The translations under genes were made by a program, and so were the position numbers. From Alloyangia mangrovi (GTDB taxonomy: Bacteria; Pseudomonadota; Alphaproteobacteria; Rhodobacterales; Rhodobacteraceae): a stretch of 64,000 nt of DNA. The stretch covers positions 62,001 to 126,000 of the forward strand of contig NZ_NTHN02000004.1 of the NCBI RefSeq assembly GCF_002300555.2, read 5' to 3'. This document shows, one piece after another, positions 1 through 64,000 of the stretch; the first letter of the stretch is position 1; each line of letters starts with the position of its first letter. The notes beneath the pieces are model-generated. The model was not told the DNA's origin and searched no databases. It saw nothing but the letters and a program-made list of their open reading frames with translations.

Positions 1-80
1 GGGGCGCGGGTTGCCTGACCTTGTGTCAGGTTCCGCATTGTCCCTTGGCACTGCAATCCTTTGCTTTTACCTCACCCCCC

Positions 81-839
81 ATGAAGTTCCTGTTCAAACG
101 CCGCAAGCCGCCCGCGCCCGTCTTTGATGCCCCGTTCCGCCCGGCCGACAGATGTATCGTCATCGGTGACGTGCACGGCTGCGACGCGCTGCTCGCCAAG
201 CTGCTGGGCCGCCTCGAGGGGCGCTCGTCGCCGGAGACCAAGCTGGTGCTGGTGGGGGATTACGTCGACCGGGGCGACGAGAGCGCTGCGGTGCTGCGCC
301 GCCTGCAGCAGATGCAGGCGCGGCTCGGGACCGAGCAGGTGATCTGCCTGCGCGGCAACCACGACCAGATGATGCTGGACTTCCTCGACGATCCCAAGAC
401 CGCGGGCGCGCGTTGGTTCAAGTACGGCGGGCTGCAGACGCTGGCGAGCTACGGCCTGGCCGGGGTGGCGCATACGGCGCCCGACGAGGAGTGGATCAAG
501 CTGCGGGATCGCCTGCGCGCGGCGATGGGCCCGGAGATCGAGACCTGGCTGCGCGGGCTGCCGCTGAGCTGGCAGACCGGCAATGTCTTCATCTGCCATG
601 CCGGCGCCGACCCGCTGCGCCCGCTCGAGGCGCAGAGTTCCCGGGACCTGATCTGGGGGCCGCCCGGTTTCGAGACCACGGCGCGGACGGATGGCGTCTG
701 GGTGGTGCATGGACACACCATCACCGACCACGCGCGGCCGAACGCGGGGCGCGTGCCGGTTGACACAGGCGCCTATGCCACTGGCCGCCTGACCGCGGCG
801 CTGCTGAGCTCCGGCAAGGTGGAGTTCGTCTCGACCTGA
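81..839 (+). CDS. Metallophosphatase family protein (PPP-type serine/threonine phosphatase)
   Basis: A 252-residue calcineurin-like phosphoesterase. The family's metal-binding motifs appear in order: GDVHG near residue 30, GDYVDRG near residue 62, RGNHD near residue 95 and a C-terminal HGH near residue 216. Such enzymes hydrolyse phosphomonoesters, often phosphoproteins, in the cytoplasm; the substrate here is unknown. The frame is open further upstream from a TTG at 21, but the ATG at 81 starts a conventional basic N-terminus (MKFLFKRRK), so I chose it. No convincing ribosome binding site precedes either start. No obvious operon partner. Confidence 0.85.
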   Translation: MKFLFKRRKPPAPVFDAPFRPADRCIVIGDVHGCDALLAKLLGRLEGRSSPETKLVLVGDYVDRGDESAAVLRRLQQMQARLGTEQVICLRGNHDQMMLDFLDDPKTAGARWFKYGGLQTLASYGLAGVAHTAPDEEWIKLRDRLRAAMGPEIETWLRGLPLSWQTGNVFICHAGADPLRPLEAQSSRDLIWGPPGFETTARTDGVWVVHGHTITDHARPNAGRVPVDTGAYATGRLTAALLSSGKVEFVST

Positions 840-1445
840 GGGGAAACCCTTATTGGTGTCTTGGGGGCCGGCTTGCTCGGTATGGTTGATTCGCGCTGTG
901 CCGGGAATCTGGCGCTTTCTTGCGCGAACCTAGTCGCCGCAAGGGCGAAAAAGCCCCGAAATTGCCGCTGTTTGTGCCCTTCTTGGCGGTCCGATCCGGA
1001 AGGGCGGTGCCAGGGCGTTCGGGCGCGCCTTTGCCTGACGCCCGTTCTTTCAGCACCTTCGCCACACTCGGTGTTTTTCGCGAGCACAAAACCGGATTTC
1101 CAAAAATCGCCTGTGTGGCGAAGCGCTCCGAGGACAGGGAAGGCTCGGCCCCGAGACGGGACGCTCAAGCTACTGTTTCTATAACGTTAATCTTGATGAA
1201 AGGTTTTGAGCGGGCTTCTGGAGACGGTCAAACTGTATAAAATCTGTTACGAAATCGTCTTGGGGCCGTGGCTTGAAGCGCACCAGCGTCACGTGTATCA
1301 GCAAAATGTACCTAATGTTTGACGGGAGCAATCAGTCAGCTCCGTTCAATATCTGGCAAAAAATGTTTCGCAATGTATCCGGTACGTCCGGCAGATCAGC
1401 GGTCGAACCAAAGTATTTGGCCAATTCGTTTGGAGGATTCAGCCG
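840..1445. other. Gene-free stretch upstream of the sugar transferase
   Basis: About 600 bases with no supportable gene; the short open frames have no recognisable protein character. The first part is GC-rich. From about 1170 it becomes AT-rich, with a TATAAA-like hexamer near 1236, as expected for the promoter and leader of the polysaccharide gene that follows. I see no clear operator or terminator. Confidence 0.4.
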
Positions 1446-2141
1446 ATGAGGTCCATTGATTTCAGGGCAAGCGAAGAAGACGCTCTCTCCAATCTCCCCT
1501 CTCAAGCCCGTTTCCGCCGCTGGAGCGACAGGGTTTATGCTCAGGTCCTGAAACGGTGGTTCGACCTTGCGGTCGCGGTCCTGCTAATACCGGTCCTGCT
1601 TCCTGTGATCGCCGTCCTGTGGGCGATCGTGCGGGCCGATGGCGGTCCGGGGTTCTTTGGCCACAAGCGTGTCGGCATGGACGGCAAGGAGTTCCGTTGT
1701 TGGAAGATCCGCACCATGGTGCCAAATGCCGAGGAAAAGCTGCAGGCCCTGCTGGCGCGTGACGAGGCCGCCGCGGCGGAATGGGCGCGCGACCACAAGC
1801 TGACCAAGGATCCGAGGATCACCCTGATCGGAAAATTCCTTCGGCAGACCAGCCTCGACGAGCTGCCGCAGCTCTGGAACGTGCTCCTCGGGGATATGAG
1901 CTTTGTCGGGCCGCGCCCCATCGTGGAGGCGGAGCTCGAGAAATATGGCGCCCATCAAGCCGCTTACCTGTCGATGAAGCCGGGGGTCACCGGGCTCTGG
2001 CAGGTCTCGGGGCGCAATGACGTCAGCTACGACGAGCGCGTCGCCATGGACATCGAGTATCTGCGGGTGATGTCCTGCGGCACCGACATCAAGCTGATGG
2101 TCAAGACCTTTACCGCCATGTGCAACCGGACCGGGTACTGA
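1446..2141 (+). CDS. Undecaprenyl-phosphate sugar phosphotransferase (ExoY/WcaJ-type)
   Basis: A 231-residue bacterial sugar transferase (PF02397 family). It transfers a sugar phosphate from a nucleotide sugar to undecaprenyl phosphate, the first membrane step of exopolysaccharide assembly. One hydrophobic segment lies at about residues 38-60. Family motifs follow: KRVGMDGK with KIRTM, the TSLDELPQLWNVL block with FVGPRP, and KPGVTGLWQ with SGRND near the end. The length fits short ExoY-type enzymes without the extra N-terminal membrane domain. It sits alone, followed by a hairpin, but GDP-mannose genes lie 1-3 kb downstream, which fits a surface polysaccharide role. The sugar is not predictable from sequence. 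Confidence 0.9.
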   Translation: MRSIDFRASEEDALSNLPSQARFRRWSDRVYAQVLKRWFDLAVAVLLIPVLLPVIAVLWAIVRADGGPGFFGHKRVGMDGKEFRCWKIRTMVPNAEEKLQALLARDEAAAAEWARDHKLTKDPRITLIGKFLRQTSLDELPQLWNVLLGDMSFVGPRPIVEAELEKYGAHQAAYLSMKPGVTGLWQVSGRNDVSYDERVAMDIEYLRVMSCGTDIKLMVKTFTAMCNRTGY

Positions 2142-2153
2142 GCTTCACCCGGC

Positions 2154-2178
2154 GCGTCCGCTCCCTGCGAGCGGATGC
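2154..2178 (+). terminator. Hairpin downstream of the sugar transferase
   Basis: GCGTCCGCTC, a 5-base loop, then GAGCGGATGC forms a 10-pair stem (one G-T pair) 12 bases after the stop codon. There is no strong T-run, so it is a probable rather than certain terminator. Confidence 0.5.
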
Positions 2179-2455
2179 GCTGCCATTTTCGGCACGTGAA
2201 GGTCAATTCGGGGGGGCTGGCGGCTGATATTGCGGCGCATTTGCTGACAAGGTCTTGCCACGGATGATATCCTGATATCGACGCTCCGAGTGAGTTGGAC
2301 CGGTGTTCTGCGGTCCAACCATATCTCTGGAGCTGTTGAGTTTTTCTTCCACTGGCTTCCGACTTCGGCGTATCCTTCGGGGAGAATCGTTTAAGTCTTG
2401 AGACGCGAATTTATCGCGCAATTGAATTCGAATTTCTATTTTAGGGGAGGCGATC
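2179..2455. other. Intergenic region before the zinc-ribbon gene
   Basis: With the preceding hairpin, about 314 bases lack a gene. It contains a G7 run at about 2208-2214 and turns AT-rich from about 2380 as it approaches the next gene, presumably its promoter. A purine-rich AGGGGAGG lies just before the ATG at 2456. Nothing else is recognisable. Confidence 0.35.
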
Positions 2456-2719
2456 ATGTCCGTGCGGAGTCATCGCTATTTCAAGTGCAGGTATTGCAAC
2501 CACAAGCTGCGTTTCGGTGCGCATCAATGTGGGAGCTGTTATCAACCGACCCAGATGATCAACCGGGTGCCGACCTGGACCGTGCTTGGCCTGGCGCTCG
2601 TCGTCTCCGGTGCCGCTGTCGCGGCAGGGACGCTGCCGTCGATGCTGAACGCAAGCAACGGGGGCGCAGCGCATGATCCGGGCGCCGACAGGGAAGCGCG
2701 GGTCAAGGCGAGCCTTTAG
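2456..2719 (+). CDS. Small zinc-ribbon membrane protein, function unknown
   Basis: An 87-residue protein with two CxxC pairs (Cys11/Cys14 and Cys25/Cys28) forming a probable zinc ribbon, followed by one hydrophobic segment at about residues 41-62 and a short charged tail. The ATG at 2456 follows a strong AGGGGAGG ribosome binding site, which supports a real gene. The layout suggests a membrane-anchored protein with a cytoplasmic zinc ribbon. I do not recognise a named family. It is convergent with manB. Confidence 0.65.
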   Translation: MSVRSHRYFKCRYCNHKLRFGAHQCGSCYQPTQMINRVPTWTVLGLALVVSGAAVAAGTLPSMLNASNGGAAHDPGADREARVKASL

Positions 2720-2728
2720 GGCAGGGCC

Positions 2729-2751
2729 GGCCCGATCGCGGGGATCGGGCC
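2729..2751. terminator. Hairpin between convergent genes
   Basis: A perfect 9-pair stem (GGCCCGATC, 5-base loop, GATCGGGCC) lies between the zinc-ribbon gene and the end of manB. It lacks a long T-run on either side. It may serve both strands. Confidence 0.4.
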
Positions 2752-2776
2752 TCCGTGGGTCAATTGGAGTGCTCGT

Positions 2777-4151
2777 TCAGCCGAGGATGGCCTTGCGCAG
2801 ATGCGCGAGGCCTTTGTCCATGAGGGCCTCGGCACCAGCGCGGTCCTGCGCTTCGACGTAGAGCCGCAGCTCGGGGGCGTTGCCCGAGGGGCGGACATGC
2901 AGGATGCGGCCGTCAGTCAGGGTGATGCGCACGCCGTCGGTCAGATCGCAGGCGGCCTCGGTGGCGCCGAGCGGGGCGAGGAAATCTGCGCGGGCCGCGG
3001 TGTCGCCGCGCAGCGCGGCAACGAAGGGCTGCGACGCCTCCTGGGGTACTTCCTGCAGGCGGTCGGCCATGGTGACCACGGGCGGCTCCTGCGCGACACG
3101 GGCCGAGACCGGGCCGTCGCCAGCGGCGATCAGCGTCATGATGAGCGGCAGCATGCAGTCGCGGGTGGGCAGGGCGGCGAGCGTACCGGTCGGCCCGTCG
3201 GCGGCGAAGCCGAGAAGGAAGCCGCCGTTGGCCTCGTAGCCGACGACCCTGCCGCCGAGATCCTCCATGCCGGCGATCACGAAGGGCGAGCCGATGCGGG
3301 TGGTGAGCACCTTGCCGAAGCCCTTGCGGGTGACGCCGGAATTGGAGGAGATCGGGGTGACCACCGCCTCGGCACCGAGCGCTTCGGCGGTGATCTGGCC
3401 CATGATGTCGCCGGGCACGATGGTGCCGGTCTCGTCGGCCAGAAGCGGGCGGTCGCTGTCGCCATCGGTGGAGACCAGCGCGTCGAGTTCGTGCTCCGTC
3501 ACCCAGGCGGCGATCTGGGCGCGGGTGTCCGGGTCGACCGCCTCGGTGTCGACGGGGATGAAAGTTTCCGACCGGCCCAACTCGCGCACTTCGGCGCCGA
3601 GGCCCTCGAGCATGGCCCGCAGGTCGTCGCGTCCGACGGCGGAATGGGCATAGAGGCCGATGCGCTTGCCCGAGAGGGCTTTGCCGCCGAGTGTGTCGAC
3701 GTAGCGCGCGACGAAGCGGGCGGCGGCCTCGGGGTCGGTGTCGAGTTGGCCCTCGGAAGTGCCTGCCGGGCGGCCAAGGGCGGCGGTGATCGCCGCCTCG
3801 TCGGACTTGGTGATCTCGCCGGCGCGGGTGTAGAACTTCAGCCCGTTGCGGTCGGCGGGGATGTGGCTGCCGGTGACCATGATTGCGCCGGCACCGGCCT
3901 CCTGCGCGGCGAGGGCCAGCGCGGGGGTCGGCAGGGCGCCGCAGTCGATCACCCGCAGCCCCTCGGCGCGGGCGGCGGCGATGATATCGCCGGCGATGCG
4001 GGGGCTCGAGGGGCGCAGGTCCTGGCCGACGCAGAGCAGCCCCCCCGTGGTCGCAGGCCGCGGCGAAGGCGCGGACGTGGTCGGCGACCAGCTCGGGGGT
4101 CAGCTCCACCACCAGGCCACGCAGGCCGCTCGTTCCGAATTTCGGTGCCAT
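2777..4151 (-). CDS. manB: Phosphomannomutase (ManB), frame broken once as read
   Basis: Interconverts mannose-6-phosphate and mannose-1-phosphate, feeding GDP-mannose synthesis. N-terminal FGTSGLRG identifies the hexose-phosphate mutase family. The catalytic-serine motif TGSHIP lies near residue 95 of the restored protein, and the metal loop DGDSDRP near residue 235. As read, the frame breaks at a C7 run (4040-4046, + strand). Removing one base joins ...ACDHGG to LLCVGQDLRPSS and gives a 457-residue protein; the 1,375-base span equals 458 codons plus one. I infer a sequencing error. It lies 73 bases downstream of manC, likely in one operon. Phosphoglucomutase activity is also possible. Confidence 0.85.
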
Positions 4152-4224
4152 CGGGGCGCCTTTCCTGTCTTTACAGAAGCGCCGACCCTCGCGGGCCGGC
4201 GCGGTCGTCTTCCTGTCGGCGGGC

Positions 4225-5664
4225 TCAGCCCTTGGCGCCCTGGCCGCGGGCGTAGACGTCCTCGTAGCGCACGATGTCGTCCTCGCCGACGTAGGAGCCG
4301 GTCTGCACCTCGATCAGCACCATAGGCATCTTGCCGGGGTTCTCCATGCGGTGAACGGCGCCGAGCGGGATGTAGACGCTCTCGTTCTCGGTGACCAGCT
4401 TCACCTCGTCGTCCACCGTCACCCGCGCCGTACCCTCGACCACGATCCAATGCTCGGAGCGGTGGAAGTGGCTCTGCAGCGACAACGAAGCGCCGGGGTG
4501 GACGTGGATGCGTTTCACCTGGAAGCGGCTGCCGACCACGAGGCTTTCGAACCAGCCCCAGGGGCGGTGGTCCATGGGGAACTCGACCGCCTGCTTGGCC
4601 CCCTTCTTCTTCAGCGCGTCGACCGCCAGCTTCACGTCCTGCGCGCGGTCCTTGCTGGCCACCAGCACGGCATCGTTCATCGCCACGGCGATGACATCCT
4701 TGAGGCCAATGCCGACGATCTCGATGGCCTCCGAGCCGGTGCGCAGCATCGAGCCCTCGCAGTCGATTGCCGTCGCGCCCTCGCTGCAGACCACGCCGTT
4801 CTCGTCCTGCTCGAGCTCGCGCCAGATCGCGTCCCAGCCGCCGAGATCGGACCAGCCGCTGTCGAAGGGCACCACTTCCAGCGCGTCGGATTTCTCCATC
4901 ACCGCGTAGTCGATCGAGATGTCCTCGGCCTCGGACCAGGGGCCGGGCGCAAGGCGCAGGAAGCCGAGGTCCACCTCGGCCTGGTCCACCGCGGCGCTGA
5001 CCGGGGCCAGCAGGCCGGGGGCGTATCTCTCGAAGGCGGCGAGGATGTCCTTGACGCGGAAGAGGAAAATCCCGGCGTTCCAGAGGAAGCCGCCCTGCGC
5101 CAGCATCTTCGCGGCAGTCTCGGCGTCGGGCTTCTCGACGAAGCGCTTGAGCGGCGTGGTGGCGGGACCGGCGTTGGCCAGGTCGAGCTCGAGGTAGCCG
5201 TAGCCGGTCTCGGGCCGGTCGGGGTGGATGCCGAAAAGCACCAGCTTGCCCTGCTCGAGCGCGGCCCGGCCGTTCTCGACCGCGGCGCGGAAGGACTCGC
5301 GGTCGGGGATGCGGTGATCCGAGGGCGCCACCAGCATCGCGGCCTCGGGGTCCTTGCGCGACAGGTGCAGCGCCGCGGCGAGCACCGCGGGGGCGGTGTT
5401 GCGCCCCTCGGGCTCGATCAGGATCGCGCCGGGGTCGATGCCGATGGCCGAGAGCTGCTCGGTCACCACGAAGCGGAAGTCGGAATTGGTCACGACGACG
5501 GGCTTGGTGAAGCAGGCGCTGCCCGAGAGCCGCTCGGCGGTGGCCTGGAACAGGCTGGTGTCATCCACGAGCCGGGCGAACTGCTTGGGATAGCTCTTGC
5601 GCGAGACCGGCCAGAGCCGCGTGCCCGAACCGCCACAGAGAATGACCGGGGTAATTGCCTGCAT
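4225..5664 (-). CDS. manC: Mannose-1-phosphate guanylyltransferase / mannose-6-phosphate isomerase
   Basis: A 479-residue bifunctional enzyme that makes GDP-mannose and isomerises fructose-6-phosphate to mannose-6-phosphate. The N-terminus carries the nucleotidyltransferase signature GGSGTRLWP...PKQF. The C-terminal 110 residues are a type II phosphomannose isomerase cupin with HFHRSEHW and the closing EDDIVRYEDVYAR block. The frame is open to 5781, but the ATG at 5664 has an upstream GGAAGG and starts exactly at the family's usual N-terminus. Together with manB it supplies GDP-mannose for surface polysaccharide. Confidence 0.93.
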   Translation of the reverse strand: MQAITPVILCGGSGTRLWPVSRKSYPKQFARLVDDTSLFQATAERLSGSACFTKPVVVTNSDFRFVVTEQLSAIGIDPGAILIEPEGRNTAPAVLAAALHLSRKDPEAAMLVAPSDHRIPDRESFRAAVENGRAALEQGKLVLFGIHPDRPETGYGYLELDLANAGPATTPLKRFVEKPDAETAAKMLAQGGFLWNAGIFLFRVKDILAAFERYAPGLLAPVSAAVDQAEVDLGFLRLAPGPWSEAEDISIDYAVMEKSDALEVVPFDSGWSDLGGWDAIWRELEQDENGVVCSEGATAIDCEGSMLRTGSEAIEIVGIGLKDVIAVAMNDAVLVASKDRAQDVKLAVDALKKKGAKQAVEFPMDHRPWGWFESLVVGSRFQVKRIHVHPGASLSLQSHFHRSEHWIVVEGTARVTVDDEVKLVTENESVYIPLGAVHRMENPGKMPMVLIEVQTGSYVGEDDIVRYEDVYARGQGAKG

Positions 5665-5973
5665 GAATGTCTTTCCTTCCAACTGCCGAGCAATGCGACT
5701 GCGGATGCTTTTAGAAACACCGCCTAACAGCCGCATGAAACCACTGCGAAGGAAAAGAGCATCTGCCAAAAGGAACAGCAAGCGGAACGCAACTTAAACT
5801 GGTGCATTGCGCGCGATATTGTCCCGTCAGAGATCGTCCAATTGGCAGCCGCTCGTTTTCCCGTCACGGCGACAGAAACCTTGGACGCGCGGGGTTTGCA
5901 AGGCGTGGCGGCGTCTTGTCGGCGAGACGGCGAGAAATTGTCGCCGGGCTGCAAGAAAGGCGGTGAAATGGAA
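5665..5973. other. Intergenic region upstream of manC
   Basis: About 300 bases between the manC start and the terminator of the polyamine operon. It presumably holds the manC promoter (minus strand). I see no convincing promoter hexamers, operators or small genes. Confidence 0.35.
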
Positions 5974-6000
5974 AGGGCCGGGAGCATTGCTCCCGGCCCT
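5974..6000 (-). terminator. Terminator of the polyamine operon
   Basis: AGGGCCGGGAG, a 5-base loop, then CTCCCGGCCCT forms a perfect 11-pair stem about 30 bases past the dehydrogenase stop on the minus strand, followed there by a short T stretch. Confidence 0.75.
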
Positions 6001-6031
6001 TGATATGAGTCGCTGTCAGGCTATCAGGCCG

Positions 6032-7268
6032 TCACGCGTTCCAGGGGCGGTCGCCCTTGGCATCCTTGACGCGGGTCGGCAGGCCGATCTCGTCGAGGAT
6101 GGTGAAGAAGGGCTTGGGGTCGAGTTCCTCTACGTTGCGCATGGACTTGGCGTCCCACTCGCCCGAGGCAACCAGCATGGCAGCCGCCACCGGCGGCACG
6201 CCGGCGGTGTAGGAGATGCCCTGGCTGCCCACTTCCTCGTAGGCTTCCTTGTGGTCGGCGACGTTGTAGACGAACATCTCCACCTCTTCGCCGTCCTTCA
6301 CGCCCTTCACCAGATCCCCGATGCAGGTCTTGCCGGTGTAGTCGGGCGCCAGCGAGGAGGGGTCGGGCAGCACGGCCTTGACCACCTTCAGCGGCACGAC
6401 CTCGAGGCCCTCGGCGGTTTTCACAGGTTGCTCGGAAAGCAGGCCAAGCGATTGCAGCACGGTGAAGACGTTGATGTAATGCTCGCCGAAGCCCATCCAG
6501 AAGCGCACGTCGGCCTGCGGGTAGTTGGCCGAAAGCGAGTGCACCTCGTCATGGCCCGACTGGTAGGCGCGCTGGGTGCCGACGACGGGCAGATCCCAGT
6601 CCTTGCCCGAGGCGAACATCGAGGTCTCCTTCCACTGCTGGTCTTCCCAGTAGTAGACGGTGCCGGTGAACTCGCGGAAGTTGATCTCCGGGTCGAAGTT
6701 GGTGGCGAAATACTTGCCGTGGGAGCCGGCATTGATGTCGACGATGTCGATGCTCTTCACCTCGTCCATCTGGTCGATGGCGAAGCGGGCGAAGGCATTG
6801 ACCACGCCCGGATCGAAGCCGGCGCCGAGGATCGCGGTGACGCCCTTCTCGGCGCAGAGGTCGCGCTTCTTCCACTCGTAGTTGGCGTACCACGGCGGGG
6901 TCTCGCAGATTTTCGCGGGATCCTCGTGGATCGCGGTGTCGATATAGGCGGCACCGGTCTCGATGCAGGCGTCGAGCACGGTCATGTTGACGAAGGCGCT
7001 GCCCACGTTGATCACGATCTGCGCGCCGGTGTCGCGGATCAGCTGGGCGACGGCGGCCGTGTCCATCGCGTCAACCTGGTGAGCCTTGAGGACGCCCTCT
7101 ACCTTCATCGCGCCCTTTTCGCGGACCGACTCAAGGATCGCTTCGCATTTCGAAAGCGTCCGGCTGGCGATATGAATCTCGCCGAGCACATCGTTGTTCT
7201 GAGCGCATTTATGCGCCACGACCTGAGCGACGCCGCCTGCGCCGATGATGAGAACGTCTTTTTTTCAA
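6032..7268 (-). CDS. Carboxy(nor)spermidine dehydrogenase (saccharopine dehydrogenase family), frame broken near the start
   Basis: Reductively condenses a diamine with aspartate semialdehyde to carboxy(nor)spermidine, the first step of an aspartate-dependent polyamine pathway. The restored protein begins with a Rossmann motif (IIGAGGVAQ) after a TTG start at 7268, with AGGT about 9 bases upstream. As read, a T7 run (7259-7265, + strand) shifts the frame at codon 3, so a naive call would start at 7219 and lose the NAD(P) motif. The 1,237-base span is 412 codons plus one base (411 residues). The decarboxylase gene lies 44 bases upstream, which decides between saccharopine and carboxyspermidine chemistry. 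Confidence 0.85.
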
Positions 7269-7312
7269 CTCACTGGACCTCCGTCTTTTGTCCGTCTTGG
7301 GTTTGCGCGCGC

Positions 7313-8404
7313 TCAGGAGAGCGCGGCGCTGAAATCGTCGTAGGTGAAGCCGCGCACCAGCCGCTCGGTGCCGTCGAGCTCGCGGATGGCGATCGAGGGC
7401 ATCTGCACCCCGTTGAACCAGTTCTTCTTGACCATCGTGTAACCGGCGGCGTCCTGAATGCTGAGCCGGTCGCCGGGGTTCAGGGCCTTGGGGAACATGA
7501 ACTCGCCGAAGATGTCACCTGCCAGACAGGACTTGCCGCAGATCATCCAGGGCTGATCGCCGCTCTCGTCCATCTTGGCGCTCTCGCGGTAGATCAGCAG
7601 GTCGAGCATATGCGCCTCGATCGAGCTGTCGACGATCGCGAGGTTCTTGCCGTTGAAGAGCGTGTCGAGCACCGTCACCTCCAGCGTGGTCGATTTCGTG
7701 ATCGTCGCCTCTCCGGGCTCAAGATAGACCTGCACCTCGTTTTCGCCAGCAAAACGCTTCAGGCGCTCGGCGAGGCGGTCGAGCGGGTAGTCCTCGCCGG
7801 TGAAGTGGATGCCGCCGCCGAGGCTGATCCATTTCATCTGGCGGATCAGGTGGCCGAAGCGCTGCTCGATGGAGCCGAGCATATTGTCGAAGCGCTCAAA
7901 GTCGGCGTTCTCGCAGTTGTTGTGGAACATGAAGCCGCTGATCTGCTCGAGCACCGGCTCGATGTCCTTGGGGTCATGTTCGCCGAGGCGCGAGAAGGGG
8001 CGGGCGGGGTCGGCGAGATCGAAGCTCGAGGTCGACACGCCCGGGTTCACCCGCAGTCCGCGGGTGTGGCCGCGGCTGACCTCCTCGAAGCGCGAGAGCT
8101 GCGCCGCGGTGTTGAAGATGATCTTGTCCGAGCTCGCCAGCACCTCGTCGATCTCGTGATCGGCCCAGGCCACGGAATAGGCGTGGGTCTCGCCCGGGAA
8201 TTTTTCCCGTCCCAGCTTCACCTCGAAGAGCGAGGAGGAGGTGGTGCCATCCATGTACTCGCTCATCATGTCGAAGACCGACCATGTGGCAAAACACTTG
8301 AGCGCCAGCAGCGCCTTGGCGCCGGAGGTCTCGCGCAGGTGGGCGATCTTCTCGAGATTGGGCAGGAGCCGCGATTTGTCGATCAGGTAATAAGGCGTCT
8401 GCAT
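7313..8404 (-). CDS. nspC: Carboxynorspermidine / carboxyspermidine decarboxylase
   Basis: A 363-residue PLP-dependent decarboxylase of the alanine racemase fold (Orn/DAP decarboxylase group III). It converts carboxyspermidine or carboxynorspermidine to spermidine or norspermidine. The PLP lysine is Lys36 in LLALKCFAT. The glycine-rich phosphate loop SLGGGIHF and the partner-subunit cysteine in CGKSCLAGD are present. It is the first gene of a two-gene operon with the dehydrogenase. The pair replaces the S-adenosylmethionine route to spermidine. Confidence 0.92.
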   Translation of the reverse strand: MQTPYYLIDKSRLLPNLEKIAHLRETSGAKALLALKCFATWSVFDMMSEYMDGTTSSSLFEVKLGREKFPGETHAYSVAWADHEIDEVLASSDKIIFNTAAQLSRFEEVSRGHTRGLRVNPGVSTSSFDLADPARPFSRLGEHDPKDIEPVLEQISGFMFHNNCENADFERFDNMLGSIEQRFGHLIRQMKWISLGGGIHFTGEDYPLDRLAERLKRFAGENEVQVYLEPGEATITKSTTLEVTVLDTLFNGKNLAIVDSSIEAHMLDLLIYRESAKMDESGDQPWMICGKSCLAGDIFGEFMFPKALNPGDRLSIQDAAGYTMVKKNWFNGVQMPSIAIRELDGTERLVRGFTYDDFSAALS

Positions 8405-8533
8405 CGGTGGTCACCTCCGGACAGCGAACACGGGGAAGCCGTGCCAATATAGCGCAAGCCCGCCGAGAACAATGCCCCCCCTGTTGCCGCAGGACTCTGA
8501 CGGGCGTGTGACGGTCCGGGAGGGCGGAGGCAA

Positions 8534-8575
8534 AAGCCTTCGAAGGCTTCTGCAACTCTTTTCGAAGAGAGTTGC
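8534..8575. repeat. Tandem pair of hairpins upstream of nspC
   Basis: The first is a perfect 16-base palindrome (AAGCCTTCGAAGGCTT, 8534-8549). Two bases later a second stem pairs GCAACTCT with AGAGTTGC around TTTTCGA (8552-8575). The compact arrangement looks like a dispersed intergenic repeat rather than a plain terminator. It sits in the tail-to-head gap between the ectoine operon and nspC. Confidence 0.5.
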
Positions 8576-8593
8576 GACGCTGCGGTGCGGCAG

Positions 8594-8622
8594 GAAAAAG
8601 GGGCGGCCCGAAAGCCGCCCCC
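8594..8622 (-). terminator. Terminator of the ectoine operon
   Basis: An 8-pair stem (GGGGCGGC / GCCGCCCC) with a CCGAAA loop is followed on the minus strand by five T residues, 34 bases past the aspartokinase stop. This is a classic intrinsic terminator. Confidence 0.8.
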
Positions 8623-8655
8623 AGTTGGTCGAAGTCCCTGTCGGATCGTGCAGGC

Positions 8656-10083
8656 TCAGGCGGCTGTCTTCAGCTTCTGCTTGGCCTGCGGGGAAACGAA
8701 GGCGCCATGCAGGGCGGCGATCACCGGCTCGAGGTCGTTGCGCTCGAGGATGAACTGCACGTCCACATTGCGCGGACCCTGGGTCGCGCCGATCGATTCA
8801 TAGCCCGCTTCCGCGATGGCCTGCAGGCCCCGGGTCAGCACGCAGAGGGTGCTGAGATCCCGGCCGATGACCGAGGCCATCGACAGCGTACGCGAACTGA
8901 TCTTGGCCTGCGGGTAGAGCTTGGCCAGATCGTCCTCCACCCGGCGCATCGTCTTGAGCGAGCTGTCCAGGTAGTGGGTGATGGTGTTGGCGTTCGACAC
9001 TTTCGAGACGATGCGCACCCCGTGGCGGGTGAGCACGTCGAGGATCGCGGCGTCGTAGCCCTTCACCCCGACCATGTCCTGCTCGAAGACCTCGAGCGCC
9101 ACGATGTCGAGCCCGGTGACGATCTCGACCGCCGGGGTCTCGGCGGGCTGGTCGTCGATCAGCGTGCCCGGATCGCCCGGCTCGAAGGCGTTGGTGACGC
9201 GCAGCGGCACCTGTGCCTGGCGCAGAGTCTTGGCCGCCTTGGGGTGGATCGCCTCCATCCCCATGTTCGACAGCTGGTCGGCCACGTCGTAGTTGGTGCG
9301 GCCCAGCTTGCGGACGTTTTCCGCGCCCACAAGCTTGGGGTCGGCCGAGCTGAGGTGGAACTCCTTGTGGATGATCGCCTCGCGTGCGCCGGTGAGGGCG
9401 GCAAGCTTGGAGAAAGTCACCTCGGAATAACCACGGTCGAATTCGCGCATCAGCCCTTCGGCGCATTGCGCATAGCCGGTGACGATGGGCATCTCGGCGG
9501 CGGGGTCAACACCTTCCATCGCCTTCATGATGCGCTCTTCGAGCGTGTAGTGCCCGTCGTCGCGCCAGCCCGAGAGGTCGACGTTGCGCGCGTTCACACC
9601 CGCGCGTTGGAGCATCAGCACGGTGACATAGGCCGAATGCGCCTCGCCCAGCCCCGAGAGCAGCTCGCGGATCTGCAGCATGTGCTCGGAGAGCTGGAAG
9701 TGCCCGTAGGAGCAGAGGCGCTGCAGGTCGATCAGGCAGTTGCGCGCGCCCTCGATGCGGTTACGCACGAAGTCGGTTGCCTGCTCGACGTCGCCGGGAT
9801 GACCCAGCACGGCTTCATGTGCCTCGATCATCGCCTGCGACACCTCGGTCAGCGCGTCGTGCCAGCCGTGGCCGGTGTCGGAGTTGGCAAACTGGCCGTA
9901 AACGCCCGGCTTGCCCGATTTCTTGTGCTCGAGCAGCAGGTCGGTAATGCCGCCGAAGGCGGAGACCACGAAGACACGACCGTAGAGATCATCCCCCTCG
10001 CGGCCGCCGATGAGCAACGTGTCGCGCAGTTCGTTGAGGCGGGACATGCTCGTCCCGCCAATTTTCTCGACGGTGTGGGTCAT
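8656..10083 (-). CDS. ask: Ectoine-associated aspartate kinase (Ask_Ect)
   Basis: A 475-residue aspartokinase, last gene of ectABC-ask. It phosphorylates aspartate, the committed step toward aspartate semialdehyde, the precursor of EctB's substrate. The N-terminus THTVEKIGGTSMSR is the divergent form of the usual KFGGTS motif. The C-terminal third carries ACT-type regulatory repeats (around VKGYDAAILDVL and MASVIGRDLSTL). It starts 3 bases after ectC. The dedicated isoenzyme is known in many ectoine clusters and is thought to escape feedback control by lysine and threonine. Confidence 0.9.
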   Translation of the reverse strand: MTHTVEKIGGTSMSRLNELRDTLLIGGREGDDLYGRVFVVSAFGGITDLLLEHKKSGKPGVYGQFANSDTGHGWHDALTEVSQAMIEAHEAVLGHPGDVEQATDFVRNRIEGARNCLIDLQRLCSYGHFQLSEHMLQIRELLSGLGEAHSAYVTVLMLQRAGVNARNVDLSGWRDDGHYTLEERIMKAMEGVDPAAEMPIVTGYAQCAEGLMREFDRGYSEVTFSKLAALTGAREAIIHKEFHLSSADPKLVGAENVRKLGRTNYDVADQLSNMGMEAIHPKAAKTLRQAQVPLRVTNAFEPGDPGTLIDDQPAETPAVEIVTGLDIVALEVFEQDMVGVKGYDAAILDVLTRHGVRIVSKVSNANTITHYLDSSLKTMRRVEDDLAKLYPQAKISSRTLSMASVIGRDLSTLCVLTRGLQAIAEAGYESIGATQGPRNVDVQFILERNDLEPVIAALHGAFVSPQAKQKLKTAA

Positions 10084-10086
10084 GGC

Positions 10087-10479
10087 TTACGCGACCTCCT
10101 CGGCCGGTGCGTAGGAGCCGTCCTCGCGGTGCACCTCGGTGCCGGTGACGGGCGGGTTGAAGCAGCAGGCCATGTGAAGCTCTTCCTCGGCCCGCAGGAT
10201 GTGCTTGTCGTTGAGGTTCAGCGCATACATGACGCCGGGCTTGATCTCGTGGGTCTCGCCGGTGGCGACATCGGTGATCGAGCCCTTGCCCGCCATGCAA
10301 TAGACGCTCTCGAAGTGGTGCTTGTAGTGGAACGTGTGTTCCGAGCCCGCCTCGAGCACGGTGATGTGGAACGAGAAGCCCATGCCGTCCTGCGCCAGCA
10401 GCATCCGGGTGGAGGTCCACTGCGCGTCGGCGATGTGCTTGTCGGTTTTCTTCAGTTCGTTGAAATCGCGTACAATCAT
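10087..10479 (-). CDS. ectC: L-ectoine synthase
   Basis: A 130-residue cupin that cyclises N-gamma-acetyl-diaminobutyrate to ectoine. From the ATG at 10479 (MIVRDFNELKK), the residues known to be important in characterised EctC fall at the family positions: Thr40, Glu57, Tyr85 and His93. That agreement decides against the upstream alternative start at 10497. It lies 4 bases after ectB and 3 bases before the aspartokinase. Confidence 0.96.
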   Translation of the reverse strand: MIVRDFNELKKTDKHIADAQWTSTRMLLAQDGMGFSFHITVLEAGSEHTFHYKHHFESVYCMAGKGSITDVATGETHEIKPGVMYALNLNDKHILRAEEELHMACCFNPPVTGTEVHREDGSYAPAEEVA

Positions 10480-10483
10480 GGTG

Positions 10484-11773
10484 TCACTCCGCGGCAATCT
10501 TGTGGTTGTTGAGGCTCGTGGCGACGCTCTCGCGCAGGATGCCGAAGCCCTTGCGGAAGGTCTCTTCCGAGGTGGTCAGCGGCGCGAGCACCTTGACGAC
10601 CTCGTCGCCCGCACCCGAGGTTTCGATGATCAGCCCGCGCTCGAAGGCCTCGGCGCAGATCGCGCCGGCCAGCTCGCCCGAGCCGACATCGACGCCGCGC
10701 ATCAGGCCGCGGCCCTTGAGGTAGGCACCGGGGATCATCTCGGCGATGGTCTCCAGTTCGTCCTCGATCAGCTGCGCCTTCTCGGCCAGCGCGCGCTGGA
10801 AGCGGCCATCTGCCCAGAACTTCTCGAGCGCCACGCGCGCCGTGATGAAGGCATGGGTGTTGCCCCGGAAGGTGCCGTTGTGCTCGGCCGGTTTCCAGAC
10901 GTCCAGTTCCGGCTTCATCAGCAGGGCGGCGAAGGGCAGGCCGAAGCCCGAGAGCGATTTCGCCAGCGGAATGAGGTCCGGCTCGACGCCCATCTCCTCG
11001 AAGGAGAAGAAGGTGCCGGTTCGGCCGATCCCGGCCTGGATGTCGTCGGCGATGAGCAGCGCGCCGTGCTTCTTGGCGAGGCGGGCGATGCCGCGCAGCC
11101 ATTCGGCGGAGGCGGCATTGAGGCCACCCTCGCCCTGCACCGGCTCCACGAGGAAGGCGGCGGGGGCATCGAGACCCGACGAGGGGTTCTCGAGCATCAT
11201 CTCGATCTGCGCGAGCGTGTCGACATCGGGGCCAAAGGCGCCCTCGTAGGGCATGTGGGTCACGCCCTGAAGCGGCATGCCGCCACCGTTGCGCTTGCCC
11301 TTGTTGCCGGTCGCCGCCAGCGCGCCCACGGTCATGCCGTGGAAGCCGTTGGTGAAGGCGATGATGTTGGTGCGACCGGTGACCTTGCGCGCGAGTTTCA
11401 TCGCCGCCTCGACGGCGTTGGTGCCGGTCGGGCCGACCATCATCACCTTGTGGTCCATGCCACGCGGTTCGAGGATCAGGCGCTCGAAGGTCTCGAGGAA
11501 GGCTTCCTTGGCGTCGGTGTGCATGTCGAGACCATGGGCGATGCCATCGCTCATGATGTGCTCGACCAGCGCCGCCTTCATGTGCGGGTCGTTGTGGCCG
11601 TAGTTCAGCGAGGAACAGCCGGCGAGGAAGTCGATATAGGTCCGGCCCTGATCGTCGGTCAGTTCCGAGCCACGGGCGGAGGTGAAGCTCACCGGGAAGG
11701 AGCGGCAGTAGGAGCGTGCCTCGCTCTCGCGGCGAGCGTAAATAGTCGGGCCGTTAGACGTGTCTTTCGGCAT
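10484..11773 (-). CDS. ectB: Diaminobutyrate--2-oxoglutarate transaminase
   Basis: A 429-residue class III PLP aminotransferase that converts aspartate semialdehyde to L-2,4-diaminobutyrate with glutamate as donor. The PLP lysine is Lys272 in LAKSLSG, and the cofactor-contacting aspartate lies in IADDIQAGIGRTG. The length is normal for EctB. It lies 57 bases after ectA in the ectABC-ask operon. Confidence 0.96.
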   Translation of the reverse strand: MPKDTSNGPTIYARRESEARSYCRSFPVSFTSARGSELTDDQGRTYIDFLAGCSSLNYGHNDPHMKAALVEHIMSDGIAHGLDMHTDAKEAFLETFERLILEPRGMDHKVMMVGPTGTNAVEAAMKLARKVTGRTNIIAFTNGFHGMTVGALAATGNKGKRNGGGMPLQGVTHMPYEGAFGPDVDTLAQIEMMLENPSSGLDAPAAFLVEPVQGEGGLNAASAEWLRGIARLAKKHGALLIADDIQAGIGRTGTFFSFEEMGVEPDLIPLAKSLSGFGLPFAALLMKPELDVWKPAEHNGTFRGNTHAFITARVALEKFWADGRFQRALAEKAQLIEDELETIAEMIPGAYLKGRGLMRGVDVGSGELAGAICAEAFERGLIIETSGAGDEVVKVLAPLTTSEETFRKGFGILRESVATSLNNHKIAAE

Positions 11774-11830
11774 AACGAAGTCCTTTCTAGAACTTAGAAA
11801 AAGATTGGTTCAGTGATGTTGGGGGAGCGA

Positions 11831-12367
11831 TCAGGCCGCGGCGCGCAGCGTCTCTTCTTCCTGCGGCAGCTCGATCGTGACCATGTGCTCGGTCGCGTGC
11901 ATGCCGTCGAAGTGGTCATCGCGCGTGTAGTGCGGCGCGTCCGAGAGCTCGCCGCCGATGGAGCGGGCGAAGCTGCGGAACAGACCCCAGGACGCGTCGT
12001 TGTCACGGGTGATCGTCGTCTTGAGTTCAGTGGCGTCTGCGCATTCGTCGCGCTCGGTCAGATGCGTCAGCATCTTGCGACCGAGGCCGAGGCCGCGGGC
12101 CTTGGGGCTGACCGCCACTTGCCAGACAAAGAAGGCGTTCTGGTTCGGGATCATGTGCCCCGAGATCCAGCCCACCACTTCGCCGTCAAGCTCGGCCAGC
12201 ACGCAGGTGTCGCGGAAATGTTCGGCCTGCACGAGGTTGCAGTACATAGAGTTCTCGTCGAGCGGCTTGCAGGCGCGCACGAGTTCCCAGATCGCAGCCC
12301 CGTCCGTTGCTTCGGGCTTACGCAGCACCGGGGTGCGCGTGTCAGGCTGTGTCATGTCTTTCGGCAT
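11831..12367 (-). CDS. ectA: Diaminobutyrate acetyltransferase
   Basis: A 178-residue GNAT enzyme that acetylates diaminobutyrate at the gamma nitrogen, first gene of the operon. The substrate block around CKPLDENSMYCNL and the acetyl-CoA loop SPKARGLGLGRKML are visible. The frame is open to a TTG at 12397, but the ATG at 12367 follows GGAGGA by 10 bases. A plausible promoter at 12400-12428 would start transcription just downstream of that TTG, so I prefer 12367. Confidence 0.95.
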   Translation of the reverse strand: MPKDMTQPDTRTPVLRKPEATDGAAIWELVRACKPLDENSMYCNLVQAEHFRDTCVLAELDGEVVGWISGHMIPNQNAFFVWQVAVSPKARGLGLGRKMLTHLTERDECADATELKTTITRDNDASWGLFRSFARSIGGELSDAPHYTRDDHFDGMHATEHMVTIELPQEEETLRAAA

Positions 12368-12399
12368 CGATCCGGCGTCCTCCGTTTGGTTCGTCAATC

Positions 12400-12428
12400 T
12401 AACTAATGCAGGAGGGTTAAAGTTTCAA
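12400..12428 (-). promoter_or_regulatory. Candidate ectA promoter
   Basis: On the minus strand, TTGAAA (12428-12423) and TAGTTA (12405-12400) are separated by 17 bases. The -35 is good and the -10 weak, as is common for regulated osmotic promoters. It lies in the 216-base divergent region between ectA and ectR, where an EctR operator would be expected. I did not identify a clear MarR-type dyad. Confidence 0.35.
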
Positions 12429-12583
12429 CCTCCGAAGCAGTTTTTACGCTTATAGCGGCATTTTGGCGTTTGGTGCTCCATGAAAGGTAAGATTTTATGA
12501 AGCAAATCTCCTTAGTCTTGCGAATGACACAGTCAAGTGCTTAGCCAATTGAAGCTTTGGCGGAATCCTGCCAAAAGTCCTGT

Positions 12584-13084
12584 ATGGCTGACCGAACTCC
12601 AGATCGCACTGACCAGAGCCTGATCGCGCTGCGCCGCATCCTGCGCGCGACCGAGCTCTACGAGCGCAAGCTCGCGCAGGCCGCGGGGCTGACCCCGGCG
12701 CAGCTGCGGGTGCTGCAGATCGTGGCAAAGAAGGATCACGGCACCGCCACCCCCAAGGCGCTGGCAACCCAGATGGGGGTCAGCCAGGCAACGGTGACCG
12801 CGCTGGTCGACAAGCTGGTGGCGCGCGACATGGTGGCCCGGCACCGCTCCGACGTGGACCGCCGGCAGACCGACGTGGCGATCACCGACAAGGGCCGCGA
12901 GGCGGTGAGCCAGTCGCCCGATGCGCTGCAGCAGAAGTTCGTGAAAAGCTTCGAGGGACTGCAGGACTGGGAGCAGGCGCAGCTCGTGGCCTCGCTCGAA
13001 CGGGTCGCGGCGATGCTGGATGCGCACGAGATGGACGCCTCGCCGGTGCTGACCATCCGCGACATCCGCCAAGAAGGCCAGTGA
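12584..13084 (+). CDS. ectR: MarR-family regulator of ectoine genes (EctR-like)
   Basis: A 166-residue MarR-type winged helix protein. The recognition region TPKALATQMGVSQATVTALVDKL is followed by the wing with DRRQTDVAITDKG. It is divergent from ectA, the usual place for EctR, which represses or modulates ect transcription in response to salinity in studied bacteria. The ATG at 12584 is preferred over a TTG at 12557. Assignment as EctR rests on family plus position. Confidence 0.85.
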   Translation: MADRTPDRTDQSLIALRRILRATELYERKLAQAAGLTPAQLRVLQIVAKKDHGTATPKALATQMGVSQATVTALVDKLVARDMVARHRSDVDRRQTDVAITDKGREAVSQSPDALQQKFVKSFEGLQDWEQAQLVASLERVAAMLDAHEMDASPVLTIRDIRQEGQ

Positions 13085-13265
13085 CGCTCTGAGCGCAGGC
13101 ACCGTTCCCGGACCCAGCCTCCGCAATCGCGCTTGAATCCCGGGCTGCCCTCGGGGCAGATGGGGCAACCCGCGCCGACCGGGGGAGGGCTGCCCGCGCG
13201 GCCGGGATGGCGCTCAATGACGCGACCCGGCGCAGGGCGGGCGCGTGTCTCTACCGGAGCGCCTC

Positions 13266-14219
13266 ATGCCGCAGCAGATCGCCATCAACATCAAGACCCA
13301 GGCCTACCACCGCATGCTCGGCGAACGGTTCACGCTGCACGATTGCACCGGCGGCTATGCCCATCTGACCGACGAGGAGCGAGCCGGCACCCGCGTCCTG
13401 ATCACCGCCGGCTTCAAGGGGGCGACGGGCGCCGAGATGGACGAGCTGCCGAATCTCGGGCTGATCTGCTGCGTCGGCACCGGTTACGAGGGGATCGACG
13501 TGCAGGCGGCCATCGACCGCGGCATCAGAGTCACCCATGGCGCCGGGGTGAATGCCGGGGCGGTGGCCGATCACGCCATGGCGCTGCTGCTTGCGGCGGT
13601 GCGCTGCATTCCGCATCAGGACCGGCTGACCCGCTCGGGGGCGTGGAACTACACCGAGACGCCGCGGCCGCTGGTCTCGCGCAAGAAGATGGGCATCTTC
13701 GGCATGGGCGGCATCGGCGCGGCGCTGGCGCGGCGGGCGGCGGCCTTCGATATCGAGGTGAGCTATCACAGCCGCAGCCCGAAACCGGACCTGCCCTATG
13801 CCTACGTGCCCTCGCTGCTGGAGCTGGCCGAGCGGGTCGATTACCTCGTGGCCTGCGTGCCGGGCGGGGCGGCGACGCAGCACGCGGTGAACGCCGAGGT
13901 GCTCGCGGCGCTGGGTCCGCGGGGCTATCTCTTCAACGTCGGGCGCGGCACGGTGGTCGACACCGACGCGCTGATCGCGGCGCTGCAGGCGGGCACGCTG
14001 AAGGGTGCGGGGCTCGATGTCTTCGAGAACGAGCCCGAGGTGCCCGCGGCGCTCTGCGCGATGGAGAACGTTGTGCTGACCCCGCATATGGCCGGCAACG
14101 CGCCCGAGGTGCAGGAAATGGCGACCGATCTCATGTGCGACAACATTGCCGCCTTCACCGCCGGGGCGCCGCTGGTCACCCCGGTGCCCGAGATGAAGGC
14201 GCTGGCGCCCGCCGGCTGA
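13266..14219 (+). CDS. D-2-hydroxyacid dehydrogenase (NAD-binding)
   Basis: A 317-residue D-isomer-specific 2-hydroxyacid dehydrogenase. The nucleotide motif GMGGIGAALARR lies near residue 150. The catalytic Arg is in NVGRGTVVD, Glu in ENEPEVP and His in TPHMAGN. These enzymes interconvert 2-oxoacids and D-2-hydroxyacids, for example glyoxylate or hydroxypyruvate; the substrate is not clear here. The ATG at 13266 has GGAG 9 bases upstream. It ends 21 bases from the convergent pcaQ stop. Confidence 0.85.
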   Translation: MPQQIAINIKTQAYHRMLGERFTLHDCTGGYAHLTDEERAGTRVLITAGFKGATGAEMDELPNLGLICCVGTGYEGIDVQAAIDRGIRVTHGAGVNAGAVADHAMALLLAAVRCIPHQDRLTRSGAWNYTETPRPLVSRKKMGIFGMGGIGAALARRAAAFDIEVSYHSRSPKPDLPYAYVPSLLELAERVDYLVACVPGGAATQHAVNAEVLAALGPRGYLFNVGRGTVVDTDALIAALQAGTLKGAGLDVFENEPEVPAALCAMENVVLTPHMAGNAPEVQEMATDLMCDNIAAFTAGAPLVTPVPEMKALAPAG

Positions 14220-14240
14220 ACCGGGCGCGGGGCAGGGGGC

Positions 14241-15164
14241 TCAGCCCTCCTGCGCCGGGTGCTCGGCGGCGACAGTCACCAGGGTATCGACCAGCCCCTG
14301 CAGCACCGCATCGGGCAATATGCCCTCGCGCAGCGAGATGCCGACGGGGCCGCCGAGCAGCTCGTTCTGCACCGGCAGAACGGTCAGCTCGCCACTGTCC
14401 AGCTCGGCGCGGACAACGCCCGCCGAGATGAACCAGATGGTGTCGGAGCGTGCCACGACCCGCCGCCCGAAAGCGTGGGAAACATTCTCATACGCGGGAA
14501 TCGGCTCGCCCAGCCCCAGCGATTGCAGGAAAGAGCGTACCGAGCCCGAGATCACCGCCCCGGCGGGCGGCAGCATCAGCGGGTAGCGCAGCAGCTCGGC
14601 GGGCTCCCAGTCCTGCCCGGCGAGCGGGTGGCCGGGACGGATCACCGGCACCACGCGCTCCCAGTAGAGCTGGCGGAAGCTGAGGCCCTCGCCGGTGCCG
14701 GTGGCGGGCATGCGCCCCACGACGATATCCAGCGCGCCCTCGCGGAGTTGCGAAAGCAGCAGCCAGTTCGGCCCGGTGGAGACTCGCAGCGTGCAGTCGG
14801 GGTGGGTTTCGCGGAAACGCGCGGCGGCGTCGGGAAAGAGCCCGGTGGCGGCGGTCGGCAGCACCCCCACCGCGAGCTTGCGCTGGCGCTGCGGCAAATC
14901 GCGCAGCAGCCGCTGTCCGCGCTCGAGATCGGCCAGCGCCGTGCCCGCGTATTGCTGGAATATCTTCCCCGCACGGGTCAGCGCCAGCCGCCGCCCGCCG
15001 CGGTCGAAGAGCTGCGCGTTCAGGATTTCTTCCAGCTCCCGCACGGTCTTGGAGGCCGCGGGCTGGCTCACGTGCAGGGCCTCGGCTGCGGCGCTGAGGC
15101 TGCCCAGACGGGCAGTCTCGAGGAAGACGCGCAGGTGCCGCATGCGCAGGTGGGGGTGGATCAT
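14241..15164 (-). CDS. pcaQ: LysR-type activator of protocatechuate genes (PcaQ)
   Basis: A 307-residue LysR regulator. An N-terminal HTH (SLSAAAEALHVSQPAASKTVRELE) is followed by a periplasmic-binding-like effector domain. It is divergent from pcaDCHGB, the standard alphaproteobacterial arrangement, in which PcaQ activates the operon in response to beta-carboxymuconate or its lactone. A near-palindromic site matching the known PcaQ operator lies directly upstream of its own start, suggesting autoregulation as well. Confidence 0.92.
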   Translation of the reverse strand: MIHPHLRMRHLRVFLETARLGSLSAAAEALHVSQPAASKTVRELEEILNAQLFDRGGRRLALTRAGKIFQQYAGTALADLERGQRLLRDLPQRQRKLAVGVLPTAATGLFPDAAARFRETHPDCTLRVSTGPNWLLLSQLREGALDIVVGRMPATGTGEGLSFRQLYWERVVPVIRPGHPLAGQDWEPAELLRYPLMLPPAGAVISGSVRSFLQSLGLGEPIPAYENVSHAFGRRVVARSDTIWFISAGVVRAELDSGELTVLPVQNELLGGPVGISLREGILPDAVLQGLVDTLVTVAAEHPAQEG

Positions 15165-15166
15165 TC

Positions 15167-15182
15167 ATAACCTCAGAGTTAT
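15167..15182. promoter_or_regulatory. Predicted PcaQ operator
   Basis: ATAACC-TCAG-AGTTAT is a dyad (5 of 6 bases symmetric) starting 3 bases upstream of the pcaQ ATG and 85 bases before pcaD. It fits the ATAACC-N4-GGTTA(A/T)-type site described for PcaQ in rhizobia. Placement between the divergent genes supports the assignment. Confidence 0.7.
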
Positions 15183-15267
15183 GGGTTCCACGCCTAGTTA
15201 TATTTTTCACCGGCGATTTGCCATGGCAGAAGGGCGGCGAGGCCCAACCGAGCCCCGAGGAGGCACC

Positions 15268-16050
15268 ATGCAGACACTTTCCGTATCCGGCGTCAGCCTG
15301 CACATCCGCGACGAGGGGCCGAGGGACGGCCGCGTGCTCATGCTGGCGAACTCGCTGGGCACCGACCTGAGGGTCTGGGATGCGCTGATTCCGCTGCTGC
15401 CCGAGGGGCTTCGCGTGGTGCGCTTCGACAAGCGCGGCCACGGGCTGTCCGATGCGCCCGAGGCGCCCTATGCGATGGAGACGCTGGTCGGTGACGCCGA
15501 GGCGATCTGCGGGGCGCTGGGGCTGAGCGATGTCACCTTCGTCGGCCTGTCGATCGGCGGCCTCATCGGGCAGGGTCTGGCGGTGAAACGCCCGGATCTG
15601 ATCCGCGCGTTGGTGCTGATGGACACGGCGGCCAAGATCGGGTCCGCCGAGATGTGGCAGACCCGGATCGACGGCATCCGCGCGAATGGCGTGGCCTCGC
15701 TGGCGGATGCCATTCTCGAGCGCTGGTTCACCCCCGGTTTCCGCGAGAGCGATCCGCAGTTCGCGGCGTGGAAGAACATGCTCGAGCGCACCCCGCTCGA
15801 GGGTTACGTCGGCTGCTGTGCCGCCATCGCCGGGGCGGATTTGACCGAAAGCACCCGTGCGCTGACACTTCCGGTGCTGGCCGTGGCCGGGGCCGAGGAC
15901 GGCTCGACCCCGCCCGAGCTGGTGCGCGGCACCGCCGAGCTTTGCGGCGCGGAGTTCGCGCTGATCGAGGGCGCGGGGCACATCCCCTGCGTCGAGCAGC
16001 CCGCGGCGACCGCCCGGCTCATCACCGATTTTCTGGAAAGGACTGCCTGA
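15268..16050 (+). CDS. pcaD: 3-oxoadipate enol-lactonase
   Basis: A 260-residue alpha/beta hydrolase that opens 3-oxoadipate enol-lactone to 3-oxoadipate. The nucleophile serine lies in GLSIGG near residue 93, and the C-terminal histidine in GAGHIP. The start has GAGGAGG immediately upstream. It is the first gene of pcaDCHGB, and pcaC starts right after its stop codon. Confidence 0.94.
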   Translation: MQTLSVSGVSLHIRDEGPRDGRVLMLANSLGTDLRVWDALIPLLPEGLRVVRFDKRGHGLSDAPEAPYAMETLVGDAEAICGALGLSDVTFVGLSIGGLIGQGLAVKRPDLIRALVLMDTAAKIGSAEMWQTRIDGIRANGVASLADAILERWFTPGFRESDPQFAAWKNMLERTPLEGYVGCCAAIAGADLTESTRALTLPVLAVAGAEDGSTPPELVRGTAELCGAEFALIEGAGHIPCVEQPAATARLITDFLERTA

Positions 16051-16434
16051 ATGGACGAGCTTTACGAACAGGGCATGAAGACGCGCCGGTCGGTGCTGGG
16101 CGATGCCCATGTGGACCGCGCCGAGGCCAACAAGACGCCCTTTGACGAGCCCTTCCAGACGCTGATCACCCGCAGCGCCTGGGGTACGGTCTGGGCGTCG
16201 GACGCGATCAGCCAGCGCGAACGCTCGATGCTGACGCTGGCGCTGCTGGCGGCGACGGGCAACTTCGAGGAGATCCCGATGCACATCCGCGCCACGGCGC
16301 GCACCGGGGCCAGCAAGCAGGACGTGCTGGAAGCGTTCCAGCACGTGGCGATCTACGCCGGGGTTCCGCGCGCCAACCACGCGCTGAAACTGGCCAAGGC
16401 GACCTATGCCGAAATGGAGGCGGCAGCCGAATGA
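16051..16434 (+). CDS. pcaC: 4-carboxymuconolactone decarboxylase
   Basis: A 127-residue CMD/AhpD-fold protein that decarboxylates 4-carboxymuconolactone to the enol-lactone used by PcaD. The conserved core (around EIPMHIRATARTGASKQD) and normal length match PcaC. It abuts pcaD and overlaps pcaH by 4 bases (ATGA), implying coupled translation. Confidence 0.94.
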   Translation: MDELYEQGMKTRRSVLGDAHVDRAEANKTPFDEPFQTLITRSAWGTVWASDAISQRERSMLTLALLAATGNFEEIPMHIRATARTGASKQDVLEAFQHVAIYAGVPRANHALKLAKATYAEMEAAAE

Positions 16435-17174
16435 GCAACTTCATCACCACAGATAAGGGCCCGCTGATCCCGCGCAACCGCGACGCGCATCCGGTCGCCT
16501 ACGATCCCGGCTACAAGACCAGCGTCGCCCGGTCACCGAACCTGCCGCTGCTGTCGATGGAAAGCTCGCCCTCGGAAGAGACCGGCCCGACCTTCGGCCA
16601 CGGCAAGCTCGGCGCGCTCGACAACAACCTGATCCTGAACTGGACCAAGGGCGCGGCTCCGGCCGTGGGCGAGCGCATCCTGATGCACGGCCGCGTGCTC
16701 GACGAGAACGCGCGCCCGGTGCCGAACACGCTGATCGAGATCTGGCAGGCCAACGCAGGTGGTCGCTACCGCCACAAGAAGGACACGTATCTGGCGCCGC
16801 TCGACCCGAACTTCGGCGGCTGCGGCCGCACGCTGACCGACGAGAACGGCTATTACCAGTTCCTGACCGTGCGCCCGGGGGCCTACCCCTGGCCGAACCG
16901 CGGCAACGACTGGCGTCCGATGCACATCCACATCTCGGTCTACGGGCACAGCTTCGGCCAGCGCCTGATCACCCAGATGTATTTCGAGGGCGATCCGCTG
17001 ATCAACCACTGCCCGATCGCCGCGACGATCAAGAACCGCGCCCAGCTCGACGCGCTGGTCGCCCCGCTTGACCTGGCGCATTCGCGCCCGCTCGACTACC
17101 TCGCCTACAAGTTCGATATCGTGCTGCGCGGCCGTCGCCAGTCGATGTTCGAGAACAAGCTGGAGGGCATGTGA
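16431..17174 (+). CDS. pcaH: Protocatechuate 3,4-dioxygenase, beta subunit
   Basis: A 247-residue intradiol dioxygenase beta chain carrying the catalytic iron(III). Iron ligands lie in the family blocks: Tyr in GGRYRH, Tyr in the YPWPNRGNDWRPMHIH region and the HIH histidines. With PcaG it cleaves protocatechuate to 3-carboxymuconate. It overlaps both neighbours by 4 bases. Confidence 0.96.
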   Translation: MSNFITTDKGPLIPRNRDAHPVAYDPGYKTSVARSPNLPLLSMESSPSEETGPTFGHGKLGALDNNLILNWTKGAAPAVGERILMHGRVLDENARPVPNTLIEIWQANAGGRYRHKKDTYLAPLDPNFGGCGRTLTDENGYYQFLTVRPGAYPWPNRGNDWRPMHIHISVYGHSFGQRLITQMYFEGDPLINHCPIAATIKNRAQLDALVAPLDLAHSRPLDYLAYKFDIVLRGRRQSMFENKLEGM

Positions 17175-17776
17175 TCATGGTGCAGAAACTCGAAACCCTC
17201 GTGGAAACCGCCTCGCAGACCGCCGGGCCCTACGTCCACATCGGCCTCATGCCCACCTACGCGGGCAACGCCGGCTATTACGATGAAGAGATCGGCGTCA
17301 GCCCCATCGAAGAAGGCTGCGAGGGCGAGATCATCGAGATCACCGGCTCCGTCTATGACGGCACCGGCTGGGCGATGCGGGACGCGCTGATCGAAAGCTG
17401 GCAGCCGGACGCCAAGGGTGTCTTCCCGGGGCAGGAGGGCGCGGACCCCAAGGTCTCCGGCCATTGCCGCTTTGCCGCCCATGCCGAGACCGGCGAGTTC
17501 ACCCTGCGCACGGTCAAGCCGGGCAAGGTGAAGGGCCGGGGCGGCGTGGTCAGCGCGCCGCATATCTCGCTCTGGGTGGTGGCCCGCGGCATCAACATCG
17601 GGCTGCAGACGCGCATCTACTTCGAGGACGAGGACAATTCCTCGGACCCGCTGCTGGCACGCATCGAGCAGCGCCCGCGGGTTGAGACGCTGATCGCCAA
17701 GAAGACCGGCGAGGGCAAGTACCGCTTCGACATCCGCCTGCAGGGCGAGGGCGAGACGGTCTTCCTCGACATCTGA
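17171..17776 (+). CDS. pcaG: Protocatechuate 3,4-dioxygenase, alpha subunit
   Basis: A 201-residue intradiol dioxygenase alpha chain, structurally like PcaH but without the iron site. TAGPYVHIGL near the N-terminus is the typical alpha-subunit block. The start is either GTG at 17171, overlapping the pcaH stop, or ATG at 17177; both give the same protein apart from two residues. Confidence 0.95.
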   Translation: MIMVQKLETLVETASQTAGPYVHIGLMPTYAGNAGYYDEEIGVSPIEEGCEGEIIEITGSVYDGTGWAMRDALIESWQPDAKGVFPGQEGADPKVSGHCRFAAHAETGEFTLRTVKPGKVKGRGGVVSAPHISLWVVARGINIGLQTRIYFEDEDNSSDPLLARIEQRPRVETLIAKKTGEGKYRFDIRLQGEGETVFLDI

Positions 17777-17802
17777 GGCAGGCGCTGTAAGCAAAAAGAA
17801 AC

Positions 17803-17824
17803 GGGGCGGCCGTAAGGTCGCCCC
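17803..17824 (+). terminator. Hairpin between pcaG and pcaB
   Basis: GGGGCGGCC, GTAA loop, GGTCGCCCC forms a 9-pair stem (one G-T pair). It separates pcaDCHG from pcaB and may partially terminate or stabilise the upstream mRNA. No long T-run follows. Confidence 0.45.
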
Positions 17825-17851
17825 TTCGGCATGAACGAGGGACGGAGCAAC

Positions 17852-18916
17852 ATGAGCGCGAGCGTTTTCGATCACCCCTGGCTGGGAGGGCTGTTCGGCG
17901 ATCCGGAGATGGCGGAGATCTGGTCCGCCGAACGCCAGATGGCGCATATGCTTGCCTTCGAGGCGGCCTGGAGCCGGGCACTCGGCGCCTGCGGCCGGGT
18001 CGATGCGGCGCTGGCCGAGGATGTGGCCGAGAAAATCGCCGCGGCGCGGATCGACTTCGAGGACATCCGGGCGGGCATGGCGCAGGATGGCGTACCGGTG
18101 CCGCGGCTGGTGAAGCAGCTGCAGGCGGTGGTCGGCCCGGAAGCGGTGGCGGCGCTGCACAAGGGCGCCACCTCGCAGGACGTGGTGGACAGCGCGCTGG
18201 TGCTGACGCTCAAGGACAGCACCGCGTTGCTGGCGCGGCGTGTGGCCGAGCTCGAGGCGGCGTTGATCGAGCTCGACGCGCGACAGGGCGAGACCCCGCT
18301 GATGGGCCGCACGCGGATGCAGGCGGCGACAGGGATCACCGTCTCGGACCGGCTGCGGCCCTGGCACCAGCCGCTGGCGGCGCATCTCGAGCGGCTTGCT
18401 GAAATCGCACCGCGGGTCGAGCGGGTGCAGGTCGGCGGCGCCTCGGGCGACCGCAAGGCGCTGGGGGAGGATGCGCGGGTCGTGACGGATCACGTCGCCG
18501 CCGAGCTTGGTCTCGCGAGCACCGACGGGGCGTGGCATGCCAAGCGCGACACGGTAGCGGAATACGCGGGGCTCTTGTCGCTGATCACCGGCACGCTGGG
18601 CAAGATCGGGCAGGACATCTGCCTGATGGCGCAGCAGGGGCTGGGCGAGATCGCGCTTTCTGGCGGCGGCGGCTCTTCGGCGATGCCGCACAAGCAGAAC
18701 CCGGTGGGGGCCGAGCTGCTGGTGACGCTGGCCCGGTTCAACGCGGTGCAGCTTTCCGGCATGCACCAGGCGCTGATCCACGAACAAGAGCGCTCGGGCG
18801 CGGCCTGGGCGCTGGAGTGGATGATCCTGCCGCAGATGGCGCAGGCGACGGCGCGGGCACTGGCCACGGCGCAGGGGCTTGTCGGCAACATCGAGCGGAT
18901 CGGCACGCCGAGCTGA
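17852..18916 (+). CDS. pcaB: 3-carboxy-cis,cis-muconate cycloisomerase
   Basis: A 354-residue member of the fumarase/aspartase superfamily that cyclises 3-carboxymuconate to 4-carboxymuconolactone. The superfamily signature GGSSAMPHKQNPV is present near residue 275, with GATSQDVVDSA near residue 110. The ATG at 17852 follows GGACGGAG and is preferred over one at 17831. It completes the pathway from protocatechuate to 3-oxoadipate; the CoA transferase and thiolase (pcaIJF) are not in this window. Confidence 0.92.
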   Translation: MSASVFDHPWLGGLFGDPEMAEIWSAERQMAHMLAFEAAWSRALGACGRVDAALAEDVAEKIAAARIDFEDIRAGMAQDGVPVPRLVKQLQAVVGPEAVAALHKGATSQDVVDSALVLTLKDSTALLARRVAELEAALIELDARQGETPLMGRTRMQAATGITVSDRLRPWHQPLAAHLERLAEIAPRVERVQVGGASGDRKALGEDARVVTDHVAAELGLASTDGAWHAKRDTVAEYAGLLSLITGTLGKIGQDICLMAQQGLGEIALSGGGGSSAMPHKQNPVGAELLVTLARFNAVQLSGMHQALIHEQERSGAAWALEWMILPQMAQATARALATAQGLVGNIERIGTPS

Positions 18917-18936
18917 GTGGCGGGTTCGCCCGTCCT

Positions 18937-18983
18937 CCTGTAACTGGGTCGGGAGAAGTTTCCCTCCCCGATCCAGTTACAGG
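18937..18983. repeat. Long imperfect inverted repeat in the M20 gene leader
   Basis: CCTGTAACTGGGTCGGGAG pairs with CTCCCCGATCCAGTTACAGG across an 8-base loop, with one mismatch and one bulge. It ends 8 bases before the ATG of the M20 gene and so covers its ribosome binding region. There is no T-run, so it is not a standard terminator. Confidence 0.6.
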
Positions 18984-18990
18984 ACCTTTC

Positions 18991-20203
18991 ATGACCCAAG
19001 ACGTCGCCCGGATCATCGCCTCGGACCGTTTCAAGCGTGCGCAGGAAGACCTGGCCCAGGGCCACGAGCGCTTCGTCGACGAGATCATCGAGCTGACGCA
19101 GATCCCGGCGCCGCCCTTCAAGGAAGAGGTCCGCGCCGCCGCCTATGCCGAAAAATTCCGCGCGCTGGGGCTGCAGGAGGTCGAACTCGACGGCATCGGA
19201 AACGTGCTTGGCCTGCGCCGCGGGCGCGGCAACGGGCAGGTGATCGTCGTCGCGGCGCATCTCGATACGGTTTTCCCCGAGGGCACTGACGTGACCGTGC
19301 GCCGCGAGGGCACCAAGCTCTTTGCGCCGGGGGTGGGCGATGACACCCGCGGGCTTGCGGCGTTGCTCGCCTTCATACGGGCGCTTGACGCGGCGGGCAT
19401 CGAGACCGAGCAGGACATCCTCTTCGTCGGCGACGTGGGCGAGGAGGGAAAGGGCGACCTGCGCGGCATCCGTTACCTCTTCGAAGAGGGCGCCTACCGT
19501 GAAAAGATCGCGGGGTTCTTCACCATCGACGGGCTCGAGGTCGGCGAGATCACCACGGGCGCGGTCGGCTCGCTGCGCTACCGGGTGACCTTCCGTGGGC
19601 CGGGTGGCCATTCGCTGAACGCCTTCGGCACGGTCAACCCGGCCTACGCGCTCGGATCGCTGATGGCGGGCATGGCGCGGATCGAGGTGCCCGAGGCGCC
19701 GCGCACCACCTTCTGCGCCTCGGTCATGGGCGGCGGCAGCTCGATCAACGCCATCCCCGAGGAGGTCTGGCTGGAAGTTGACCTGCGCTCGGTCGACGCG
19801 GGAGAACTGGGCAAGCTTGATGCGGCGCTGCACGCTCTTGTCGAGGAGGCCGTGGCAGGCGAGAACGCACGGGGGGGACAGCACCCATGGCGCGATCCGC
19901 GCCGAGCTGACCCGCATCGGCAACCGCCCGGCAGGGCAGACCGCGCCCGGGAGCGCCATCGTGCAGGCGGCCTTCGCGGCGCTTCCGGTCTTCGGCTTCA
20001 CGCCGTCGACCGGCGACAGCTCGACCGATGCCAACATCCCCATGAGCCTCGGCGTGCCGGCGATCTGCCTCGGCTCGGGCGGCACCGGCGGACGGGCGCA
20101 CAGCCTCGAGGAATGGATCGACGTGGAGCCCGAGCTTTCACTGCGCGGGCTTTACGCGGGGCTGGCCTCGATCCTCGGCACGGTGGGGATGGTCGAGGGC
20201 TGA
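18991..20203 (+). CDS. M20-family metallopeptidase (peptidase T-like), frame broken once as read
   Basis: A di-zinc exopeptidase or amidohydrolase. Metal motifs appear in order: AAHLDTV near residue 90, GVGDDTRG near residue 115, the GEEGKGDLRG block near residue 150 with the catalytic Glu, and a C-terminal GRAHSLEEW. The dimerisation insert with GPGGHSLNAFG is present. A G7 run (19871-19877) shifts the frame; removing one G continues into GDSTHGAIRAELTR and gives 403 residues. The 1,213-base span is 404 codons plus one. Its substrate is unknown, and a long hairpin lies over its leader. Confidence 0.82.
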
Positions 20204-20220
20204 GGCCCGCGCGCGCCTAA

Positions 20221-20258
20221 AAAAGAAGGACCGCGCCGGTGGGCGGCGCGGTCCTTTC
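20221..20258. terminator. Bidirectional terminator between convergent genes
   Basis: AGGACCGCGCC (20228-20238) pairs perfectly with GGCGCGGTCCT (20246-20256) around a 7-base loop. A-rich sequence lies on the left and CTTTC on the right, so both the M20 gene (+) and the dehydrogenase (-) can terminate here, the minus strand more strongly. Confidence 0.8.
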
Positions 20259-20276
20259 GGGGACAGGGGAAGTGGG

Positions 20277-21330
20277 TCAGCCGAAGGTCAGCTGCACCTT
20301 TACCGCCTTGCCCCGATCCATCGCCAACTCGATGGCGTCCTGCGCCTGATCAACGGGCATGGAGTGCGTCACGATCGGAGCGAGCGTGAGCGCGCGGGAG
20401 TTGATCAGCTCCACCGACTGGCCGAACTCGGCGTCAAAACGGTGCGTGCCGCAGAGGTTGATCTCCTTCGAGACCAGCATGTTGAAGGGCACCGGCGTGT
20501 CGCCCATCACGCCCACCTGCACGATGGTGCCGAGCGGGCGGGTGCAGGCAATCGCCGAGCGGATCGCCGGGCCCGCGGCGGAGCATTCGAAGCAGAGGTC
20601 GAACTGTCCCTTTTCGGCCTCGTACTTGGCCAGCTCGGCGCCATTGGTGGCGACGTTGATCGCACGGGTCGCGCCGACCTGTCTGGCCACCTCCAGCGTT
20701 GCGTCCTGCAGGTCGGTGACCACGATCTCGGACGCGCCGTAGTGCTTGGCCAGTGCCACGCAGAGCGCGCCGATCGGGCCGGCACCGGTGACGAGGACGC
20801 GCTTGCCCTCGAGGGAACCTGCCACCTGCACGGCGCGGGTCACCGCGCGGCAGCATACGGCGAGCGGCTCGGCCAGCGCGGCTTCGGCCATCGGCACGCC
20901 GGGGGCGATCTTGTAGCACTGGCCGGCACCGATCGCGACGCGGTCGCGGAAGAAGCCCTGCTCGTGCGGCAGGAACATCGCCGAGCCCTTGAAGCGCATG
21001 GTCATGCAGTGCTGGTGATCCCCCGCCTTGCAGAACTTGCACGCGCCGCAGGGGTGCGAGGGGTTCACCGCCACCACGTCACCGACGGCAACCGTGTCGA
21101 CCCCTTCGCCGACCGACACCACGGTGCCTGCCGCCTCGTGGCCGATGATGATCGGCTCGCGCACGCGGATCGTGCCGATGCCGCCGTCGGCGTAATAGTG
21201 GATGTCCGAGCCGCAGATGCCGCCCGCGCCGATCGCGACCACCACCTCACCCGCCGCGGCGGTGGGCTCTTCGATGGTCTCGACGCGCAGGTCTTTTTTG
21301 TCCGTGCAGCCGTGCGATGCGGTTGGTCAT
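20277..21330 (-). CDS. Zinc-dependent L-idonate/L-gulonate 5-dehydrogenase family protein, frame broken near the start
   Basis: A medium-chain zinc alcohol dehydrogenase. The catalytic-zinc Cys lies in GGICGSDIHYY, followed by GHEAAG. The structural-zinc cysteines are in CGACKFCKAGDHQHC, and the NAD fold has GAGPIGAL. As read, a T6 run (21294-21299) breaks the frame at codon 13. Removing one base restores MTNRIARLHGQKDLRVETIE and a 350-residue protein (span 351 codons plus one). The family name is L-idonate 5-dehydrogenase. Because uxuAB are adjacent, oxidation of L-gulonate to D-fructuronate, the substrate of UxuB, is the better guess. It is last in the gntR-dctPQM operon. Confidence 0.82.
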
Positions 21331-21340
21331 GGGTCTGGTC

Positions 21341-22619
21341 CTAGTTCGACAGGAAGGAGGGCAGCCAGGTGCTGAAGAACGGCACGTAGGAGACGAGCAG
21401 CAGCACGAGGATGTTGGTGAGGATGAAGGGCATGATCGCGCGGGTGACTTCCCAGAGCGTGACCCGGCCGATGCCGGCGCAGATGAAGAGGCACACGCCG
21501 ACCGGGGGGGGTGGTCAGGCCGATCATCAGGTTGAGCACCGCGAAGACTGCGAAGTGCAGCGGGTCGACGCCAACGCCGGTGGCCAGCGCCAGCAGCGGC
21601 CCAAAGAGAATGATCAGCGCGGCGATGGTCTCCATGAACATGCCGACGAAGAGCAGCACCAGGTTGATCAGCAGGATCACCAGGAGCTTGTTGTCGGTGA
21701 TGCTGAGCACGGAGTCGGCGATCATCTGCGGGATGCGCTCCGACACGAGGATCCAGCCGAAGACGTTGGCGAGGCCCACCAGCACGAGGATCGCGGCGGC
21801 AGAGACGGCGCTGTCGATCAGGATCTTCGGCACGTCTCGGACTTTCAGGCCGCGGTAGACGAAGGCGCCGACGACGAAGGCGTAGATCGAGGCGACGATG
21901 GCGGTCTCGGTCGGGGTGGCAAAGCCGGTAAGCAGCCCGCCGACGATGAGCCCGGTCATGGCCACGGCCCAGAAGGCGCCGAGGAAGGCCTTCCAGAGCT
22001 CGCCCAGCCCCTGCCATTCCTGGCGCGGGTAGTTGTGCTTCTTGGCGAGGATCCAGGCGGTGATCATCATCGCCACGCCCATCATGATGCCGGGGATGGC
22101 GCCCGCGATGAACATCTTGCCGACCGAGATGCCTGACAGCGTGCCGACGATGATCATCGGCACCGAGGGCGGGATGATCGGCCCGACGGTCGAGGAGGCG
22201 GCGGTGATCGCGGCGGAGAAATCGGCGGGATAGCCCGCTTTCTTCATGCCGGGGATCATCATGCCGCCGATCGAGGCCGCGTCGGCGGCGGCAGTGCCCG
22301 AGATGCCGCCGAACAGCATCGAGGCGGCGACGTTGGTGAGGCCAAGGCCGCCGCGCATCCAGCCGACCAGCGCCTGCGCCAGCCGCACGATGCGCCCGGT
22401 GATGCCGCCGGCGTTCATCAGGTTGCCGGCGAGAATGAAGCCCGGGATGCAGAGCAGCACGAAGCTGTCCATGCCCGCGTACATCTTCTGCGGGATGACC
22501 ACGAGCGGCATGCCCTTGAAGAGGATGTAGGCCATCGACGAGACGCCGAGGGTGATGGCCACCGGCAAGCCGATGATCAGGCCGCCGAGGAAGCAGCCGA
22601 GCAGAATGGTCAGCTCCAT
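21341..22619 (-). CDS. dctM: TRAP transporter large permease (DctM), frame broken near the C-terminus
   Basis: A 12-helix-type DctM subunit that moves sugar acids into the cell with sodium or proton symport. The N-terminus MELTILLGCFLGGLIIGLP and the core GGISGTAAADAASIG are typical. The frame breaks at a G8 run (21504-21511); removing one base gives the conserved LTTPPVGVCLF end and a 425-residue protein (1,279 bases = 426 codons plus one). It starts 1 base after dctQ. Confidence 0.88.
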
Positions 22620-22620
22620 C

Positions 22621-23121
22621 TCAGAGCTCCTCTTCGGGTTTTTCGGGAAGGCCGGTGTCGCGGCGGCTGAGCATGCCGGCCACGCGCAGCCCGGCGAACA
22701 GGCTGATCGCCAGCAGCGCGACCAGCACCGAGGCGTGGATGAAGTCCATCCGGACTCCCAGCGAAGGGGCGGTCTGGCGGGCACCGATCGAGACATAGAG
22801 CCAGGTCGCCTTGATCAGCATCAGGCCGAAGCCGAGCGTGATCACGGCGCAGATCAGCCGCAGGATCCAGGGCAGCCGCCCGGGCAGCGCCTCGCAGACG
22901 ATGTCGACGTTCACCAGATCGCCCGAGCGGTAGGCCAGGCCGACGCCGAAGGCGGCGAGGTAGAGCAGGGCGAAGCGGGTCAGCTCTTCGGTCCAGACAA
23001 CCGAGGTGATCACGCCGGAGCGCCCGAGCAGCTGGATGATGACGGCGACGATGATGGCGGCGAAGCTGAGCCCCGTCGCGATACGGGCAATGGCGGTCAG
23101 GACCGTGACGAGCTTTTGCAT
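22621..23121 (-). CDS. dctQ: TRAP transporter small permease (DctQ)
   Basis: A 166-residue membrane protein with four hydrophobic segments, the usual DctQ layout. It bridges the binding protein and the large permease. It sits between dctP and dctM, with one base before dctM. Confidence 0.88.
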   Translation of the reverse strand: MQKLVTVLTAIARIATGLSFAAIIVAVIIQLLGRSGVITSVVWTEELTRFALLYLAAFGVGLAYRSGDLVNVDIVCEALPGRLPWILRLICAVITLGFGLMLIKATWLYVSIGARQTAPSLGVRMDFIHASVLVALLAISLFAGLRVAGMLSRRDTGLPEKPEEEL

Positions 23122-23150
23122 GGAACGGCTCTTCGGTGAAATTGCGGGAA

Positions 23151-23179
23151 GGGCCGGACCCGAGTGGAGGGTCCGGCCC
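23151..23179 (-). promoter_or_regulatory. Stem-loop between dctP and dctQ
   Basis: GGGCCGGACCC pairs with GGGTCCGGCCC across a 7-base loop (11 perfect pairs). Hairpins at this junction of binding-protein-dependent transporters usually stabilise the abundant binding-protein mRNA or limit read-through to the permeases. Confidence 0.55.
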
Positions 23180-23225
23180 GGGAGAGCGGGCCCGGGAGAA
23201 AGGGAGGAGGGGCCCGCGGGTCGGC

Positions 23226-24203
23226 TTACTTGTCGAAGAGGGCTTCGACGTCGGGCCGGATATCGTCGGAGACCGAGTTCAGCACGGCTTCCTTGGCGGC
23301 GGCGGCAAAGGCGGCGTTGTCCACATCGACAAACTCGACGCCAAGCTCCTCGAGCTGGGTGACCAGCTGTTCTTCGTCAGCGAGGAAGAGCTCACGCTCG
23401 TAGGCCTGCGCGCGGGCGGCGGCTTCCATGACGTTGGCCTGATCCTCTTCCGAGAGCTGGTCCCACGCCATTTCCGAGATGGTCAGGTAGATCCAGGACC
23501 GCACGTGGTCGGTCTTGTTGATGTACTTCTGCACCTCGTTGAAGTTCGCGGACTTGATCAGCGCCAGCGGGTTCTCCTGCGCGTCGATGGTGCCGTTCTG
23601 CAGCGAGGTGAACACCTCGGAGAAGGCCATCGGCGTCGGGTTCGCGCCAAGCGCTTTCCAAACGTTGAGGAACAGCGGCACGTTCGGCACACGCATCTTG
23701 AGGCCATTCAGCTCGTCCGGCGAGGTGATCGGGCGGTTCGAGGTCAGCTCGCGCGGGCCGCGGGCAAAGTAGGCGATCGGACGGATGCCGACCTTCTCGA
23801 TGATCTGCGCCTCGATGCGGTCGCCGAGCTCGCCACCGGCGGCGGCGTCCATGTCCTCGAGCGAGGTGTAGGCGTAGGGCATCGCGAGCAGTGCCGCCAT
23901 CGGTGCCCAGTTCTGCAGGGACTCGCCGGTGATCGTCATGTCGGCGGTGCCGAGCTGCATGCCGTTGATGACGTCGACTTCCTTGCCGAGCGTTTCGTTC
24001 GGGTAGATCTCTACCTCGATGCGGCCGTCGGTCAGCGTGGCCAGTTCCTCGGCGAACTTCACCGAGGCCTTGTGCCAGGTGTTGTCCTCATTGGCGAGGT
24101 GGCCGAGCTTCAGCGTCATGTCGGCAGCCATGGCCGAGGCGCTGAGCGCGACGGTGGCGATGCCGGAGAGCATCAGGGTCTTTAGGGTCTTTGCGACGAT
24201 CAT
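23226..24203 (-). CDS. dctP: TRAP transporter substrate-binding protein (DctP)
   Basis: A 325-residue periplasmic binding protein. The Sec signal peptide ends at SASAMAADM (about residue 24). Family landmarks include the substrate-carboxylate arginine in LKMRVPNVPLF, FSEVFTSLQNGTIDAQENP and a solute-contacting aromatic block. The ATG at 24203 follows GGGAGGA and is preferred over an upstream start at 24251. Context with uxuAB suggests a hexuronate or aldonate ligand. Confidence 0.9.
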   Translation of the reverse strand: MIVAKTLKTLMLSGIATVALSASAMAADMTLKLGHLANEDNTWHKASVKFAEELATLTDGRIEVEIYPNETLGKEVDVINGMQLGTADMTITGESLQNWAPMAALLAMPYAYTSLEDMDAAAGGELGDRIEAQIIEKVGIRPIAYFARGPRELTSNRPITSPDELNGLKMRVPNVPLFLNVWKALGANPTPMAFSEVFTSLQNGTIDAQENPLALIKSANFNEVQKYINKTDHVRSWIYLTISEMAWDQLSEEDQANVMEAAARAQAYERELFLADEEQLVTQLEELGVEFVDVDNAAFAAAAKEAVLNSVSDDIRPDVEALFDK

Positions 24204-24251
24204 GGTGTTCCTCCCTTTCAGGGTCGCTTGGGGACAATGCCGCGTACGCAC

Positions 24252-24950
24252 TCACGCGGCATCGGGGTCGAAATAGTCGGGGAAGGCTTCGCGGATGGCC
24301 GGCAGGTCCGACAGGATCATCTGCAGGTGGCCGCGCATGGCCTTCTCGGCCGCTTCAGGGTCGCCCGCGTCGATGGCGTCGACCACCGCGGTATGTTGGG
24401 CGATGAGGTGTTCGAGCGGGAAATGCGCCGAGGTCATCTGGCGCACCCTGTCCATCTGGCTTTTCATGCCGACGATCACCGCCCAGGCGTTGGGGCGCCC
24501 GGCGCCCTTGGCCAAGGTGTGGTGGAACTCGTCGTCGAGCGGCACGAAGGCGGCGGGGTGGTGATCGACGAGCCGGGCCTGCGCGGCGATCTGGCCGCGC
24601 AGCTCTTCGACCAGCCCGGCGGGGCGGGCGGTGGCGCAGGCCTTGGCGATGTCGGCCTCGACCGCCTCGCGCACGAAGCGGGCGTCAAGCACCGCGCCGA
24701 CGGAAATCTTGCGGACGAAGGAACCGCGCTGGGGGCGAATTTCCAGCAGGCCCTCTTCGGCCAGCTTGATGAAGGCTTCACGGACGGGCTGGCGCGAGAC
24801 GCCGAAGCGCGCGCCGATTTCTGCCTCGGAGAGCCGGGTGCCGGGTTCGAACTGGTTCCGCACGATCGCCTGGCGCAGGGCACGGATCAGCTGCGGCCCG
24901 ACGGGCGCCGACTGGTCGACCTGCTCGATCTGGATTGTCTCGATTCCCAT
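24252..24950 (-). CDS. GntR-family regulator (FCD subgroup)
   Basis: A 232-residue regulator. The N-terminal winged helix includes EIGARFGVSRQPVREAFIKL, followed by an all-helical FCD ligand domain with metal-site histidines (for example HTLAKG and HTAVVD). It heads the dctPQM-dehydrogenase operon and is divergent from uxuAB. It most likely represses both units until a sugar-acid intermediate binds, like UxuR or ExuR. The ATG at 24950 is preceded by GGAGAG. Confidence 0.87.
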   Translation of the reverse strand: MGIETIQIEQVDQSAPVGPQLIRALRQAIVRNQFEPGTRLSEAEIGARFGVSRQPVREAFIKLAEEGLLEIRPQRGSFVRKISVGAVLDARFVREAVEADIAKACATARPAGLVEELRGQIAAQARLVDHHPAAFVPLDDEFHHTLAKGAGRPNAWAVIVGMKSQMDRVRQMTSAHFPLEHLIAQHTAVVDAIDAGDPEAAEKAMRGHLQMILSDLPAIREAFPDYFDPDAA

Positions 24951-25082
24951 GGCTCTCCTCCGTGGCGGCAACCTGCTCCATACTTCCATACTAGTCAACA
25001 TTTGAATCGCCTGCTATGAATCTCGTGACCACCGAGGCGCGGGAGCCCGTCCCGCGCAGCAGACAAAAAGGGAGGGAATCCG
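24951..25082. promoter_or_regulatory. Divergent control region of the sugar-acid locus
   Basis: This 132-base gap between gntR and uxuA must hold promoters for both directions and is where a GntR operator is expected. An ACTAGT palindrome at 24990-24995 lies in the AT-rich centre. I cannot define a full operator with confidence. Confidence 0.3.
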
Positions 25083-26300
25083 ATGCGTCAGACCTGGCGT
25101 TGGTTTGGTCCGAAAGACCGCGTGAGCATCGACGACATGATGCAGGCCGGCGTCGAGGGCGTCGTTTCCGCATTGCACCACGTGGCCACCGGCGCGGTCT
25201 GGACCCCCGAGGAAATCGCCCAGCGTCAGCGCGAGATTGCCACCCGCAAGGACGGCCGGCCCTCGCCACTGGTCTGGGACGTGGTCGAATCGTTGCCCGT
25301 CTCGGAAGACATCAAGAAGCAGAAGGGCGACTGGAAGGCGCATATCGAGAGCTGGAAGACCTCGATGCGGCATCTTTCCGAGGCCGGGCTCGAAGTGATC
25401 TGCTACAACTTCATGCCGGTACTGGACTGGACCCGCACCGATCTGGCTTGGGAGCGCCCGAGCGGCGCGCGCTGCATGCGCTTCGACCTGATCGATTTCG
25501 CCGCCTTCGACATCCATATCCTGCAACGCGCCGGCGCCGCCGAGAGCTTCCCAGACGATGTGGTCGCCGAGGCCGCCGAGCGCTTTGCCAAGATGGATGA
25601 CGCGCGCAGGGAGCAGCTCGCCGGCAACGTGGTCTTCGGCCTGCCCGGCGCGGCGGAGAAGTTCAGCCTCGACGATGTGAAGCTGCACCTCGCGGAATAC
25701 GACAACATTTCCGAGGCCCAACTGCAGCAGCACATGATCGACTTCCTGTCGGAAGTGACGCCGCTGGCCGAGGAACTGGGCATGCGCCTGTGCTGCCACC
25801 CCGACGATCCGCCCTTCCCGCTGCTCGGCCTGCCGCGCATCATGTCGACCGAGGCGCACTACCGGAAGATCCTCGACGCCGTCGACCTGCGCGCCAATGG
25901 CGTGACGCTCTGCACCGGCTCGCTCGGCGCGCGTCCCGACAACAACCCGGTCGAGATCTTCAAGGCGCTGGCCGACCGCGTGCACTTCCTGCACCTGCGC
26001 AATGTTGCCATCGAGGGCACCGAGGTGATGAACTCGCTCTACGAGGACGAGCACCTTTCCGGCCACACCGACATGGTCGCCATGGTCGCCGCCGTGGTCG
26101 CCGAGGAACGCCGCCGCAAGGCCGAGGGCCGCGCAGACTGGTCGATTCCCTTCCGTCCCGACCACGGGCAGGACATCCTCGACGACATCGGCCGCGAGGC
26201 GCAGCCGGGCTACCCGGCGATAGGCCGTCTCAAGGGCCTTGCCGAGCTGCGCGGCCTCTACCGCGCCTTCGAGCACCAACTGGCGACGGGGGCGGCATGA
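25083..26300 (+). CDS. uxuA: Mannonate dehydratase
   Basis: A 405-residue TIM-barrel metal-dependent dehydratase that converts D-mannonate to 2-keto-3-deoxygluconate. The N-terminal MRQTWRWFGPKD and the metal-site region CCHPDDPP are characteristic of UxuA. It starts after GGGAGG and overlaps uxuB by 4 bases. Confidence 0.95.
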   Translation: MRQTWRWFGPKDRVSIDDMMQAGVEGVVSALHHVATGAVWTPEEIAQRQREIATRKDGRPSPLVWDVVESLPVSEDIKKQKGDWKAHIESWKTSMRHLSEAGLEVICYNFMPVLDWTRTDLAWERPSGARCMRFDLIDFAAFDIHILQRAGAAESFPDDVVAEAAERFAKMDDARREQLAGNVVFGLPGAAEKFSLDDVKLHLAEYDNISEAQLQQHMIDFLSEVTPLAEELGMRLCCHPDDPPFPLLGLPRIMSTEAHYRKILDAVDLRANGVTLCTGSLGARPDNNPVEIFKALADRVHFLHLRNVAIEGTEVMNSLYEDEHLSGHTDMVAMVAAVVAEERRRKAEGRADWSIPFRPDHGQDILDDIGREAQPGYPAIGRLKGLAELRGLYRAFEHQLATGAA

Positions 26301-27751
26301 GGCTGGCATCCCTGACCCAGGTGCCCGAGGCGCTGCGTCCGGGCTATGATCCGCAGGCGCACGGGGTGGGCATCGTCCACCTCGGCCTCGGCGCCTTCCA
26401 CAAGGCGCACCAGGCGGCGCTGACCGACCTGGCGCTGGCCGCCGAGGGCGGCGACTGGCGCATCCTCGGCGTATCGCTGCGCTCGCCCAAGGCGTCGGAC
26501 GAACTGCACCCGCAGAACGGGCTCTACACGCTGATCGCCAAGGGCGCCGAGGGCACCGAGGCGCGGGTGATCGGGGCCATTGCCGATGCCATCTGCTCGG
26601 CTGGCGACCCCGAGCCGGCGCTGGCGGCCATGGCCGCACCGGGCACCAGGATCGTCTCGCTGACCGTGACCGAAAAGGCCTATGGCCTCGATCGCGCCGC
26701 CCATGGTTGCGACCCGGCCCATCCCGCCGTCGCCGCCGACCTTGCCAACCCTGCCGCGCCGCAGGGCGTGCTCGGCCTGCTGACCGAGGCGCTGCGCCGC
26801 CGCCGCGATGCGGGGCTTGCGCCCTTCACCGTGCTCTGCTGCGACAACCTGCCGGAGAACGGCGTGCTGCTGCGCGGCGCGGTGGTGGATTTTGCCCGCC
26901 GCATCGATCCGGCGCTGGCCGATTGGATCGCCGCCGAGGTCGCCTTCCCCTCGACCATGGTCGACCGCATCACCCCCGCGGCCACCCCTGCCACGCTTGC
27001 CGAAGCCGCCGCGCTCACCGGCTGCGAGGACCTCGCCGCGATCGAGACCGAGACCTTCGTGCAATGGGTGATCGAGGACAATTTCCCGCAGGGCCGCCCA
27101 GCCTGGGAAAAGGCCGGGGCGATCTTCACCGACAATGTCACCGCCTTCGAGACGATGAAGCTGCGGATGCTCAACGGCAGCCACTCGATGCTGGCCTACG
27201 CCGGTTTCCACGCCGGCTGCCCCTATGTGCGCGACGTGATGGCGGCAAGGTCGCTGGCCAAGCTGGTGCGCCGCCACCTCGCTGCCGCCGCTGCGACCCT
27301 GCCCGAGATCCCCGGCATCGACACCGCCGCCTATGCCGAGGCGCTGGCCAAGCGGTTCGAGAACCCCGAGATCGCGCATGAGACCTTCCAGATCGCCATG
27401 GACGGCTCGGAAAAGATGCCGCAGCGCGTCTTCTCGGCGGTGGCCGATGCACGGGCCAAGGGGGTTGATTGCCGGGCCTTCACCTTTGCCACGGCCGCCT
27501 GGGCGCGGCATCTCAGCGGTGCCACCCACGATTGCGATGCCTACGCGCTGCGCGATCCACGCGCCGCCGAGTTGCAGGCCATGGCCGAGGTCAAGGAAGC
27601 CGACGAGATCGTCGCTGCGCTGCGCCGCGCCGCTTTCGTCCCGCCGGCGCTGGCCGCGGACGAGGCCTTCTGGGCCGAGGTCGCGGGGCTCCTGGCCGAG
27701 ATGCTCTTCGAGCCGATGCGCGACGTGATCGCGCGCGAAGCGGCCTTCTGA
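26297..27751 (+). CDS. uxuB: D-mannonate oxidoreductase (fructuronate reductase)
   Basis: A 484-residue mannitol-dehydrogenase-family enzyme that reduces D-fructuronate to D-mannonate with NADH. The N-terminal nucleotide region has VHLGLGAFHKAHQA, and the catalytic block contains the family lysine in KLRMLNGSHSMLAY. It starts within the uxuA stop (ATGA), so translation is coupled. With UxuA it forms the fructuronate to 2-keto-3-deoxygluconate route. Confidence 0.94.
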   Translation: MRLASLTQVPEALRPGYDPQAHGVGIVHLGLGAFHKAHQAALTDLALAAEGGDWRILGVSLRSPKASDELHPQNGLYTLIAKGAEGTEARVIGAIADAICSAGDPEPALAAMAAPGTRIVSLTVTEKAYGLDRAAHGCDPAHPAVAADLANPAAPQGVLGLLTEALRRRRDAGLAPFTVLCCDNLPENGVLLRGAVVDFARRIDPALADWIAAEVAFPSTMVDRITPAATPATLAEAAALTGCEDLAAIETETFVQWVIEDNFPQGRPAWEKAGAIFTDNVTAFETMKLRMLNGSHSMLAYAGFHAGCPYVRDVMAARSLAKLVRRHLAAAAATLPEIPGIDTAAYAEALAKRFENPEIAHETFQIAMDGSEKMPQRVFSAVADARAKGVDCRAFTFATAAWARHLSGATHDCDAYALRDPRAAELQAMAEVKEADEIVAALRRAAFVPPALAADEAFWAEVAGLLAEMLFEPMRDVIAREAAF

Positions 27752-27763
27752 GCGCCACGATCG

Positions 27764-27786
27764 CCGCCCGCTGGACAGGCGGGCGG
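27764..27786 (+). terminator. Hairpin downstream of uxuB
   Basis: CCGCCCGC, a 7-base loop and GCGGGCGG form an 8-pair stem 12 bases past the uxuB stop. No T-run follows, so this is a moderate call. Confidence 0.4.
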
Positions 27787-27874
27787 TCGCGCAATCCGCT
27801 GTTTGCGCGAACAGGGTGTCGGGATTTACTGTCCTGATAGAAATGTCGTTGTACTATCGGCGTGGGAGGACACC

Positions 27875-28492
27875 ATGCCATATACCGACATTGCACGCGG
27901 GTCGCGGACGTTCACCACCCCCCGGAAACAATCCGAGGAACGTGCCGAAATCACCCGCCTCGAGAACGAGTTGCGCGCATTCGTGGCCATCGCCCTGCAG
28001 CACGGCATGCGCGACTACTGCGAGATTCGCCACCCCGAGTTGACGCGCGAGCTGGAAGAGGGGCTCGAACGCGCCGGTCGCCGCGCCGAGGTGAAATACG
28101 CCTATGTGATGGAGCGGCTGGCGCAGGTTCCGGGCCTCATGGCCTCCACCGGAGAGACCGGCGAGCGCACCTACTATCGCAACAGCGAGGAAAACGTCGC
28201 CTATATCGAGCATTCGCTCTGGAGCAAGCGCTTCATCCTGAGCGGCATCTGGGTGGCCCCGACGCACCGCGGCAAGGGTGTGGCGCACTGCATCCTGCGC
28301 CAACTGGTCGAGGCGGCGGACGAGGCCGAACTGGGAATCGAGTTGCACCACGAGCCCTTCGGCGAAGAGGGGCTCGACAAGCCCGCGCTCGAGGCATTTT
28401 ACAATCGCCACGGTTTCCAGCACCACGAGCTGACTCCGGGAGCGATGTTCCGCATTCCCCGCTCGCCGCTGGATCACCACGGCCGTTCTTAG
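27875..28492 (+). CDS. GNAT-family N-acetyltransferase
   Basis: A 205-residue protein. The acetyl-CoA loop is APTHRGKGVAHCIL in the second half, followed by the typical GNAT closing block ALEAFYNRHGF. An N-terminal helical, charged region of about 100 residues precedes the domain. The ATG at 27875 follows GGGAGGA. The acceptor is unknown and the neighbours do not help. An autoinducer synthase was considered and dismissed because the acyltransferase landmarks of LuxI are absent. Confidence 0.78.
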   Translation: MPYTDIARGSRTFTTPRKQSEERAEITRLENELRAFVAIALQHGMRDYCEIRHPELTRELEEGLERAGRRAEVKYAYVMERLAQVPGLMASTGETGERTYYRNSEENVAYIEHSLWSKRFILSGIWVAPTHRGKGVAHCILRQLVEAADEAELGIELHHEPFGEEGLDKPALEAFYNRHGFQHHELTPGAMFRIPRSPLDHHGRS

Positions 28493-28549
28493 GACCCGGC
28501 GGTTCGCGCCGCCGGCGGCCTTTCTTCTAGGTCCAAATATCCCGGGGGA

Positions 28550-28568
28550 CCGGGGGCAGCGCCCCCGG
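28550..28568. repeat. GC-rich hairpin, likely dispersed intergenic element or terminator
   Basis: CCGGGGGC-AGC-GCCCCCGG forms an 8-pair stem, preceded by AATATCCCGGGGGA and followed by CTCTTTCGG. Sequences of the type CCCGGGGG...GGCAGCGCCCCC are familiar between Rhodobacteraceae genes. It follows the acetyltransferase gene. Confidence 0.5.
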
Positions 28569-28683
28569 CTCTTTCGGCCTGCGCCCCGCCCCATGGACCC
28601 CGCGTCCGTCGCGGCGCTATAACCGGCCGCAGCGTCGACTGGTCAGGAGCGCGCATGGGCAACAGCAGCGGGGCGCCCGCGTC

Positions 28684-29868
28684 ATGATCTCCCGCAACCT
28701 CAGGCATCTGCGGGTCTTTCTCGCCGTGGCGGAAGAGGCCTCGATCACCGGCGCGGCGGCGCGGTTCAAGGTTTCTCAGCCGGCCGTCACCCAGATGCTC
28801 GGCAAGCTCGAGACGCAGGCCGGGGGCGCGCTCTTCGACCGGACCAGCCGCGGGCTGGTGCTGACCGAACGCGGGGCGGTGCTGGCGGCGCGTCTGGGCC
28901 GGGTCTTCGCGCAACTCGACGCGGCGCTGGCGGCGATCTCGACGCGCCTGCCCGAGGTGGCGACAAGCGGCCAGCTTCAGGCTCTCTTCGCGGTGCATGA
29001 CACCGGCAGCTTCACCCGCGCCGCCCGCGCGCTGGGGCTGGCGCAGCCCACTGTGCACCGCGCGGTCAGCCAGCTCGAGCAGGAGGTCGGCGCGCAGCTT
29101 TTCGAGCGCACCTCGCACGGGCTGAGTCCGAGCCGGGCCTGCAGTGCACTGGTGCCGCGGGCCCGGCTCGCGCTCAGCGAGATTGATCAGGCCGACATGG
29201 AACTGGGAGAGCTGGACGGGACCGAGACCGGGCGTATCGTCATCGGCACGCTTCCGCTGTCGCGCTCGGTGTTGTTGCCGCGGGCCCTTGCGGCCTTCCG
29301 CCAGGCGCGGCCGAAGATGCTGATCTCGGTGGTCGACGGGGCCCACGACATGCTGCTGGCGGCGCTGCGGCAGGGCGATGTCGACATCATGCTGGGCGCG
29401 CTGCGCAGCCAGAGCCCGGCACCGGACGTGGTGCAGGAGCCGCTTTTCCAGGACCGTTTCGCCGTCGTCGCGCGGCCGGGGCATGAGCTGGTGGGTGAGG
29501 GGCCGCTCTGCGCCGAGCAGCTCGGCCGCTACCCGTGGATCGTGCCCGGGCCCGGCACCCAGCTAAGGTACCAGTTCGAGGCACTTTTCCAGCGCCAGGG
29601 GTTGCCGCTTCCGGACAGTATCATCGAGGCCGGTTTCATTCTGCTTATACGAGAGTACCTCGATCTCAGCGAGTCCCTCGCCTTCACCTCGGGGCGGCAG
29701 GCTGCGCCGGAGCTGGATCGCGGGAACCTCGTGCAGCTTCCCCTCGCGGAAACATTGCCGTTTCGCGATATCGGCCTGACCCTGCGGGAAGATTGGCTGC
29801 CGACCCGGGCGCAGCGGCTGATGCTCGACTGCCTGCGTGGCGCGGCGGAGGCGCTGCCGGACGTATAG
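28684..29868 (+). CDS. LysR-type regulator with two tandem HTH domains
   Basis: At 394 residues it is about 90 longer than a normal LysR protein. One LysR HTH spans about residues 6-65 (SITGAAARFKVSQPAVTQMLGKLE) and a second about 97-155 (SFTRAARALGLAQPTVHRAVSQLE), both with the full helix pattern. A single effector-binding domain follows. The two HTHs are diverged, so this is not a recent duplication or an assembly error. It lies 112 bases upstream of a TRAP operon in the same direction and probably controls it. Confidence 0.88.
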   Translation: MISRNLRHLRVFLAVAEEASITGAAARFKVSQPAVTQMLGKLETQAGGALFDRTSRGLVLTERGAVLAARLGRVFAQLDAALAAISTRLPEVATSGQLQALFAVHDTGSFTRAARALGLAQPTVHRAVSQLEQEVGAQLFERTSHGLSPSRACSALVPRARLALSEIDQADMELGELDGTETGRIVIGTLPLSRSVLLPRALAAFRQARPKMLISVVDGAHDMLLAALRQGDVDIMLGALRSQSPAPDVVQEPLFQDRFAVVARPGHELVGEGPLCAEQLGRYPWIVPGPGTQLRYQFEALFQRQGLPLPDSIIEAGFILLIREYLDLSESLAFTSGRQAAPELDRGNLVQLPLAETLPFRDIGLTLREDWLPTRAQRLMLDCLRGAAEALPDV

Positions 29869-29875
29869 CGAGAAG

Positions 29876-29886
29876 TTATGCCATAA
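29876..29886. promoter_or_regulatory. Small dyad upstream of the second TRAP operon
   Basis: TTATG-C-CATAA is a perfect 5-1-5 dyad, 8 bases after the LysR stop and about 95 bases before dctP. It is a candidate LysR operator on position alone. Confidence 0.3.
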
Positions 29887-29980
29887 TGCGTCGAATCTAT
29901 TGGACCCTGCCGAGCGATGATTGCACAGGGGAGCCGTACATGGCCTGCCGTGCGGCAGGTGCGATCTCGGGAGGATTTCC

Positions 29981-30946
29981 ATGCGTTCTGTCATTCTCGC
30001 CGCGGCTCTCGGCCTTGTTTCGACCGCCGCCCTCGCAGAAGACTTCAAATTTGCCAGCTTCTTCGCGCCGACCCATCCCTATGTCGAGGGGGCCTTTGAT
30101 CCCTTCGCCGAGGCGGTGGCCGAAAAGTCGGATGGTGCGCTGTCGGTGACCATCTACAACGGTGGCGAACTCGGCCCGGGCCCGGCCGAGCAGTACAGCC
30201 GCGTTCTCGACGGCGTGGCCGAGCTGGCCGTCTCGCTGCCGGGCTACACCGCCTCGACCTTTCCGCTGACCCTGGTCGCGGAGCTGCCGGGCGTGCTCGA
30301 CACCGAGACCGGCACGGCCGATATCTGGAACAACATCGAGCTCTTCCAGCCCGAGTACCGCCGCGCCATCCTGGTGAGCCTGTGGTCCTCGGCGCCGAAC
30401 CAGCTTTACACCCGTGACAAGGCCGTGCGCAGCCCGGCCGACGTCAAGGGCATGAAGATCCGCGTGCCCTCGCGCAACACCGGCCTGCTGGTCGAAGCCT
30501 GGGGTGCGACCCCTGTCTCGATGCCGGTGAGCGAGATCTACAACGCCATGCAGACCGGCGTGATCGACGGGGCAATGATCGACACCACCGCGACCCGTGC
30601 CTTCCGCCTTGGCGAAGTGGCCAACTACCTGACCATCGGCATGGACACGACGAACTCGCCGTTCTTCATCCTTGCCAACCGCGACGCCTTCAACAGCCTC
30701 GATGAGGCGCAGCAGAAGGCGCTGCTCGACGCCGGCAAGGAGGCCTCGGTCAAGGCCAACGAGGTGCAACTCGCGGTTGCCGCCGGCGGTGTCGAGGCCT
30801 TTGCCGAGATCGAGGGCCGCGAAGTCATCGAGCTGACCGCCGAGGAGGCCGCCGCGTTCAACGCGCTGTCCGCGCCGGTCACCGAGAAGGTCGTCGCCGA
30901 GACCGGGGGCAATGCCCAGGCCATCGTCGACGCGCTGGCCCACTGA
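29981..30946 (+). CDS. dctP: TRAP transporter substrate-binding protein (DctP family)
   Basis: A 321-residue periplasmic protein with signal peptide ending TAALAEDF near residue 20. The conserved arginine lies in MKIRVPSRNTG, and the ligand-pocket block is MPVSEIYNAMQTGVIDGAM. The ATG at 29981 has GGGAGG 7 bases upstream. It belongs to a different binding-protein subgroup from the dctP at 23 kb. The ligand is unknown, though the family mostly carries organic acids. Confidence 0.9.
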   Translation: MRSVILAAALGLVSTAALAEDFKFASFFAPTHPYVEGAFDPFAEAVAEKSDGALSVTIYNGGELGPGPAEQYSRVLDGVAELAVSLPGYTASTFPLTLVAELPGVLDTETGTADIWNNIELFQPEYRRAILVSLWSSAPNQLYTRDKAVRSPADVKGMKIRVPSRNTGLLVEAWGATPVSMPVSEIYNAMQTGVIDGAMIDTTATRAFRLGEVANYLTIGMDTTNSPFFILANRDAFNSLDEAQQKALLDAGKEASVKANEVQLAVAAGGVEAFAEIEGREVIELTAEEAAAFNALSAPVTEKVVAETGGNAQAIVDALAH

Positions 30947-30951
30947 GCCAG

Positions 30952-31455
30952 ATGATGCGTCGCGCAACCAACGCCCTGTCGGTTTTCACCGACAGGGCCA
31001 CCGCCGTTCTGGCCGTGGTGGGCGGAGTCGCCCTGCTGTCGCTGGTGGTGCTGATCTTTGCCGGTGTGGTGCTGCGCTACGCCTTCGGCCAGCCTATTCT
31101 CGGCTCGAACGAGATCATCCAGCTTGCCGCCGTGGCGCTGGTGATGTCCGCGTTGCCCTATTGCACCCATCTCAATGGCCACGTGAGCGTCGACGTCTTC
31201 GACCGCATGCTGGGCCGCTTTGGTCGGCGTGCCGGCGACGTGCTGGCGCGGCTGCTGTCGGGCTACGCGCTGGGGGTGCTCTGTCATCGTGCCTATTATA
31301 AGGCATTGGATGCCGCCGAATTCGGCGACACCACCAACATGCTGGGCCTGCCGCTTTGGCCCTTCTACGGAATTCTCGCCCTCGGTTGCGGCTTCTGCGT
31401 GCTGGTCTTCGCGCTGCAGATCCTCAAGGTGCTCGTGCTCGGAGAAGAACAATGA
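30952..31455 (+). CDS. dctQ: TRAP transporter small permease (DctQ)
   Basis: A 167-residue protein with four hydrophobic segments. It begins 5 bases after dctP and overlaps dctM by 4 bases (ATGA). Translation could equally start at the second Met (30955). Confidence 0.88.
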   Translation: MMRRATNALSVFTDRATAVLAVVGGVALLSLVVLIFAGVVLRYAFGQPILGSNEIIQLAAVALVMSALPYCTHLNGHVSVDVFDRMLGRFGRRAGDVLARLLSGYALGVLCHRAYYKALDAAEFGDTTNMLGLPLWPFYGILALGCGFCVLVFALQILKVLVLGEEQ

Positions 31456-32759
31456 CCGAAGTCTCTGCCGGGCTGATCGGCATTGCCGCGCTCTTCCTTC
31501 TGATGATCCTGCGCACGCCGGTGGCCTTTGCCATGTTGCTGGTCGGCTTTTTCGGCTACTGGGGCCTGTCGGGATTCCGCAGCGCCAGCGCCATGCTGTT
31601 GACCGAGAGCTACTCGGCCGTCGCCTCCTATTCGCTGATCGTCGTGCCGATGTTCGTGCTGCTCGGCAACATCGCCTCGGTCGCGGGCTACTCGCGCGGG
31701 CTTTATGATGCGGCCTACGCCTGGGTCGGTCGTTTCAAGGGTGGGCTCGCATCGGCCTCGGTGCTCGGCTGCGCCGCCTTTTCGGCGGTCTCCGGTTCCT
31801 CCGTCGCCACCGCCGTCACTCTGGGCAAGGTCGCCCTGCCGCAGATGAAGCGCCTCGGCTATGCCGACAGCCTCGCCACCGGGTCGGTGGCGGCGGGCGG
31901 CACGCTGGGCTTCCTGATCCCGCCCTCCACCGGTTTCGTGCTGTACGCGATCCTCACCGAGGAATCGATCGGGCGGCTCTTCATGGCGGGCATCCTGCCG
32001 GGCATTCTGCTGTGCGCGCTCTTCATGGGGGTGATCTGGCTGCAGGCGACGCTGCGTCCCGAGGACGGCCCGCAGGGCGCCAAGATTGGCTGGATGGAGA
32101 AGCTGCGGATCTCCTCCGAGGCCTGGCCGCTCTTCGGTGTCATCCTGGTGTCGATCGGCGGCATCTACCTCGGGGTCTTCACCCCGGTGGAGGCCTCGGG
32201 GATCGGCGCGGGACTGGTGATCCTGCTGGCTCTGGTCCAGCGCAAGATCAACTGGGCGGGATTCAAGGAGGCCGTGCTCGACACGCTGAAGACCAGCGCC
32301 ATGCTCTATATGGTGGTGATCGGGGCCAACGTGCTGAACCCCTTCCTTGCCATCACCCACATTCCGGCGACGCTCGGCGCGCAGCTTGAGACACTGGGGC
32401 TGGGCGCCTATGGCACGCTGATCGTGATCCTGCTGGCATATGTGGTGCTCGGCATGTTCATGGATGGCCTGTCGATGCTGGTCATCACCATCCCGATCGT
32501 CTTCCCAGTGATCACCGGCTTCGGCTTCGATCCGATCTGGTTCGGCGTGGTGGCGGTCATCGTCATCGAGATGGGCATGATCACCCCGCCGGTGGGGATG
32601 AACGTCTTCGTCGTCCGCGGGGTTGCCGGGCCGGATGTTCCGCTGACCACCGTGTTCAGTGGCGTCGCTCCTTTCCTGATCGCCATGGTGATCGGGCTGG
32701 TGCTGATCATCCTCTTCCCGCAGATCGCCACGCTGTTGCCAAACACGATGTTCGGCTGA
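31452..32759 (+). CDS. dctM: TRAP transporter large permease (DctM)
   Basis: A 435-residue polytopic membrane protein with family blocks AAFSAVSGSSVATAVTLG, GGTLGFLIPPST and MITPPVGMNVFVV. It completes a dctP-dctQ-dctM operon in the order binding protein, small and large permease. The frame is intact, unlike the first DctM. Confidence 0.92.
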   Translation: MTEVSAGLIGIAALFLLMILRTPVAFAMLLVGFFGYWGLSGFRSASAMLLTESYSAVASYSLIVVPMFVLLGNIASVAGYSRGLYDAAYAWVGRFKGGLASASVLGCAAFSAVSGSSVATAVTLGKVALPQMKRLGYADSLATGSVAAGGTLGFLIPPSTGFVLYAILTEESIGRLFMAGILPGILLCALFMGVIWLQATLRPEDGPQGAKIGWMEKLRISSEAWPLFGVILVSIGGIYLGVFTPVEASGIGAGLVILLALVQRKINWAGFKEAVLDTLKTSAMLYMVVIGANVLNPFLAITHIPATLGAQLETLGLGAYGTLIVILLAYVVLGMFMDGLSMLVITIPIVFPVITGFGFDPIWFGVVAVIVIEMGMITPPVGMNVFVVRGVAGPDVPLTTVFSGVAPFLIAMVIGLVLIILFPQIATLLPNTMFG

Positions 32760-33207
32760 CGCCTTCGGGACCGAAATGCACGGTCCGGTCACGCACAGGG
32801 GACAGTGCGACAGGGGAGGCCTCGCCGAGGGATCGGCGGGGCCTTTTGCTTGGTCGTGCGGAGGGCCGCCTCCGCGCGCCGCGAAAAACGGCGAATCATT
32901 GCCGGATTTTGTGGCAGCGCGCCGCTTTCGCGGTATTGTCGCTGCGCCGCGGCGGTGCGGCGGTGCGGGAAGTGGCGCAGTTCGGGGCACGGGTGGCGAT
33001 TTGCTGCCAAGTTTTAGGTCAAGAAAGGGGCTAAGCCGCGGAAGCGGCGCCCCTGATCGCGTTCAAAGCGTGGCCATGCCCTTAATTTTCGTGTAATAAG
33101 ATTCGGGTAGTTAAGTTTTGATCCCACGCGCAAGCTACAGATTTTAAGTCGATATTTTCTGGGGGCCCACGTCATTCTCGCGGGTCCTGACAGGAGGTGC
33201 TTTTCAT
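32760..33207. other. Gene-free stretch between the TRAP operon and the UDP-sugar enzyme
   Basis: About 450 bases. The first part holds the dctM terminator. The middle is GC-rich without supportable genes. From about 33080 it is AT-rich, with TTGATC and ATTTTA 17 bases apart (about 33117-33145) as a weak promoter candidate. A strong AGGAGGT lies 9 bases before the ATG at 33208. Confidence 0.4.
32817..32846 (+). terminator. Terminator of the second TRAP operon
   Basis: AGGCCTCGCCG and CGGCGGGGCCTT form a GC-rich stem around a short loop, followed by TTTT. It lies about 60 bases past the dctM stop. Confidence 0.75.
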
Positions 33208-34323
33208 ATGCGAATTGGAACGGAGAACTCGATGAATATTGTAATCCTTGGATGCGGGGGCTTTATCGGCAGCCATCTGCTGGATCGCCTGCTCACCACC
33301 ACCGATCACAAGATCATCGGATGGGACCCGGAGAGCTCGAAGATCCAGAAGCACCTGGATAATCCCAACTTCACGCTTCATCAGCGCTACGTGGATGACC
33401 CCGAAACCCAACAGGATCTGCGGGATGCTGTGGCCAATGGGGACGTGGTGATCAACCTTGCCGCGATCTGCAACCCGTCTGAGTACAACACCAACCCGAT
33501 CAGCGTGATCAAATCCAACCTGTTCGACGTCTATCCGATCGTCGAGCTTTGCGTGGAATACAAGCGCTGGTTGATCAGCTTCTCGACCAGCGAGTGCTAC
33601 GGTCGCACGCTCTCCAGCTATGTCGGCGACACGAGCTACGAGAACCCCGACCTCTACGAACTCAAGGAAGACGAGACACCGCTTATTATGGGGCCGATCG
33701 TCAACCAGCGCTGGACCTATGCCTGCGCCAAGCAGATGGTCGAGCGTCTCGTTTATGCCCACCACAAGGAAGACGGCCTGCCGTTCACCGTGGTGCGCCC
33801 GCTGAACTTCTTCGGCCCGCGCATGGACTACATCCCGCAGCGCGACGGCGATGGCGTTCCCCGGGTTCTGGCCTGCTTCATGGGCGCGCTGCTCAACGGC
33901 GATCCGATGAAGCTGGTGGACGGTGGCAAGGCACGCCGCACCATCGTCTCGATCTACGAGGCCGTGGATGCGATCTGCCGCATGCTCGACAATCCCGAGA
34001 AGGCCAACGGTCACGCCTTCAACATCGGCAACCGCAACAACGAGGTCACCATGGCCGAGCTGGCGGACCTGATGCGCAAGACCTACGCCAAGATCACCGG
34101 TGATGCGTCCTACGAGGATTACCCGATCATCGAGGTCAGCGCCGAGGAGTTCTACGGCGAGGGCTACGAGGACTGCGATCGCCGCATGCCCGACATCTCC
34201 AAGGCCAAGGAGCTTCTTGGCTGGGAGCCCAAGATCGCGCTCGAGGACGTTCTTCTCGACACGATGACCTACTTCCATAACGAGTACGCAGGCTCCATGA
34301 AGCCCGCACAGGTGGCCGAATAG
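33208..34323 (+). CDS. UDP-apiose/UDP-xylose synthase-like NAD-dependent epimerase/dehydratase
   Basis: A 371-residue extended short-chain dehydrogenase. Rossmann motif GCGGFIG, catalytic block STSECYG (Ser128, Glu129) and the YxxxK pair Tyr171/Lys175 are present. Long stretches match my recollection of plant UDP-apiose/xylose synthase: NPSEYNT, QRWTYACAKQ, GVPRVLACF, KLVDGG, EFYGEGYEDCDRR. The ArnA decarboxylase domain is a more distant relative. Such enzymes oxidise and decarboxylate UDP-glucuronate, yielding UDP-apiose and/or UDP-xylose. Cys88 matches one plant active-site cysteine, but the position of the other (FSTCEVYG in plants) is Ser here, so the product is uncertain. The start at 33208 has the best ribosome site; 33232 is possible. 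No glycosyltransferase is adjacent. Confidence 0.8.
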   Translation: MRIGTENSMNIVILGCGGFIGSHLLDRLLTTTDHKIIGWDPESSKIQKHLDNPNFTLHQRYVDDPETQQDLRDAVANGDVVINLAAICNPSEYNTNPISVIKSNLFDVYPIVELCVEYKRWLISFSTSECYGRTLSSYVGDTSYENPDLYELKEDETPLIMGPIVNQRWTYACAKQMVERLVYAHHKEDGLPFTVVRPLNFFGPRMDYIPQRDGDGVPRVLACFMGALLNGDPMKLVDGGKARRTIVSIYEAVDAICRMLDNPEKANGHAFNIGNRNNEVTMAELADLMRKTYAKITGDASYEDYPIIEVSAEEFYGEGYEDCDRRMPDISKAKELLGWEPKIALEDVLLDTMTYFHNEYAGSMKPAQVAE

Positions 34324-34351
34324 CCCCCTCGCCATTTCGGTATTTCCTCCC

Positions 34352-34386
34352 CTGCCGCGCTCCTCCCCGAGCGCGGCAGTTGCATT
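34352..34386 (+). terminator. Terminator after the UDP-sugar enzyme
   Basis: CTGCCGCGCTC, a 6-base loop and GAGCGCGGCAG form a perfect 11-pair stem, then TTGCATTTC, 29 bases after the stop codon. Confidence 0.75.
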
Positions 34387-34460
34387 TCTGACTTCCGGAG
34401 GGCGGCCTGTGCGGCGCAATGACCCTTCGCGCGGCCGAAGCGCTCGCCTATAAGCGCGGC

Positions 34461-35351
34461 ATGGATATCGGTCGCCTTCCTCCCCTGCGCAGCCTCATCG
34501 CCTTTCAGACCGTCGCGCGCTGCGGCAGCTTCACCCGCGCCGCCGAGCTGCTGGCGCTCACCCAGAGCGGCATTAGCCGGCAGATCGCCCAGCTCGAGGA
34601 TCATGTCGGTGCGGCGCTCTTCGAACGCCAACCGGCGGGCGTGGTGCTGACCCGGATCGGCGAGGAATACGCCAAGGAGGTGGGGCGCGCGCTCGACGCG
34701 CTGCAATCGCTCGAGGCCGGCCAGATCACCCGGCGCGGGCAGGACCAGGTGACCATCGCCTGTTCACGCGCCGTGGCCGATCTGTGGATGCTGCCGCGGC
34801 TCACCCGGCTGCGCGACGCTTTCCCGGCGCTTGAGTTTAAGCTCATCGTCAACGACTTCTTCCAGCAGTTGCGCCACGACGAATACGACCTGGCGATCTA
34901 TTATCGCCCCAACCGCCCGGCGGATCATGTGGTCGATGCTCTGGGGCCGGAGGAGATCGTGCCGGTCATGGCGCCGGGCGGCATGCCGCTGGCCGAGGCC
35001 GCGGCGCCGATGCTGCTGACCGTGGAGGAGACCCACAAGGAGTGGACTGACTGGGGCAACTGGCTTGCCTCCGTCGGCCTCAAGCTGCCCGAGGCGACGA
35101 CCCGCTGGAAGCTCGGCGACTACCATCTGTCGGTCGAGGCGGCGCGGCGCGGGGTCGGTTTTGCCATGGGCTGGACATGGTTCCTCGCCGATTACCTCGA
35201 AAGCGGCGTGCTGGTCCCGGCCGACGCGCGACCCTTCCGCGGGCATGGCGAGTATTACCTCATGCGCCCGACCACCCGTCACCAGCGGCAGGCCGCGCGG
35301 CAGGTCGGCGACTGGCTGGTCGAGAGCAACCGGCGGTGGCGGGCAGGCTGA
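34461..35351 (+). CDS. LysR-type regulator (GcvA-like subgroup)
   Basis: A 296-residue LysR protein. The HTH is SFTRAAELLALTQSGISRQIAQLE, and the effector domain has the GcvA-like block YDLAIYYR. The ATG at 34461 (MDIGRLPPLRSL) gives the subgroup's usual N-terminus, so the upstream start at 34419 is less likely. It lies directly upstream of the peptide-type ABC operon and probably regulates it. Confidence 0.87.
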   Translation: MDIGRLPPLRSLIAFQTVARCGSFTRAAELLALTQSGISRQIAQLEDHVGAALFERQPAGVVLTRIGEEYAKEVGRALDALQSLEAGQITRRGQDQVTIACSRAVADLWMLPRLTRLRDAFPALEFKLIVNDFFQQLRHDEYDLAIYYRPNRPADHVVDALGPEEIVPVMAPGGMPLAEAAAPMLLTVEETHKEWTDWGNWLASVGLKLPEATTRWKLGDYHLSVEAARRGVGFAMGWTWFLADYLESGVLVPADARPFRGHGEYYLMRPTTRHQRQAARQVGDWLVESNRRWRAG

Positions 35352-35413
35352 CCGCCGACCGCCGGGCAAGAGCTTGATTTCACATGCTGAAAGAGGGCGA
35401 TTGAAATGCCCTC

Positions 35414-35446
35414 AGAGGGGTATGACAAAAAATCATTTGTACCTCT
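35414..35446. promoter_or_regulatory. Nested dyad upstream of the ABC operon
   Basis: Outer arms AGAGGGGTA and TACCTCT and inner arms ATGA and TCAT flank a CAAAAAA centre, 75 bases before the binding-protein gene. It is a candidate operator for the upstream LysR protein. Confidence 0.4.
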
Positions 35447-35520
35447 AAGCGTTCCCCGAAATGTTCAGCGCAAAGCTGGCCAAGAGCCGCGTATAAGCAA
35501 GAATTCACAGGAGAGACGAC

Positions 35521-37074
35521 ATGACGAAACTTCATGACATGTCCGGCATCAGCCGTCGCGGCCTGCTCGCGGGCGCTGCCGGCATGGGCCTTGTGGGGCT
35601 CAGCGGCCTGCCGCTGCGCGCGCAGGAGGCCCCGCGCAAGGGCGGCACGCTGAAGCTCGGGATCAGCGGCGGCTCGACCACCGATGACTTCGACATCCGC
35701 AAGCTGGCCGACTGGGTGCCGGTGAACCAGGCCTACATGGTCATGAACGGCCTCGTCGAGATCGACTCCGACAACATCGCCCAGCCCGAACTCTTCTCGG
35801 CCTGGGACGCGGAAGAGGGTGCCGCCGCCTGGGTGTTCGATATCCGTCAGGGCGTGACCTTCCACAACGGCAAGAGCCTCACCGCCGATGACGTGATCTA
35901 CTCGCTCAACCTGCACCGCGGCGAAAGCTCCTCGGCCGCGCGTTCGATCCTCGCGCCGATCACCGGGATCGAGAAGCTCTCGGACCTGCAGATCCGCATC
36001 ACGCTGGAAAGCGGCAACGCCGACCTGCCCTACCTGCTGTCGGACTATCACCTGCTGGTGGTGCCCGAGGGCTTCGACGACTGGTCGAACCCTGTCGGCA
36101 CCGGCCCCTTCATCCCCGAACGTGTCGAGCCCGGTGTGCGTGGCCGCTTTGTCCGCAACGAGAGCTACTGGAAGCCCGGCTGCGCCAATGTGGACGCCGT
36201 CGAGGTGGTGGTGATCAACGACGTCACCGCCCGCACCAACGCGCTGATGTCGGGGCAGGTGCATGCGATCAACGCGGTGGACTTCAAGACCGTCACCCTG
36301 CTCGGCCGCAACCCCAAGCTCGAGATCGTGCGCTCGGCCGGGGGCCAGCACTTCACCTTCCTGATGGATTGCACCAAGGCGCCCTTCACCGATGTGAACG
36401 CAAGACTGGCCATCAAGTACGCCGTGGACCGCGAGCAGCTGCTGAAGACCGCGCTCAACGGCTTTGGCCAGCTGGGCAACGACCACCCGATCCCGCAGAC
36501 CGACCGCTTCTACAACTCCGAGCTGGCGCAGCGCGCCTATGACCCCGAGAAGGCGACGTTCCACGCCAAGAAGGCCGGTTTCGATCCGCTTGCCGTCACC
36601 CTCTCGGCCTCGGATGCAGCCTTCTCCGGCGCCGTCGACGCGGCAGCCGTCTTCCGCACCGCGGCCAGCGGGGCAGGGGTCGACGTGACCATCAAGCGCG
36701 AACCGGCGGACGGCTACTGGAGTGACGTCTGGATGCAGGTGCCCTTCTGCATGTCCTACTGGGGTGGCCGTCCGACTGCCGACCAGATGCTGTCGATCGC
36801 CTACGAGTCCACCTCCTCCTACAACGACACGCGCTGGAGCAACGAGCGCTTCGACGCGCTGCTCAAGGAAGCCCGCGCGCTGCTCGACGAGGAGAAGCGC
36901 CGCGAGATCTACTGGGAGTGCCAGGCGCTGATCCACGAGGACGGCGGCGCGATGATCCCGATGTTCGGCGATTATCTCGACGCGGTGTCGAAGGACGTGA
37001 AGGGCGTGAAACCCCATGCGATGTTCAACCTGATGGGTGCACGCATGGCCGAGAAGGTCTGGCTGGACGCCTGA
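35521..37074 (+). CDS. ABC transporter substrate-binding protein, peptide/opine family
   Basis: A 517-residue family-5 solute-binding protein (DppA/OppA fold). It has a Tat-type signal (SRRGLLAGAAG) ending near LRAQE, so it is exported folded. Typical blocks include FDIRQGVTFHNG and NPVGTGPF. It is the first gene of an importer operon, and its stop overlaps the first permease start. The ligand is probably a peptide-like or amide/ester compound handled by the downstream hydrolase. Confidence 0.9.
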   Translation: MTKLHDMSGISRRGLLAGAAGMGLVGLSGLPLRAQEAPRKGGTLKLGISGGSTTDDFDIRKLADWVPVNQAYMVMNGLVEIDSDNIAQPELFSAWDAEEGAAAWVFDIRQGVTFHNGKSLTADDVIYSLNLHRGESSSAARSILAPITGIEKLSDLQIRITLESGNADLPYLLSDYHLLVVPEGFDDWSNPVGTGPFIPERVEPGVRGRFVRNESYWKPGCANVDAVEVVVINDVTARTNALMSGQVHAINAVDFKTVTLLGRNPKLEIVRSAGGQHFTFLMDCTKAPFTDVNARLAIKYAVDREQLLKTALNGFGQLGNDHPIPQTDRFYNSELAQRAYDPEKATFHAKKAGFDPLAVTLSASDAAFSGAVDAAAVFRTAASGAGVDVTIKREPADGYWSDVWMQVPFCMSYWGGRPTADQMLSIAYESTSSYNDTRWSNERFDALLKEARALLDEEKRREIYWECQALIHEDGGAMIPMFGDYLDAVSKDVKGVKPHAMFNLMGARMAEKVWLDA

Positions 37075-38033
37075 TGGTCTCGCTGATTGCAAAACGTGCC
37101 GGCCTCGGGCTTCTGACGCTCTGGCTTGTCTCTGTCCTGGTGTTCGCCGGGACAGAGATCCTGCCGGGGGACGTGGCCGGCGCCATCCTCGGGCAAAGCG
37201 CCACGCCCGAGTCCCTCGCCGCGCTGCGCAGCGAGCTGGGCCTCGATGTGCCCGCGCTGCAGCGCTACTTCGACTGGCTGGGCGGGATCCTGACCGGTGA
37301 CATGGGGCGCTCCATGGCCTCGGGTCAGCCGGTTTCGGACCTGCTCTGGCCGCGATTCCGGAACACCATGGCACTGGCGGCCTACGCCGGGGTCATCGCG
37401 GTGCCGCTGGCCGTGGGCCTCGGCATCCTCGCCGCCGCCAAGCGCGGCACGATCTTCGACCGTGCCGCAAATATCGCCGCGCTCGCCTTCGTGTCGCTGC
37501 CCGAGTACTTCCTCGGCCTGCTGCTGGTGCTCTGGCTGTCGGTGAAGACCGGCTGGCTGCCGAGCCTCGCCGACACCTACGAGGGCATGGGGCTGACCGC
37601 CTGGTTTACCGCAACCACCTTGCCGATGCTGGTGCTGGTCATGGTCACCATGGCGCAGATCCTGCGCATGACCCGGACCACCGTGCTGGGTGTGATGGAC
37701 CAGCCCTATATCGAGACCGCTTTCCTCAAGGGGCTGAAGAACGGCCGCGTGGTCATGCGCCACGCCGCGCCCAATGCCGCCGCGCCCATCGTCAACGTCG
37801 TCTCGTTCAACATCGCTTATCTCATCACCGGCGTCGTGCTGGTCGAGGCGGTGTTCAACTACAACGGACTGGGCCGCTTCATGGTGGATGCCGTGTCGAA
37901 GCGGGATCTGCCGATGGTGCAGGCCGCCGCGATGATCTTCGGGGCCGCTTACGTGATCCTCAACATGATCGCCGACATCGCCGCCATCGCGCTCAACCCC
38001 CGCCTGCGCCATCCGCGCGGAAAGGAGGCGTAA
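37074..38033 (+). CDS. ABC transporter permease (DppB-type)
   Basis: A 319-residue membrane protein with about six hydrophobic segments. The cytoplasmic loop contacting the ATPase lies around AFLKGLKNGRVVMRHAAPNA. The start at 37074 shares bases with the binding-protein stop (TGATG), giving the correct N-terminus MVSLIAKRAGLGLL. Confidence 0.9.
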   Translation: MVSLIAKRAGLGLLTLWLVSVLVFAGTEILPGDVAGAILGQSATPESLAALRSELGLDVPALQRYFDWLGGILTGDMGRSMASGQPVSDLLWPRFRNTMALAAYAGVIAVPLAVGLGILAAAKRGTIFDRAANIAALAFVSLPEYFLGLLLVLWLSVKTGWLPSLADTYEGMGLTAWFTATTLPMLVLVMVTMAQILRMTRTTVLGVMDQPYIETAFLKGLKNGRVVMRHAAPNAAAPIVNVVSFNIAYLITGVVLVEAVFNYNGLGRFMVDAVSKRDLPMVQAAAMIFGAAYVILNMIADIAAIALNPRLRHPRGKEA

Positions 38034-38034
38034 C

Positions 38035-38859
38035 ATGTCCCGCCTCTCCAACATCCCGCTGACCGGCTGGATCGGCATGGCGCTGATCGCCGCAAATGCG
38101 ATCCTGTTCCTCTTCGGCCCGATGCTCGCGCCTTTCGGGCAGGAGGAGATCGTCGGCATGCCCTTCGACATGCCCCAGCCGGGCCACCCGCTGGGCTTCG
38201 ACCAGAACGGTCGCGACATGCTCTCGCGCCTGCTCTACGGCGCGCAGATGTCGATCGGCATCTCTCTCGCCGCCGTGTGCCTCTCGTTCGCCGTCGGCGT
38301 GCCGCTCGGCATCCTCGCGGCGATCCGGGGTGGCTGGCTGGACCTTGTGCTGTCGCGCGTCGTCGACACGGTCATGTCGATCCCGGTGCTGATCTCGGCG
38401 CTGGTGGTGCTGCAGGCGCTCGGCTCGTCGCTGCCGGTGCTGATCGTCACCATCGCGCTGCTCGACAGCACCCGCGTCTTCCGCCTCGCCCGGCTGGTGG
38501 CGCAGGGGATCAACGTGATGGAATACGCCGAGGTCGCCCGCCTGCGCGGTGAAGGCCTTGGCTGGATGATCCGCCGCGAGATCCTGCCCAATGCCCTGCC
38601 GCCGCTGGTGGCAGAGTTCGGCATGCGCTTCTGCTTCACCTTCCTCTTTGTCGCGGGGCTTTCCTACCTCGGGCTCGGGGTGCAGCCGCCGTTTGCCGAC
38701 TGGGGAGGGATGGTACGCGACAACCAGCAGGGCATCCTCTACGGGCTCTACGCGCCGCTCTTCCCCGCCGCCGCCATCGCGCTGGTGACCATCGGGGTGA
38801 ACCTCACCGTCGACTGGCTGCTGGCCGGACACACCACCGTGCAGGGAGACAATCGATGA
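38035..38859 (+). CDS. ABC transporter permease (DppC-type)
   Basis: A 274-residue partner permease with a DppC-type extracytoplasmic entry (HPLGFDQNGRDMLSRLLYGAQ) and the ATPase-contact loop EVARLRGEGLGWMIRREILPNA. It starts one base after the first permease and overlaps the ATPase gene by 4 bases. Confidence 0.9.
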   Translation: MSRLSNIPLTGWIGMALIAANAILFLFGPMLAPFGQEEIVGMPFDMPQPGHPLGFDQNGRDMLSRLLYGAQMSIGISLAAVCLSFAVGVPLGILAAIRGGWLDLVLSRVVDTVMSIPVLISALVVLQALGSSLPVLIVTIALLDSTRVFRLARLVAQGINVMEYAEVARLRGEGLGWMIRREILPNALPPLVAEFGMRFCFTFLFVAGLSYLGLGVQPPFADWGGMVRDNQQGILYGLYAPLFPAAAIALVTIGVNLTVDWLLAGHTTVQGDNR

Positions 38860-40457
38860 GCGATATCCTTCGTATCCGCGATCTGCGCGTCGCCACCGCC
38901 GAGGGGGTCGAGCTGCTGCATGGCGTCTCGCTCGACCTCGAGAAGGGCGAGATCCTCGGCCTGATCGGCGAGAGCGGCGCGGGCAAGTCGACCATCGGCT
39001 TGGCATCCATGGGCTACGGGCGCGGCGGATGCCGGATCACCGGCGGCACCATCGAACTGGCGGGCAAGGACCTTGCGTCGGCCAGCCGTCCCGAGCGCGA
39101 GGCCGTCCGGGGCGCCCGCATCGCCTATGTCGCGCAGAGCGCGGCGGCGGCCTTCAACCCGGCGCACCGGCTCGAGCGGCAGATCATCGAGGGTCCGCTT
39201 CGGCATGGCCTGATGACCGCGCCCGAAGCCCGCGCCTGGATGATCGAGCTTTTCACCGCGCTCGGCTTGCCCGAGCCCGAGACCTTCGGTCGCCGTTACC
39301 CGCATCAGGTCTCCGGGGGGCAGCTGCAGCGGGCGATGGTCGCCATGGCCATGTCCTGCAAGCCCGACATCCTCGTGCTCGACGAGCCGACGACGGCGCT
39401 CGACGTGACCACGCAGATCGAGGTGCTGTTGCTGCTGCGCGAGACGATCCGCAAGTACGGCACCTCGGCGCTCTACATCACCCATGATCTGGCGGTGATC
39501 GCGCAGGTCGCCGACCGCCTCATGGTGCTGCGCCACGGTGCCGAGGTTGAGACCGGGACTACCGAACAGATCCTGAGCGCGCCGCGCGAGGAGTACACGC
39601 AGCGGCTGGTCTCGGAGAGGCAGGCGAGCCTCAACGCCGAGGCGGGCGCCCATCACCGCACCGGCGAGGAGATCCTGCGGGTGGATCATGTCTCTGCCGC
39701 CTACGGCAGGACGCCGGTCCTGCACGACGTCGATCTGTCGGTGAAGCGCGGCGAGACTGTCGCCATCGTCGGCGAGTCCGGCTCTGGCAAGTCGACGCTG
39801 GCGCGGCTGGTTTCGGGGCTGCTGGCCCCCTCGGCGGGGCAGGTGCGCTTCGACGGCGAGGCGCTGCCCGAGAGCTACCGCAAGCGCTCTCCGGATCTCT
39901 TGCGTCGCATCCAGCTGATCTACCAGTTGCCCGACGTGGCGCTGAACCCGCGGCAGACCGTGGGCGAGACCATCGGCCGCCCGCTGGAAACCTTCCGCGG
40001 TCTCAAGGGTCGGGCGCAGCGGAACGAGGTGGCGCGGCTGCTCGAGATGATCGGCCTGCCGGTCGAGATGGCGGCCCGCCTGCCCGGTGCGCTCTCGGGC
40101 GGGCAGAAGCAGCGCGTCTGCATCGCCCGCGCGCTGGCCGCCGAGCCCGACCTGATGATCTGCGACGAGGTGACCTCGGCGCTCGACCCGCTGGTCGCCG
40201 AGGACATCCTGCGCCTGTTGCGCAAGCTGCAGGACGAGCTTGGCATGACCTACCTTTTCATCACCCACGACCTGTCGGTGGTGCGCCGGCTCGCCGATCG
40301 CACGGTGGTGATGCAGAAGGGCCGGATCGTCGAGGAGGCGGACACCGCCACGCTCTTCGAGGCGCCGCGCGATCCCTACACCCGCAGGCTGCTGGACTCG
40401 GTGCCGCAGCTGGATCGTGGGTGGCTCGACAAGGTGCTGGCCGCCCGCGCGTCCTGA
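38856..40457 (+). CDS. ABC transporter ATP-binding protein with two fused ATPase domains
   Basis: A 533-residue fusion of DppD- and DppF-like subunits. Domain 1 has Walker A GESGAGKST, signature VSGGQLQR and Walker B LVLDEPTTALD. Domain 2 has GESGSGKST, LSGGQKQR and MICDEVTSALD. It energises the two-permease importer. All catalytic motifs are intact. Confidence 0.93.
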   Translation: MSDILRIRDLRVATAEGVELLHGVSLDLEKGEILGLIGESGAGKSTIGLASMGYGRGGCRITGGTIELAGKDLASASRPEREAVRGARIAYVAQSAAAAFNPAHRLERQIIEGPLRHGLMTAPEARAWMIELFTALGLPEPETFGRRYPHQVSGGQLQRAMVAMAMSCKPDILVLDEPTTALDVTTQIEVLLLLRETIRKYGTSALYITHDLAVIAQVADRLMVLRHGAEVETGTTEQILSAPREEYTQRLVSERQASLNAEAGAHHRTGEEILRVDHVSAAYGRTPVLHDVDLSVKRGETVAIVGESGSGKSTLARLVSGLLAPSAGQVRFDGEALPESYRKRSPDLLRRIQLIYQLPDVALNPRQTVGETIGRPLETFRGLKGRAQRNEVARLLEMIGLPVEMAARLPGALSGGQKQRVCIARALAAEPDLMICDEVTSALDPLVAEDILRLLRKLQDELGMTYLFITHDLSVVRRLADRTVVMQKGRIVEEADTATLFEAPRDPYTRRLLDSVPQLDRGWLDKVLAARAS

Positions 40458-40499
40458 CCCGAACACACATCTGAATACACACGATAAACGGAAGTCATC

Positions 40500-42494
40500 A
40501 TGGCCACCGAATTCATCGAACACGTCTGGATCCCAATGCCCGACGGTACGCGGCTCAGCGCCCGGCTGTTCCTGCCCGAGGGCGCCCGCAGCCACGGCGT
40601 CCCGGCGGTTCTGGAATACATCCCCTACCGCAAGCGCGACGGCACCCGCGGCCGCGACGAGCCGATGCATGGCTACTTTGCCGAGCAGGGCTATGCCGCC
40701 GTGCGCGTCGACATCCGCGGGACCGGCGAGTCCGAGGGCCACATGGCGGACGAATACCTCAAGCTCGAGCAGGACGACGCCTGCGAGGTCATCGCCTGGA
40801 TCGCCGCGCAGGACTGGTGCGACGGCAACGTCGGGATGATGGGCAAGAGCTGGTCCGGCTTCAACTCGCTACAGGTCGCGGCGCGGCGTCCCCCGGCGCT
40901 GAAGGCGATCATCACCTGCTATTCCACCGACGACCGATTCAAGGACGACATTCACTTCATGAATGGCTGCCTCTTGAACGACAACCTCTGGTGGGGCTCG
41001 ATCATGATGGGCTACCAGGCGCGTCCGCTCGACCCCGAGGTGGTTGGCGAGAGTTGGCGCGAGGACTGGCAGAACCGCCTGGAAACGCTGCCCTTCTTCC
41101 CGGCGATCTGGGCCGAGCACCAGAGCTATGACGAGTACTGGAAACACGGCTCGGTGCAGGAGGACTATTCGGCAATCCAGTGCCCGGTGATGGTCGTCGG
41201 CGCCTGGGCCGACAGCTACACCAACTCCGTGCCGCGCCTGCTGGAGAACCTGCAGGTTCCGACGCGCGGCATTATTGGCCCCTGGGGCCATGTCTACCCG
41301 CAGGACGGTGTGCCCGGTCCGGCGATCGGCTTCCTACAAGAGGCGACGCGCTGGTGGGACCAATGGCTCAAGGGCCGCGACACCGGCGTGCTGGAAGAGC
41401 CGAAGCTCCGCGCCTACATCAACGATCCGATTGCCCCCGAGACCTCGCGCCCCGATCAGCCGGGCCGCTGGGTCGGCTCCGACTGGCCGCTGGCCGAGCC
41501 GATGCGCCGGGTGTACCTGACGCCCGGCGGCGCGCTCACCGATGCGCCGGAAGAGGGCGCGCTGCTGCCGATCCGTTCGCCGCAGAGCCACGGCATCACC
41601 GCAGGCGAATGGATGGGAGTCGGCTGCCCGGGCGAGATGCCCGCCGACCAGCGCATCGAGGACGGTGGCGCGCTGGTCTTCGAGACTGGGGTGTTGAAGG
41701 ACGACCTGGAAATCCTCGGCGTGCCCGAATTGGACCTGCACCTCGCCTCCGACAAGCCGGTGGCGCAGGTGGTGGTGCGGCTTGGCGACGTCGCGCCCGA
41801 TGGCCGCGTGACCCGCGTCAGCTACCAGGTGCTGAACCTCACGCATCGGAATGGCCACGAGACGCCCGAGGCGCTGGTGCCGGGCCAGTTCGAGACGGTG
41901 ACGGTTAAGCTCTCGGCCTGCGGTCACCGCTTCGCCGCGGGCCATAAACTGCGCATCTCGGTGGGCACCGCCTACTGGCCGATCATCTGGCCCGCGCCCG
42001 AGGCCGCGACGCTGACCATCGACACCGCGCGCAGCCTGCTGCACCTGCCGCAGCGCGCGGGTGGCGATACGCACCCCGGCTTCGAGCCCCCGGCGCACGG
42101 TCCGGCCTGCCCGATGACGATGATCCGGCCCGCCAAGCTCGAGCGCCATGTCACCACCGACTTCCTCACCGGCGAGGTCACCTATGTGACCAATGGCGAG
42201 GGCGGGCTCTTCGGCGAGGGCGTGCTGCGTTTCGACGAGATCGGCACGGTGCTCTCGCACAGCCTGCGCCGCGAACTGACCATTCATCCCGACGACCCGA
42301 CCTCGGCGCGCTACAAGCTGCACCAGGTCTACGAGATGGGCCGCGAGGGATGGGAGACCGCCTCGGTGCTCGACAGCGAGATGACCTGCGATGCGCAGAG
42401 CTTCTTCCTGAAGGCCCGGATGACGGTCACGTTCAATGGCGAGCAGGTCTTCGCGAAGGACTGGTCCGAGACCATCCCGCGCCATCTGATCTGA
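40500..42494 (+). CDS. CocE/NonD-family serine hydrolase
   Basis: A 664-residue alpha/beta hydrolase of the cocaine esterase / X-Pro dipeptidyl-peptidase type (PF02129 then PF08530). The nucleophile is Ser117 in GKSWSG, and the histidine of the triad is probably in GPWGHVYP. The C-terminal jelly-roll domain covers about residues 360-660. No signal peptide is seen, so it is cytosolic and would act on the compound brought in by the adjacent importer, which ends 42 bases upstream. Substrates in the family are esters or acyl-proline peptides; the actual one is unknown. Confidence 0.85.
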   Translation: MATEFIEHVWIPMPDGTRLSARLFLPEGARSHGVPAVLEYIPYRKRDGTRGRDEPMHGYFAEQGYAAVRVDIRGTGESEGHMADEYLKLEQDDACEVIAWIAAQDWCDGNVGMMGKSWSGFNSLQVAARRPPALKAIITCYSTDDRFKDDIHFMNGCLLNDNLWWGSIMMGYQARPLDPEVVGESWREDWQNRLETLPFFPAIWAEHQSYDEYWKHGSVQEDYSAIQCPVMVVGAWADSYTNSVPRLLENLQVPTRGIIGPWGHVYPQDGVPGPAIGFLQEATRWWDQWLKGRDTGVLEEPKLRAYINDPIAPETSRPDQPGRWVGSDWPLAEPMRRVYLTPGGALTDAPEEGALLPIRSPQSHGITAGEWMGVGCPGEMPADQRIEDGGALVFETGVLKDDLEILGVPELDLHLASDKPVAQVVVRLGDVAPDGRVTRVSYQVLNLTHRNGHETPEALVPGQFETVTVKLSACGHRFAAGHKLRISVGTAYWPIIWPAPEAATLTIDTARSLLHLPQRAGGDTHPGFEPPAHGPACPMTMIRPAKLERHVTTDFLTGEVTYVTNGEGGLFGEGVLRFDEIGTVLSHSLRRELTIHPDDPTSARYKLHQVYEMGREGWETASVLDSEMTCDAQSFFLKARMTVTFNGEQVFAKDWSETIPRHLI

Positions 42495-42713
42495 ACGCCG
42501 AAGCTCTCTGGTGGAAACGGGCGCGCCTCTGGCAGGGCCCGTTTCTTGCTGCGGTGCCGAGTGTGGCGCGCGCACATTATTCAGCCCGTGGAAACATGAT
42601 GTTTCCGAAACTTGCTGAATTGAGACGAAAATATGTCCTAGACTGCGGGGAGTTATTTTGGCCCGGCGCCTGTGCCCGGGCCGCGCCCTGTCATTCTGGT
42701 TCCGGTTGTCTTC

Positions 42714-45700
42714 ATGCCCACGCTTTACCTTTTCTCCCTTCTGCTTGGTGGCATCCTGTGGAGCGTGGCGGGGGGTACATCCCCGTCGGACGACGAGCAT
42801 GTGCCGGAGGACAGGTCCTCCGACGATGCCGAGGATACTGCCGATCTGAACGGCACCAGCCTGATTGGCACCACCGGGCATGACGCGCTCTCCGGGGGCT
42901 CGGGCGGCGATACGCTGGATGGCGGCGCGGGGAATGACACGCTGCGAGGCGGCGAGGGGGGGCGACCTCCTGATCGGCGGCGAGGGCAACGACCAGCTCG
43001 TGGGCACGCAGGGCTCGGACACTGCGCAGGGCGGGGCCGGGAACGACATCCTGCTTTTTGTCGACGGGGCGCTTGGCGCGCCGGACGTGCTGGAGGGCGG
43101 CGCGGGGATTGACGTGCTCTGGGGGGGACGATGGCGACATGATGACCGGCGGCGCAAATGCCGACATCTTCGTCGTCCCGGTGGGACAGGCGGGCGCCGC
43201 GCCGGTCACCATCACCGATCTCGATTTCAGCCGCTTCACCGAGCAGGACGTGCCCGACCGGGTGGTCTTCGTGAGCCCCGAGGGAGAAATATTCCCCCGC
43301 GCCGCCTTCTTCGACGGCACGCTCGCGGCGGGTATCGGCGACATGCCGGACGGAAGCGGCGCCGGGGTTTTCATGAACGGGGAGGTGGTGGCCGTGATCC
43401 AGGGCTACACAGCCGAGGAACTCTTCTACGAGACCATCTGGATCGGCAACTTCTCTCCCGCGCTCACCGGCTTCTACGACGGCGAGGACATGCTCGCCGG
43501 AAGCGAGGGGCGCGACGAGCTCTTCGGCGGCAACGGGGCGGACACGCTGGAGGGTCATGGCGGCGGTGACTATCTCGACGGCCAGTCGGGCGACGATTTC
43601 ATCAGCGGTGTCGATGCCGAGGGGGCCGAGGCGGTGGGTGACACGCTGGTCGGCAACGCCGGCGACGACCTGCTGCGCGGCGACGCGGGCGATCACCTCG
43701 CGGGCGGGGTGGGCAATGACGCCTATGAGCTTGTCGTGCCGCAGGGCGACGAGGCCTTCACTCCGCTGACGCTGCACACCTACGATCTGTCCGGCAACGA
43801 AGGTGCCCCCGAGCTGATCACGCTGGTTCTGCCCGACGGCACGCCGCTTTCGGCAGGGCAGGCCTATAGCGGGCTCACGGTGGCCGAGGCCGAGGACGGC
43901 AGCGGCACGGCGCTGGTCTACGAGGGCCGGGTGCTGGCGGTGATCGACGGGGTCGACGCGACGGCGCTTGGCGATCCGCGCGGCTGGCTGGGCAACCTTG
44001 CCGCCGTGACCCCGCTCGCCGCCGCCCCGCCCGTCTTCGACGGCAGCCATGTCTCGGTGACCGCGGCGACCGGCACCGGGCAGGTGCTCGAGAGAGCCTA
44101 TTTCGGCGGCAACCTCGTCTTCAGCGTCAACACCGAGGATGGCCTGCCCCTGGACAACTTCGGCGGGGCGGCGGATGCGCTGGACATCACCCATCTGCGC
44201 TTTCCGGCCGGGCAGGGCGACAGCGGCGATCTCGAGGAGGATGGCGACGGCTTCCTCAACGTGCTTGAGATGGATCGCGTCGACGGCGAATGGCAGCTGC
44301 GGCAGGAGGTCACCGACATGCTCGACTGGGCGCGCGAGAACGGCGCGCAGGTGACGCTGGTGCTGCCGACGAAGAATTACAGCGTGAGTGAATACGAGGC
44401 GCTGGACGATGACATCGCGCGTTTCGCCGAGACGGTGATGCGCGACTATTCCGATGTGGTCGAGGCCTTCGAGATCGGCAACGAATACTGGAGCATGGGT
44501 GAGACCGCCTATGGCGCCAAGGCCGATGTCGCCGCCGTGGCGCTGGCGCGGGGCATGGAAGATGCGAGCTTCGCGGACGAGGATCAGGCGGCGATCCTCG
44601 TGCAGATGGCCTCGCCCTTCGCGGGCTCGGAATACCATGTCTCGGTCGATGACCGGCCCTACCTGCAGCGCGTGCAGGACGCCAACCAAACGATCATCGA
44701 CCAGCTTGGCAGCGAGGCGCGCGAGGCGCTCGACGGGGTGGTCGAGCACTATTACTACGACAAGCGCGTCACCGAGTTCGAGGGCACCAGCGGCGAGATG
44801 AACTTCATCAACCGCGACTTTGCCGTCTGGGAGGAAGAGTTCGACAAGGAGCTCGACCTCTACATCACCGAATGGAACGTGCGGACCTCTGATACCACCG
44901 AGACCGGGCTGCGCTCTGCTTCGGTGATGGTCGAGATGACCTCCAACATGAACGAGCTTGGGGTCGACGCGGCGCATGTCTGGCCGGTGCAGCACAACAC
45001 GCCCACCGACCTTGCCGGCAAGCAGCACGAGGACGTCCTTACCGATGCCGAGGGGCGCGTGCTCAACACGATCAACGGCGCGACTTTCGATTTGATGAGC
45101 TCCAGTCTGCCGGGGCTGGAGCTGCTCGATACCGATCTTTCCGTCGAGGACGGCAGCTTCACCTTCCACGCCTGGCAGTCCGAGGAGAGCACCGTGGTCT
45201 ACGTCGCCTCGCGCGCGACCGAGACCATCGAGCTGGAGTTCGACCTCGGGGCGCTGGTGCCCGGATACACATCGGCCTCGGCGGTGAAGATCGGGGCGGA
45301 TGCCTCGGCCAACTCCAGCGATGGGGTGCACTACGTCCCGGGCGAGGGCTTCCAGGAGGCCGACAGCCTGCTCGTCGACGGCCAGCGCTACTACATCAAC
45401 GAGAACGACGTGCGGGCCGAGTTGACGGATATCGCGATCACCGGGACCACGGTGCCGATCACCCTCGACCCCTTCGAGGTCATCGAGATCACCTTCGACA
45501 CCTCGGGCGTCGACGTGACCGGACCGGACGGCGGCGGTGCAACGGGCGAGCGGATCACGGGCAGTACGTCAGCCGACACGCTGGAGGGCGGTGACGGCGA
45601 CGACACGCTCGAGGGGCTGTCGGGTGATGACCGGCTGGTCGGCGGCAAGGGGGATGACAGTGCCAACGGTGGCGATGGCGATGACCGTCTGCTCGGCTGG

Positions 45701-46135
45701 GGCGGGAGTGATTACCTCAAGGGTGGGGACGGCAACGATCTCATTTCCGGCAATCAGGGCAGCGACACGCTGGTCGGCAGCGAGGGTGACGACACGCTCA
45801 CCGGCAACGAGGAGGACGACGAGCTCAACGGCATGGTCGGTAACGACAGGCTTTCGGGCGGGCCGGGGGCGGACACGCTTACCGGCTGGGCCGGGCGGGA
45901 CGTCTTCGTGCTGGAAGAGGGCGATCTCACGGGGGAGGACGTGATCACCGATTTCACCCCCGGAAAGGACGTGATCGAGGTAGATCTGCCGGGGATCGAC
46001 GATCTGTCGGACCTCACCTTCAGCACGGAGGACGACGGCATCATCGTCCGCTTCGGCACGCAGGGGAGCCTGCTGCTGCAGGGCGATCTGCGCATCTCCG
46101 ACGTGAACGCGGCGCGCAACTTCAGCTTCGTCTGA
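42714..46135 (+). CDS. Secreted RTX protein with a clan GH-A-like glycosidase domain, frame broken twice as read
   Basis: A restored protein of 1,139 residues. A hydrophobic N-terminal segment (about residues 3-20) is followed by RTX repeats (GGxGxDxL type, about 60-140). A central TIM-barrel-like domain has candidate acid/base Glu590 in EIGNEYW and nucleophile Glu719 in ITEWNV. A C-terminal RTX block (about 945-1070) has an export-type tail ending FSFV. Calcium-binding repeats and tail imply type I secretion. G7 runs at 42956-42962 and 43121-43127 each add one base; removing both restores a continuous chain (3,422 bases = 1,140 codons plus two). The start at 42714 is preferred over GTG 42672. 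The glycoside hydrolase family is uncertain. Confidence 0.82.
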
Positions 46136-46142
46136 GGTGTGG

Positions 46143-46170
46143 AAAAAGCCTGTCCCCGCGGGGACAGGCC
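46143..46170 (-). terminator. Terminator of the porin gene
   Basis: GCCTGTCCCC and GGGGACAGGC form a perfect 10-pair stem. On the minus strand it is followed by TTTTT, 8 bases past the porin stop. It may also stop the convergent RTX transcript. Confidence 0.8.
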
Positions 46171-46177
46171 CTGAGGG

Positions 46178-47362
46178 TCAGAAGGTCGCGCGGATGCGGA
46201 AGCCGACCTGAGTGTAGTCGTCGTAGCTCTCGAAGCTCGGCTTAACCCACATGACATTGCCGCCGAGGCGCCAGTTCTCGGTGAGTGCCGCCTCGTAGAA
46301 GGCCTCGACCGCCGACTCGTCCTGCAGTTTCACCCCGTAGGCCCCGAGCGCCTCGCCCAGCTTGTCGGACCAGTTGTACTTGCTCCAGGCGAGGCCCCAG
46401 CGATCGCTTTGGCGCCCGTAGAGCGGCGAGTTGCCACCGATGCCGAGCAGGAACATCTCGTCGAGCGGGTTGGGGTTGCCGTCGCCGTAGCCGATCTGGC
46501 CGAAGACGCCCCAGCCGACCATCGGGTTCTGCGGATCGCTCCAGAGGTATTGCTGGAAGCTGACCCCGGTGTAGTTCACCCCGTCCTTGGTGCTCATGAA
46601 CGCGTCGTCGCTCGGGTCGAGCAGCAGTGACTCGTAGTCGGTACCCTTCTTGGTCGAATGGGCGATGTTGAAGCTGTAGAAGCCGGGCATGCCGTTGATC
46701 TGGGTCGTGTAGGTGGCGGTGCCGTTGTAGACCACGCCTTCGTCGAAGAGGTCGTCCCAGAAGTCCTCGCCCTGCGCATTGTTGGCGTCGTAGATCATCA
46801 GCGTGTAGATCATTGGCGCATAGCTCACCGTCAGCATGCCGCCGAAGATATAGGGCGGCAGCACGAAGTTGCCGGGTGCGCCGATCCCCAGGTATTGGAA
46901 GCCGCCCTGGCCCTGACCGCCGACCAGCGGCGTTGCCTCGGCGAGATCAATCACGTTGAACTTGCCGAAGCTCACGCTGGTGGTGTTGTTGAACTGCTGC
47001 GTGAGGCTCAACGACAGAGTGGTGTCATTGTCCGAGGTGACCGAGGGCAGGGTCGCGAAGGTGTTGGTCGGCCAGACCAGCCCGCCCTCGCCGAGGCCGA
47101 CGTAGCCATCGCCGTCGTTGTATTCGAAATGACCAGTGATCGAGCCTCCGGACCAGATTTCCGCGTAGTTCAGCTTGATGTCGACCCGCCAGTTGTAGAG
47201 CGCGTCGTCATCGGTGTCCCCGCTGGTCGGGACATCCGCGAAGGTGGTCAGCCCGAAACTGAGCTGCGGCCCGCTGTCCTGCGCATTGGCGGCAAGGGGC
47301 AGGCTGGCAGAGGTCAGCAGGGCGGCAAGCAGCGTCGGACGGAAGAAAAGGCGGACCGGCAT
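46178..47362 (-). CDS. OprB-type carbohydrate-selective porin
   Basis: A 394-residue outer membrane beta-barrel. The Sec signal peptide ends SLPLAANAQDS near residue 28. The strand-rich body alternates aromatic and polar residues and closes with QVGFRIRATF, a terminal aromatic as in outer membrane proteins. The sequence resembles OprB porins (PF04966), which admit sugars. The ATG at 47362 gives the clean signal peptide; upstream open sequence is non-coding. It is convergent with the RTX glycosidase, so a shared role in polysaccharide use is possible. Confidence 0.82.
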   Translation of the reverse strand: MPVRLFFRPTLLAALLTSASLPLAANAQDSGPQLSFGLTTFADVPTSGDTDDDALYNWRVDIKLNYAEIWSGGSITGHFEYNDGDGYVGLGEGGLVWPTNTFATLPSVTSDNDTTLSLSLTQQFNNTTSVSFGKFNVIDLAEATPLVGGQGQGGFQYLGIGAPGNFVLPPYIFGGMLTVSYAPMIYTLMIYDANNAQGEDFWDDLFDEGVVYNGTATYTTQINGMPGFYSFNIAHSTKKGTDYESLLLDPSDDAFMSTKDGVNYTGVSFQQYLWSDPQNPMVGWGVFGQIGYGDGNPNPLDEMFLLGIGGNSPLYGRQSDRWGLAWSKYNWSDKLGEALGAYGVKLQDESAVEAFYEAALTENWRLGGNVMWVKPSFESYDDYTQVGFRIRATF

Positions 47363-47654
47363 GGCAAAATCCTCGTATCGGAGGTGGCTGTTCCTTGGGA
47401 AATCACGGTCCCGGGTAAAGCGCCACGCCGCGATCCCTTGTGGATCCCTTGCGCGGCCCCGGAACGGCACACACTCAAACGCAGTCTCGAAAATGCTGAT
47501 TTCACGGCGAGAAACGATGCCGGGAAACCCTGCAGAAAGCCTTCCACAGCTACGCGACAAAAGCAATTCTCGATCTACCGTTGCGCGAACAGGACCAGCG
47601 AGTGTGGCGCGCCTGCCCGGCATGCGCGCAAACGCGGCGGGCATGGGCGGTGCT
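47363..47654. other. Intergenic region upstream of the porin
   Basis: About 290 bases between the porin start and the end of the FliJ-like gene. It marks the border between the polysaccharide genes and the flagellar locus and presumably holds the porin promoter. No clear terminator or operator is seen. Confidence 0.35.
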
Positions 47655-48089
47655 TCAGGTGGTGCGGTTCCAGCGCAGCAGCGACAGTTCGTCCTGCGCT
47701 TCGGCCTCGCGTTTGGCGCTTGCTTCGCGCTCTTCGGCGAGGCGTTTGAGGCGGAGGATCTCGTAGGTCTTCTGCTCGGCCAGCGCGGCGCGGAGCTTTT
47801 CCTCGGATCGGGCAAGCTCGGGCGCCAGCTTGGCGGCGTCATTGGAGATGCGGTCGACCTCGGCGCGGATCGAACGGATGAAGCGGCCAAGGTAGGGGGC
47901 GCCCTCGAGCCCGTCGATCCGCGACTCGCCGGAGAGCCGCTCCAGCAGCGCCGACTTGTCGCCTTCGAGCTTGTCCATCCGGGCGCGGATCGCGCCGGTC
48001 TCGGCCGCCTGCCTCTCGGTCTCGAGCGACTTGAGGCGTTCCATCACCTGCAGCGCGCGCAGGCGGCGGCGGGTGGCTTCAGTGGCCAT
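47655..48089 (-). CDS. FliJ-like coiled-coil protein
   Basis: A 144-residue, strongly charged, almost entirely helical protein with heptad character throughout, as in FliJ, the coiled-coil stalk of the flagellar export ATPase. It is third in a motA-led group on the minus strand, and its start overlaps the preceding small secreted protein gene by 46 bases. FliJ proteins diverge strongly, so the call rests on shape, length and location. Confidence 0.55.
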   Translation of the reverse strand: MATEATRRRLRALQVMERLKSLETERQAAETGAIRARMDKLEGDKSALLERLSGESRIDGLEGAPYLGRFIRSIRAEVDRISNDAAKLAPELARSEEKLRAALAEQKTYEILRLKRLAEEREASAKREAEAQDELSLLRWNRTT

Positions 48090-48349
48090 TGGCCGGGGGG
48101 GCTGGGCTTGTCGGGCTCCGCGGGCGCATGCGCCGAGGGCATGGGCCGCTCGCCGCCGAGGGCCACGCGCATCCGGGCGAGAATGGTCGCGGGAAAGCCG
48201 TTCCCCGAGGGCGGCATTTCGTGGAACTTGCCCGGGCGGGCGGCAGAGATATAGCCGAGCGTCGCCAGATCCTCCTTCGGCGTGGGCACGCTCTCTGCCG
48301 AGGCCATGCCGGCGAAGAGCAGGAGGGGGATCGTGCGCAAAAGGCTCAT
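48044..48349 (-). CDS. Small secreted protein between motA and the FliJ-like gene
   Basis: A 101-residue protein with a clear signal peptide (LLRTIPLLLFAGMASAES) followed by a short proline-rich mature region. Its ATG overlaps the motA stop (ATGA), and its last 46 bases overlap the FliJ-like gene. The frame is easily missed because the motA frameshift fuses it to the front of motA in a naive reading. I recognise no family. Its position suggests a periplasmic role near the motor. Confidence 0.65.
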   Translation of the reverse strand: MSLLRTIPLLLFAGMASAESVPTPKEDLATLGYISAARPGKFHEMPPSGNGFPATILARMRVALGGERPMPSAHAPAEPDKPSPPGQWPLKPPAAACARCR

Positions 48350-49213
48350 GCCGCGGGCAATTCCTTCTGCGCGGCCTCGACCTCGTAGAAGTCGGGCTGC
48401 ATCCGCGTGGGGATATTGCCGCGGCCGATCTCGACGCAGATGCTCGGCGGGTGGTCGGACACCATGGCGACGAAGATGTCGCGGATGATGTGGTAGAAGG
48501 CGGCGTCCTCTTCTTCGATCTGGCTCAGACGCCCGGAGATTGGCTGCACCATGCAATAGGCGAGGAATACGCCGAGGAAGGTGCCGACCAGCGCGCCGCC
48601 GATCATCCCACCGAGGATCTCGGGGGGGCTGGTCGATCGAGGACATGGTCTTGATCACCCCCAGCACCGCCGCGACGATACCGATGGCGGGCAGCCCGTC
48701 GGCCATGGTCTGGATCGCATGGGCCGATGCCATGGCCTCGTGGTGGTGCTTCTTGATCTTGCGGTTGATCACGTCCTCGGTCTGGTACTTGTCGTCGAAC
48801 TGCATCGACAGCATGCGGAAGCTGTCGCGGATCAGGTCGATGGCGAAGTGGTCGGCCGCAATGCGCGGGTAACGCGCGAAGATGTCGCTTTCCTTGGGCG
48901 ACTCGATGTGGCTGTCGAGCGCGAGGATGCCGCGGGACTTGTAGATCCGCGACAGCTCGAACATCAGGTTGAGCAGGTCGGCATAGTCCTTGGATTTCCA
49001 GCGCGGCCCCCGGATCACCTTGAGCACGCCCTTGCCGGCGCTCTTGATGACCGTGAAGCTGTTGGCGATGACGAAGGCCCCGATCGAGGCGCCACCGATC
49101 ATCATGCCTTCGAAGGGCAGGGCGTGCAGCACGATGTCCATCTTGCCGCCGGAGAGGATGAAGCCTCCGAAGACCAGGCCGAAGACAAGGGCGAGACCGA
49201 GGATCATCGTCAT
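48346..49213 (-). CDS. motA: Flagellar motor stator protein MotA, frame broken once as read
   Basis: The proton-channel stator subunit. Hydrophobic segments at the N-terminus (LGLALVFGLVFGGFILSGG) and two more near residues 170-220 flank the large cytoplasmic loop with the torque-generating charged region. The GMMIGGASIGAF and TMADGLPAIGIVAAVLG blocks are typical. A G7 run (48622-48628) breaks the frame at DQPP; removing one base yields EILGGMIGGALVGTFLG and a 288-residue protein (868 bases = 289 codons plus one). Its partner motB lies 3 kb away on the other strand. Confidence 0.9.
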
Positions 49214-49345
49214 GGGGAAATCTCTGCTTGGCTCTTGTTGCCGGGATGCGCCGGCGGTCATGGTGAGCATATGTAAATTTGACTTTCTTTCAAGTATAAA
49301 CAAGAATAGATTCCAAAGTTGAAGAACTGTTCGGGGCTGCTGATC

Positions 49346-50405
49346 ATGAACGCCGAAAAACTCGCATATTTTTTTCGAGGCCGGTGAGCTTCTGACGGTC
49401 TTCGCCGAGTGGCCGGATGAGACCGGGCTCGCGCTCTGCCTCGACGACGAGGGCACCTGCGAGATGGTGCTGCATCACGTCGACGAGGGTCGGGCGGTGC
49501 TGCGCAAGGTCGCGGCTGTGCTGGACTGCAGCAAGGGCGGGTTCGCCGTGGTGCCGCCGGTCGAGGGCTACCCGACCCGGCGGGTGCTCTTCTCGGACGA
49601 GCAGAAGCTTCTGAAGCTGGTGGCTGGCGAGGATGACCTTCCGGAGATGGCCGAGGACTACCTGATCAATTACCGCTTCGAGCAGGAGCGCAAGGCTCGC
49701 CCCGCGCCGACCCCCGCGCCGGCTGTCGACGCCGTGGCCAAGACGGTCAGCGCGGCGCTGCGTGCGCCCGAGCCTTTCCGCTGGCGTCCCCGGCTGCACC
49801 TTGCCGAACTGGCGCCGAAGCCCGCGCCGCGCCGCAAGTCCAAGCGCGAGATGCCCGAGGGCTACCTGCCCGCAGAGGCGGTATCGGACAGCGAGTGTCA
49901 GTTCGTGGAGGCAGAGGTCAGCCTTGGCCACCGCGGCGTGCGCGTGACTCTGAGCCCCGAGTTGGTCACCATCCAGACCCGCGCGGTGCTGGTCGAGGAG
50001 GTCGGCTTTCGGGACGATTTCTCGCGCTTCGTGCTGCCGCGCAAGGCGGTGCAGGGCTGGGTAGCCGGAGCGCCTCTGGTCATCGATATCCCTGAGCGGC
50101 GCTTTCCCGCCGCGCTGCGCCAACGGTTCGCCGCATCGCCTCGCGTGGCCGAGGTGACGGTGACCGAACATGGCGTCTTTGTTGCCCCTGGTTCGGTGAC
50201 GCAGCCCGCCGCTCCGGCGGCCCCGGCGGAGGCACTGCCCGAGGCGGCGACCAAGCGGCGCCGCGTCCGCCGGGCGTTCTCGCCGCTGCGCGTGGCGCTG
50301 GCGGTGCTCACCGGCGCGGGGCTGATGACCGGAACGATGATGCGCGCGGTGGAACTGCCCGCGAGCTTCGAGACCACCGTGCTCGAGATGGCCTTCGACA
50401 ACTAG
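49346..50405 (+). CDS. Uncharacterised single-pass membrane protein in the flagellar locus, frame broken near the start
   Basis: A T7 run (49369-49375) shifts the frame at codon 10. Removing one base gives a 352-residue protein from the ATG at 49346 (1,060 bases = 353 codons plus one). The N-terminal 115 residues are globular and acidic. A proline-rich linker (PAPTPAPAVD) follows, then a basic stretch, a beta-rich domain at about residues 190-270, an Ala/Pro linker, a KRRRVRR anchor and one membrane segment (about 307-328). It is divergent from motA and shares a CTAG end with the convergent regulator. I recognise no family; the position suggests a motility role. Confidence 0.65.
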
Positions 50406-51067
50406 AGCGGGGCGTCGCCTTCGAGCACATAGCCCTGAGCCCGGATCGTGCGGACCTGCAGGGCAGGGCCATAGGCCTCCTCCAGTTTCTTCCGGATCCT
50501 TCCGATATGCACGTCGAAACGCCGGTCACCGTAGCTCCATTCGGCGCCGGCGACCTCTGCGGCGAGCGCGGGGCGGCTGACGATCTGGCCGCGCCGCGCG
50601 TTCAGGCAGCCAAGGATGCGCTCTTCCAGCGGTGTCAGCCCGAGTTGCACCAATCGCGCCGCGCGTTGCCCGGCAAGCGAGGCGCCCTGCAGGCGTACGG
50701 AAAGTCGGGCCCGCAACTCCGAGGGATCATGGTCGGCCCGCAGCGCGTCATCGGCGCCGGCGGCGAAGATCTCGGCAGCGCCGCGCGGGCGGTTGCCGTG
50801 GTCGACGGCGAGGATCACCGCATCGGGGACAAGCCTCCTTGCCTCGGCGATCAGGCCGAGCATGTCGTCATCCCGGGCCAGATGAGCGGTCAGCCCCACG
50901 AGCATCGCGGTCAGCGGCGCGCCCGGGGTCATCAGGTCCCGGGCCTCGGCTGGCCGGGCACGGCGCAGCACACGGCGCAGCCCGCTGCGCTCCAGCAGCT
51001 GCGACCAGGCCGCGCGTTGCGCCGTATCGCGCTCTACAACCACGGCAAATGAGGCGCGATTTGTCAT
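50402..51067 (-). CDS. OmpR-type winged-helix regulator with a degenerate receiver domain
   Basis: A 221-residue protein. The C-terminal DNA-binding domain is a clear OmpR winged helix (LTPLEERILGCL, DVHIGRIRKKLE, IRAQGYVLEG). The N-terminal domain has receiver shape but lacks the phosphoacceptor aspartate (MLVGLTAH replaces the usual VLLDxxLP) and the late lysine. It therefore probably acts without phosphorylation, like Rem and FtcR, which control flagella in other Alphaproteobacteria. A start at 51139 is also open but would read through a T8 run, and runs of 7 or more in this sequence look overcalled, so I prefer 51067. Confidence 0.75.
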   Translation of the reverse strand: MTNRASFAVVVERDTAQRAAWSQLLERSGLRRVLRRARPAEARDLMTPGAPLTAMLVGLTAHLARDDDMLGLIAEARRLVPDAVILAVDHGNRPRGAAEIFAAGADDALRADHDPSELRARLSVRLQGASLAGQRAARLVQLGLTPLEERILGCLNARRGQIVSRPALAAEVAGAEWSYGDRRFDVHIGRIRKKLEEAYGPALQVRTIRAQGYVLEGDAPL

Positions 51068-51160
51068 ATCTCTCTGATCGGCCAAGGTTTCGTCAGGTTT
51101 TTTTTCAACGACTTGACGTAAATTGGCAATGTTCAACATGGATTAACCTTTGAATCCTAT

Positions 51161-51475
51161 TTGCCCTACCAGGAGAGAGTAAGAACACTAAGAAGAGACA
51201 AGGGAATGGGTAAAGAGTTGCGAGAGTTTCTTTTGCGGATTCTGGGGTGGAGCCGGGCAAGTGCGACGTCACGGCCGAAGGACTCGTACTCGATGCTGAC
51301 ATGCCGGGAAACCGGTATGCAAAAGCCCCTGTTGCGCAGGCATCTGCGCGAGGTTCTGAGGATGACGCCCGAGGAATACCGCAGGAAGTGGCGTCTGCCG
51401 AAAGATGCGCCGCTGGTTTCGCAATCCTACCTCGACCGGCGGGAAGCCGCTCGAAACATGGAGTGGGAAGGTTAA
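51161..51475 (+). CDS. MucR/Ros-like regulator with a damaged zinc finger
   Basis: A 104-residue protein whose C-terminal half matches the MucR fold (RRHLREVLRMTPEEYRRKWRLP). The zinc finger C-x2-C-x9-H-x4-H has lost its second Cys (Thr) and second His (Leu). A canonical MucR follows 145 bases downstream. It may be a paralogue that binds DNA or its partner without zinc, or a decaying copy. It is divergent from the OmpR-type regulator. A TTAACC half-site lies in the shared promoter region at about 51143. Confidence 0.7.
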   Translation: MPYQERVRTLRRDKGMGKELREFLLRILGWSRASATSRPKDSYSMLTCRETGMQKPLLRRHLREVLRMTPEEYRRKWRLPKDAPLVSQSYLDRREAARNMEWEG

Positions 51476-51619
51476 ATTGCCCAAGCGGCAAGAATCTATG
51501 TAGAGTAAAAGTGCAATCCCCGTCGACGGGCGCGCTTGTTCAAGGACAAGCAAGAACGGACAGAAGTGCGTTTGGTCCCGGCGATGCGAAAGCAGAACGA
51601 CGATCGGCAGGATGAGATT

Positions 51620-52063
51620 ATGAGTGGACATGACGAATCGCAGGATATGGTGGCCCGGATCGTGGCGGCCTACGCGTCCAGACCGGACGTGACCCCGGAT
51701 GAGATCGTGAATCTTTACAGACGCTTGACCGGGGAAGTTCAGGATATGCCTGCCTCGGCAGCGATGGCCGAGCCGGCGGGCACCGCCGGGCAGGGCGCCG
51801 GGGGGCTGCGGCCCGCGCTGCCGGTGACCCAGGCGGTGACCGAGGAAAAGGTCTACTGCCTGTGCTGCGGCCGCGGTTTCAAGATGCTCAAGCGTCACCT
51901 CGGCGCCGAGCACGGGATGACCGAGGCGCAGTACCGCGCGGCCTTCAGCCTGCCCGAGGACTTCCCGCTGGTGGCCCCGAGCTACTCGCGCAAGAAAGCG
52001 GCCCATGCCAAGGAAGCGGGCCTCGGAAAATACGACCGCACGGTGATGGCGGGACAAGAGTAA
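51620..52063 (+). CDS. mucR: MucR-family transcriptional regulator
   Basis: A 147-residue Ros/MucR zinc-finger protein with an intact C-x2-C-x9-H-x4-H finger (CLCCGRGFKMLKRH...EH) and the following EEYR-type helix. MucR proteins control exopolysaccharide, motility and cell-cycle genes in Alphaproteobacteria. The start at 51620 (MSGHDESQDMVARIV) fits the family; upstream starts at 51536 and 51584 are open. It lies 9 bases before motB and may be cotranscribed with it. Confidence 0.87.
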   Translation: MSGHDESQDMVARIVAAYASRPDVTPDEIVNLYRRLTGEVQDMPASAAMAEPAGTAGQGAGGLRPALPVTQAVTEEKVYCLCCGRGFKMLKRHLGAEHGMTEAQYRAAFSLPEDFPLVAPSYSRKKAAHAKEAGLGKYDRTVMAGQE

Positions 52064-52072
52064 AGGCAGAGC

Positions 52073-53080
52073 ATGGCGGGCAGGAACGAGCAGGCGGTCA
52101 TCATCAAGAAGATCGAGGAGACCGGCGGTCACGGGCATCACGGCGGAGCTTGGAAAGTCGCCTATGCCGACTTCATGACCGCGATGATGGCCTTCTTCCT
52201 GCTGCTCTGGATCCTTGCCGCTTCTGACGAGGAGAAGCTGCGCGGTCTCGCCGACTATTTCACCCCCTCGCTCTCCGAGTCCGGCGGCCGCGGGGATGGC
52301 CTGCTCGACGGCATGGTGCTCGGCCAGGATGGCGTGATGAGCGGCACCGACGGCCCGCAAAGCCCTGTGCAGCTGCCAAGCTTCGGCCAGGAGAACCCGC
52401 TCGCCGTCTTCGACAGCCGTCTGCGCGATCCGGACTCGCGGGTCGTGGTCGAGTTCGACACGCGTCCCGACGGCACGCAGGACAGCCAGACCATCAACAC
52501 GGGCGAGAACGGCGTTGCCGACGGCATCGCCGCGGCGCAGGCCGCCGCCGAGTCCGAGGCCGAGGCGGAACAGCTCGAGCGCGCCGAGCAGGAGTGGCAG
52601 GAGACGCAGACCCGGCTCGAGGAGTCGATCACCGACCGCGTTACCGAGGATCCCAAGCTCGAGGCGATGATCGACAACCTGCTGTTCGAACGCACCGCCG
52701 ACGGGCTCGAGATCCAGATCGTCGATAAGAACAGCGCCTCGATGTTCGCGACCGGCAGTGCCCGGATCGAGGAGCGGACCCGCGATCTGCTCCGCATCGT
52801 CGCCGAGGCCGTCGTCGATCTGCCGAACGAGATCTCGATTTCCGGTCACACGGATTCGGTGCCCTACGCCCGGGCCGGGACCTATTCCAACTGGGAGCTT
52901 TCGGCCGACCGCGCCAATGCCACCCGGCGCGTGCTGGTCGACACCGGGGTCAACCCGGCGAGGATCACGCGGATTTCTGGCCTTGCGGACACCGTTCCGC
53001 TGGACCCGGAGCACCCGACAGCCCCCGAAAACCGCCGCATCAGCGTCACATTGCAATATCCCCAGGACGCGCAGCCCTGA
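52073..53080 (+). CDS. motB: Flagellar motor stator protein MotB
   Basis: A 335-residue stator subunit anchored to peptidoglycan. One membrane helix (about residues 30-50) carries the proton-accepting Asp33 in YADFMTAMMAFFLLLW. The middle region is acidic and coiled-coil prone. The C-terminal OmpA-like domain has ISGHTDSVPY and WELSADRANATRR, the peptidoglycan-binding motifs. It is slightly longer than enterobacterial MotB because of the linker. It pairs with motA on the opposite strand. Confidence 0.95.
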   Translation: MAGRNEQAVIIKKIEETGGHGHHGGAWKVAYADFMTAMMAFFLLLWILAASDEEKLRGLADYFTPSLSESGGRGDGLLDGMVLGQDGVMSGTDGPQSPVQLPSFGQENPLAVFDSRLRDPDSRVVVEFDTRPDGTQDSQTINTGENGVADGIAAAQAAAESEAEAEQLERAEQEWQETQTRLEESITDRVTEDPKLEAMIDNLLFERTADGLEIQIVDKNSASMFATGSARIEERTRDLLRIVAEAVVDLPNEISISGHTDSVPYARAGTYSNWELSADRANATRRVLVDTGVNPARITRISGLADTVPLDPEHPTAPENRRISVTLQYPQDAQP

Positions 53081-53407
53081 ACGACGTAACGGCGTTCGGG
53101 GATCTGACCGGATAATTCACCACATGTAGTGTCCTGTTTGCAGCACCCTCCTGCATATCCACACCTAATTTAAGTTGTGTAAAGAAAAGTCAGAGGGTGG
53201 GGATTGGGGTCTTGTGCTCCTCTCCGGGCTGCTCAAGTCCTAAAAATCTGAGCAAACACAAGGCTTTCGAAGGACGACTCGCCTCTCTGTATATAGAGTT
53301 CAGGAAGTTCAACCCCCCTATATCTAGCAGGCTGATTAACATTTGGTGGGTTTGCGGGTATCCGCTCAAAACTTACTGTGGTCCTTGGGGAAAGACTCAC
53401 TTGGGGC
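53081..53407. other. AT-rich gene-free stretch downstream of motB
   Basis: About 325 bases, clearly more AT-rich than the surroundings. It holds TTAA-containing half-sites (TTAAGTTG near 53171, TTAACATT near 53336) resembling CtrA half-sites, and TATATAGAG / CTATATCTAG elements around 53290-53325. It is probably the promoter region of the next gene. No terminator for motB is evident. Confidence 0.4.
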
Positions 53408-54187
53408 ATGGGTAAACAGATGCGTGGCGGGGATGTACTTAGGTTGATCTGGCGGGACGGCGTGGCGCTCCCCGACATGGGGTTCGGCTTGCGGTTTCGT
53501 GCGGCGCTGACCTCGATCCTGCCGGTCCAGGTGACGATCCTGAGGGCCAAGGGAGACTGCGCGCGTCCGCTGGTCATGGCTGACGAGCTGGAGCTTGCGC
53601 CTGCCTTGCCGCTGGGCGACGTGCTGGTCGAAGAGCTGCCGCTCGATCTGCCCTATGGCACGATGGTGGTGATGCTGCCGGAAAACGACGCCTCCTTCTC
53701 GCAGCTCCTGGGCGAGACGGTGGGCGAGGCGCTGCTTCTGGCCCAGAGCCTTGGCGGTGTCCCCATGGAGCATGAGACGGACGCGCTCTACATCATGGCC
53801 CATGCCGCCATGCGCCGTGCCGCGGCGCTGGGGCTGGAGGGGCATGACGTCGATCCGCAGGGTTTCTGCCGCGGCTTGGGCCGGTGCCTGTCGCGTCACT
53901 GGCTGGCCGAGCGCCGCCCGCTGCTGCCCGATCCCATGCTGTTCATGCGCTCCGACTTCCTCTGGCAGCGGCAGCTTGCGGTCTATCTTGCGGATCTCGA
54001 TCCCGGCTTCTCGTCGCCCGACCCGCTGCTCGTGCCCGAAGACCTGCTGAGCGTCGCGGATGCGCCGCTACGGCTGAGCGAATGGGCCGCCCGGACCGAG
54101 ATCATGCTCCGCGCCGTCATGGGGGCCCCCGAGCGTGAGGATGTGCCGCTGAAAAGCACCCTGGCCGCACGGTTTAACCTTCAGTAA
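53408..54187 (+). CDS. Uncharacterised protein in the flagellar locus
   Basis: A 259-residue soluble protein from the ATG at 53408; starts at 53378 or 53420 are also possible. It has no signal peptide or membrane segment. The first 110 residues look beta-rich and the remainder helical (for example AHAAMRRAAALGLEG). I recognise no family or catalytic motif. It sits between motB and a sigma factor gene in the same direction, with a CtrA-like site at its stop codon, which points to a flagellar or regulatory role. Confidence 0.6.
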   Translation: MGKQMRGGDVLRLIWRDGVALPDMGFGLRFRAALTSILPVQVTILRAKGDCARPLVMADELELAPALPLGDVLVEELPLDLPYGTMVVMLPENDASFSQLLGETVGEALLLAQSLGGVPMEHETDALYIMAHAAMRRAAALGLEGHDVDPQGFCRGLGRCLSRHWLAERRPLLPDPMLFMRSDFLWQRQLAVYLADLDPGFSSPDPLLVPEDLLSVADAPLRLSEWAARTEIMLRAVMGAPEREDVPLKSTLAARFNLQ

Positions 54188-54188
54188 A
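54174..54188. promoter_or_regulatory. CtrA-like binding site upstream of the sigma factor
   Basis: TTAA-N7-TAAA differs by one base from the TTAA-N7-TTAA consensus of the cell-cycle and motility regulator CtrA. It lies 76 bases before the sigma factor start and overlaps the stop of the previous gene. CtrA is known to control flagellar genes in Rhodobacteraceae. Confidence 0.5.
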
Positions 54189-54263
54189 TCATTATATTCT
54201 TCCGAAGGTTGCAGAACTGTGCTTACTTATTCTTGCAGGTAAGAATGAGTTGGGCGTTTCTTC

Positions 54264-55013
54264 ATGATGTCCATGACGTACCAGGCAGCCATGCGCGAGC
54301 CGTTTCTTGACGTAGAGCAGGAACGCACCGCCATCTGCAACTGGCAGGACAGCGGGGACCGCAAGGCCCTTGAGTTGCTGCTGCGCTCGCACGCGCGGCA
54401 GGCGTGGTCCCAGGCCGCGCGGTTCACCGACAACCCGGTGCACCTCGAAGATCTGGCGGCCGAGGGTATCCTTGGGCTGATCAAGGCCGCCGATTGCTTC
54501 GATCGCCAGCAGGAGGTGCGCTTCTCGACCTATGCGGCCTGGTGGGTGATGAACGGAATTTCCAGCGCGCTGGCGCGGATCAAGGCGGTGATCGATATCC
54601 CTGCGCGCACCTATCTCGATGCCCAGACGGGCAAGCTCTCGGACGAGGAACGCGCCCGTATCCGCATGGCCACCCATGGGGTCATCGCGCTCGACGGCGG
54701 TGACGACGACGAGGAGGGGCGCCCGCGGGACATTCTCGTCTCCGGCGAGCCGGGGCCGGAAGAGCTGGTCACGCAGGAGAGCGAGCGCGCCATGCTGACC
54801 CGTCTGCTGGCGGAGGCGCTGGAACCGATGACCCCGGAAGAAGCCGCGGTGATCCGGCGCAGGCGCCTGCAGGCTGATCCCGAGCCCTTCGGCAGCATCG
54901 CCCGGGACCTCGGGGTGTCGCAGGACCGCCTGCGACAGGTGGAAAAGCGCGCCATGCTTCGCCTGCGGCGCAATCTCATAGACAAGGGCTTCTCGCGAGC
55001 AGTGCTGACATGA
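54264..55013 (+). CDS. Sigma-70 family (RpoH-like) sigma factor of the flagellar locus
   Basis: A 249-residue sigma factor. Region 2 contains the core-binding and -10 recognition stretch LAAEGILGLIKAADCFD...FSTYAAWWVM. Region 4 has the HTH LGVSQDRLRQVEKRAMLRLRR. The order and helix sequences resemble RpoH more than FliA, but it is shorter than housekeeping RpoH and has an acidic insert (GGDDDEEGRP) in the middle. It overlaps the fliK-like gene by 4 bases, so it is tied to flagellar expression. ATG 54264 has alternative Met codons 3 and 9 bases later. Confidence 0.8.
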   Translation: MMSMTYQAAMREPFLDVEQERTAICNWQDSGDRKALELLLRSHARQAWSQAARFTDNPVHLEDLAAEGILGLIKAADCFDRQQEVRFSTYAAWWVMNGISSALARIKAVIDIPARTYLDAQTGKLSDEERARIRMATHGVIALDGGDDDEEGRPRDILVSGEPGPEELVTQESERAMLTRLLAEALEPMTPEEAAVIRRRRLQADPEPFGSIARDLGVSQDRLRQVEKRAMLRLRRNLIDKGFSRAVLT

Positions 55014-56309
55014 TCAATATTCTCACCGCGTTTGGCGGCGCGGGGGCCACGAATGGCGCCACAGCGGAAAAGCCGGCGGAAGGGGAGACATCCTTCGCCG
55101 GCCTTCTCGCTCTTCTGGGGGGGGGGCAATGAGCCCCCTGACGAAGGCGCGGGCGCAGCACCCGGCGAGCTCGGCGAAATGCTCGCCGACGCCGAGGCGG
55201 CGCTGGCCGATCCCGACCTGTCCGAGGAGGAGATCGCCGCCATCGTCGGCCCGCTGATTTCGCAGCTCGGCGCCGCGCTTGCCGCCGATCCAGCGCTGCT
55301 GGAGCGGGCCGAGGCGCTGATTGCCGATCTCTCCGTCAGCCTCGGAGCCGAGGGGGCGGCGGGCGAAATATCCTGGCGCGACCTTTCCGAAGGACTGGCC
55401 GAGCTGCAGGCGCTGCTGGGCGGAGCCGACGAGATCGAGGGCGAGGGTGCCGCGCTGGCGGAGCTGCTCGGACAGGCGATCGACCTCGCCGAAGAGATCG
55501 TGCAGCCCTTCGTTCCGGTTGTCTCCGGGATGGGGCAACTTCTGTCGTTTCCCCTACGCGGCGAGGCCGCGGGGGAAGACGTGGAAGGAGCGGGGCAGAC
55601 CGAGGCGGCCATGGACCTCGCGGCGGACCTACAGGAGATCGCTGAAGAGGGGCCGGAGGCGGCGCGCGCTCTCGTTGCGCAAACCGATGGCAAGGCCCCT
55701 GACGGGCAGCGCGCCGCGGCGCTCTCGCTGGCGGCAGACACGCCGGCCGCCCAGGCCGGGACCCTGCCGACTGAGGGCTCCGTCTCCCAATTGCAGGCCA
55801 TGCCGCTCGCGCCGGTCTCTGCGACGCCGGTTGCCGCCAGTGGCTTTGCCGCCGCGCAGATAGCAGCCGGATCGCCGCAGCTGGCGGTGCAGGGGCAGGA
55901 CGTTCTCGGCCAGATCCGCGCCAGCGCCGGCGCCGAGGGCGAGATCAACGTCGAGCTCAAGCCCGAGGGGCTGGGCAAGGTCGAGATCTCGCTGACCCCG
56001 GACGAGGCGGGCAAGCTGCAGGTCGTCGTACGCGCCGATCAGGCGGCGGTGCTGGCCTCACTGCGCTCCGACCGAGACGGGCTTCTGGCGCTGCTGCGCG
56101 ACGCCGGGCACGCGGTCGACGATGGGTCGCTCAGCTTCTCCGACATGGGGGCGCAGAACGGCTCGCAGAACGGTGGGCAGGACCAGGATGGCGGTCGCAC
56201 GGGCGGCTACATGACTTACGGCACCGCCAGCGCCGAGGCATCCAGCCTCGACGGCGCGGCATCGCACTCACGCCTGCTGCCCGAGGGCAGCGTGGACATC
56301 AGCATTTGA
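55010..56309 (+). CDS. fliK: Flagellar hook-length control protein FliK-like, frame broken once as read
   Basis: A 432-residue protein, Ala/Glu-rich and low in complexity for 280 residues. The conserved FliK C-terminal domain follows (INVELKPEGLGKVEISLTPDEAGKLQVVV). FliK measures hook length and switches export specificity. A G10 run (55117-55126) breaks the frame near codon 37; removing one G joins FAGLLALLGGG to NEPPDEG (1,300 bases = 433 codons plus one). The start at 55010 overlaps the sigma factor stop (ATGA). It is followed by flgD, as expected for hook genes. Confidence 0.85.
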
Positions 56310-56324
56310 CGGGGACCCATTACC

Positions 56325-56999
56325 ATGGCCATTGATCCGTTCGGCACGACCAGCACCAGCACCACCACAAGCTCGGCGAGCAACTCGATGAGCCAGCTCT
56401 CGGAGGACTACGAGAGCTTCATCACGCTGCTCACGGCGCAGATCCAGAACCAGAACCCGCTGGAGCCGATGGACAGCACCACCTTCATCTCGCAGCTCGC
56501 GCAGCTGAGCCAGGTGGAGCAGTCGGTTGCGACCAACTCCAACCTCGAGGGCATCTCCGACCAGCTCGCCTCGATGGGAGCGATCACCGGACTGTCGCTG
56601 ATCGGGCGGTCGGTGGTGACCGCGACGGATGCGGTGGCCTTGGCCGAAGACGGCGGCTCCGCCGAGATGTCCTATGTGCTGGCCGCCGAAGCCGCGACGG
56701 CGACGTTGACGGTGACCTCCGAGGACGGAACCGTGCTGCGCAGCTACACCGGGCTCGACACCAGCGCCGGGTCGCGCCACACGGTGGTCTGGGATGGGCT
56801 CGACTACGAGGGGCTGCCGCTGCCGGCCGGCAACTACAAGATGACGCTCGAGGCGGTGGATGCGGAGGGCAATGCGATCGCCTCGCAGACCTATGCGCCG
56901 CTCAAGGTCGACAGCATGACCTACGAAAACGGCCTCGCCACGCTCCATCTGGAGAACGGCGAAACCGTGCTTGCAGGCCTCATCGAGGAAATTATCTGA
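56325..56999 (+). CDS. flgD: Flagellar hook assembly (capping) protein FlgD
   Basis: A 224-residue hook cap protein. The export and oligomerisation N-terminus includes ESFITLLTAQIQNQNPLEPMDSTTF and FISQLAQLSQVEQSV, both diagnostic. The C-terminal half holds the FlgD Ig/tudor-like domain (SAGSRHTVVWDG, LPAGNYKMTLEAVD). It lies 15 bases after the fliK-like gene. Confidence 0.95.
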   Translation: MAIDPFGTTSTSTTTSSASNSMSQLSEDYESFITLLTAQIQNQNPLEPMDSTTFISQLAQLSQVEQSVATNSNLEGISDQLASMGAITGLSLIGRSVVTATDAVALAEDGGSAEMSYVLAAEAATATLTVTSEDGTVLRSYTGLDTSAGSRHTVVWDGLDYEGLPLPAGNYKMTLEAVDAEGNAIASQTYAPLKVDSMTYENGLATLHLENGETVLAGLIEEII

Positions 57000-57004
57000 G
57001 CAGC

Positions 57005-57649
57005 TCAGCTGCGCGGCACGTCGGCCTTCACCAGCGACAGGAACAGGACTTCGGAGACATCGTCTCCGAAGTCTTTTTTCAGGTCGGCGGACAGCTCGCG
57101 CGACAGCACGCCGGTGTCGATGTTCACACCCTTCATGGTGTTGCCATCGGCAGCGCGGTGCATCGAGGTCAGGATGGCGTCGCGCAGGCGCGAGGCGTTC
57201 TCGGCGATGTTGAAGTTGACCGCCGTGGGCACGTCGCGCATTGCGACGCCGACTTCCGAGACCACGTAGGTGATGCTGGCGGCGCGGTAGACCGGTACCG
57301 AGATCTTGCCGAGCGACACGATGCTGGAATCGTCCAGCCGGTCTTCGGTCAGGACCCCGGAGGTGTCGGCGGGCTTGTGAGAGATCTCGGTCTCGTCGCG
57401 GACCGCGTTGCGTGCGTGCTCGAGCGGCAGCGGCTGCGCGATCTCGCTGTCGTCCTCGGGCGTGGCGACGTGCTTCGGCCCGTTCGTCGCCAGATCGTCG
57501 AGGATCTGCTTGGCTTCCGCCGGTTCGACGGCTTCCGCCTTGGTTTCGACCGGCGCGGTTACGGCGGGTCCCATCATGTGGCCGGCACCGTAGCCAATCG
57601 CTCCGAAGACGAGTGGCAGGGCGGCCAGGGCGATGTATGATTTCTTCAT
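57005..57649 (-). CDS. FliL-like flagellar basal-body-associated protein
   Basis: A 214-residue inner membrane protein with one N-terminal hydrophobic segment (residues 6-28), a long polar periplasmic linker and a C-terminal domain resembling FliL (RDVPTAVNFNIAENASRLRDAILTSM...). FliL proteins sit around the stator and support torque. It is last in the flgFGAH direction and ends 5 bases from the convergent flgD stop. Similarity to FliL is moderate. Confidence 0.55.
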   Translation of the reverse strand: MKKSYIALAALPLVFGAIGYGAGHMMGPAVTAPVETKAEAVEPAEAKQILDDLATNGPKHVATPEDDSEIAQPLPLEHARNAVRDETEISHKPADTSGVLTEDRLDDSSIVSLGKISVPVYRAASITYVVSEVGVAMRDVPTAVNFNIAENASRLRDAILTSMHRAADGNTMKGVNIDTGVLSRELSADLKKDFGDDVSEVLFLSLVKADVPRS

Positions 57650-57733
57650 AACGAATCCCGCAGTTTCTCTGTCAGGGTCCGTAATGACCTACGATTTGGG
57701 CGAGAGTTTCTTCAAATCAGGGCGTGATTTAGC

Positions 57734-58498
57734 TCAATAAGGCAAAATCACGTCCATCACGTCTTCGCCGTAGCCGCGCATCTGCTGCCGGCTGACCGAT
57801 CCGCGACCACCATAGGAAATGCGGGCTTCGGCGATCTTGTCATAGGGAATGGCGTTGCTGCGGTCGATGTCCTGGGGCCGGATGATGCCGGTGACCCGCA
57901 GCTCGCGCAGCTCTTCGTTGACCTTGACCTCCTGCCGGCCGGCGACGACGAAGTTGCCATTCGGCAGCTCTTGCACCACCAGCGCCGCCATGCGCAGCGA
58001 GATGGTCTCTTCGCGGTCGATCGAGCCGGATCCGGAGGCGCCGGTCTGCGAGGTGATGTCTACGATGTTGTCTCCCGACGGCAGATCCTCGGGGCCGACG
58101 CCGGGCAGGATCTTGTCGATCTGGGTGCCATAGCCGAAGAAGCTGGGGAACCCCAGGGTCGAGCTGCCGGTACGGCTGCGATCGGATTCATTGCTCAGCG
58201 AAGCAGTGTCGTCGATCTCGACGAGGATGGTCAGGATGTCGCCGATCTGCGTTGCGCGCTGGTCGCCGAAGAAGCCCGACGAGCCGCGCTCCCAAAGCGA
58301 GGCGCCCTCGGCGCGATAGGGAACGCGGTCGGGCTTGGGCGGCGGCATGGGAATGTTCACGCTGCGCGCCTCGGCCAGCGTCTCGGGATCGAGGCCGACG
58401 CGGCTCACCTCGGGCTCGCGGTCGAAGGCGGGGGTGCTGCATCCCGCCAGCAGGGCAAGGGCAGAGGCGGCCATCAGGCCATGACGGAGCGGGGTCAT
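57734..58498 (-). CDS. flgH: Flagellar L-ring protein FlgH
   Basis: A 254-residue outer membrane lipoprotein. The lipobox is LLAGC at residues 16-20. Family landmarks are LWERGSSGFFGDQRATQIGDIL, NGNFVVAGRQEVKVNEELRELRVTGIIRPQDID and the closing YGEDVMDVILPY. It forms the L ring of the basal body. Its start overlaps the flgA stop by 4 bases. Confidence 0.96.
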   Translation of the reverse strand: MTPLRHGLMAASALALLAGCSTPAFDREPEVSRVGLDPETLAEARSVNIPMPPPKPDRVPYRAEGASLWERGSSGFFGDQRATQIGDILTILVEIDDTASLSNESDRSRTGSSTLGFPSFFGYGTQIDKILPGVGPEDLPSGDNIVDITSQTGASGSGSIDREETISLRMAALVVQELPNGNFVVAGRQEVKVNEELRELRVTGIIRPQDIDRSNAIPYDKIAEARISYGGRGSVSRQQMRGYGEDVMDVILPY

Positions 58499-59154
58499 CG
58501 GATCACCTCCACGAGCCCTGCCTCGCGCGCGACGGCGACGAGCGGGGTATTGCTGACGAGATTGACGATGCGGATCTCCTGCCCGCGGTGCGCATCAGTG
58601 AGCGCGCGGCCCGGGGCGGTCACCACCAGACGGCCATCGTCGTAGAGAATGTTCACCTTGTCACCGCGGCCGACGACCAGCGGCTGCATCACCGACTGTC
58701 TCATCACAGGCCGGCCCTGCGCCAGCATCCGGCGCACCTGCATACCGGCGAGCTTTTCCTCGTCGATCACGGTGAAGGCGCCGACCCGGCTCAGCGGCAT
58801 CTCGACGGTCTTGATGTCCTGTACGCCGATCACGTCGCCGGGCATCAGCCGGCGGGTGGGGACGGGCAGGCTGCGGGTGGCGATGATGAAGCCCTGCAGC
58901 CGGTGGGTCACCCCGTCCTCGGTCACCGCATTGGCAAGGAACTGGCCGCTGTCGCGATCCATCCAGAAGGCCGAGATGGTCTCGGCCTCGTCGATCATCG
59001 CGCCCTTGAAGCGCACGCGCAGGTTCGCCTCGGCCGGCAGCGCCTCGGCCCAGCTCATCCGGGCCTGCTCTTCGATGAGCACGTCCGGCGTCTCGGCGCG
59101 CGCGGCAAGCGGCGCCAGCATCAACACGGCGAGGAGGGCGGCAAGGCGGCGCAT
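58495..59154 (-). CDS. flgA: Flagellar P-ring assembly chaperone FlgA
   Basis: A 219-residue periplasmic protein with signal peptide (LAALLAVLMLAPLAARAE). The C-terminal SAF-like domain spans about residues 85-215 (RRLMPGDVIGVQDIKTVEMPL, GRALTDAHRGQEIRIVNL). It chaperones FlgI during P-ring formation. It lies between flgG and flgH in a tight operon. Confidence 0.93.
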   Translation of the reverse strand: MRRLAALLAVLMLAPLAARAETPDVLIEEQARMSWAEALPAEANLRVRFKGAMIDEAETISAFWMDRDSGQFLANAVTEDGVTHRLQGFIIATRSLPVPTRRLMPGDVIGVQDIKTVEMPLSRVGAFTVIDEEKLAGMQVRRMLAQGRPVMRQSVMQPLVVGRGDKVNILYDDGRLVVTAPGRALTDAHRGQEIRIVNLVSNTPLVAVAREAGLVEVIR

Positions 59155-59158
59155 GGGC

Positions 59159-59944
59159 TCAGCGAATCTGGTTCGCGGCGGACATCATCTGGTCGGCGGT
59201 CTCGATCGCCTTCGAGTTCATCTCGTAGGCGCGCTGCGCCTGGATGAGGTCGGTGATCTGCCGGATGATGTCGACGTTCGAGCTCTCGAGGTAACCCTGG
59301 CGCAGGATGCCCACGCCCTCGTCGCCGGGGGTGGCCGGGATCGGATCGCCCGAGGCGACCGTCGCCTGCAGCATGTTGTTGCCCAGCGGGCGCATGCCGG
59401 CGTCGTTGACAAAGGTGGTCAGGGTGAGCTGGCCGACCTCGACCGGTGTGGTGTCATTGCCGACGTAAGCGCTGACGATGCCGGTTTCGCTGATCGAGAT
59501 CGAAACCGTGTCGTCGGGCAGCACGATCCCGGGGTCGACCTCGTAGCCCTGCTCGTTGACGATCTGCCCCTCCGCCGACAGGCGGAACGAGCCGTCGCGG
59601 GTGTAGGCCTGGCTGCCGTCGGGCATGTTCACGGTGAAATAGCCGCGCCCGTCGATCGCCATGTCGAGCTGGTTCTCGGTCTGCGCCAGCCCACCCTGGG
59701 TGTTGAGCCGCACGGTGCCCGCAGTGCGCACGCCAAGACCGATGTCGAGGCCGGTGGGGCGGGTGTTGCCCTCCTCGGCGGTCACCGCGCCCTCGCGGGT
59801 GATGTTCTCGTAGATGAGGTCGGTGAAGCTGGCGCGCGAGGCCTTGAAGCCCGTGGTGTTGGCGTTGGCGATGTTGTTGGAGATGACGTCGACGTTGGTC
59901 TGCTGCGCCATCATGCCGGTTGCGGCGATTCCGAGTGCCTTCAT
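59159..59944 (-). CDS. flgG: Flagellar distal rod protein FlgG
   Basis: A 261-residue rod protein. The N-terminus GIAATGMMAQQTNVDVISNN with IANANTTGFK and the C-terminus ESSNVDIIRQITDLIQAQRAYEMNSK are diagnostic of FlgG. The central domain contains the rod-specific IDGRGYFTV block. It follows flgF by 13 bases and precedes flgA by 4. Confidence 0.97.
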   Translation of the reverse strand: MKALGIAATGMMAQQTNVDVISNNIANANTTGFKASRASFTDLIYENITREGAVTAEEGNTRPTGLDIGLGVRTAGTVRLNTQGGLAQTENQLDMAIDGRGYFTVNMPDGSQAYTRDGSFRLSAEGQIVNEQGYEVDPGIVLPDDTVSISISETGIVSAYVGNDTTPVEVGQLTLTTFVNDAGMRPLGNNMLQATVASGDPIPATPGDEGVGILRQGYLESSNVDIIRQITDLIQAQRAYEMNSKAIETADQMMSAANQIR

Positions 59945-59957
59945 GGTCGTCCCCTCC

Positions 59958-60704
59958 TCAGCTGTTCCGGATCCGGCTCAGCATGTCCTTTTTCAGCTCG
60001 TCATCCGATTGCACCAGGTTCAGCGACTGCTGATAGGCCTGCTGGATCTCGATCAGCCGGGTGACTTCGGTCACCGCCTGCACGTTGCTCATCTCGACGG
60101 CACCCTGAATGATCTGCGTGCCGCTCTCATCCGGGAGCAGCGCGCCATTGCCGTCCTGAGGCACGAACATGCCGCCGCCCGAGCGCCCTAGGCTCTGCCG
60201 GTCGGGCAGGGTGAAGACGCCGAACTGGCCCAGCACCGCGCCCTCGGCATCCGAGATCACCCCGTCGTTGGAGATGCTGACCGTCGAGGCCTGCGCCGGG
60301 GGCAGCACCATCGGCGCGCCGCCAGCATCCAGCACCTGCGCGCCGCTGGCGGTGATCACCCGGCCCTCGGCATCAAGCACGAAGGCACCGTCGCGGCCAA
60401 AAGCGGTCTGCCCCTGCGCGGTCTGATAGGCGAACCAGCCGTTGCCGCTCAGCGCGAGGTCGAGCGCATTGCCGGTGGGCATGATCGCGCCCGAGCTGTT
60501 GTCGACGTAGGAGCCTCGGTCGAGCACGTAGTTGGTCCCATCGCCGGCCAGCGCCGCGTCATCCTTCTGCAGGTAGGTCTCGAACAGCACGCGCTCGGCC
60601 TTGAAGCCGGTCGAATTGGCATTGGCGATGTTGTTCGAGGTCACGTCCATCTGGCGCTCGAGAGCGGTCAGCCGGGAGAGGGCGACGTAAATCGAATTAT
60701 CCAT
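59958..60704 (-). CDS. flgF: Flagellar proximal rod protein FlgF
   Basis: A 248-residue rod protein. The N-terminus (YVALSRLTALERQMDVTSNN) and C-terminus (EMSNVQAVTEVTRLIEIQQAYQQ) match FlgF. It is the first gene of the flgF-flgG-flgA-flgH group, transcribed away from the TPR-like gene. Confidence 0.96.
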   Translation of the reverse strand: MDNSIYVALSRLTALERQMDVTSNNIANANSTGFKAERVLFETYLQKDDAALAGDGTNYVLDRGSYVDNSSGAIMPTGNALDLALSGNGWFAYQTAQGQTAFGRDGAFVLDAEGRVITASGAQVLDAGGAPMVLPPAQASTVSISNDGVISDAEGAVLGQFGVFTLPDRQSLGRSGGGMFVPQDGNGALLPDESGTQIIQGAVEMSNVQAVTEVTRLIEIQQAYQQSLNLVQSDDELKKDMLSRIRNS

Positions 60705-60806
60705 GCAAATGGCCTATCAATATTTGCTCGATCATTCTTTTCTTGATGATGATGCGTGTTTTGCTAAGATAACGCAAGCATAATGATGATGAAGCGGGCG
60801 TGATCG

Positions 60807-62654
60807 GTGGTCTATTCTTGTGCATGGGTGGGACGGCAGGCGGCGGTGATGGCGCTGCTCTTGTGCGGCTGCCCGGCGCTTGCCGAGCGTGCAGGCCCCG
60901 CGCAGATCGCCCAAGTCACCCCGGCGGTGCTGGCCGAGCCTCGGGTGATCGACCCGCCTGCGCTCTATCTTGGCACCCGCGCCGCGCAGCCTTTTGTCGA
61001 AGAGCGCGCACATCTCATGGATGCGGTGATTGCGGCAGGGGACCGCCAGCCCGACCAGGCACGGGCCCTCACAGATCTCGCCGAGTTCTTCTTTGCCCAT
61101 GCCATGGCCCCCGAGGGACTTTCGGTGCTGGGTGCGGTGCGCGGCGAAGGGGTGCCTCTGGCGCACGAGCTGCGGGCGCGGGCGTTCGAGCTGGCCCTCG
61201 GGCTGATCGACGAACGTCGCCGCCCGTTGACCGACCGCGCGGCAGCGCTGCTCGGCCCGGCGCACGAAGGCTGGCCGGATCAGCCGCTCTTCCTTGCCCT
61301 CTCGCATATCCGGGACGGGAGCTGCGCCGAAGCGGGGCCGCTGCTGGAGCGCGCCGTCGCGCGTCTTGCCCGCTTCCCGACGCCGGTGCAGGCGCGGGTG
61401 CTGCCGGGGGTCCTCGAATGCGCCATACAGACCGGGCAATGGCGCATCGCGCGCGACCTCGCTGCCTCCTTCGATGAGTATCCCGAACTGAAGGGCGGGG
61501 CGGCCTATTACTACCTGCTCGGCACCGTGGCCGAGATGGTCGACAAGCCGCTGGCCGCCTTCGACAGCTACGCGCATGTGAGTTCGGGCCGGGATGTCTG
61601 GGCGCACCGCGCGCGGCGAGCGCTGGTCTCGCTGGGGCTCAAGCGGGATGCCCTCTCGACCGGCGAGGCGATCCAGTTGCTCGAGCTTGAGTCCGAGATG
61701 TGGCGGGGCGATGCCTCCTCGGGTGAGGTGCTCGACGAGCTGGCCTCGCTGCGGGTGATCGCCGGGCGCAAGGTCGAGGCGATCGAGACCTACGGGCTGC
61801 TCGTGTCGCGCCGCGCTGGCACGCCGCAGGCGACTGCCGCGCACCAGAAGGCGCGGGCGCTCATCGAGGACCTCTACCGCAAGGGCTCGGAGGGGGTGAT
61901 CCCCTTGGGGGACTTCATGGCGGACCACGCGCGCATCTCGCGCTACTTCCGCTTCACGCAGAGTTTCGCGCTGGCTTCGGAGCTGTTTGCCGACACCTTC
62001 CGGAAGGCCGGTGCAACCAAGGTTGCCGCCGAGGAATATGCCACCACTCACGACTACCTCACGGCGGCGCAGGATCTGGGCATCACCACCGCGGAACAGG
62101 GGCAATTGGCGCGCCTCAAGGTGAAGGAAGCCGAGACCCTGCTGGCGGGCGGCCAGTTCGAGGCCCTGGGCACGCTGCTCCTGCAGCCGATCACCCTGAC
62201 GGATCCCGATCTGAAGCGGCGCTTCGATCTGGTTTCGGCCCGCTACTTCGATGAAACCGGCCAGAGCGCCGAGCTGCTGGCCGACACGGACGACCGGGGC
62301 GAGACCACGCAGATCCTGCGCCTCCGGGCGCTTGCGCGCTTCGAGCGCGGCGAATGGGCCTCCGCCGCCGCTGCCTACGAGGCGCTGCATGCGCGCGAGG
62401 GCAGCGAGCTGCCGCTCCCGGACGCGATCCGCTACCTGCTCGCCGCGCACCGCAGCGGCGACATTGGCCGGGCAACCGAGCTGGCCGGGGCCTTCCCGAG
62501 CCTGACCGAACTGCCGGGCTGGGCCGAGATCGCGCGCGGGTTGACCGAGGAGGCGCCGGCGCTGCTGCCCCTGCGCGAAGAGACCGCGCGGGCGCGGATC
62601 GACAAGGCGCAGCAGACGCTCGACAGCCTGCCGGAAACGGGGAACCTCAATTGA
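60807..62654 (+). CDS. Secreted helical-repeat (TPR-like) protein in the flagellar locus
   Basis: A 615-residue exported protein. A signal-like segment (VMALLLCGCPALAERAG) is followed by almost continuous helix pairs with TPR-like spacing, for example RALARFERGEWASAAAAYEAL near the C-terminus. No catalytic motif is seen. The start is a GTG at 60807; an in-frame ATG at 60849 would shorten the signal. It lies between divergent flgF and flgE and is probably a periplasmic scaffold linked to flagellar assembly. I recognise no named family. Confidence 0.65.
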   Translation: MVYSCAWVGRQAAVMALLLCGCPALAERAGPAQIAQVTPAVLAEPRVIDPPALYLGTRAAQPFVEERAHLMDAVIAAGDRQPDQARALTDLAEFFFAHAMAPEGLSVLGAVRGEGVPLAHELRARAFELALGLIDERRRPLTDRAAALLGPAHEGWPDQPLFLALSHIRDGSCAEAGPLLERAVARLARFPTPVQARVLPGVLECAIQTGQWRIARDLAASFDEYPELKGGAAYYYLLGTVAEMVDKPLAAFDSYAHVSSGRDVWAHRARRALVSLGLKRDALSTGEAIQLLELESEMWRGDASSGEVLDELASLRVIAGRKVEAIETYGLLVSRRAGTPQATAAHQKARALIEDLYRKGSEGVIPLGDFMADHARISRYFRFTQSFALASELFADTFRKAGATKVAAEEYATTHDYLTAAQDLGITTAEQGQLARLKVKEAETLLAGGQFEALGTLLLQPITLTDPDLKRRFDLVSARYFDETGQSAELLADTDDRGETTQILRLRALARFERGEWASAAAAYEALHAREGSELPLPDAIRYLLAAHRSGDIGRATELAGAFPSLTELPGWAEIARGLTEEAPALLPLREETARARIDKAQQTLDSLPETGNLN

Positions 62655-62724
62655 TCGAAGCGCTTCGCAAGATCAGGCAAGATTCAGCGCAACCGCGCTG
62701 GAATTCACACAAGTAAAGGCAGTT

Positions 62725-62739
62725 TTAACCATGGTGAAA
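62725..62739. promoter_or_regulatory. CtrA-like site upstream of flgE
   Basis: TTAACCAT is the strong CtrA half-site, and the whole element reads TTAA-N7-GAAA. It lies 63 bases before the flgE start in an AT-rich gap of 147 bases, consistent with direct CtrA control of hook synthesis. Confidence 0.45.
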
Positions 62740-62801
62740 CCTGGTTTGCCTATGTGACCAGTGAGTAATGGTTCAACTGCGACCAACAGGGCGAGACGGA
62801 C

Positions 62802-64000
62802 ATGAGCATTTCCAGCGCGATGGCGGCCGGGGTTAGCGGCCTCACGGCAAACTCCAATGCGGTTGAACGCATTTCGAACAATATCGCGAACGCGGATACG
62901 GCGGGCTACCGCCGCAGCTTTGCGCAGATGATCACCTCGGGCTCGACCGCGGCCACAGGCAGCACCTCGGCGGGCGTTGCGACGACGATCACCCACTCGA
63001 ACACCACCGAGGGCACCTTCCAGGAAACGTCGGTCGCGTCCAACCTGACGATCAACGGCAACGGCTTCTTCGTGGTCAACTCGAACATCGATGCCGGTTA
63101 CACCACCGGCAACATGTTCACCCGCGACGGTAGTTTCGCACCGGACGAGAACGGCAACCTGGTGAATGGCGCCGGGCTCTACCTGATGGGCTTTGCCTAT
63201 GACACCAACGGCGAGCTGGGTGCGGTGGACCGCTCGAGCTTTGCCGATCTCGAGCCGATCAACGTCGCCAGCCAGTCGATCAACGGCTCGGCCACCAGCA
63301 CCGTCGGGATCCGCGGCACGCTGCCCTCGCAGGAGACCGGCCTCGCCACGCCGGGGAGCGCCTTCACCACCTCGGTGGAGTTCTACAACGATCTCGGCGA
63401 GGCGGAGCGGCTGACGCTCTCCTTCCAGCCGACCGCCACCGACGACACTTGGGATGTCACCATCTCCGGCCCGGACGGCGATTACGGCAGCGTCACGATC
63501 ACCTTCAACAACAGCGGCACCGACGCAGGCTCCCCGGCGAGCTACACCAATGCGACCTCCCTCGCGACGGCGCCCGCCGGCTTTGCCTTCGATGCGGCAA
63601 CCGGCGAGATGAGCCTGACGATCAACAATGGCACCACGCCGCAGACGCTGACCATGTCGCTCGGCGCGCCCGGCGCCTTCGATGGGCTGACCCAGTTCGC
63701 GGGGGATTACACGCCGATGAACGTTGATGCGGACGGCAGCGAGAGCGGCGTGCTGACCAGCGTCGAGTTCGACGAGTCCGGCGATGTCTGGGGCGTCTTC
63801 GACAACGGCACCCGCAAGCCGCTCTACTCGGTGCCGCTGGCAACCTTCGCCAACGCGAACGGGCTCGCGACCTCGAACAACTCGACCTTCCAGGTGTCGG
63901 GCGAGTCGGGCGATTTCTACCTCGGTGCGCCGGGCACGGGCGAGACCGGCTCGATCACCTCGGGCGGGATCGAGGGTTCGAACGTCGACATCGCGCAGGA
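62802..64000 (+). CDS. flgE: Flagellar hook protein FlgE (partial, runs off the window)
   Basis: At least 399 residues; the 3' end lies beyond the window. The N-terminus SISSAMAAGVSGLTANSNAV with ISNNIANADTAGYRR is the conserved hook/rod export and packing region. Central D1/D2-type domains follow (TINGNGFFVVN, FTRDGSFAPDENGNL). The last visible block, GGIEGSNVDIAQ, is the beginning of the conserved C-terminal helix, so only about 35-45 residues should be missing. The start has GAGACGGA upstream. No frameshift is visible. Confidence 0.96.
   Translation, partial: MSISSAMAAGVSGLTANSNAVERISNNIANADTAGYRRSFAQMITSGSTAATGSTSAGVATTITHSNTTEGTFQETSVASNLTINGNGFFVVNSNIDAGYTTGNMFTRDGSFAPDENGNLVNGAGLYLMGFAYDTNGELGAVDRSSFADLEPINVASQSINGSATSTVGIRGTLPSQETGLATPGSAFTTSVEFYNDLGEAERLTLSFQPTATDDTWDVTISGPDGDYGSVTITFNNSGTDAGSPASYTNATSLATAPAGFAFDAATGEMSLTINNGTTPQTLTMSLGAPGAFDGLTQFAGDYTPMNVDADGSESGVLTSVEFDESGDVWGVFDNGTRKPLYSVPLATFANANGLATSNNSTFQVSGESGDFYLGAPGTGETGSITSGGIEGSNVDIAQ

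Follow-up and report, generated by a model that had tools for sequence, protein, structure and literature searches.

Judged from its sequence, the protein encoded at 33208..34323 on the + strand of the window (the whole 64,000-nucleotide stretch of Alloyangia mangrovi DNA that was analysed) belongs, on good evidence, to the rare bacterial family of UDP-apiose/UDP-xylose synthases (AXS, or bUAS). We believe that this 371-residue protein, read from an ATG start, very probably works by the AXS mechanism, with ring opening at Cys88, and that it probably provides UDP-apiose for a putative surface glycan or apioside. The AXS type, which a first-pass annotation of the DNA had proposed, is borne out by sequence similarity, predicted fold and phylogeny. 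Apiose has long been considered a plant sugar; A. mangrovi is a bacterium that probably makes UDP-apiose without a recognised transferase to use it.

Among solved structures, phmmer placed Arabidopsis AXS1 (6h0n) first, with an E-value of 4.5e-115 against 3.8e-60 for ArnA and 1.7e-24 for human UXS. Pairwise identity to the query in MAFFT alignments was 61.9% for the X. pisi enzyme (X. pisi UAS, L007) and 50.4% for AXS1, and 36.8% for E. coli ArnA, 36.3% for U4kpxs (L033) and 31.4% for the UXS of the same genome (L021). An AlphaFold2 model of the query (20 sequences; mean pLDDT 84.6, pTM 0.86) has AXS1 as its best fold match (6h0n_B: E 1e-43, TM 0.89, 47% identity), with the best ArnA match at E 2.8e-35. 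The sequence blocks on which the first-pass annotation relied, namely GVPRVLACF, KLVDGG, EFYGEGYEDCDRR, AAICNP (containing Cys88) and FSTSECYG (containing Ser128 and Cys130), are all present. The query also has the Thr-Tyr-Lys set of SDR enzymes, the GxxGxxG motif for NAD+ and the equivalents of AXS1 Glu141, Arg182 and Arg341, but because ArnA and UXS have them too, they cannot alone tell the families apart. An identity as UXS was rejected, given the distance between the human UXS and AXS1 matches and the separate UXS elsewhere in the genome.

The best NCBIfam model for the query is that of the 4-keto-pentose/xylose synthase PRK11908 (RsU4kpxs), at 275.6 bits, which is below the model's cut-off of 294; the model of full-length, bifunctional ArnA gives 247.2 bits, far below its cut-off of 777, and the 371 residues match only the C-terminal part of that model. 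Against a decarboxylase of the ArnA or RsU4kpxs type, making a UDP-4-keto-pentose and wrongly grouped with AXS, the tree also separates the query from both types, and the query has Cys, not Ala, at AXS1 position 100. No arn genes were seen in the neighbourhood examined. With AXS1 as the far better match, scores under both model cut-offs and a clear split in the tree, this identity was rejected, and we regard it as extremely unlikely.

The phylogenetic check asked whether the query falls inside ArnA or UXS, the placement that the first-pass annotation had named as refuting it, and its outcome was negative. In a 52-row IQ-TREE analysis, from which UXS is absent, the query groups with AXS and apart from ArnA/U4kpxs: all 27 non-redundant sequences that have Cys at position 100, AtAXS1 and X. 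pisi UAS among them, make up one side of a branch facing 25 ArnA, U4kpxs and other rows, with support of 99/98. Without three long rows (L026, L027 and L032) the division is 27 against 22, and support is 100/100. Both trees derive from 62 alignment rows after removal of eight duplicates, L021 (UXS) and L042; the fragments L025 and L028 were left out of the alignment as too short. The AXS-type set had first been sorted by Cys at position 100, and the split was then confirmed by the tree. An earlier tree took the A. mangrovi UXS as its outgroup, on a branch of about 10, and in it the AXS group did not form one side; that tree lies two changes from the AXS split, and 28% of its bootstrap trees lie one change from it.

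The AXS-type sequences came from Pseudomonadota, Myxococcota, Fibrobacterota, Binatota and a single cyanobacterial contig. In the tree, plant AXS1 joins a group made up mainly of proteobacterial rows (100/98), and rows from Myxococcota and Fibrobacterota fall outside (94/88, 95/83). We treat the origin of plant AXS as a lead and not as a result, because the tree has a single plant sequence and came with a long-branch warning from the program.

The active site was aligned with that of AXS1 residue by residue. The codon of Cys88 (33469..33471, + strand) corresponds to that of Arabidopsis AXS1 Cys100, a residue linked to the opening and contraction of the ring, so that the cysteine said by the first-pass annotation to be kept is the ring-opening one; the available text of a 2025 study describes it as key to proton transfer on the substrate and to opening of the ring (PMC12820599). 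The stretch Thr127-Ser128-Glu129-Cys130-Tyr131 (33586..33600, + strand) aligns with AXS1 Thr139-Cys140-Glu141-Val142-Tyr143, and the second active-site cysteine, Cys140, is therefore absent from the query, which has Ser128. The catalytic YxxxK motif of SDR enzymes runs from Tyr171 to Lys175 (33718..33732, + strand; AXS1 Tyr185 and Lys189). Across a residue table of 62 rows, 35 have Cys at position 100 (27 once eight duplicates are taken out) and 27 do not. Position 100 is thus Cys in 27/27 AXS-type rows, the set having been sorted on it, and Ala (25) or Val (2) in the 27 other rows; the equivalents of AXS1 Cys100, Tyr105, Thr139, Glu141, Arg182, Tyr185, Lys189, Asn214 and Arg341 are all kept in 27/27 AXS-type rows. 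Position 140 varies among the AXS-type rows, with Ser in 20/27, Cys in 5/27 (AXS1, L013, L016, L018 and L019) and Ala in 2/27 (L015 and L017), and it is Ser in 26 of the other 27 rows and Cys in one, the archaeal L032. Cys140 is therefore not a defining feature of AXS, since the AXS-type rows with Ser include the assayed X. pisi UAS. Position 142 is Cys in eight Alloyangia/Salipiger genes from seven genomes and Val in every other row examined. These counts suggest a simple rule: an AXS-type enzyme is recognised by its Cys at AXS1 position 100 and not by its residue at 140.

It had been proposed that Ser128 in place of the second cysteine, with a cysteine two positions on, shifts the product from apiose toward UDP-xylose or a UDP-4-keto sugar. 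Consistent with this, Ser also occupies position 140 in ArnA and UXS, against which Cys140 is listed in the available text of PMC12820599, and Cys130 is confined to the genus (8/27 AXS-type rows). However, Ser is the majority state of AXS-type rows, and X. pisi UAS, encoded on the contig used by the 2017 authors (NZ_JPLE01000032), reads STSEVYG. The available text of PMC5607165 reports UDP-apiose and UDP-xylose as the in vitro products of all three purified enzymes, those of X. pisi, G. roseus and Entotheonella, with a UDP-apiose to UDP-xylose ratio of about 1.7:1 for GrUAS. In addition, AXS genes are followed by GT2 genes of one kind whether they have Ser, Cys or Ala at 140, and the A. mangrovi genome already has a UXS. 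Because X. pisi UAS has the same Ser and makes both products, Ser128 does not predict a changed product; a shift due to Ser128 was rejected, and we consider it very unlikely. Thus, Ser128 and Cys130 are present as first described, but the loss of the second cysteine is not unusual, Ser being usual among bacterial relatives. From the alignment, Cys130 appears to be the one real peculiarity of the genus enzymes.

Other combinations at these positions were also seen. An archaeal AXS-like gene on a plasmid of Halomarina sp. BCD28 (L032:7980-9056) has Ala at 100 and Cys at 140, the reverse of the query; it falls outside the Cys100 group, and the neighbouring stretch has glycosyltransferase genes. 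Genomes of the same family as A. mangrovi contain a second AXS-like group (L026 and L027), whose members carry Val100 and Phe105. The L026 gene adjoins a gene that may be GT61-like, its score of 24.4 bits being short of the Pfam cut-off of 27.

The steps of the reaction can be drawn from work on relatives, as described in the available text of three papers (PMC12820599, PMC7984243, PMC5324594). Tightly bound NAD+ would oxidise C4 of UDP-glucuronate; Cys88 would then help to open the sugar ring by retro-aldol cleavage, after which CO2 would leave. An aldol step would give a five-membered ring, and reduction of this product by NADH would yield UDP-apiose and, alongside it, unbranched UDP-xylose. 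As X. pisi UAS illustrates, Ser128 in place of AXS1 Cys140 would leave the kind of product unchanged, and the UDP-apiose would pass to a putative surface glycan or apioside. Since the genome has a separate UXS for UDP-xylose, the likely purpose of the AXS gene is UDP-apiose. The reading frame, the group, the predicted fold, the residues and the UXS gene are results of the present analysis; for this enzyme we infer the activity, the product mix, the supply of UDP-glucuronate and the biological sink.

With regard to supply, the UXS of the A. mangrovi genome (L021; human UXS, E 1.2e-115) implies that UDP-glucuronate is probably made. The sole complete nucleotide-sugar dehydrogenase found (L035) matches GDP-mannose 6-dehydrogenase at E 1.9e-127 and UDP-glucose dehydrogenase at 3e-69, and a TIGR03026 match as UDP-glucose dehydrogenase was rejected because GDP-mannose 6-dehydrogenase is nearest. 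Two contigs, C2 (7620-7682, L073) and C151 (6-68, L074), end in 21-residue N-terminal pieces of two similar genes of the nucleotide-sugar-dehydrogenase superfamily, probably reflecting an assembly break in a repeated gene. A UDP-glucose dehydrogenase may thus be interrupted where the contigs end.

A ribosome binding site for the gene, AGGAGGTG, lies at 33192..33199 (+ strand); its core GAGGTG is kept in 9/9 aligned genus rows, with the variant AGAGGTG in L030, its duplicate L063 and L064. Downstream, an intrinsic-terminator-like hairpin with an 11 bp stem (34352..34379, + strand) is an inverted repeat that, like the MRIGTEN codons at the N-terminus, is kept in 9/9 aligned genus rows, the L030/L063 duplicates among them. 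Met9 (33232) is a possible alternative start, eight codons later, and is the one NCBI uses in two relatives. A simple scan gave no sigma-70-type promoter, and an Rfam scan of window positions 30000-37000 gave no match. The ribosome site and terminator that the first-pass annotation attributed to the gene were therefore both found, and the gene does stand alone, as it had also said: its neighbours are a TRAP transporter (29921-32759) and a LysR regulator (28684-29868) upstream, while on the downstream side there is again a LysR regulator, together with an ABC system of the peptide type. The flanks vary from strain to strain.

The A. mangrovi genome is 5.5 Mb in 169 contigs, and by protein and DNA similarity it belongs with Alloyangia/Salipiger in the Roseobacteraceae; in completely sequenced relatives the AXS gene is on a plasmid, which in A. 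pacifica YSBP01 is 497 kb and carries rep/par, flagellar, pca and ectoine genes. Seven of 20 genus genomes, A. mangrovi included, have the gene, and the neighbouring LysR gene (E 1e-90) is in five of the 20, all five of which also carry AXS. Across 394 genomes of the family, five match the query at E 1e-60; A. mangrovi and G098 are of the Cys100 type, L026 and L027 have Val100, and G008 has two fragments that were left unscored. This patchy presence, the variable flanks, the lack of a glycosyltransferase neighbour and a second copy (L064) without an intact N-terminal frame would all suit a plasmid passenger disconnected from any apiose sink. Against this, the AXS unit is kept where the flanks differ from the window (on the left in YSBP01, L029, and on the right in L001, L002 and L030), with its frame, ribosome site and terminator retained at 94-99% protein identity across the genus. 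We find a mere passenger distinctly unlikely.

Other features of these replicons can be recorded here. On plasmid NZ_CP014598.1 of Salipiger sp. CCB-MM3, the AXS and LysR genes are each present twice (L030/L063 and L064), and the N-terminal reading frame of the second AXS copy, L064, is not intact. In A. mangrovi, some surface-glycan genes are on the AXS contig, since a sugar transferase, a phosphomannomutase and also a mannose-1-phosphate guanylyltransferase are encoded 27-32 kb upstream of AXS; nothing ties them to apiose. Several + strand open reading frames at the left of the window have no Pfam match, the genes there being - strand frames. At about 4225-11773 of the window, on the - strand, are genes for a class III aminotransferase (ectB-like), an aspartate kinase, a carboxynorspermidine-decarboxylase-like protein and a saccharopine-dehydrogenase-type protein, adjoining the GDP-mannose genes; they place ectoine beside a polyamine pathway of the norspermidine type, in agreement with the A. 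pacifica annotation.

Partner genes of the types seen elsewhere (GT90, GT2 or aminotransferase) were not found beside the A. mangrovi gene, and searches of the genome, run without a positive control, gave no match to GT90, to the X. pisi apiosyltransferase (XpApiT) or to a GT2 of the L010 type. In Lysobacter chinensis (L008, 73%) and in a Lysobacterales MAG (L009, 65%), the gene after AXS encodes an XpApiT homologue; in X. pisi itself, the available text of PMC6193724 places the GT90 apiosyltransferase gene downstream of AXS. A second arrangement is seen in 8/19 genome_contigs loci (L010 and L013-L019), where the next gene downstream of AXS encodes a GT2 that is 45-57% identical to the L010 GT2; the genes are at L010:9097-9843, L014:3470-4291, L016:9017-9745, L017:9077-9796, L018:9366-10091 and L019:9101-9823, and also in L013 and L015, with a Pfam check made for L010 and L016. 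The GT2 gene overlaps AXS in L014, L016, L017 and L019 and lies 307 bases away in L018, and its start is ambiguous in L013 and L015. These loci come from Binatota, Fibrobacterota and Myxococcota/Deltaproteobacteria, and their AXS genes have Ser, Cys or Ala at 140. We take the L010-type GT2 to resemble polyprenyl-phosphate transferases of the DPM1 type, and the AXS-GT2 pairs possibly represent a lipid-carrier pathway for apiose or another pentose.

A third arrangement involves aminotransferases. On a Paraburkholderia plasmid (L031:7890-10352), AXS is fused to a DegT/DnrJ/EryC1/StrS aminotransferase in a protein of 820 residues. A Paracoccaceae MAG (L004:1-7470) encodes an AXS 81% identical to the query, near a homologue of the L031 aminotransferase part (54%) and homologues of the L031 radical SAM, luciferase-like and hydrolase genes. 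The two gene sets suggest a branched amino sugar or natural-product pathway, and the L031 fusion means that not every Ser-type AXS need have UDP-apiose as its end product. One might imagine AXS as an old bacterial family with plant AXS nested inside it, in which paired GT2 enzymes of several phyla may transfer apiose, or a different pentose, to a lipid carrier. The Alloyangia enzyme would then be a solitary branch in which Cys130 shifts the ratio of products in favour of one of them, destined for an apiose-containing surface glycan. As a whole, this picture strikes us as rather unlikely.

Alloyangia was formerly called Yangia, and the genes of Alloyangia pacifica share 97-99% identity with the query. 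Smith and Bar-Peled in 2017 named a Yangia pacifica homologue YpUAS, which they left unassayed, with 49% identity to AXS1 and 64% to XpUAS (PMC5607165). The available text of that paper counts eight bacterial UDP-apiose synthase genes, notes that Y. pacifica also has a UXS, and saw no conserved operon among these few genes. The rarity of reported bacterial synthases claimed by the first-pass annotation fits the literature seen, but a homologue from the same group had thus already been named. Judged by title and abstract, none of the matches listed is an assay of an enzyme from Alloyangia or Salipiger, most subscription papers lying outside that search; among the titles listed for apiose in exopolysaccharides and for AXS in combination with aminotransferases, there was nothing further on the A. 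mangrovi enzyme.

The A. mangrovi enzyme is therefore an addition to a known, rare family whose relatives were described in 2017, and it is best understood beside them. X. pisi UAS is in the same group, with the same Cys at 100, the same Ser at 140 and 62% identity; the differences are that X. pisi AXS leads an operon with a GT90 apiosyltransferase and a GT2 xylosyltransferase whereas the A. mangrovi gene stands alone, and that X. pisi UAS has Val where the query has Cys130. Of the bUAS of X. pisi, Geminicoccus roseus and Candidatus Entotheonella, the residue comparison covers that of X. pisi. Arabidopsis AXS1 shares 50% identity, the predicted fold and nine conserved residues including Cys100, but has Cys140 and Val142 where the query has Ser and Cys. 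ArnA and U4kpxs have in common with the query the SDR fold, the Thr-Ser-Glu stretch and aligned Arg residues, yet they carry Ala for Cys at 100 and form a separate group, and the query scores under their curated cut-offs. UXS, finally, belongs to the same SDR superfamily and shares its UDP-GlcA decarboxylase chemistry, but the query is just 31% identical to the UXS of its own genome, which is without Cys at position 100.
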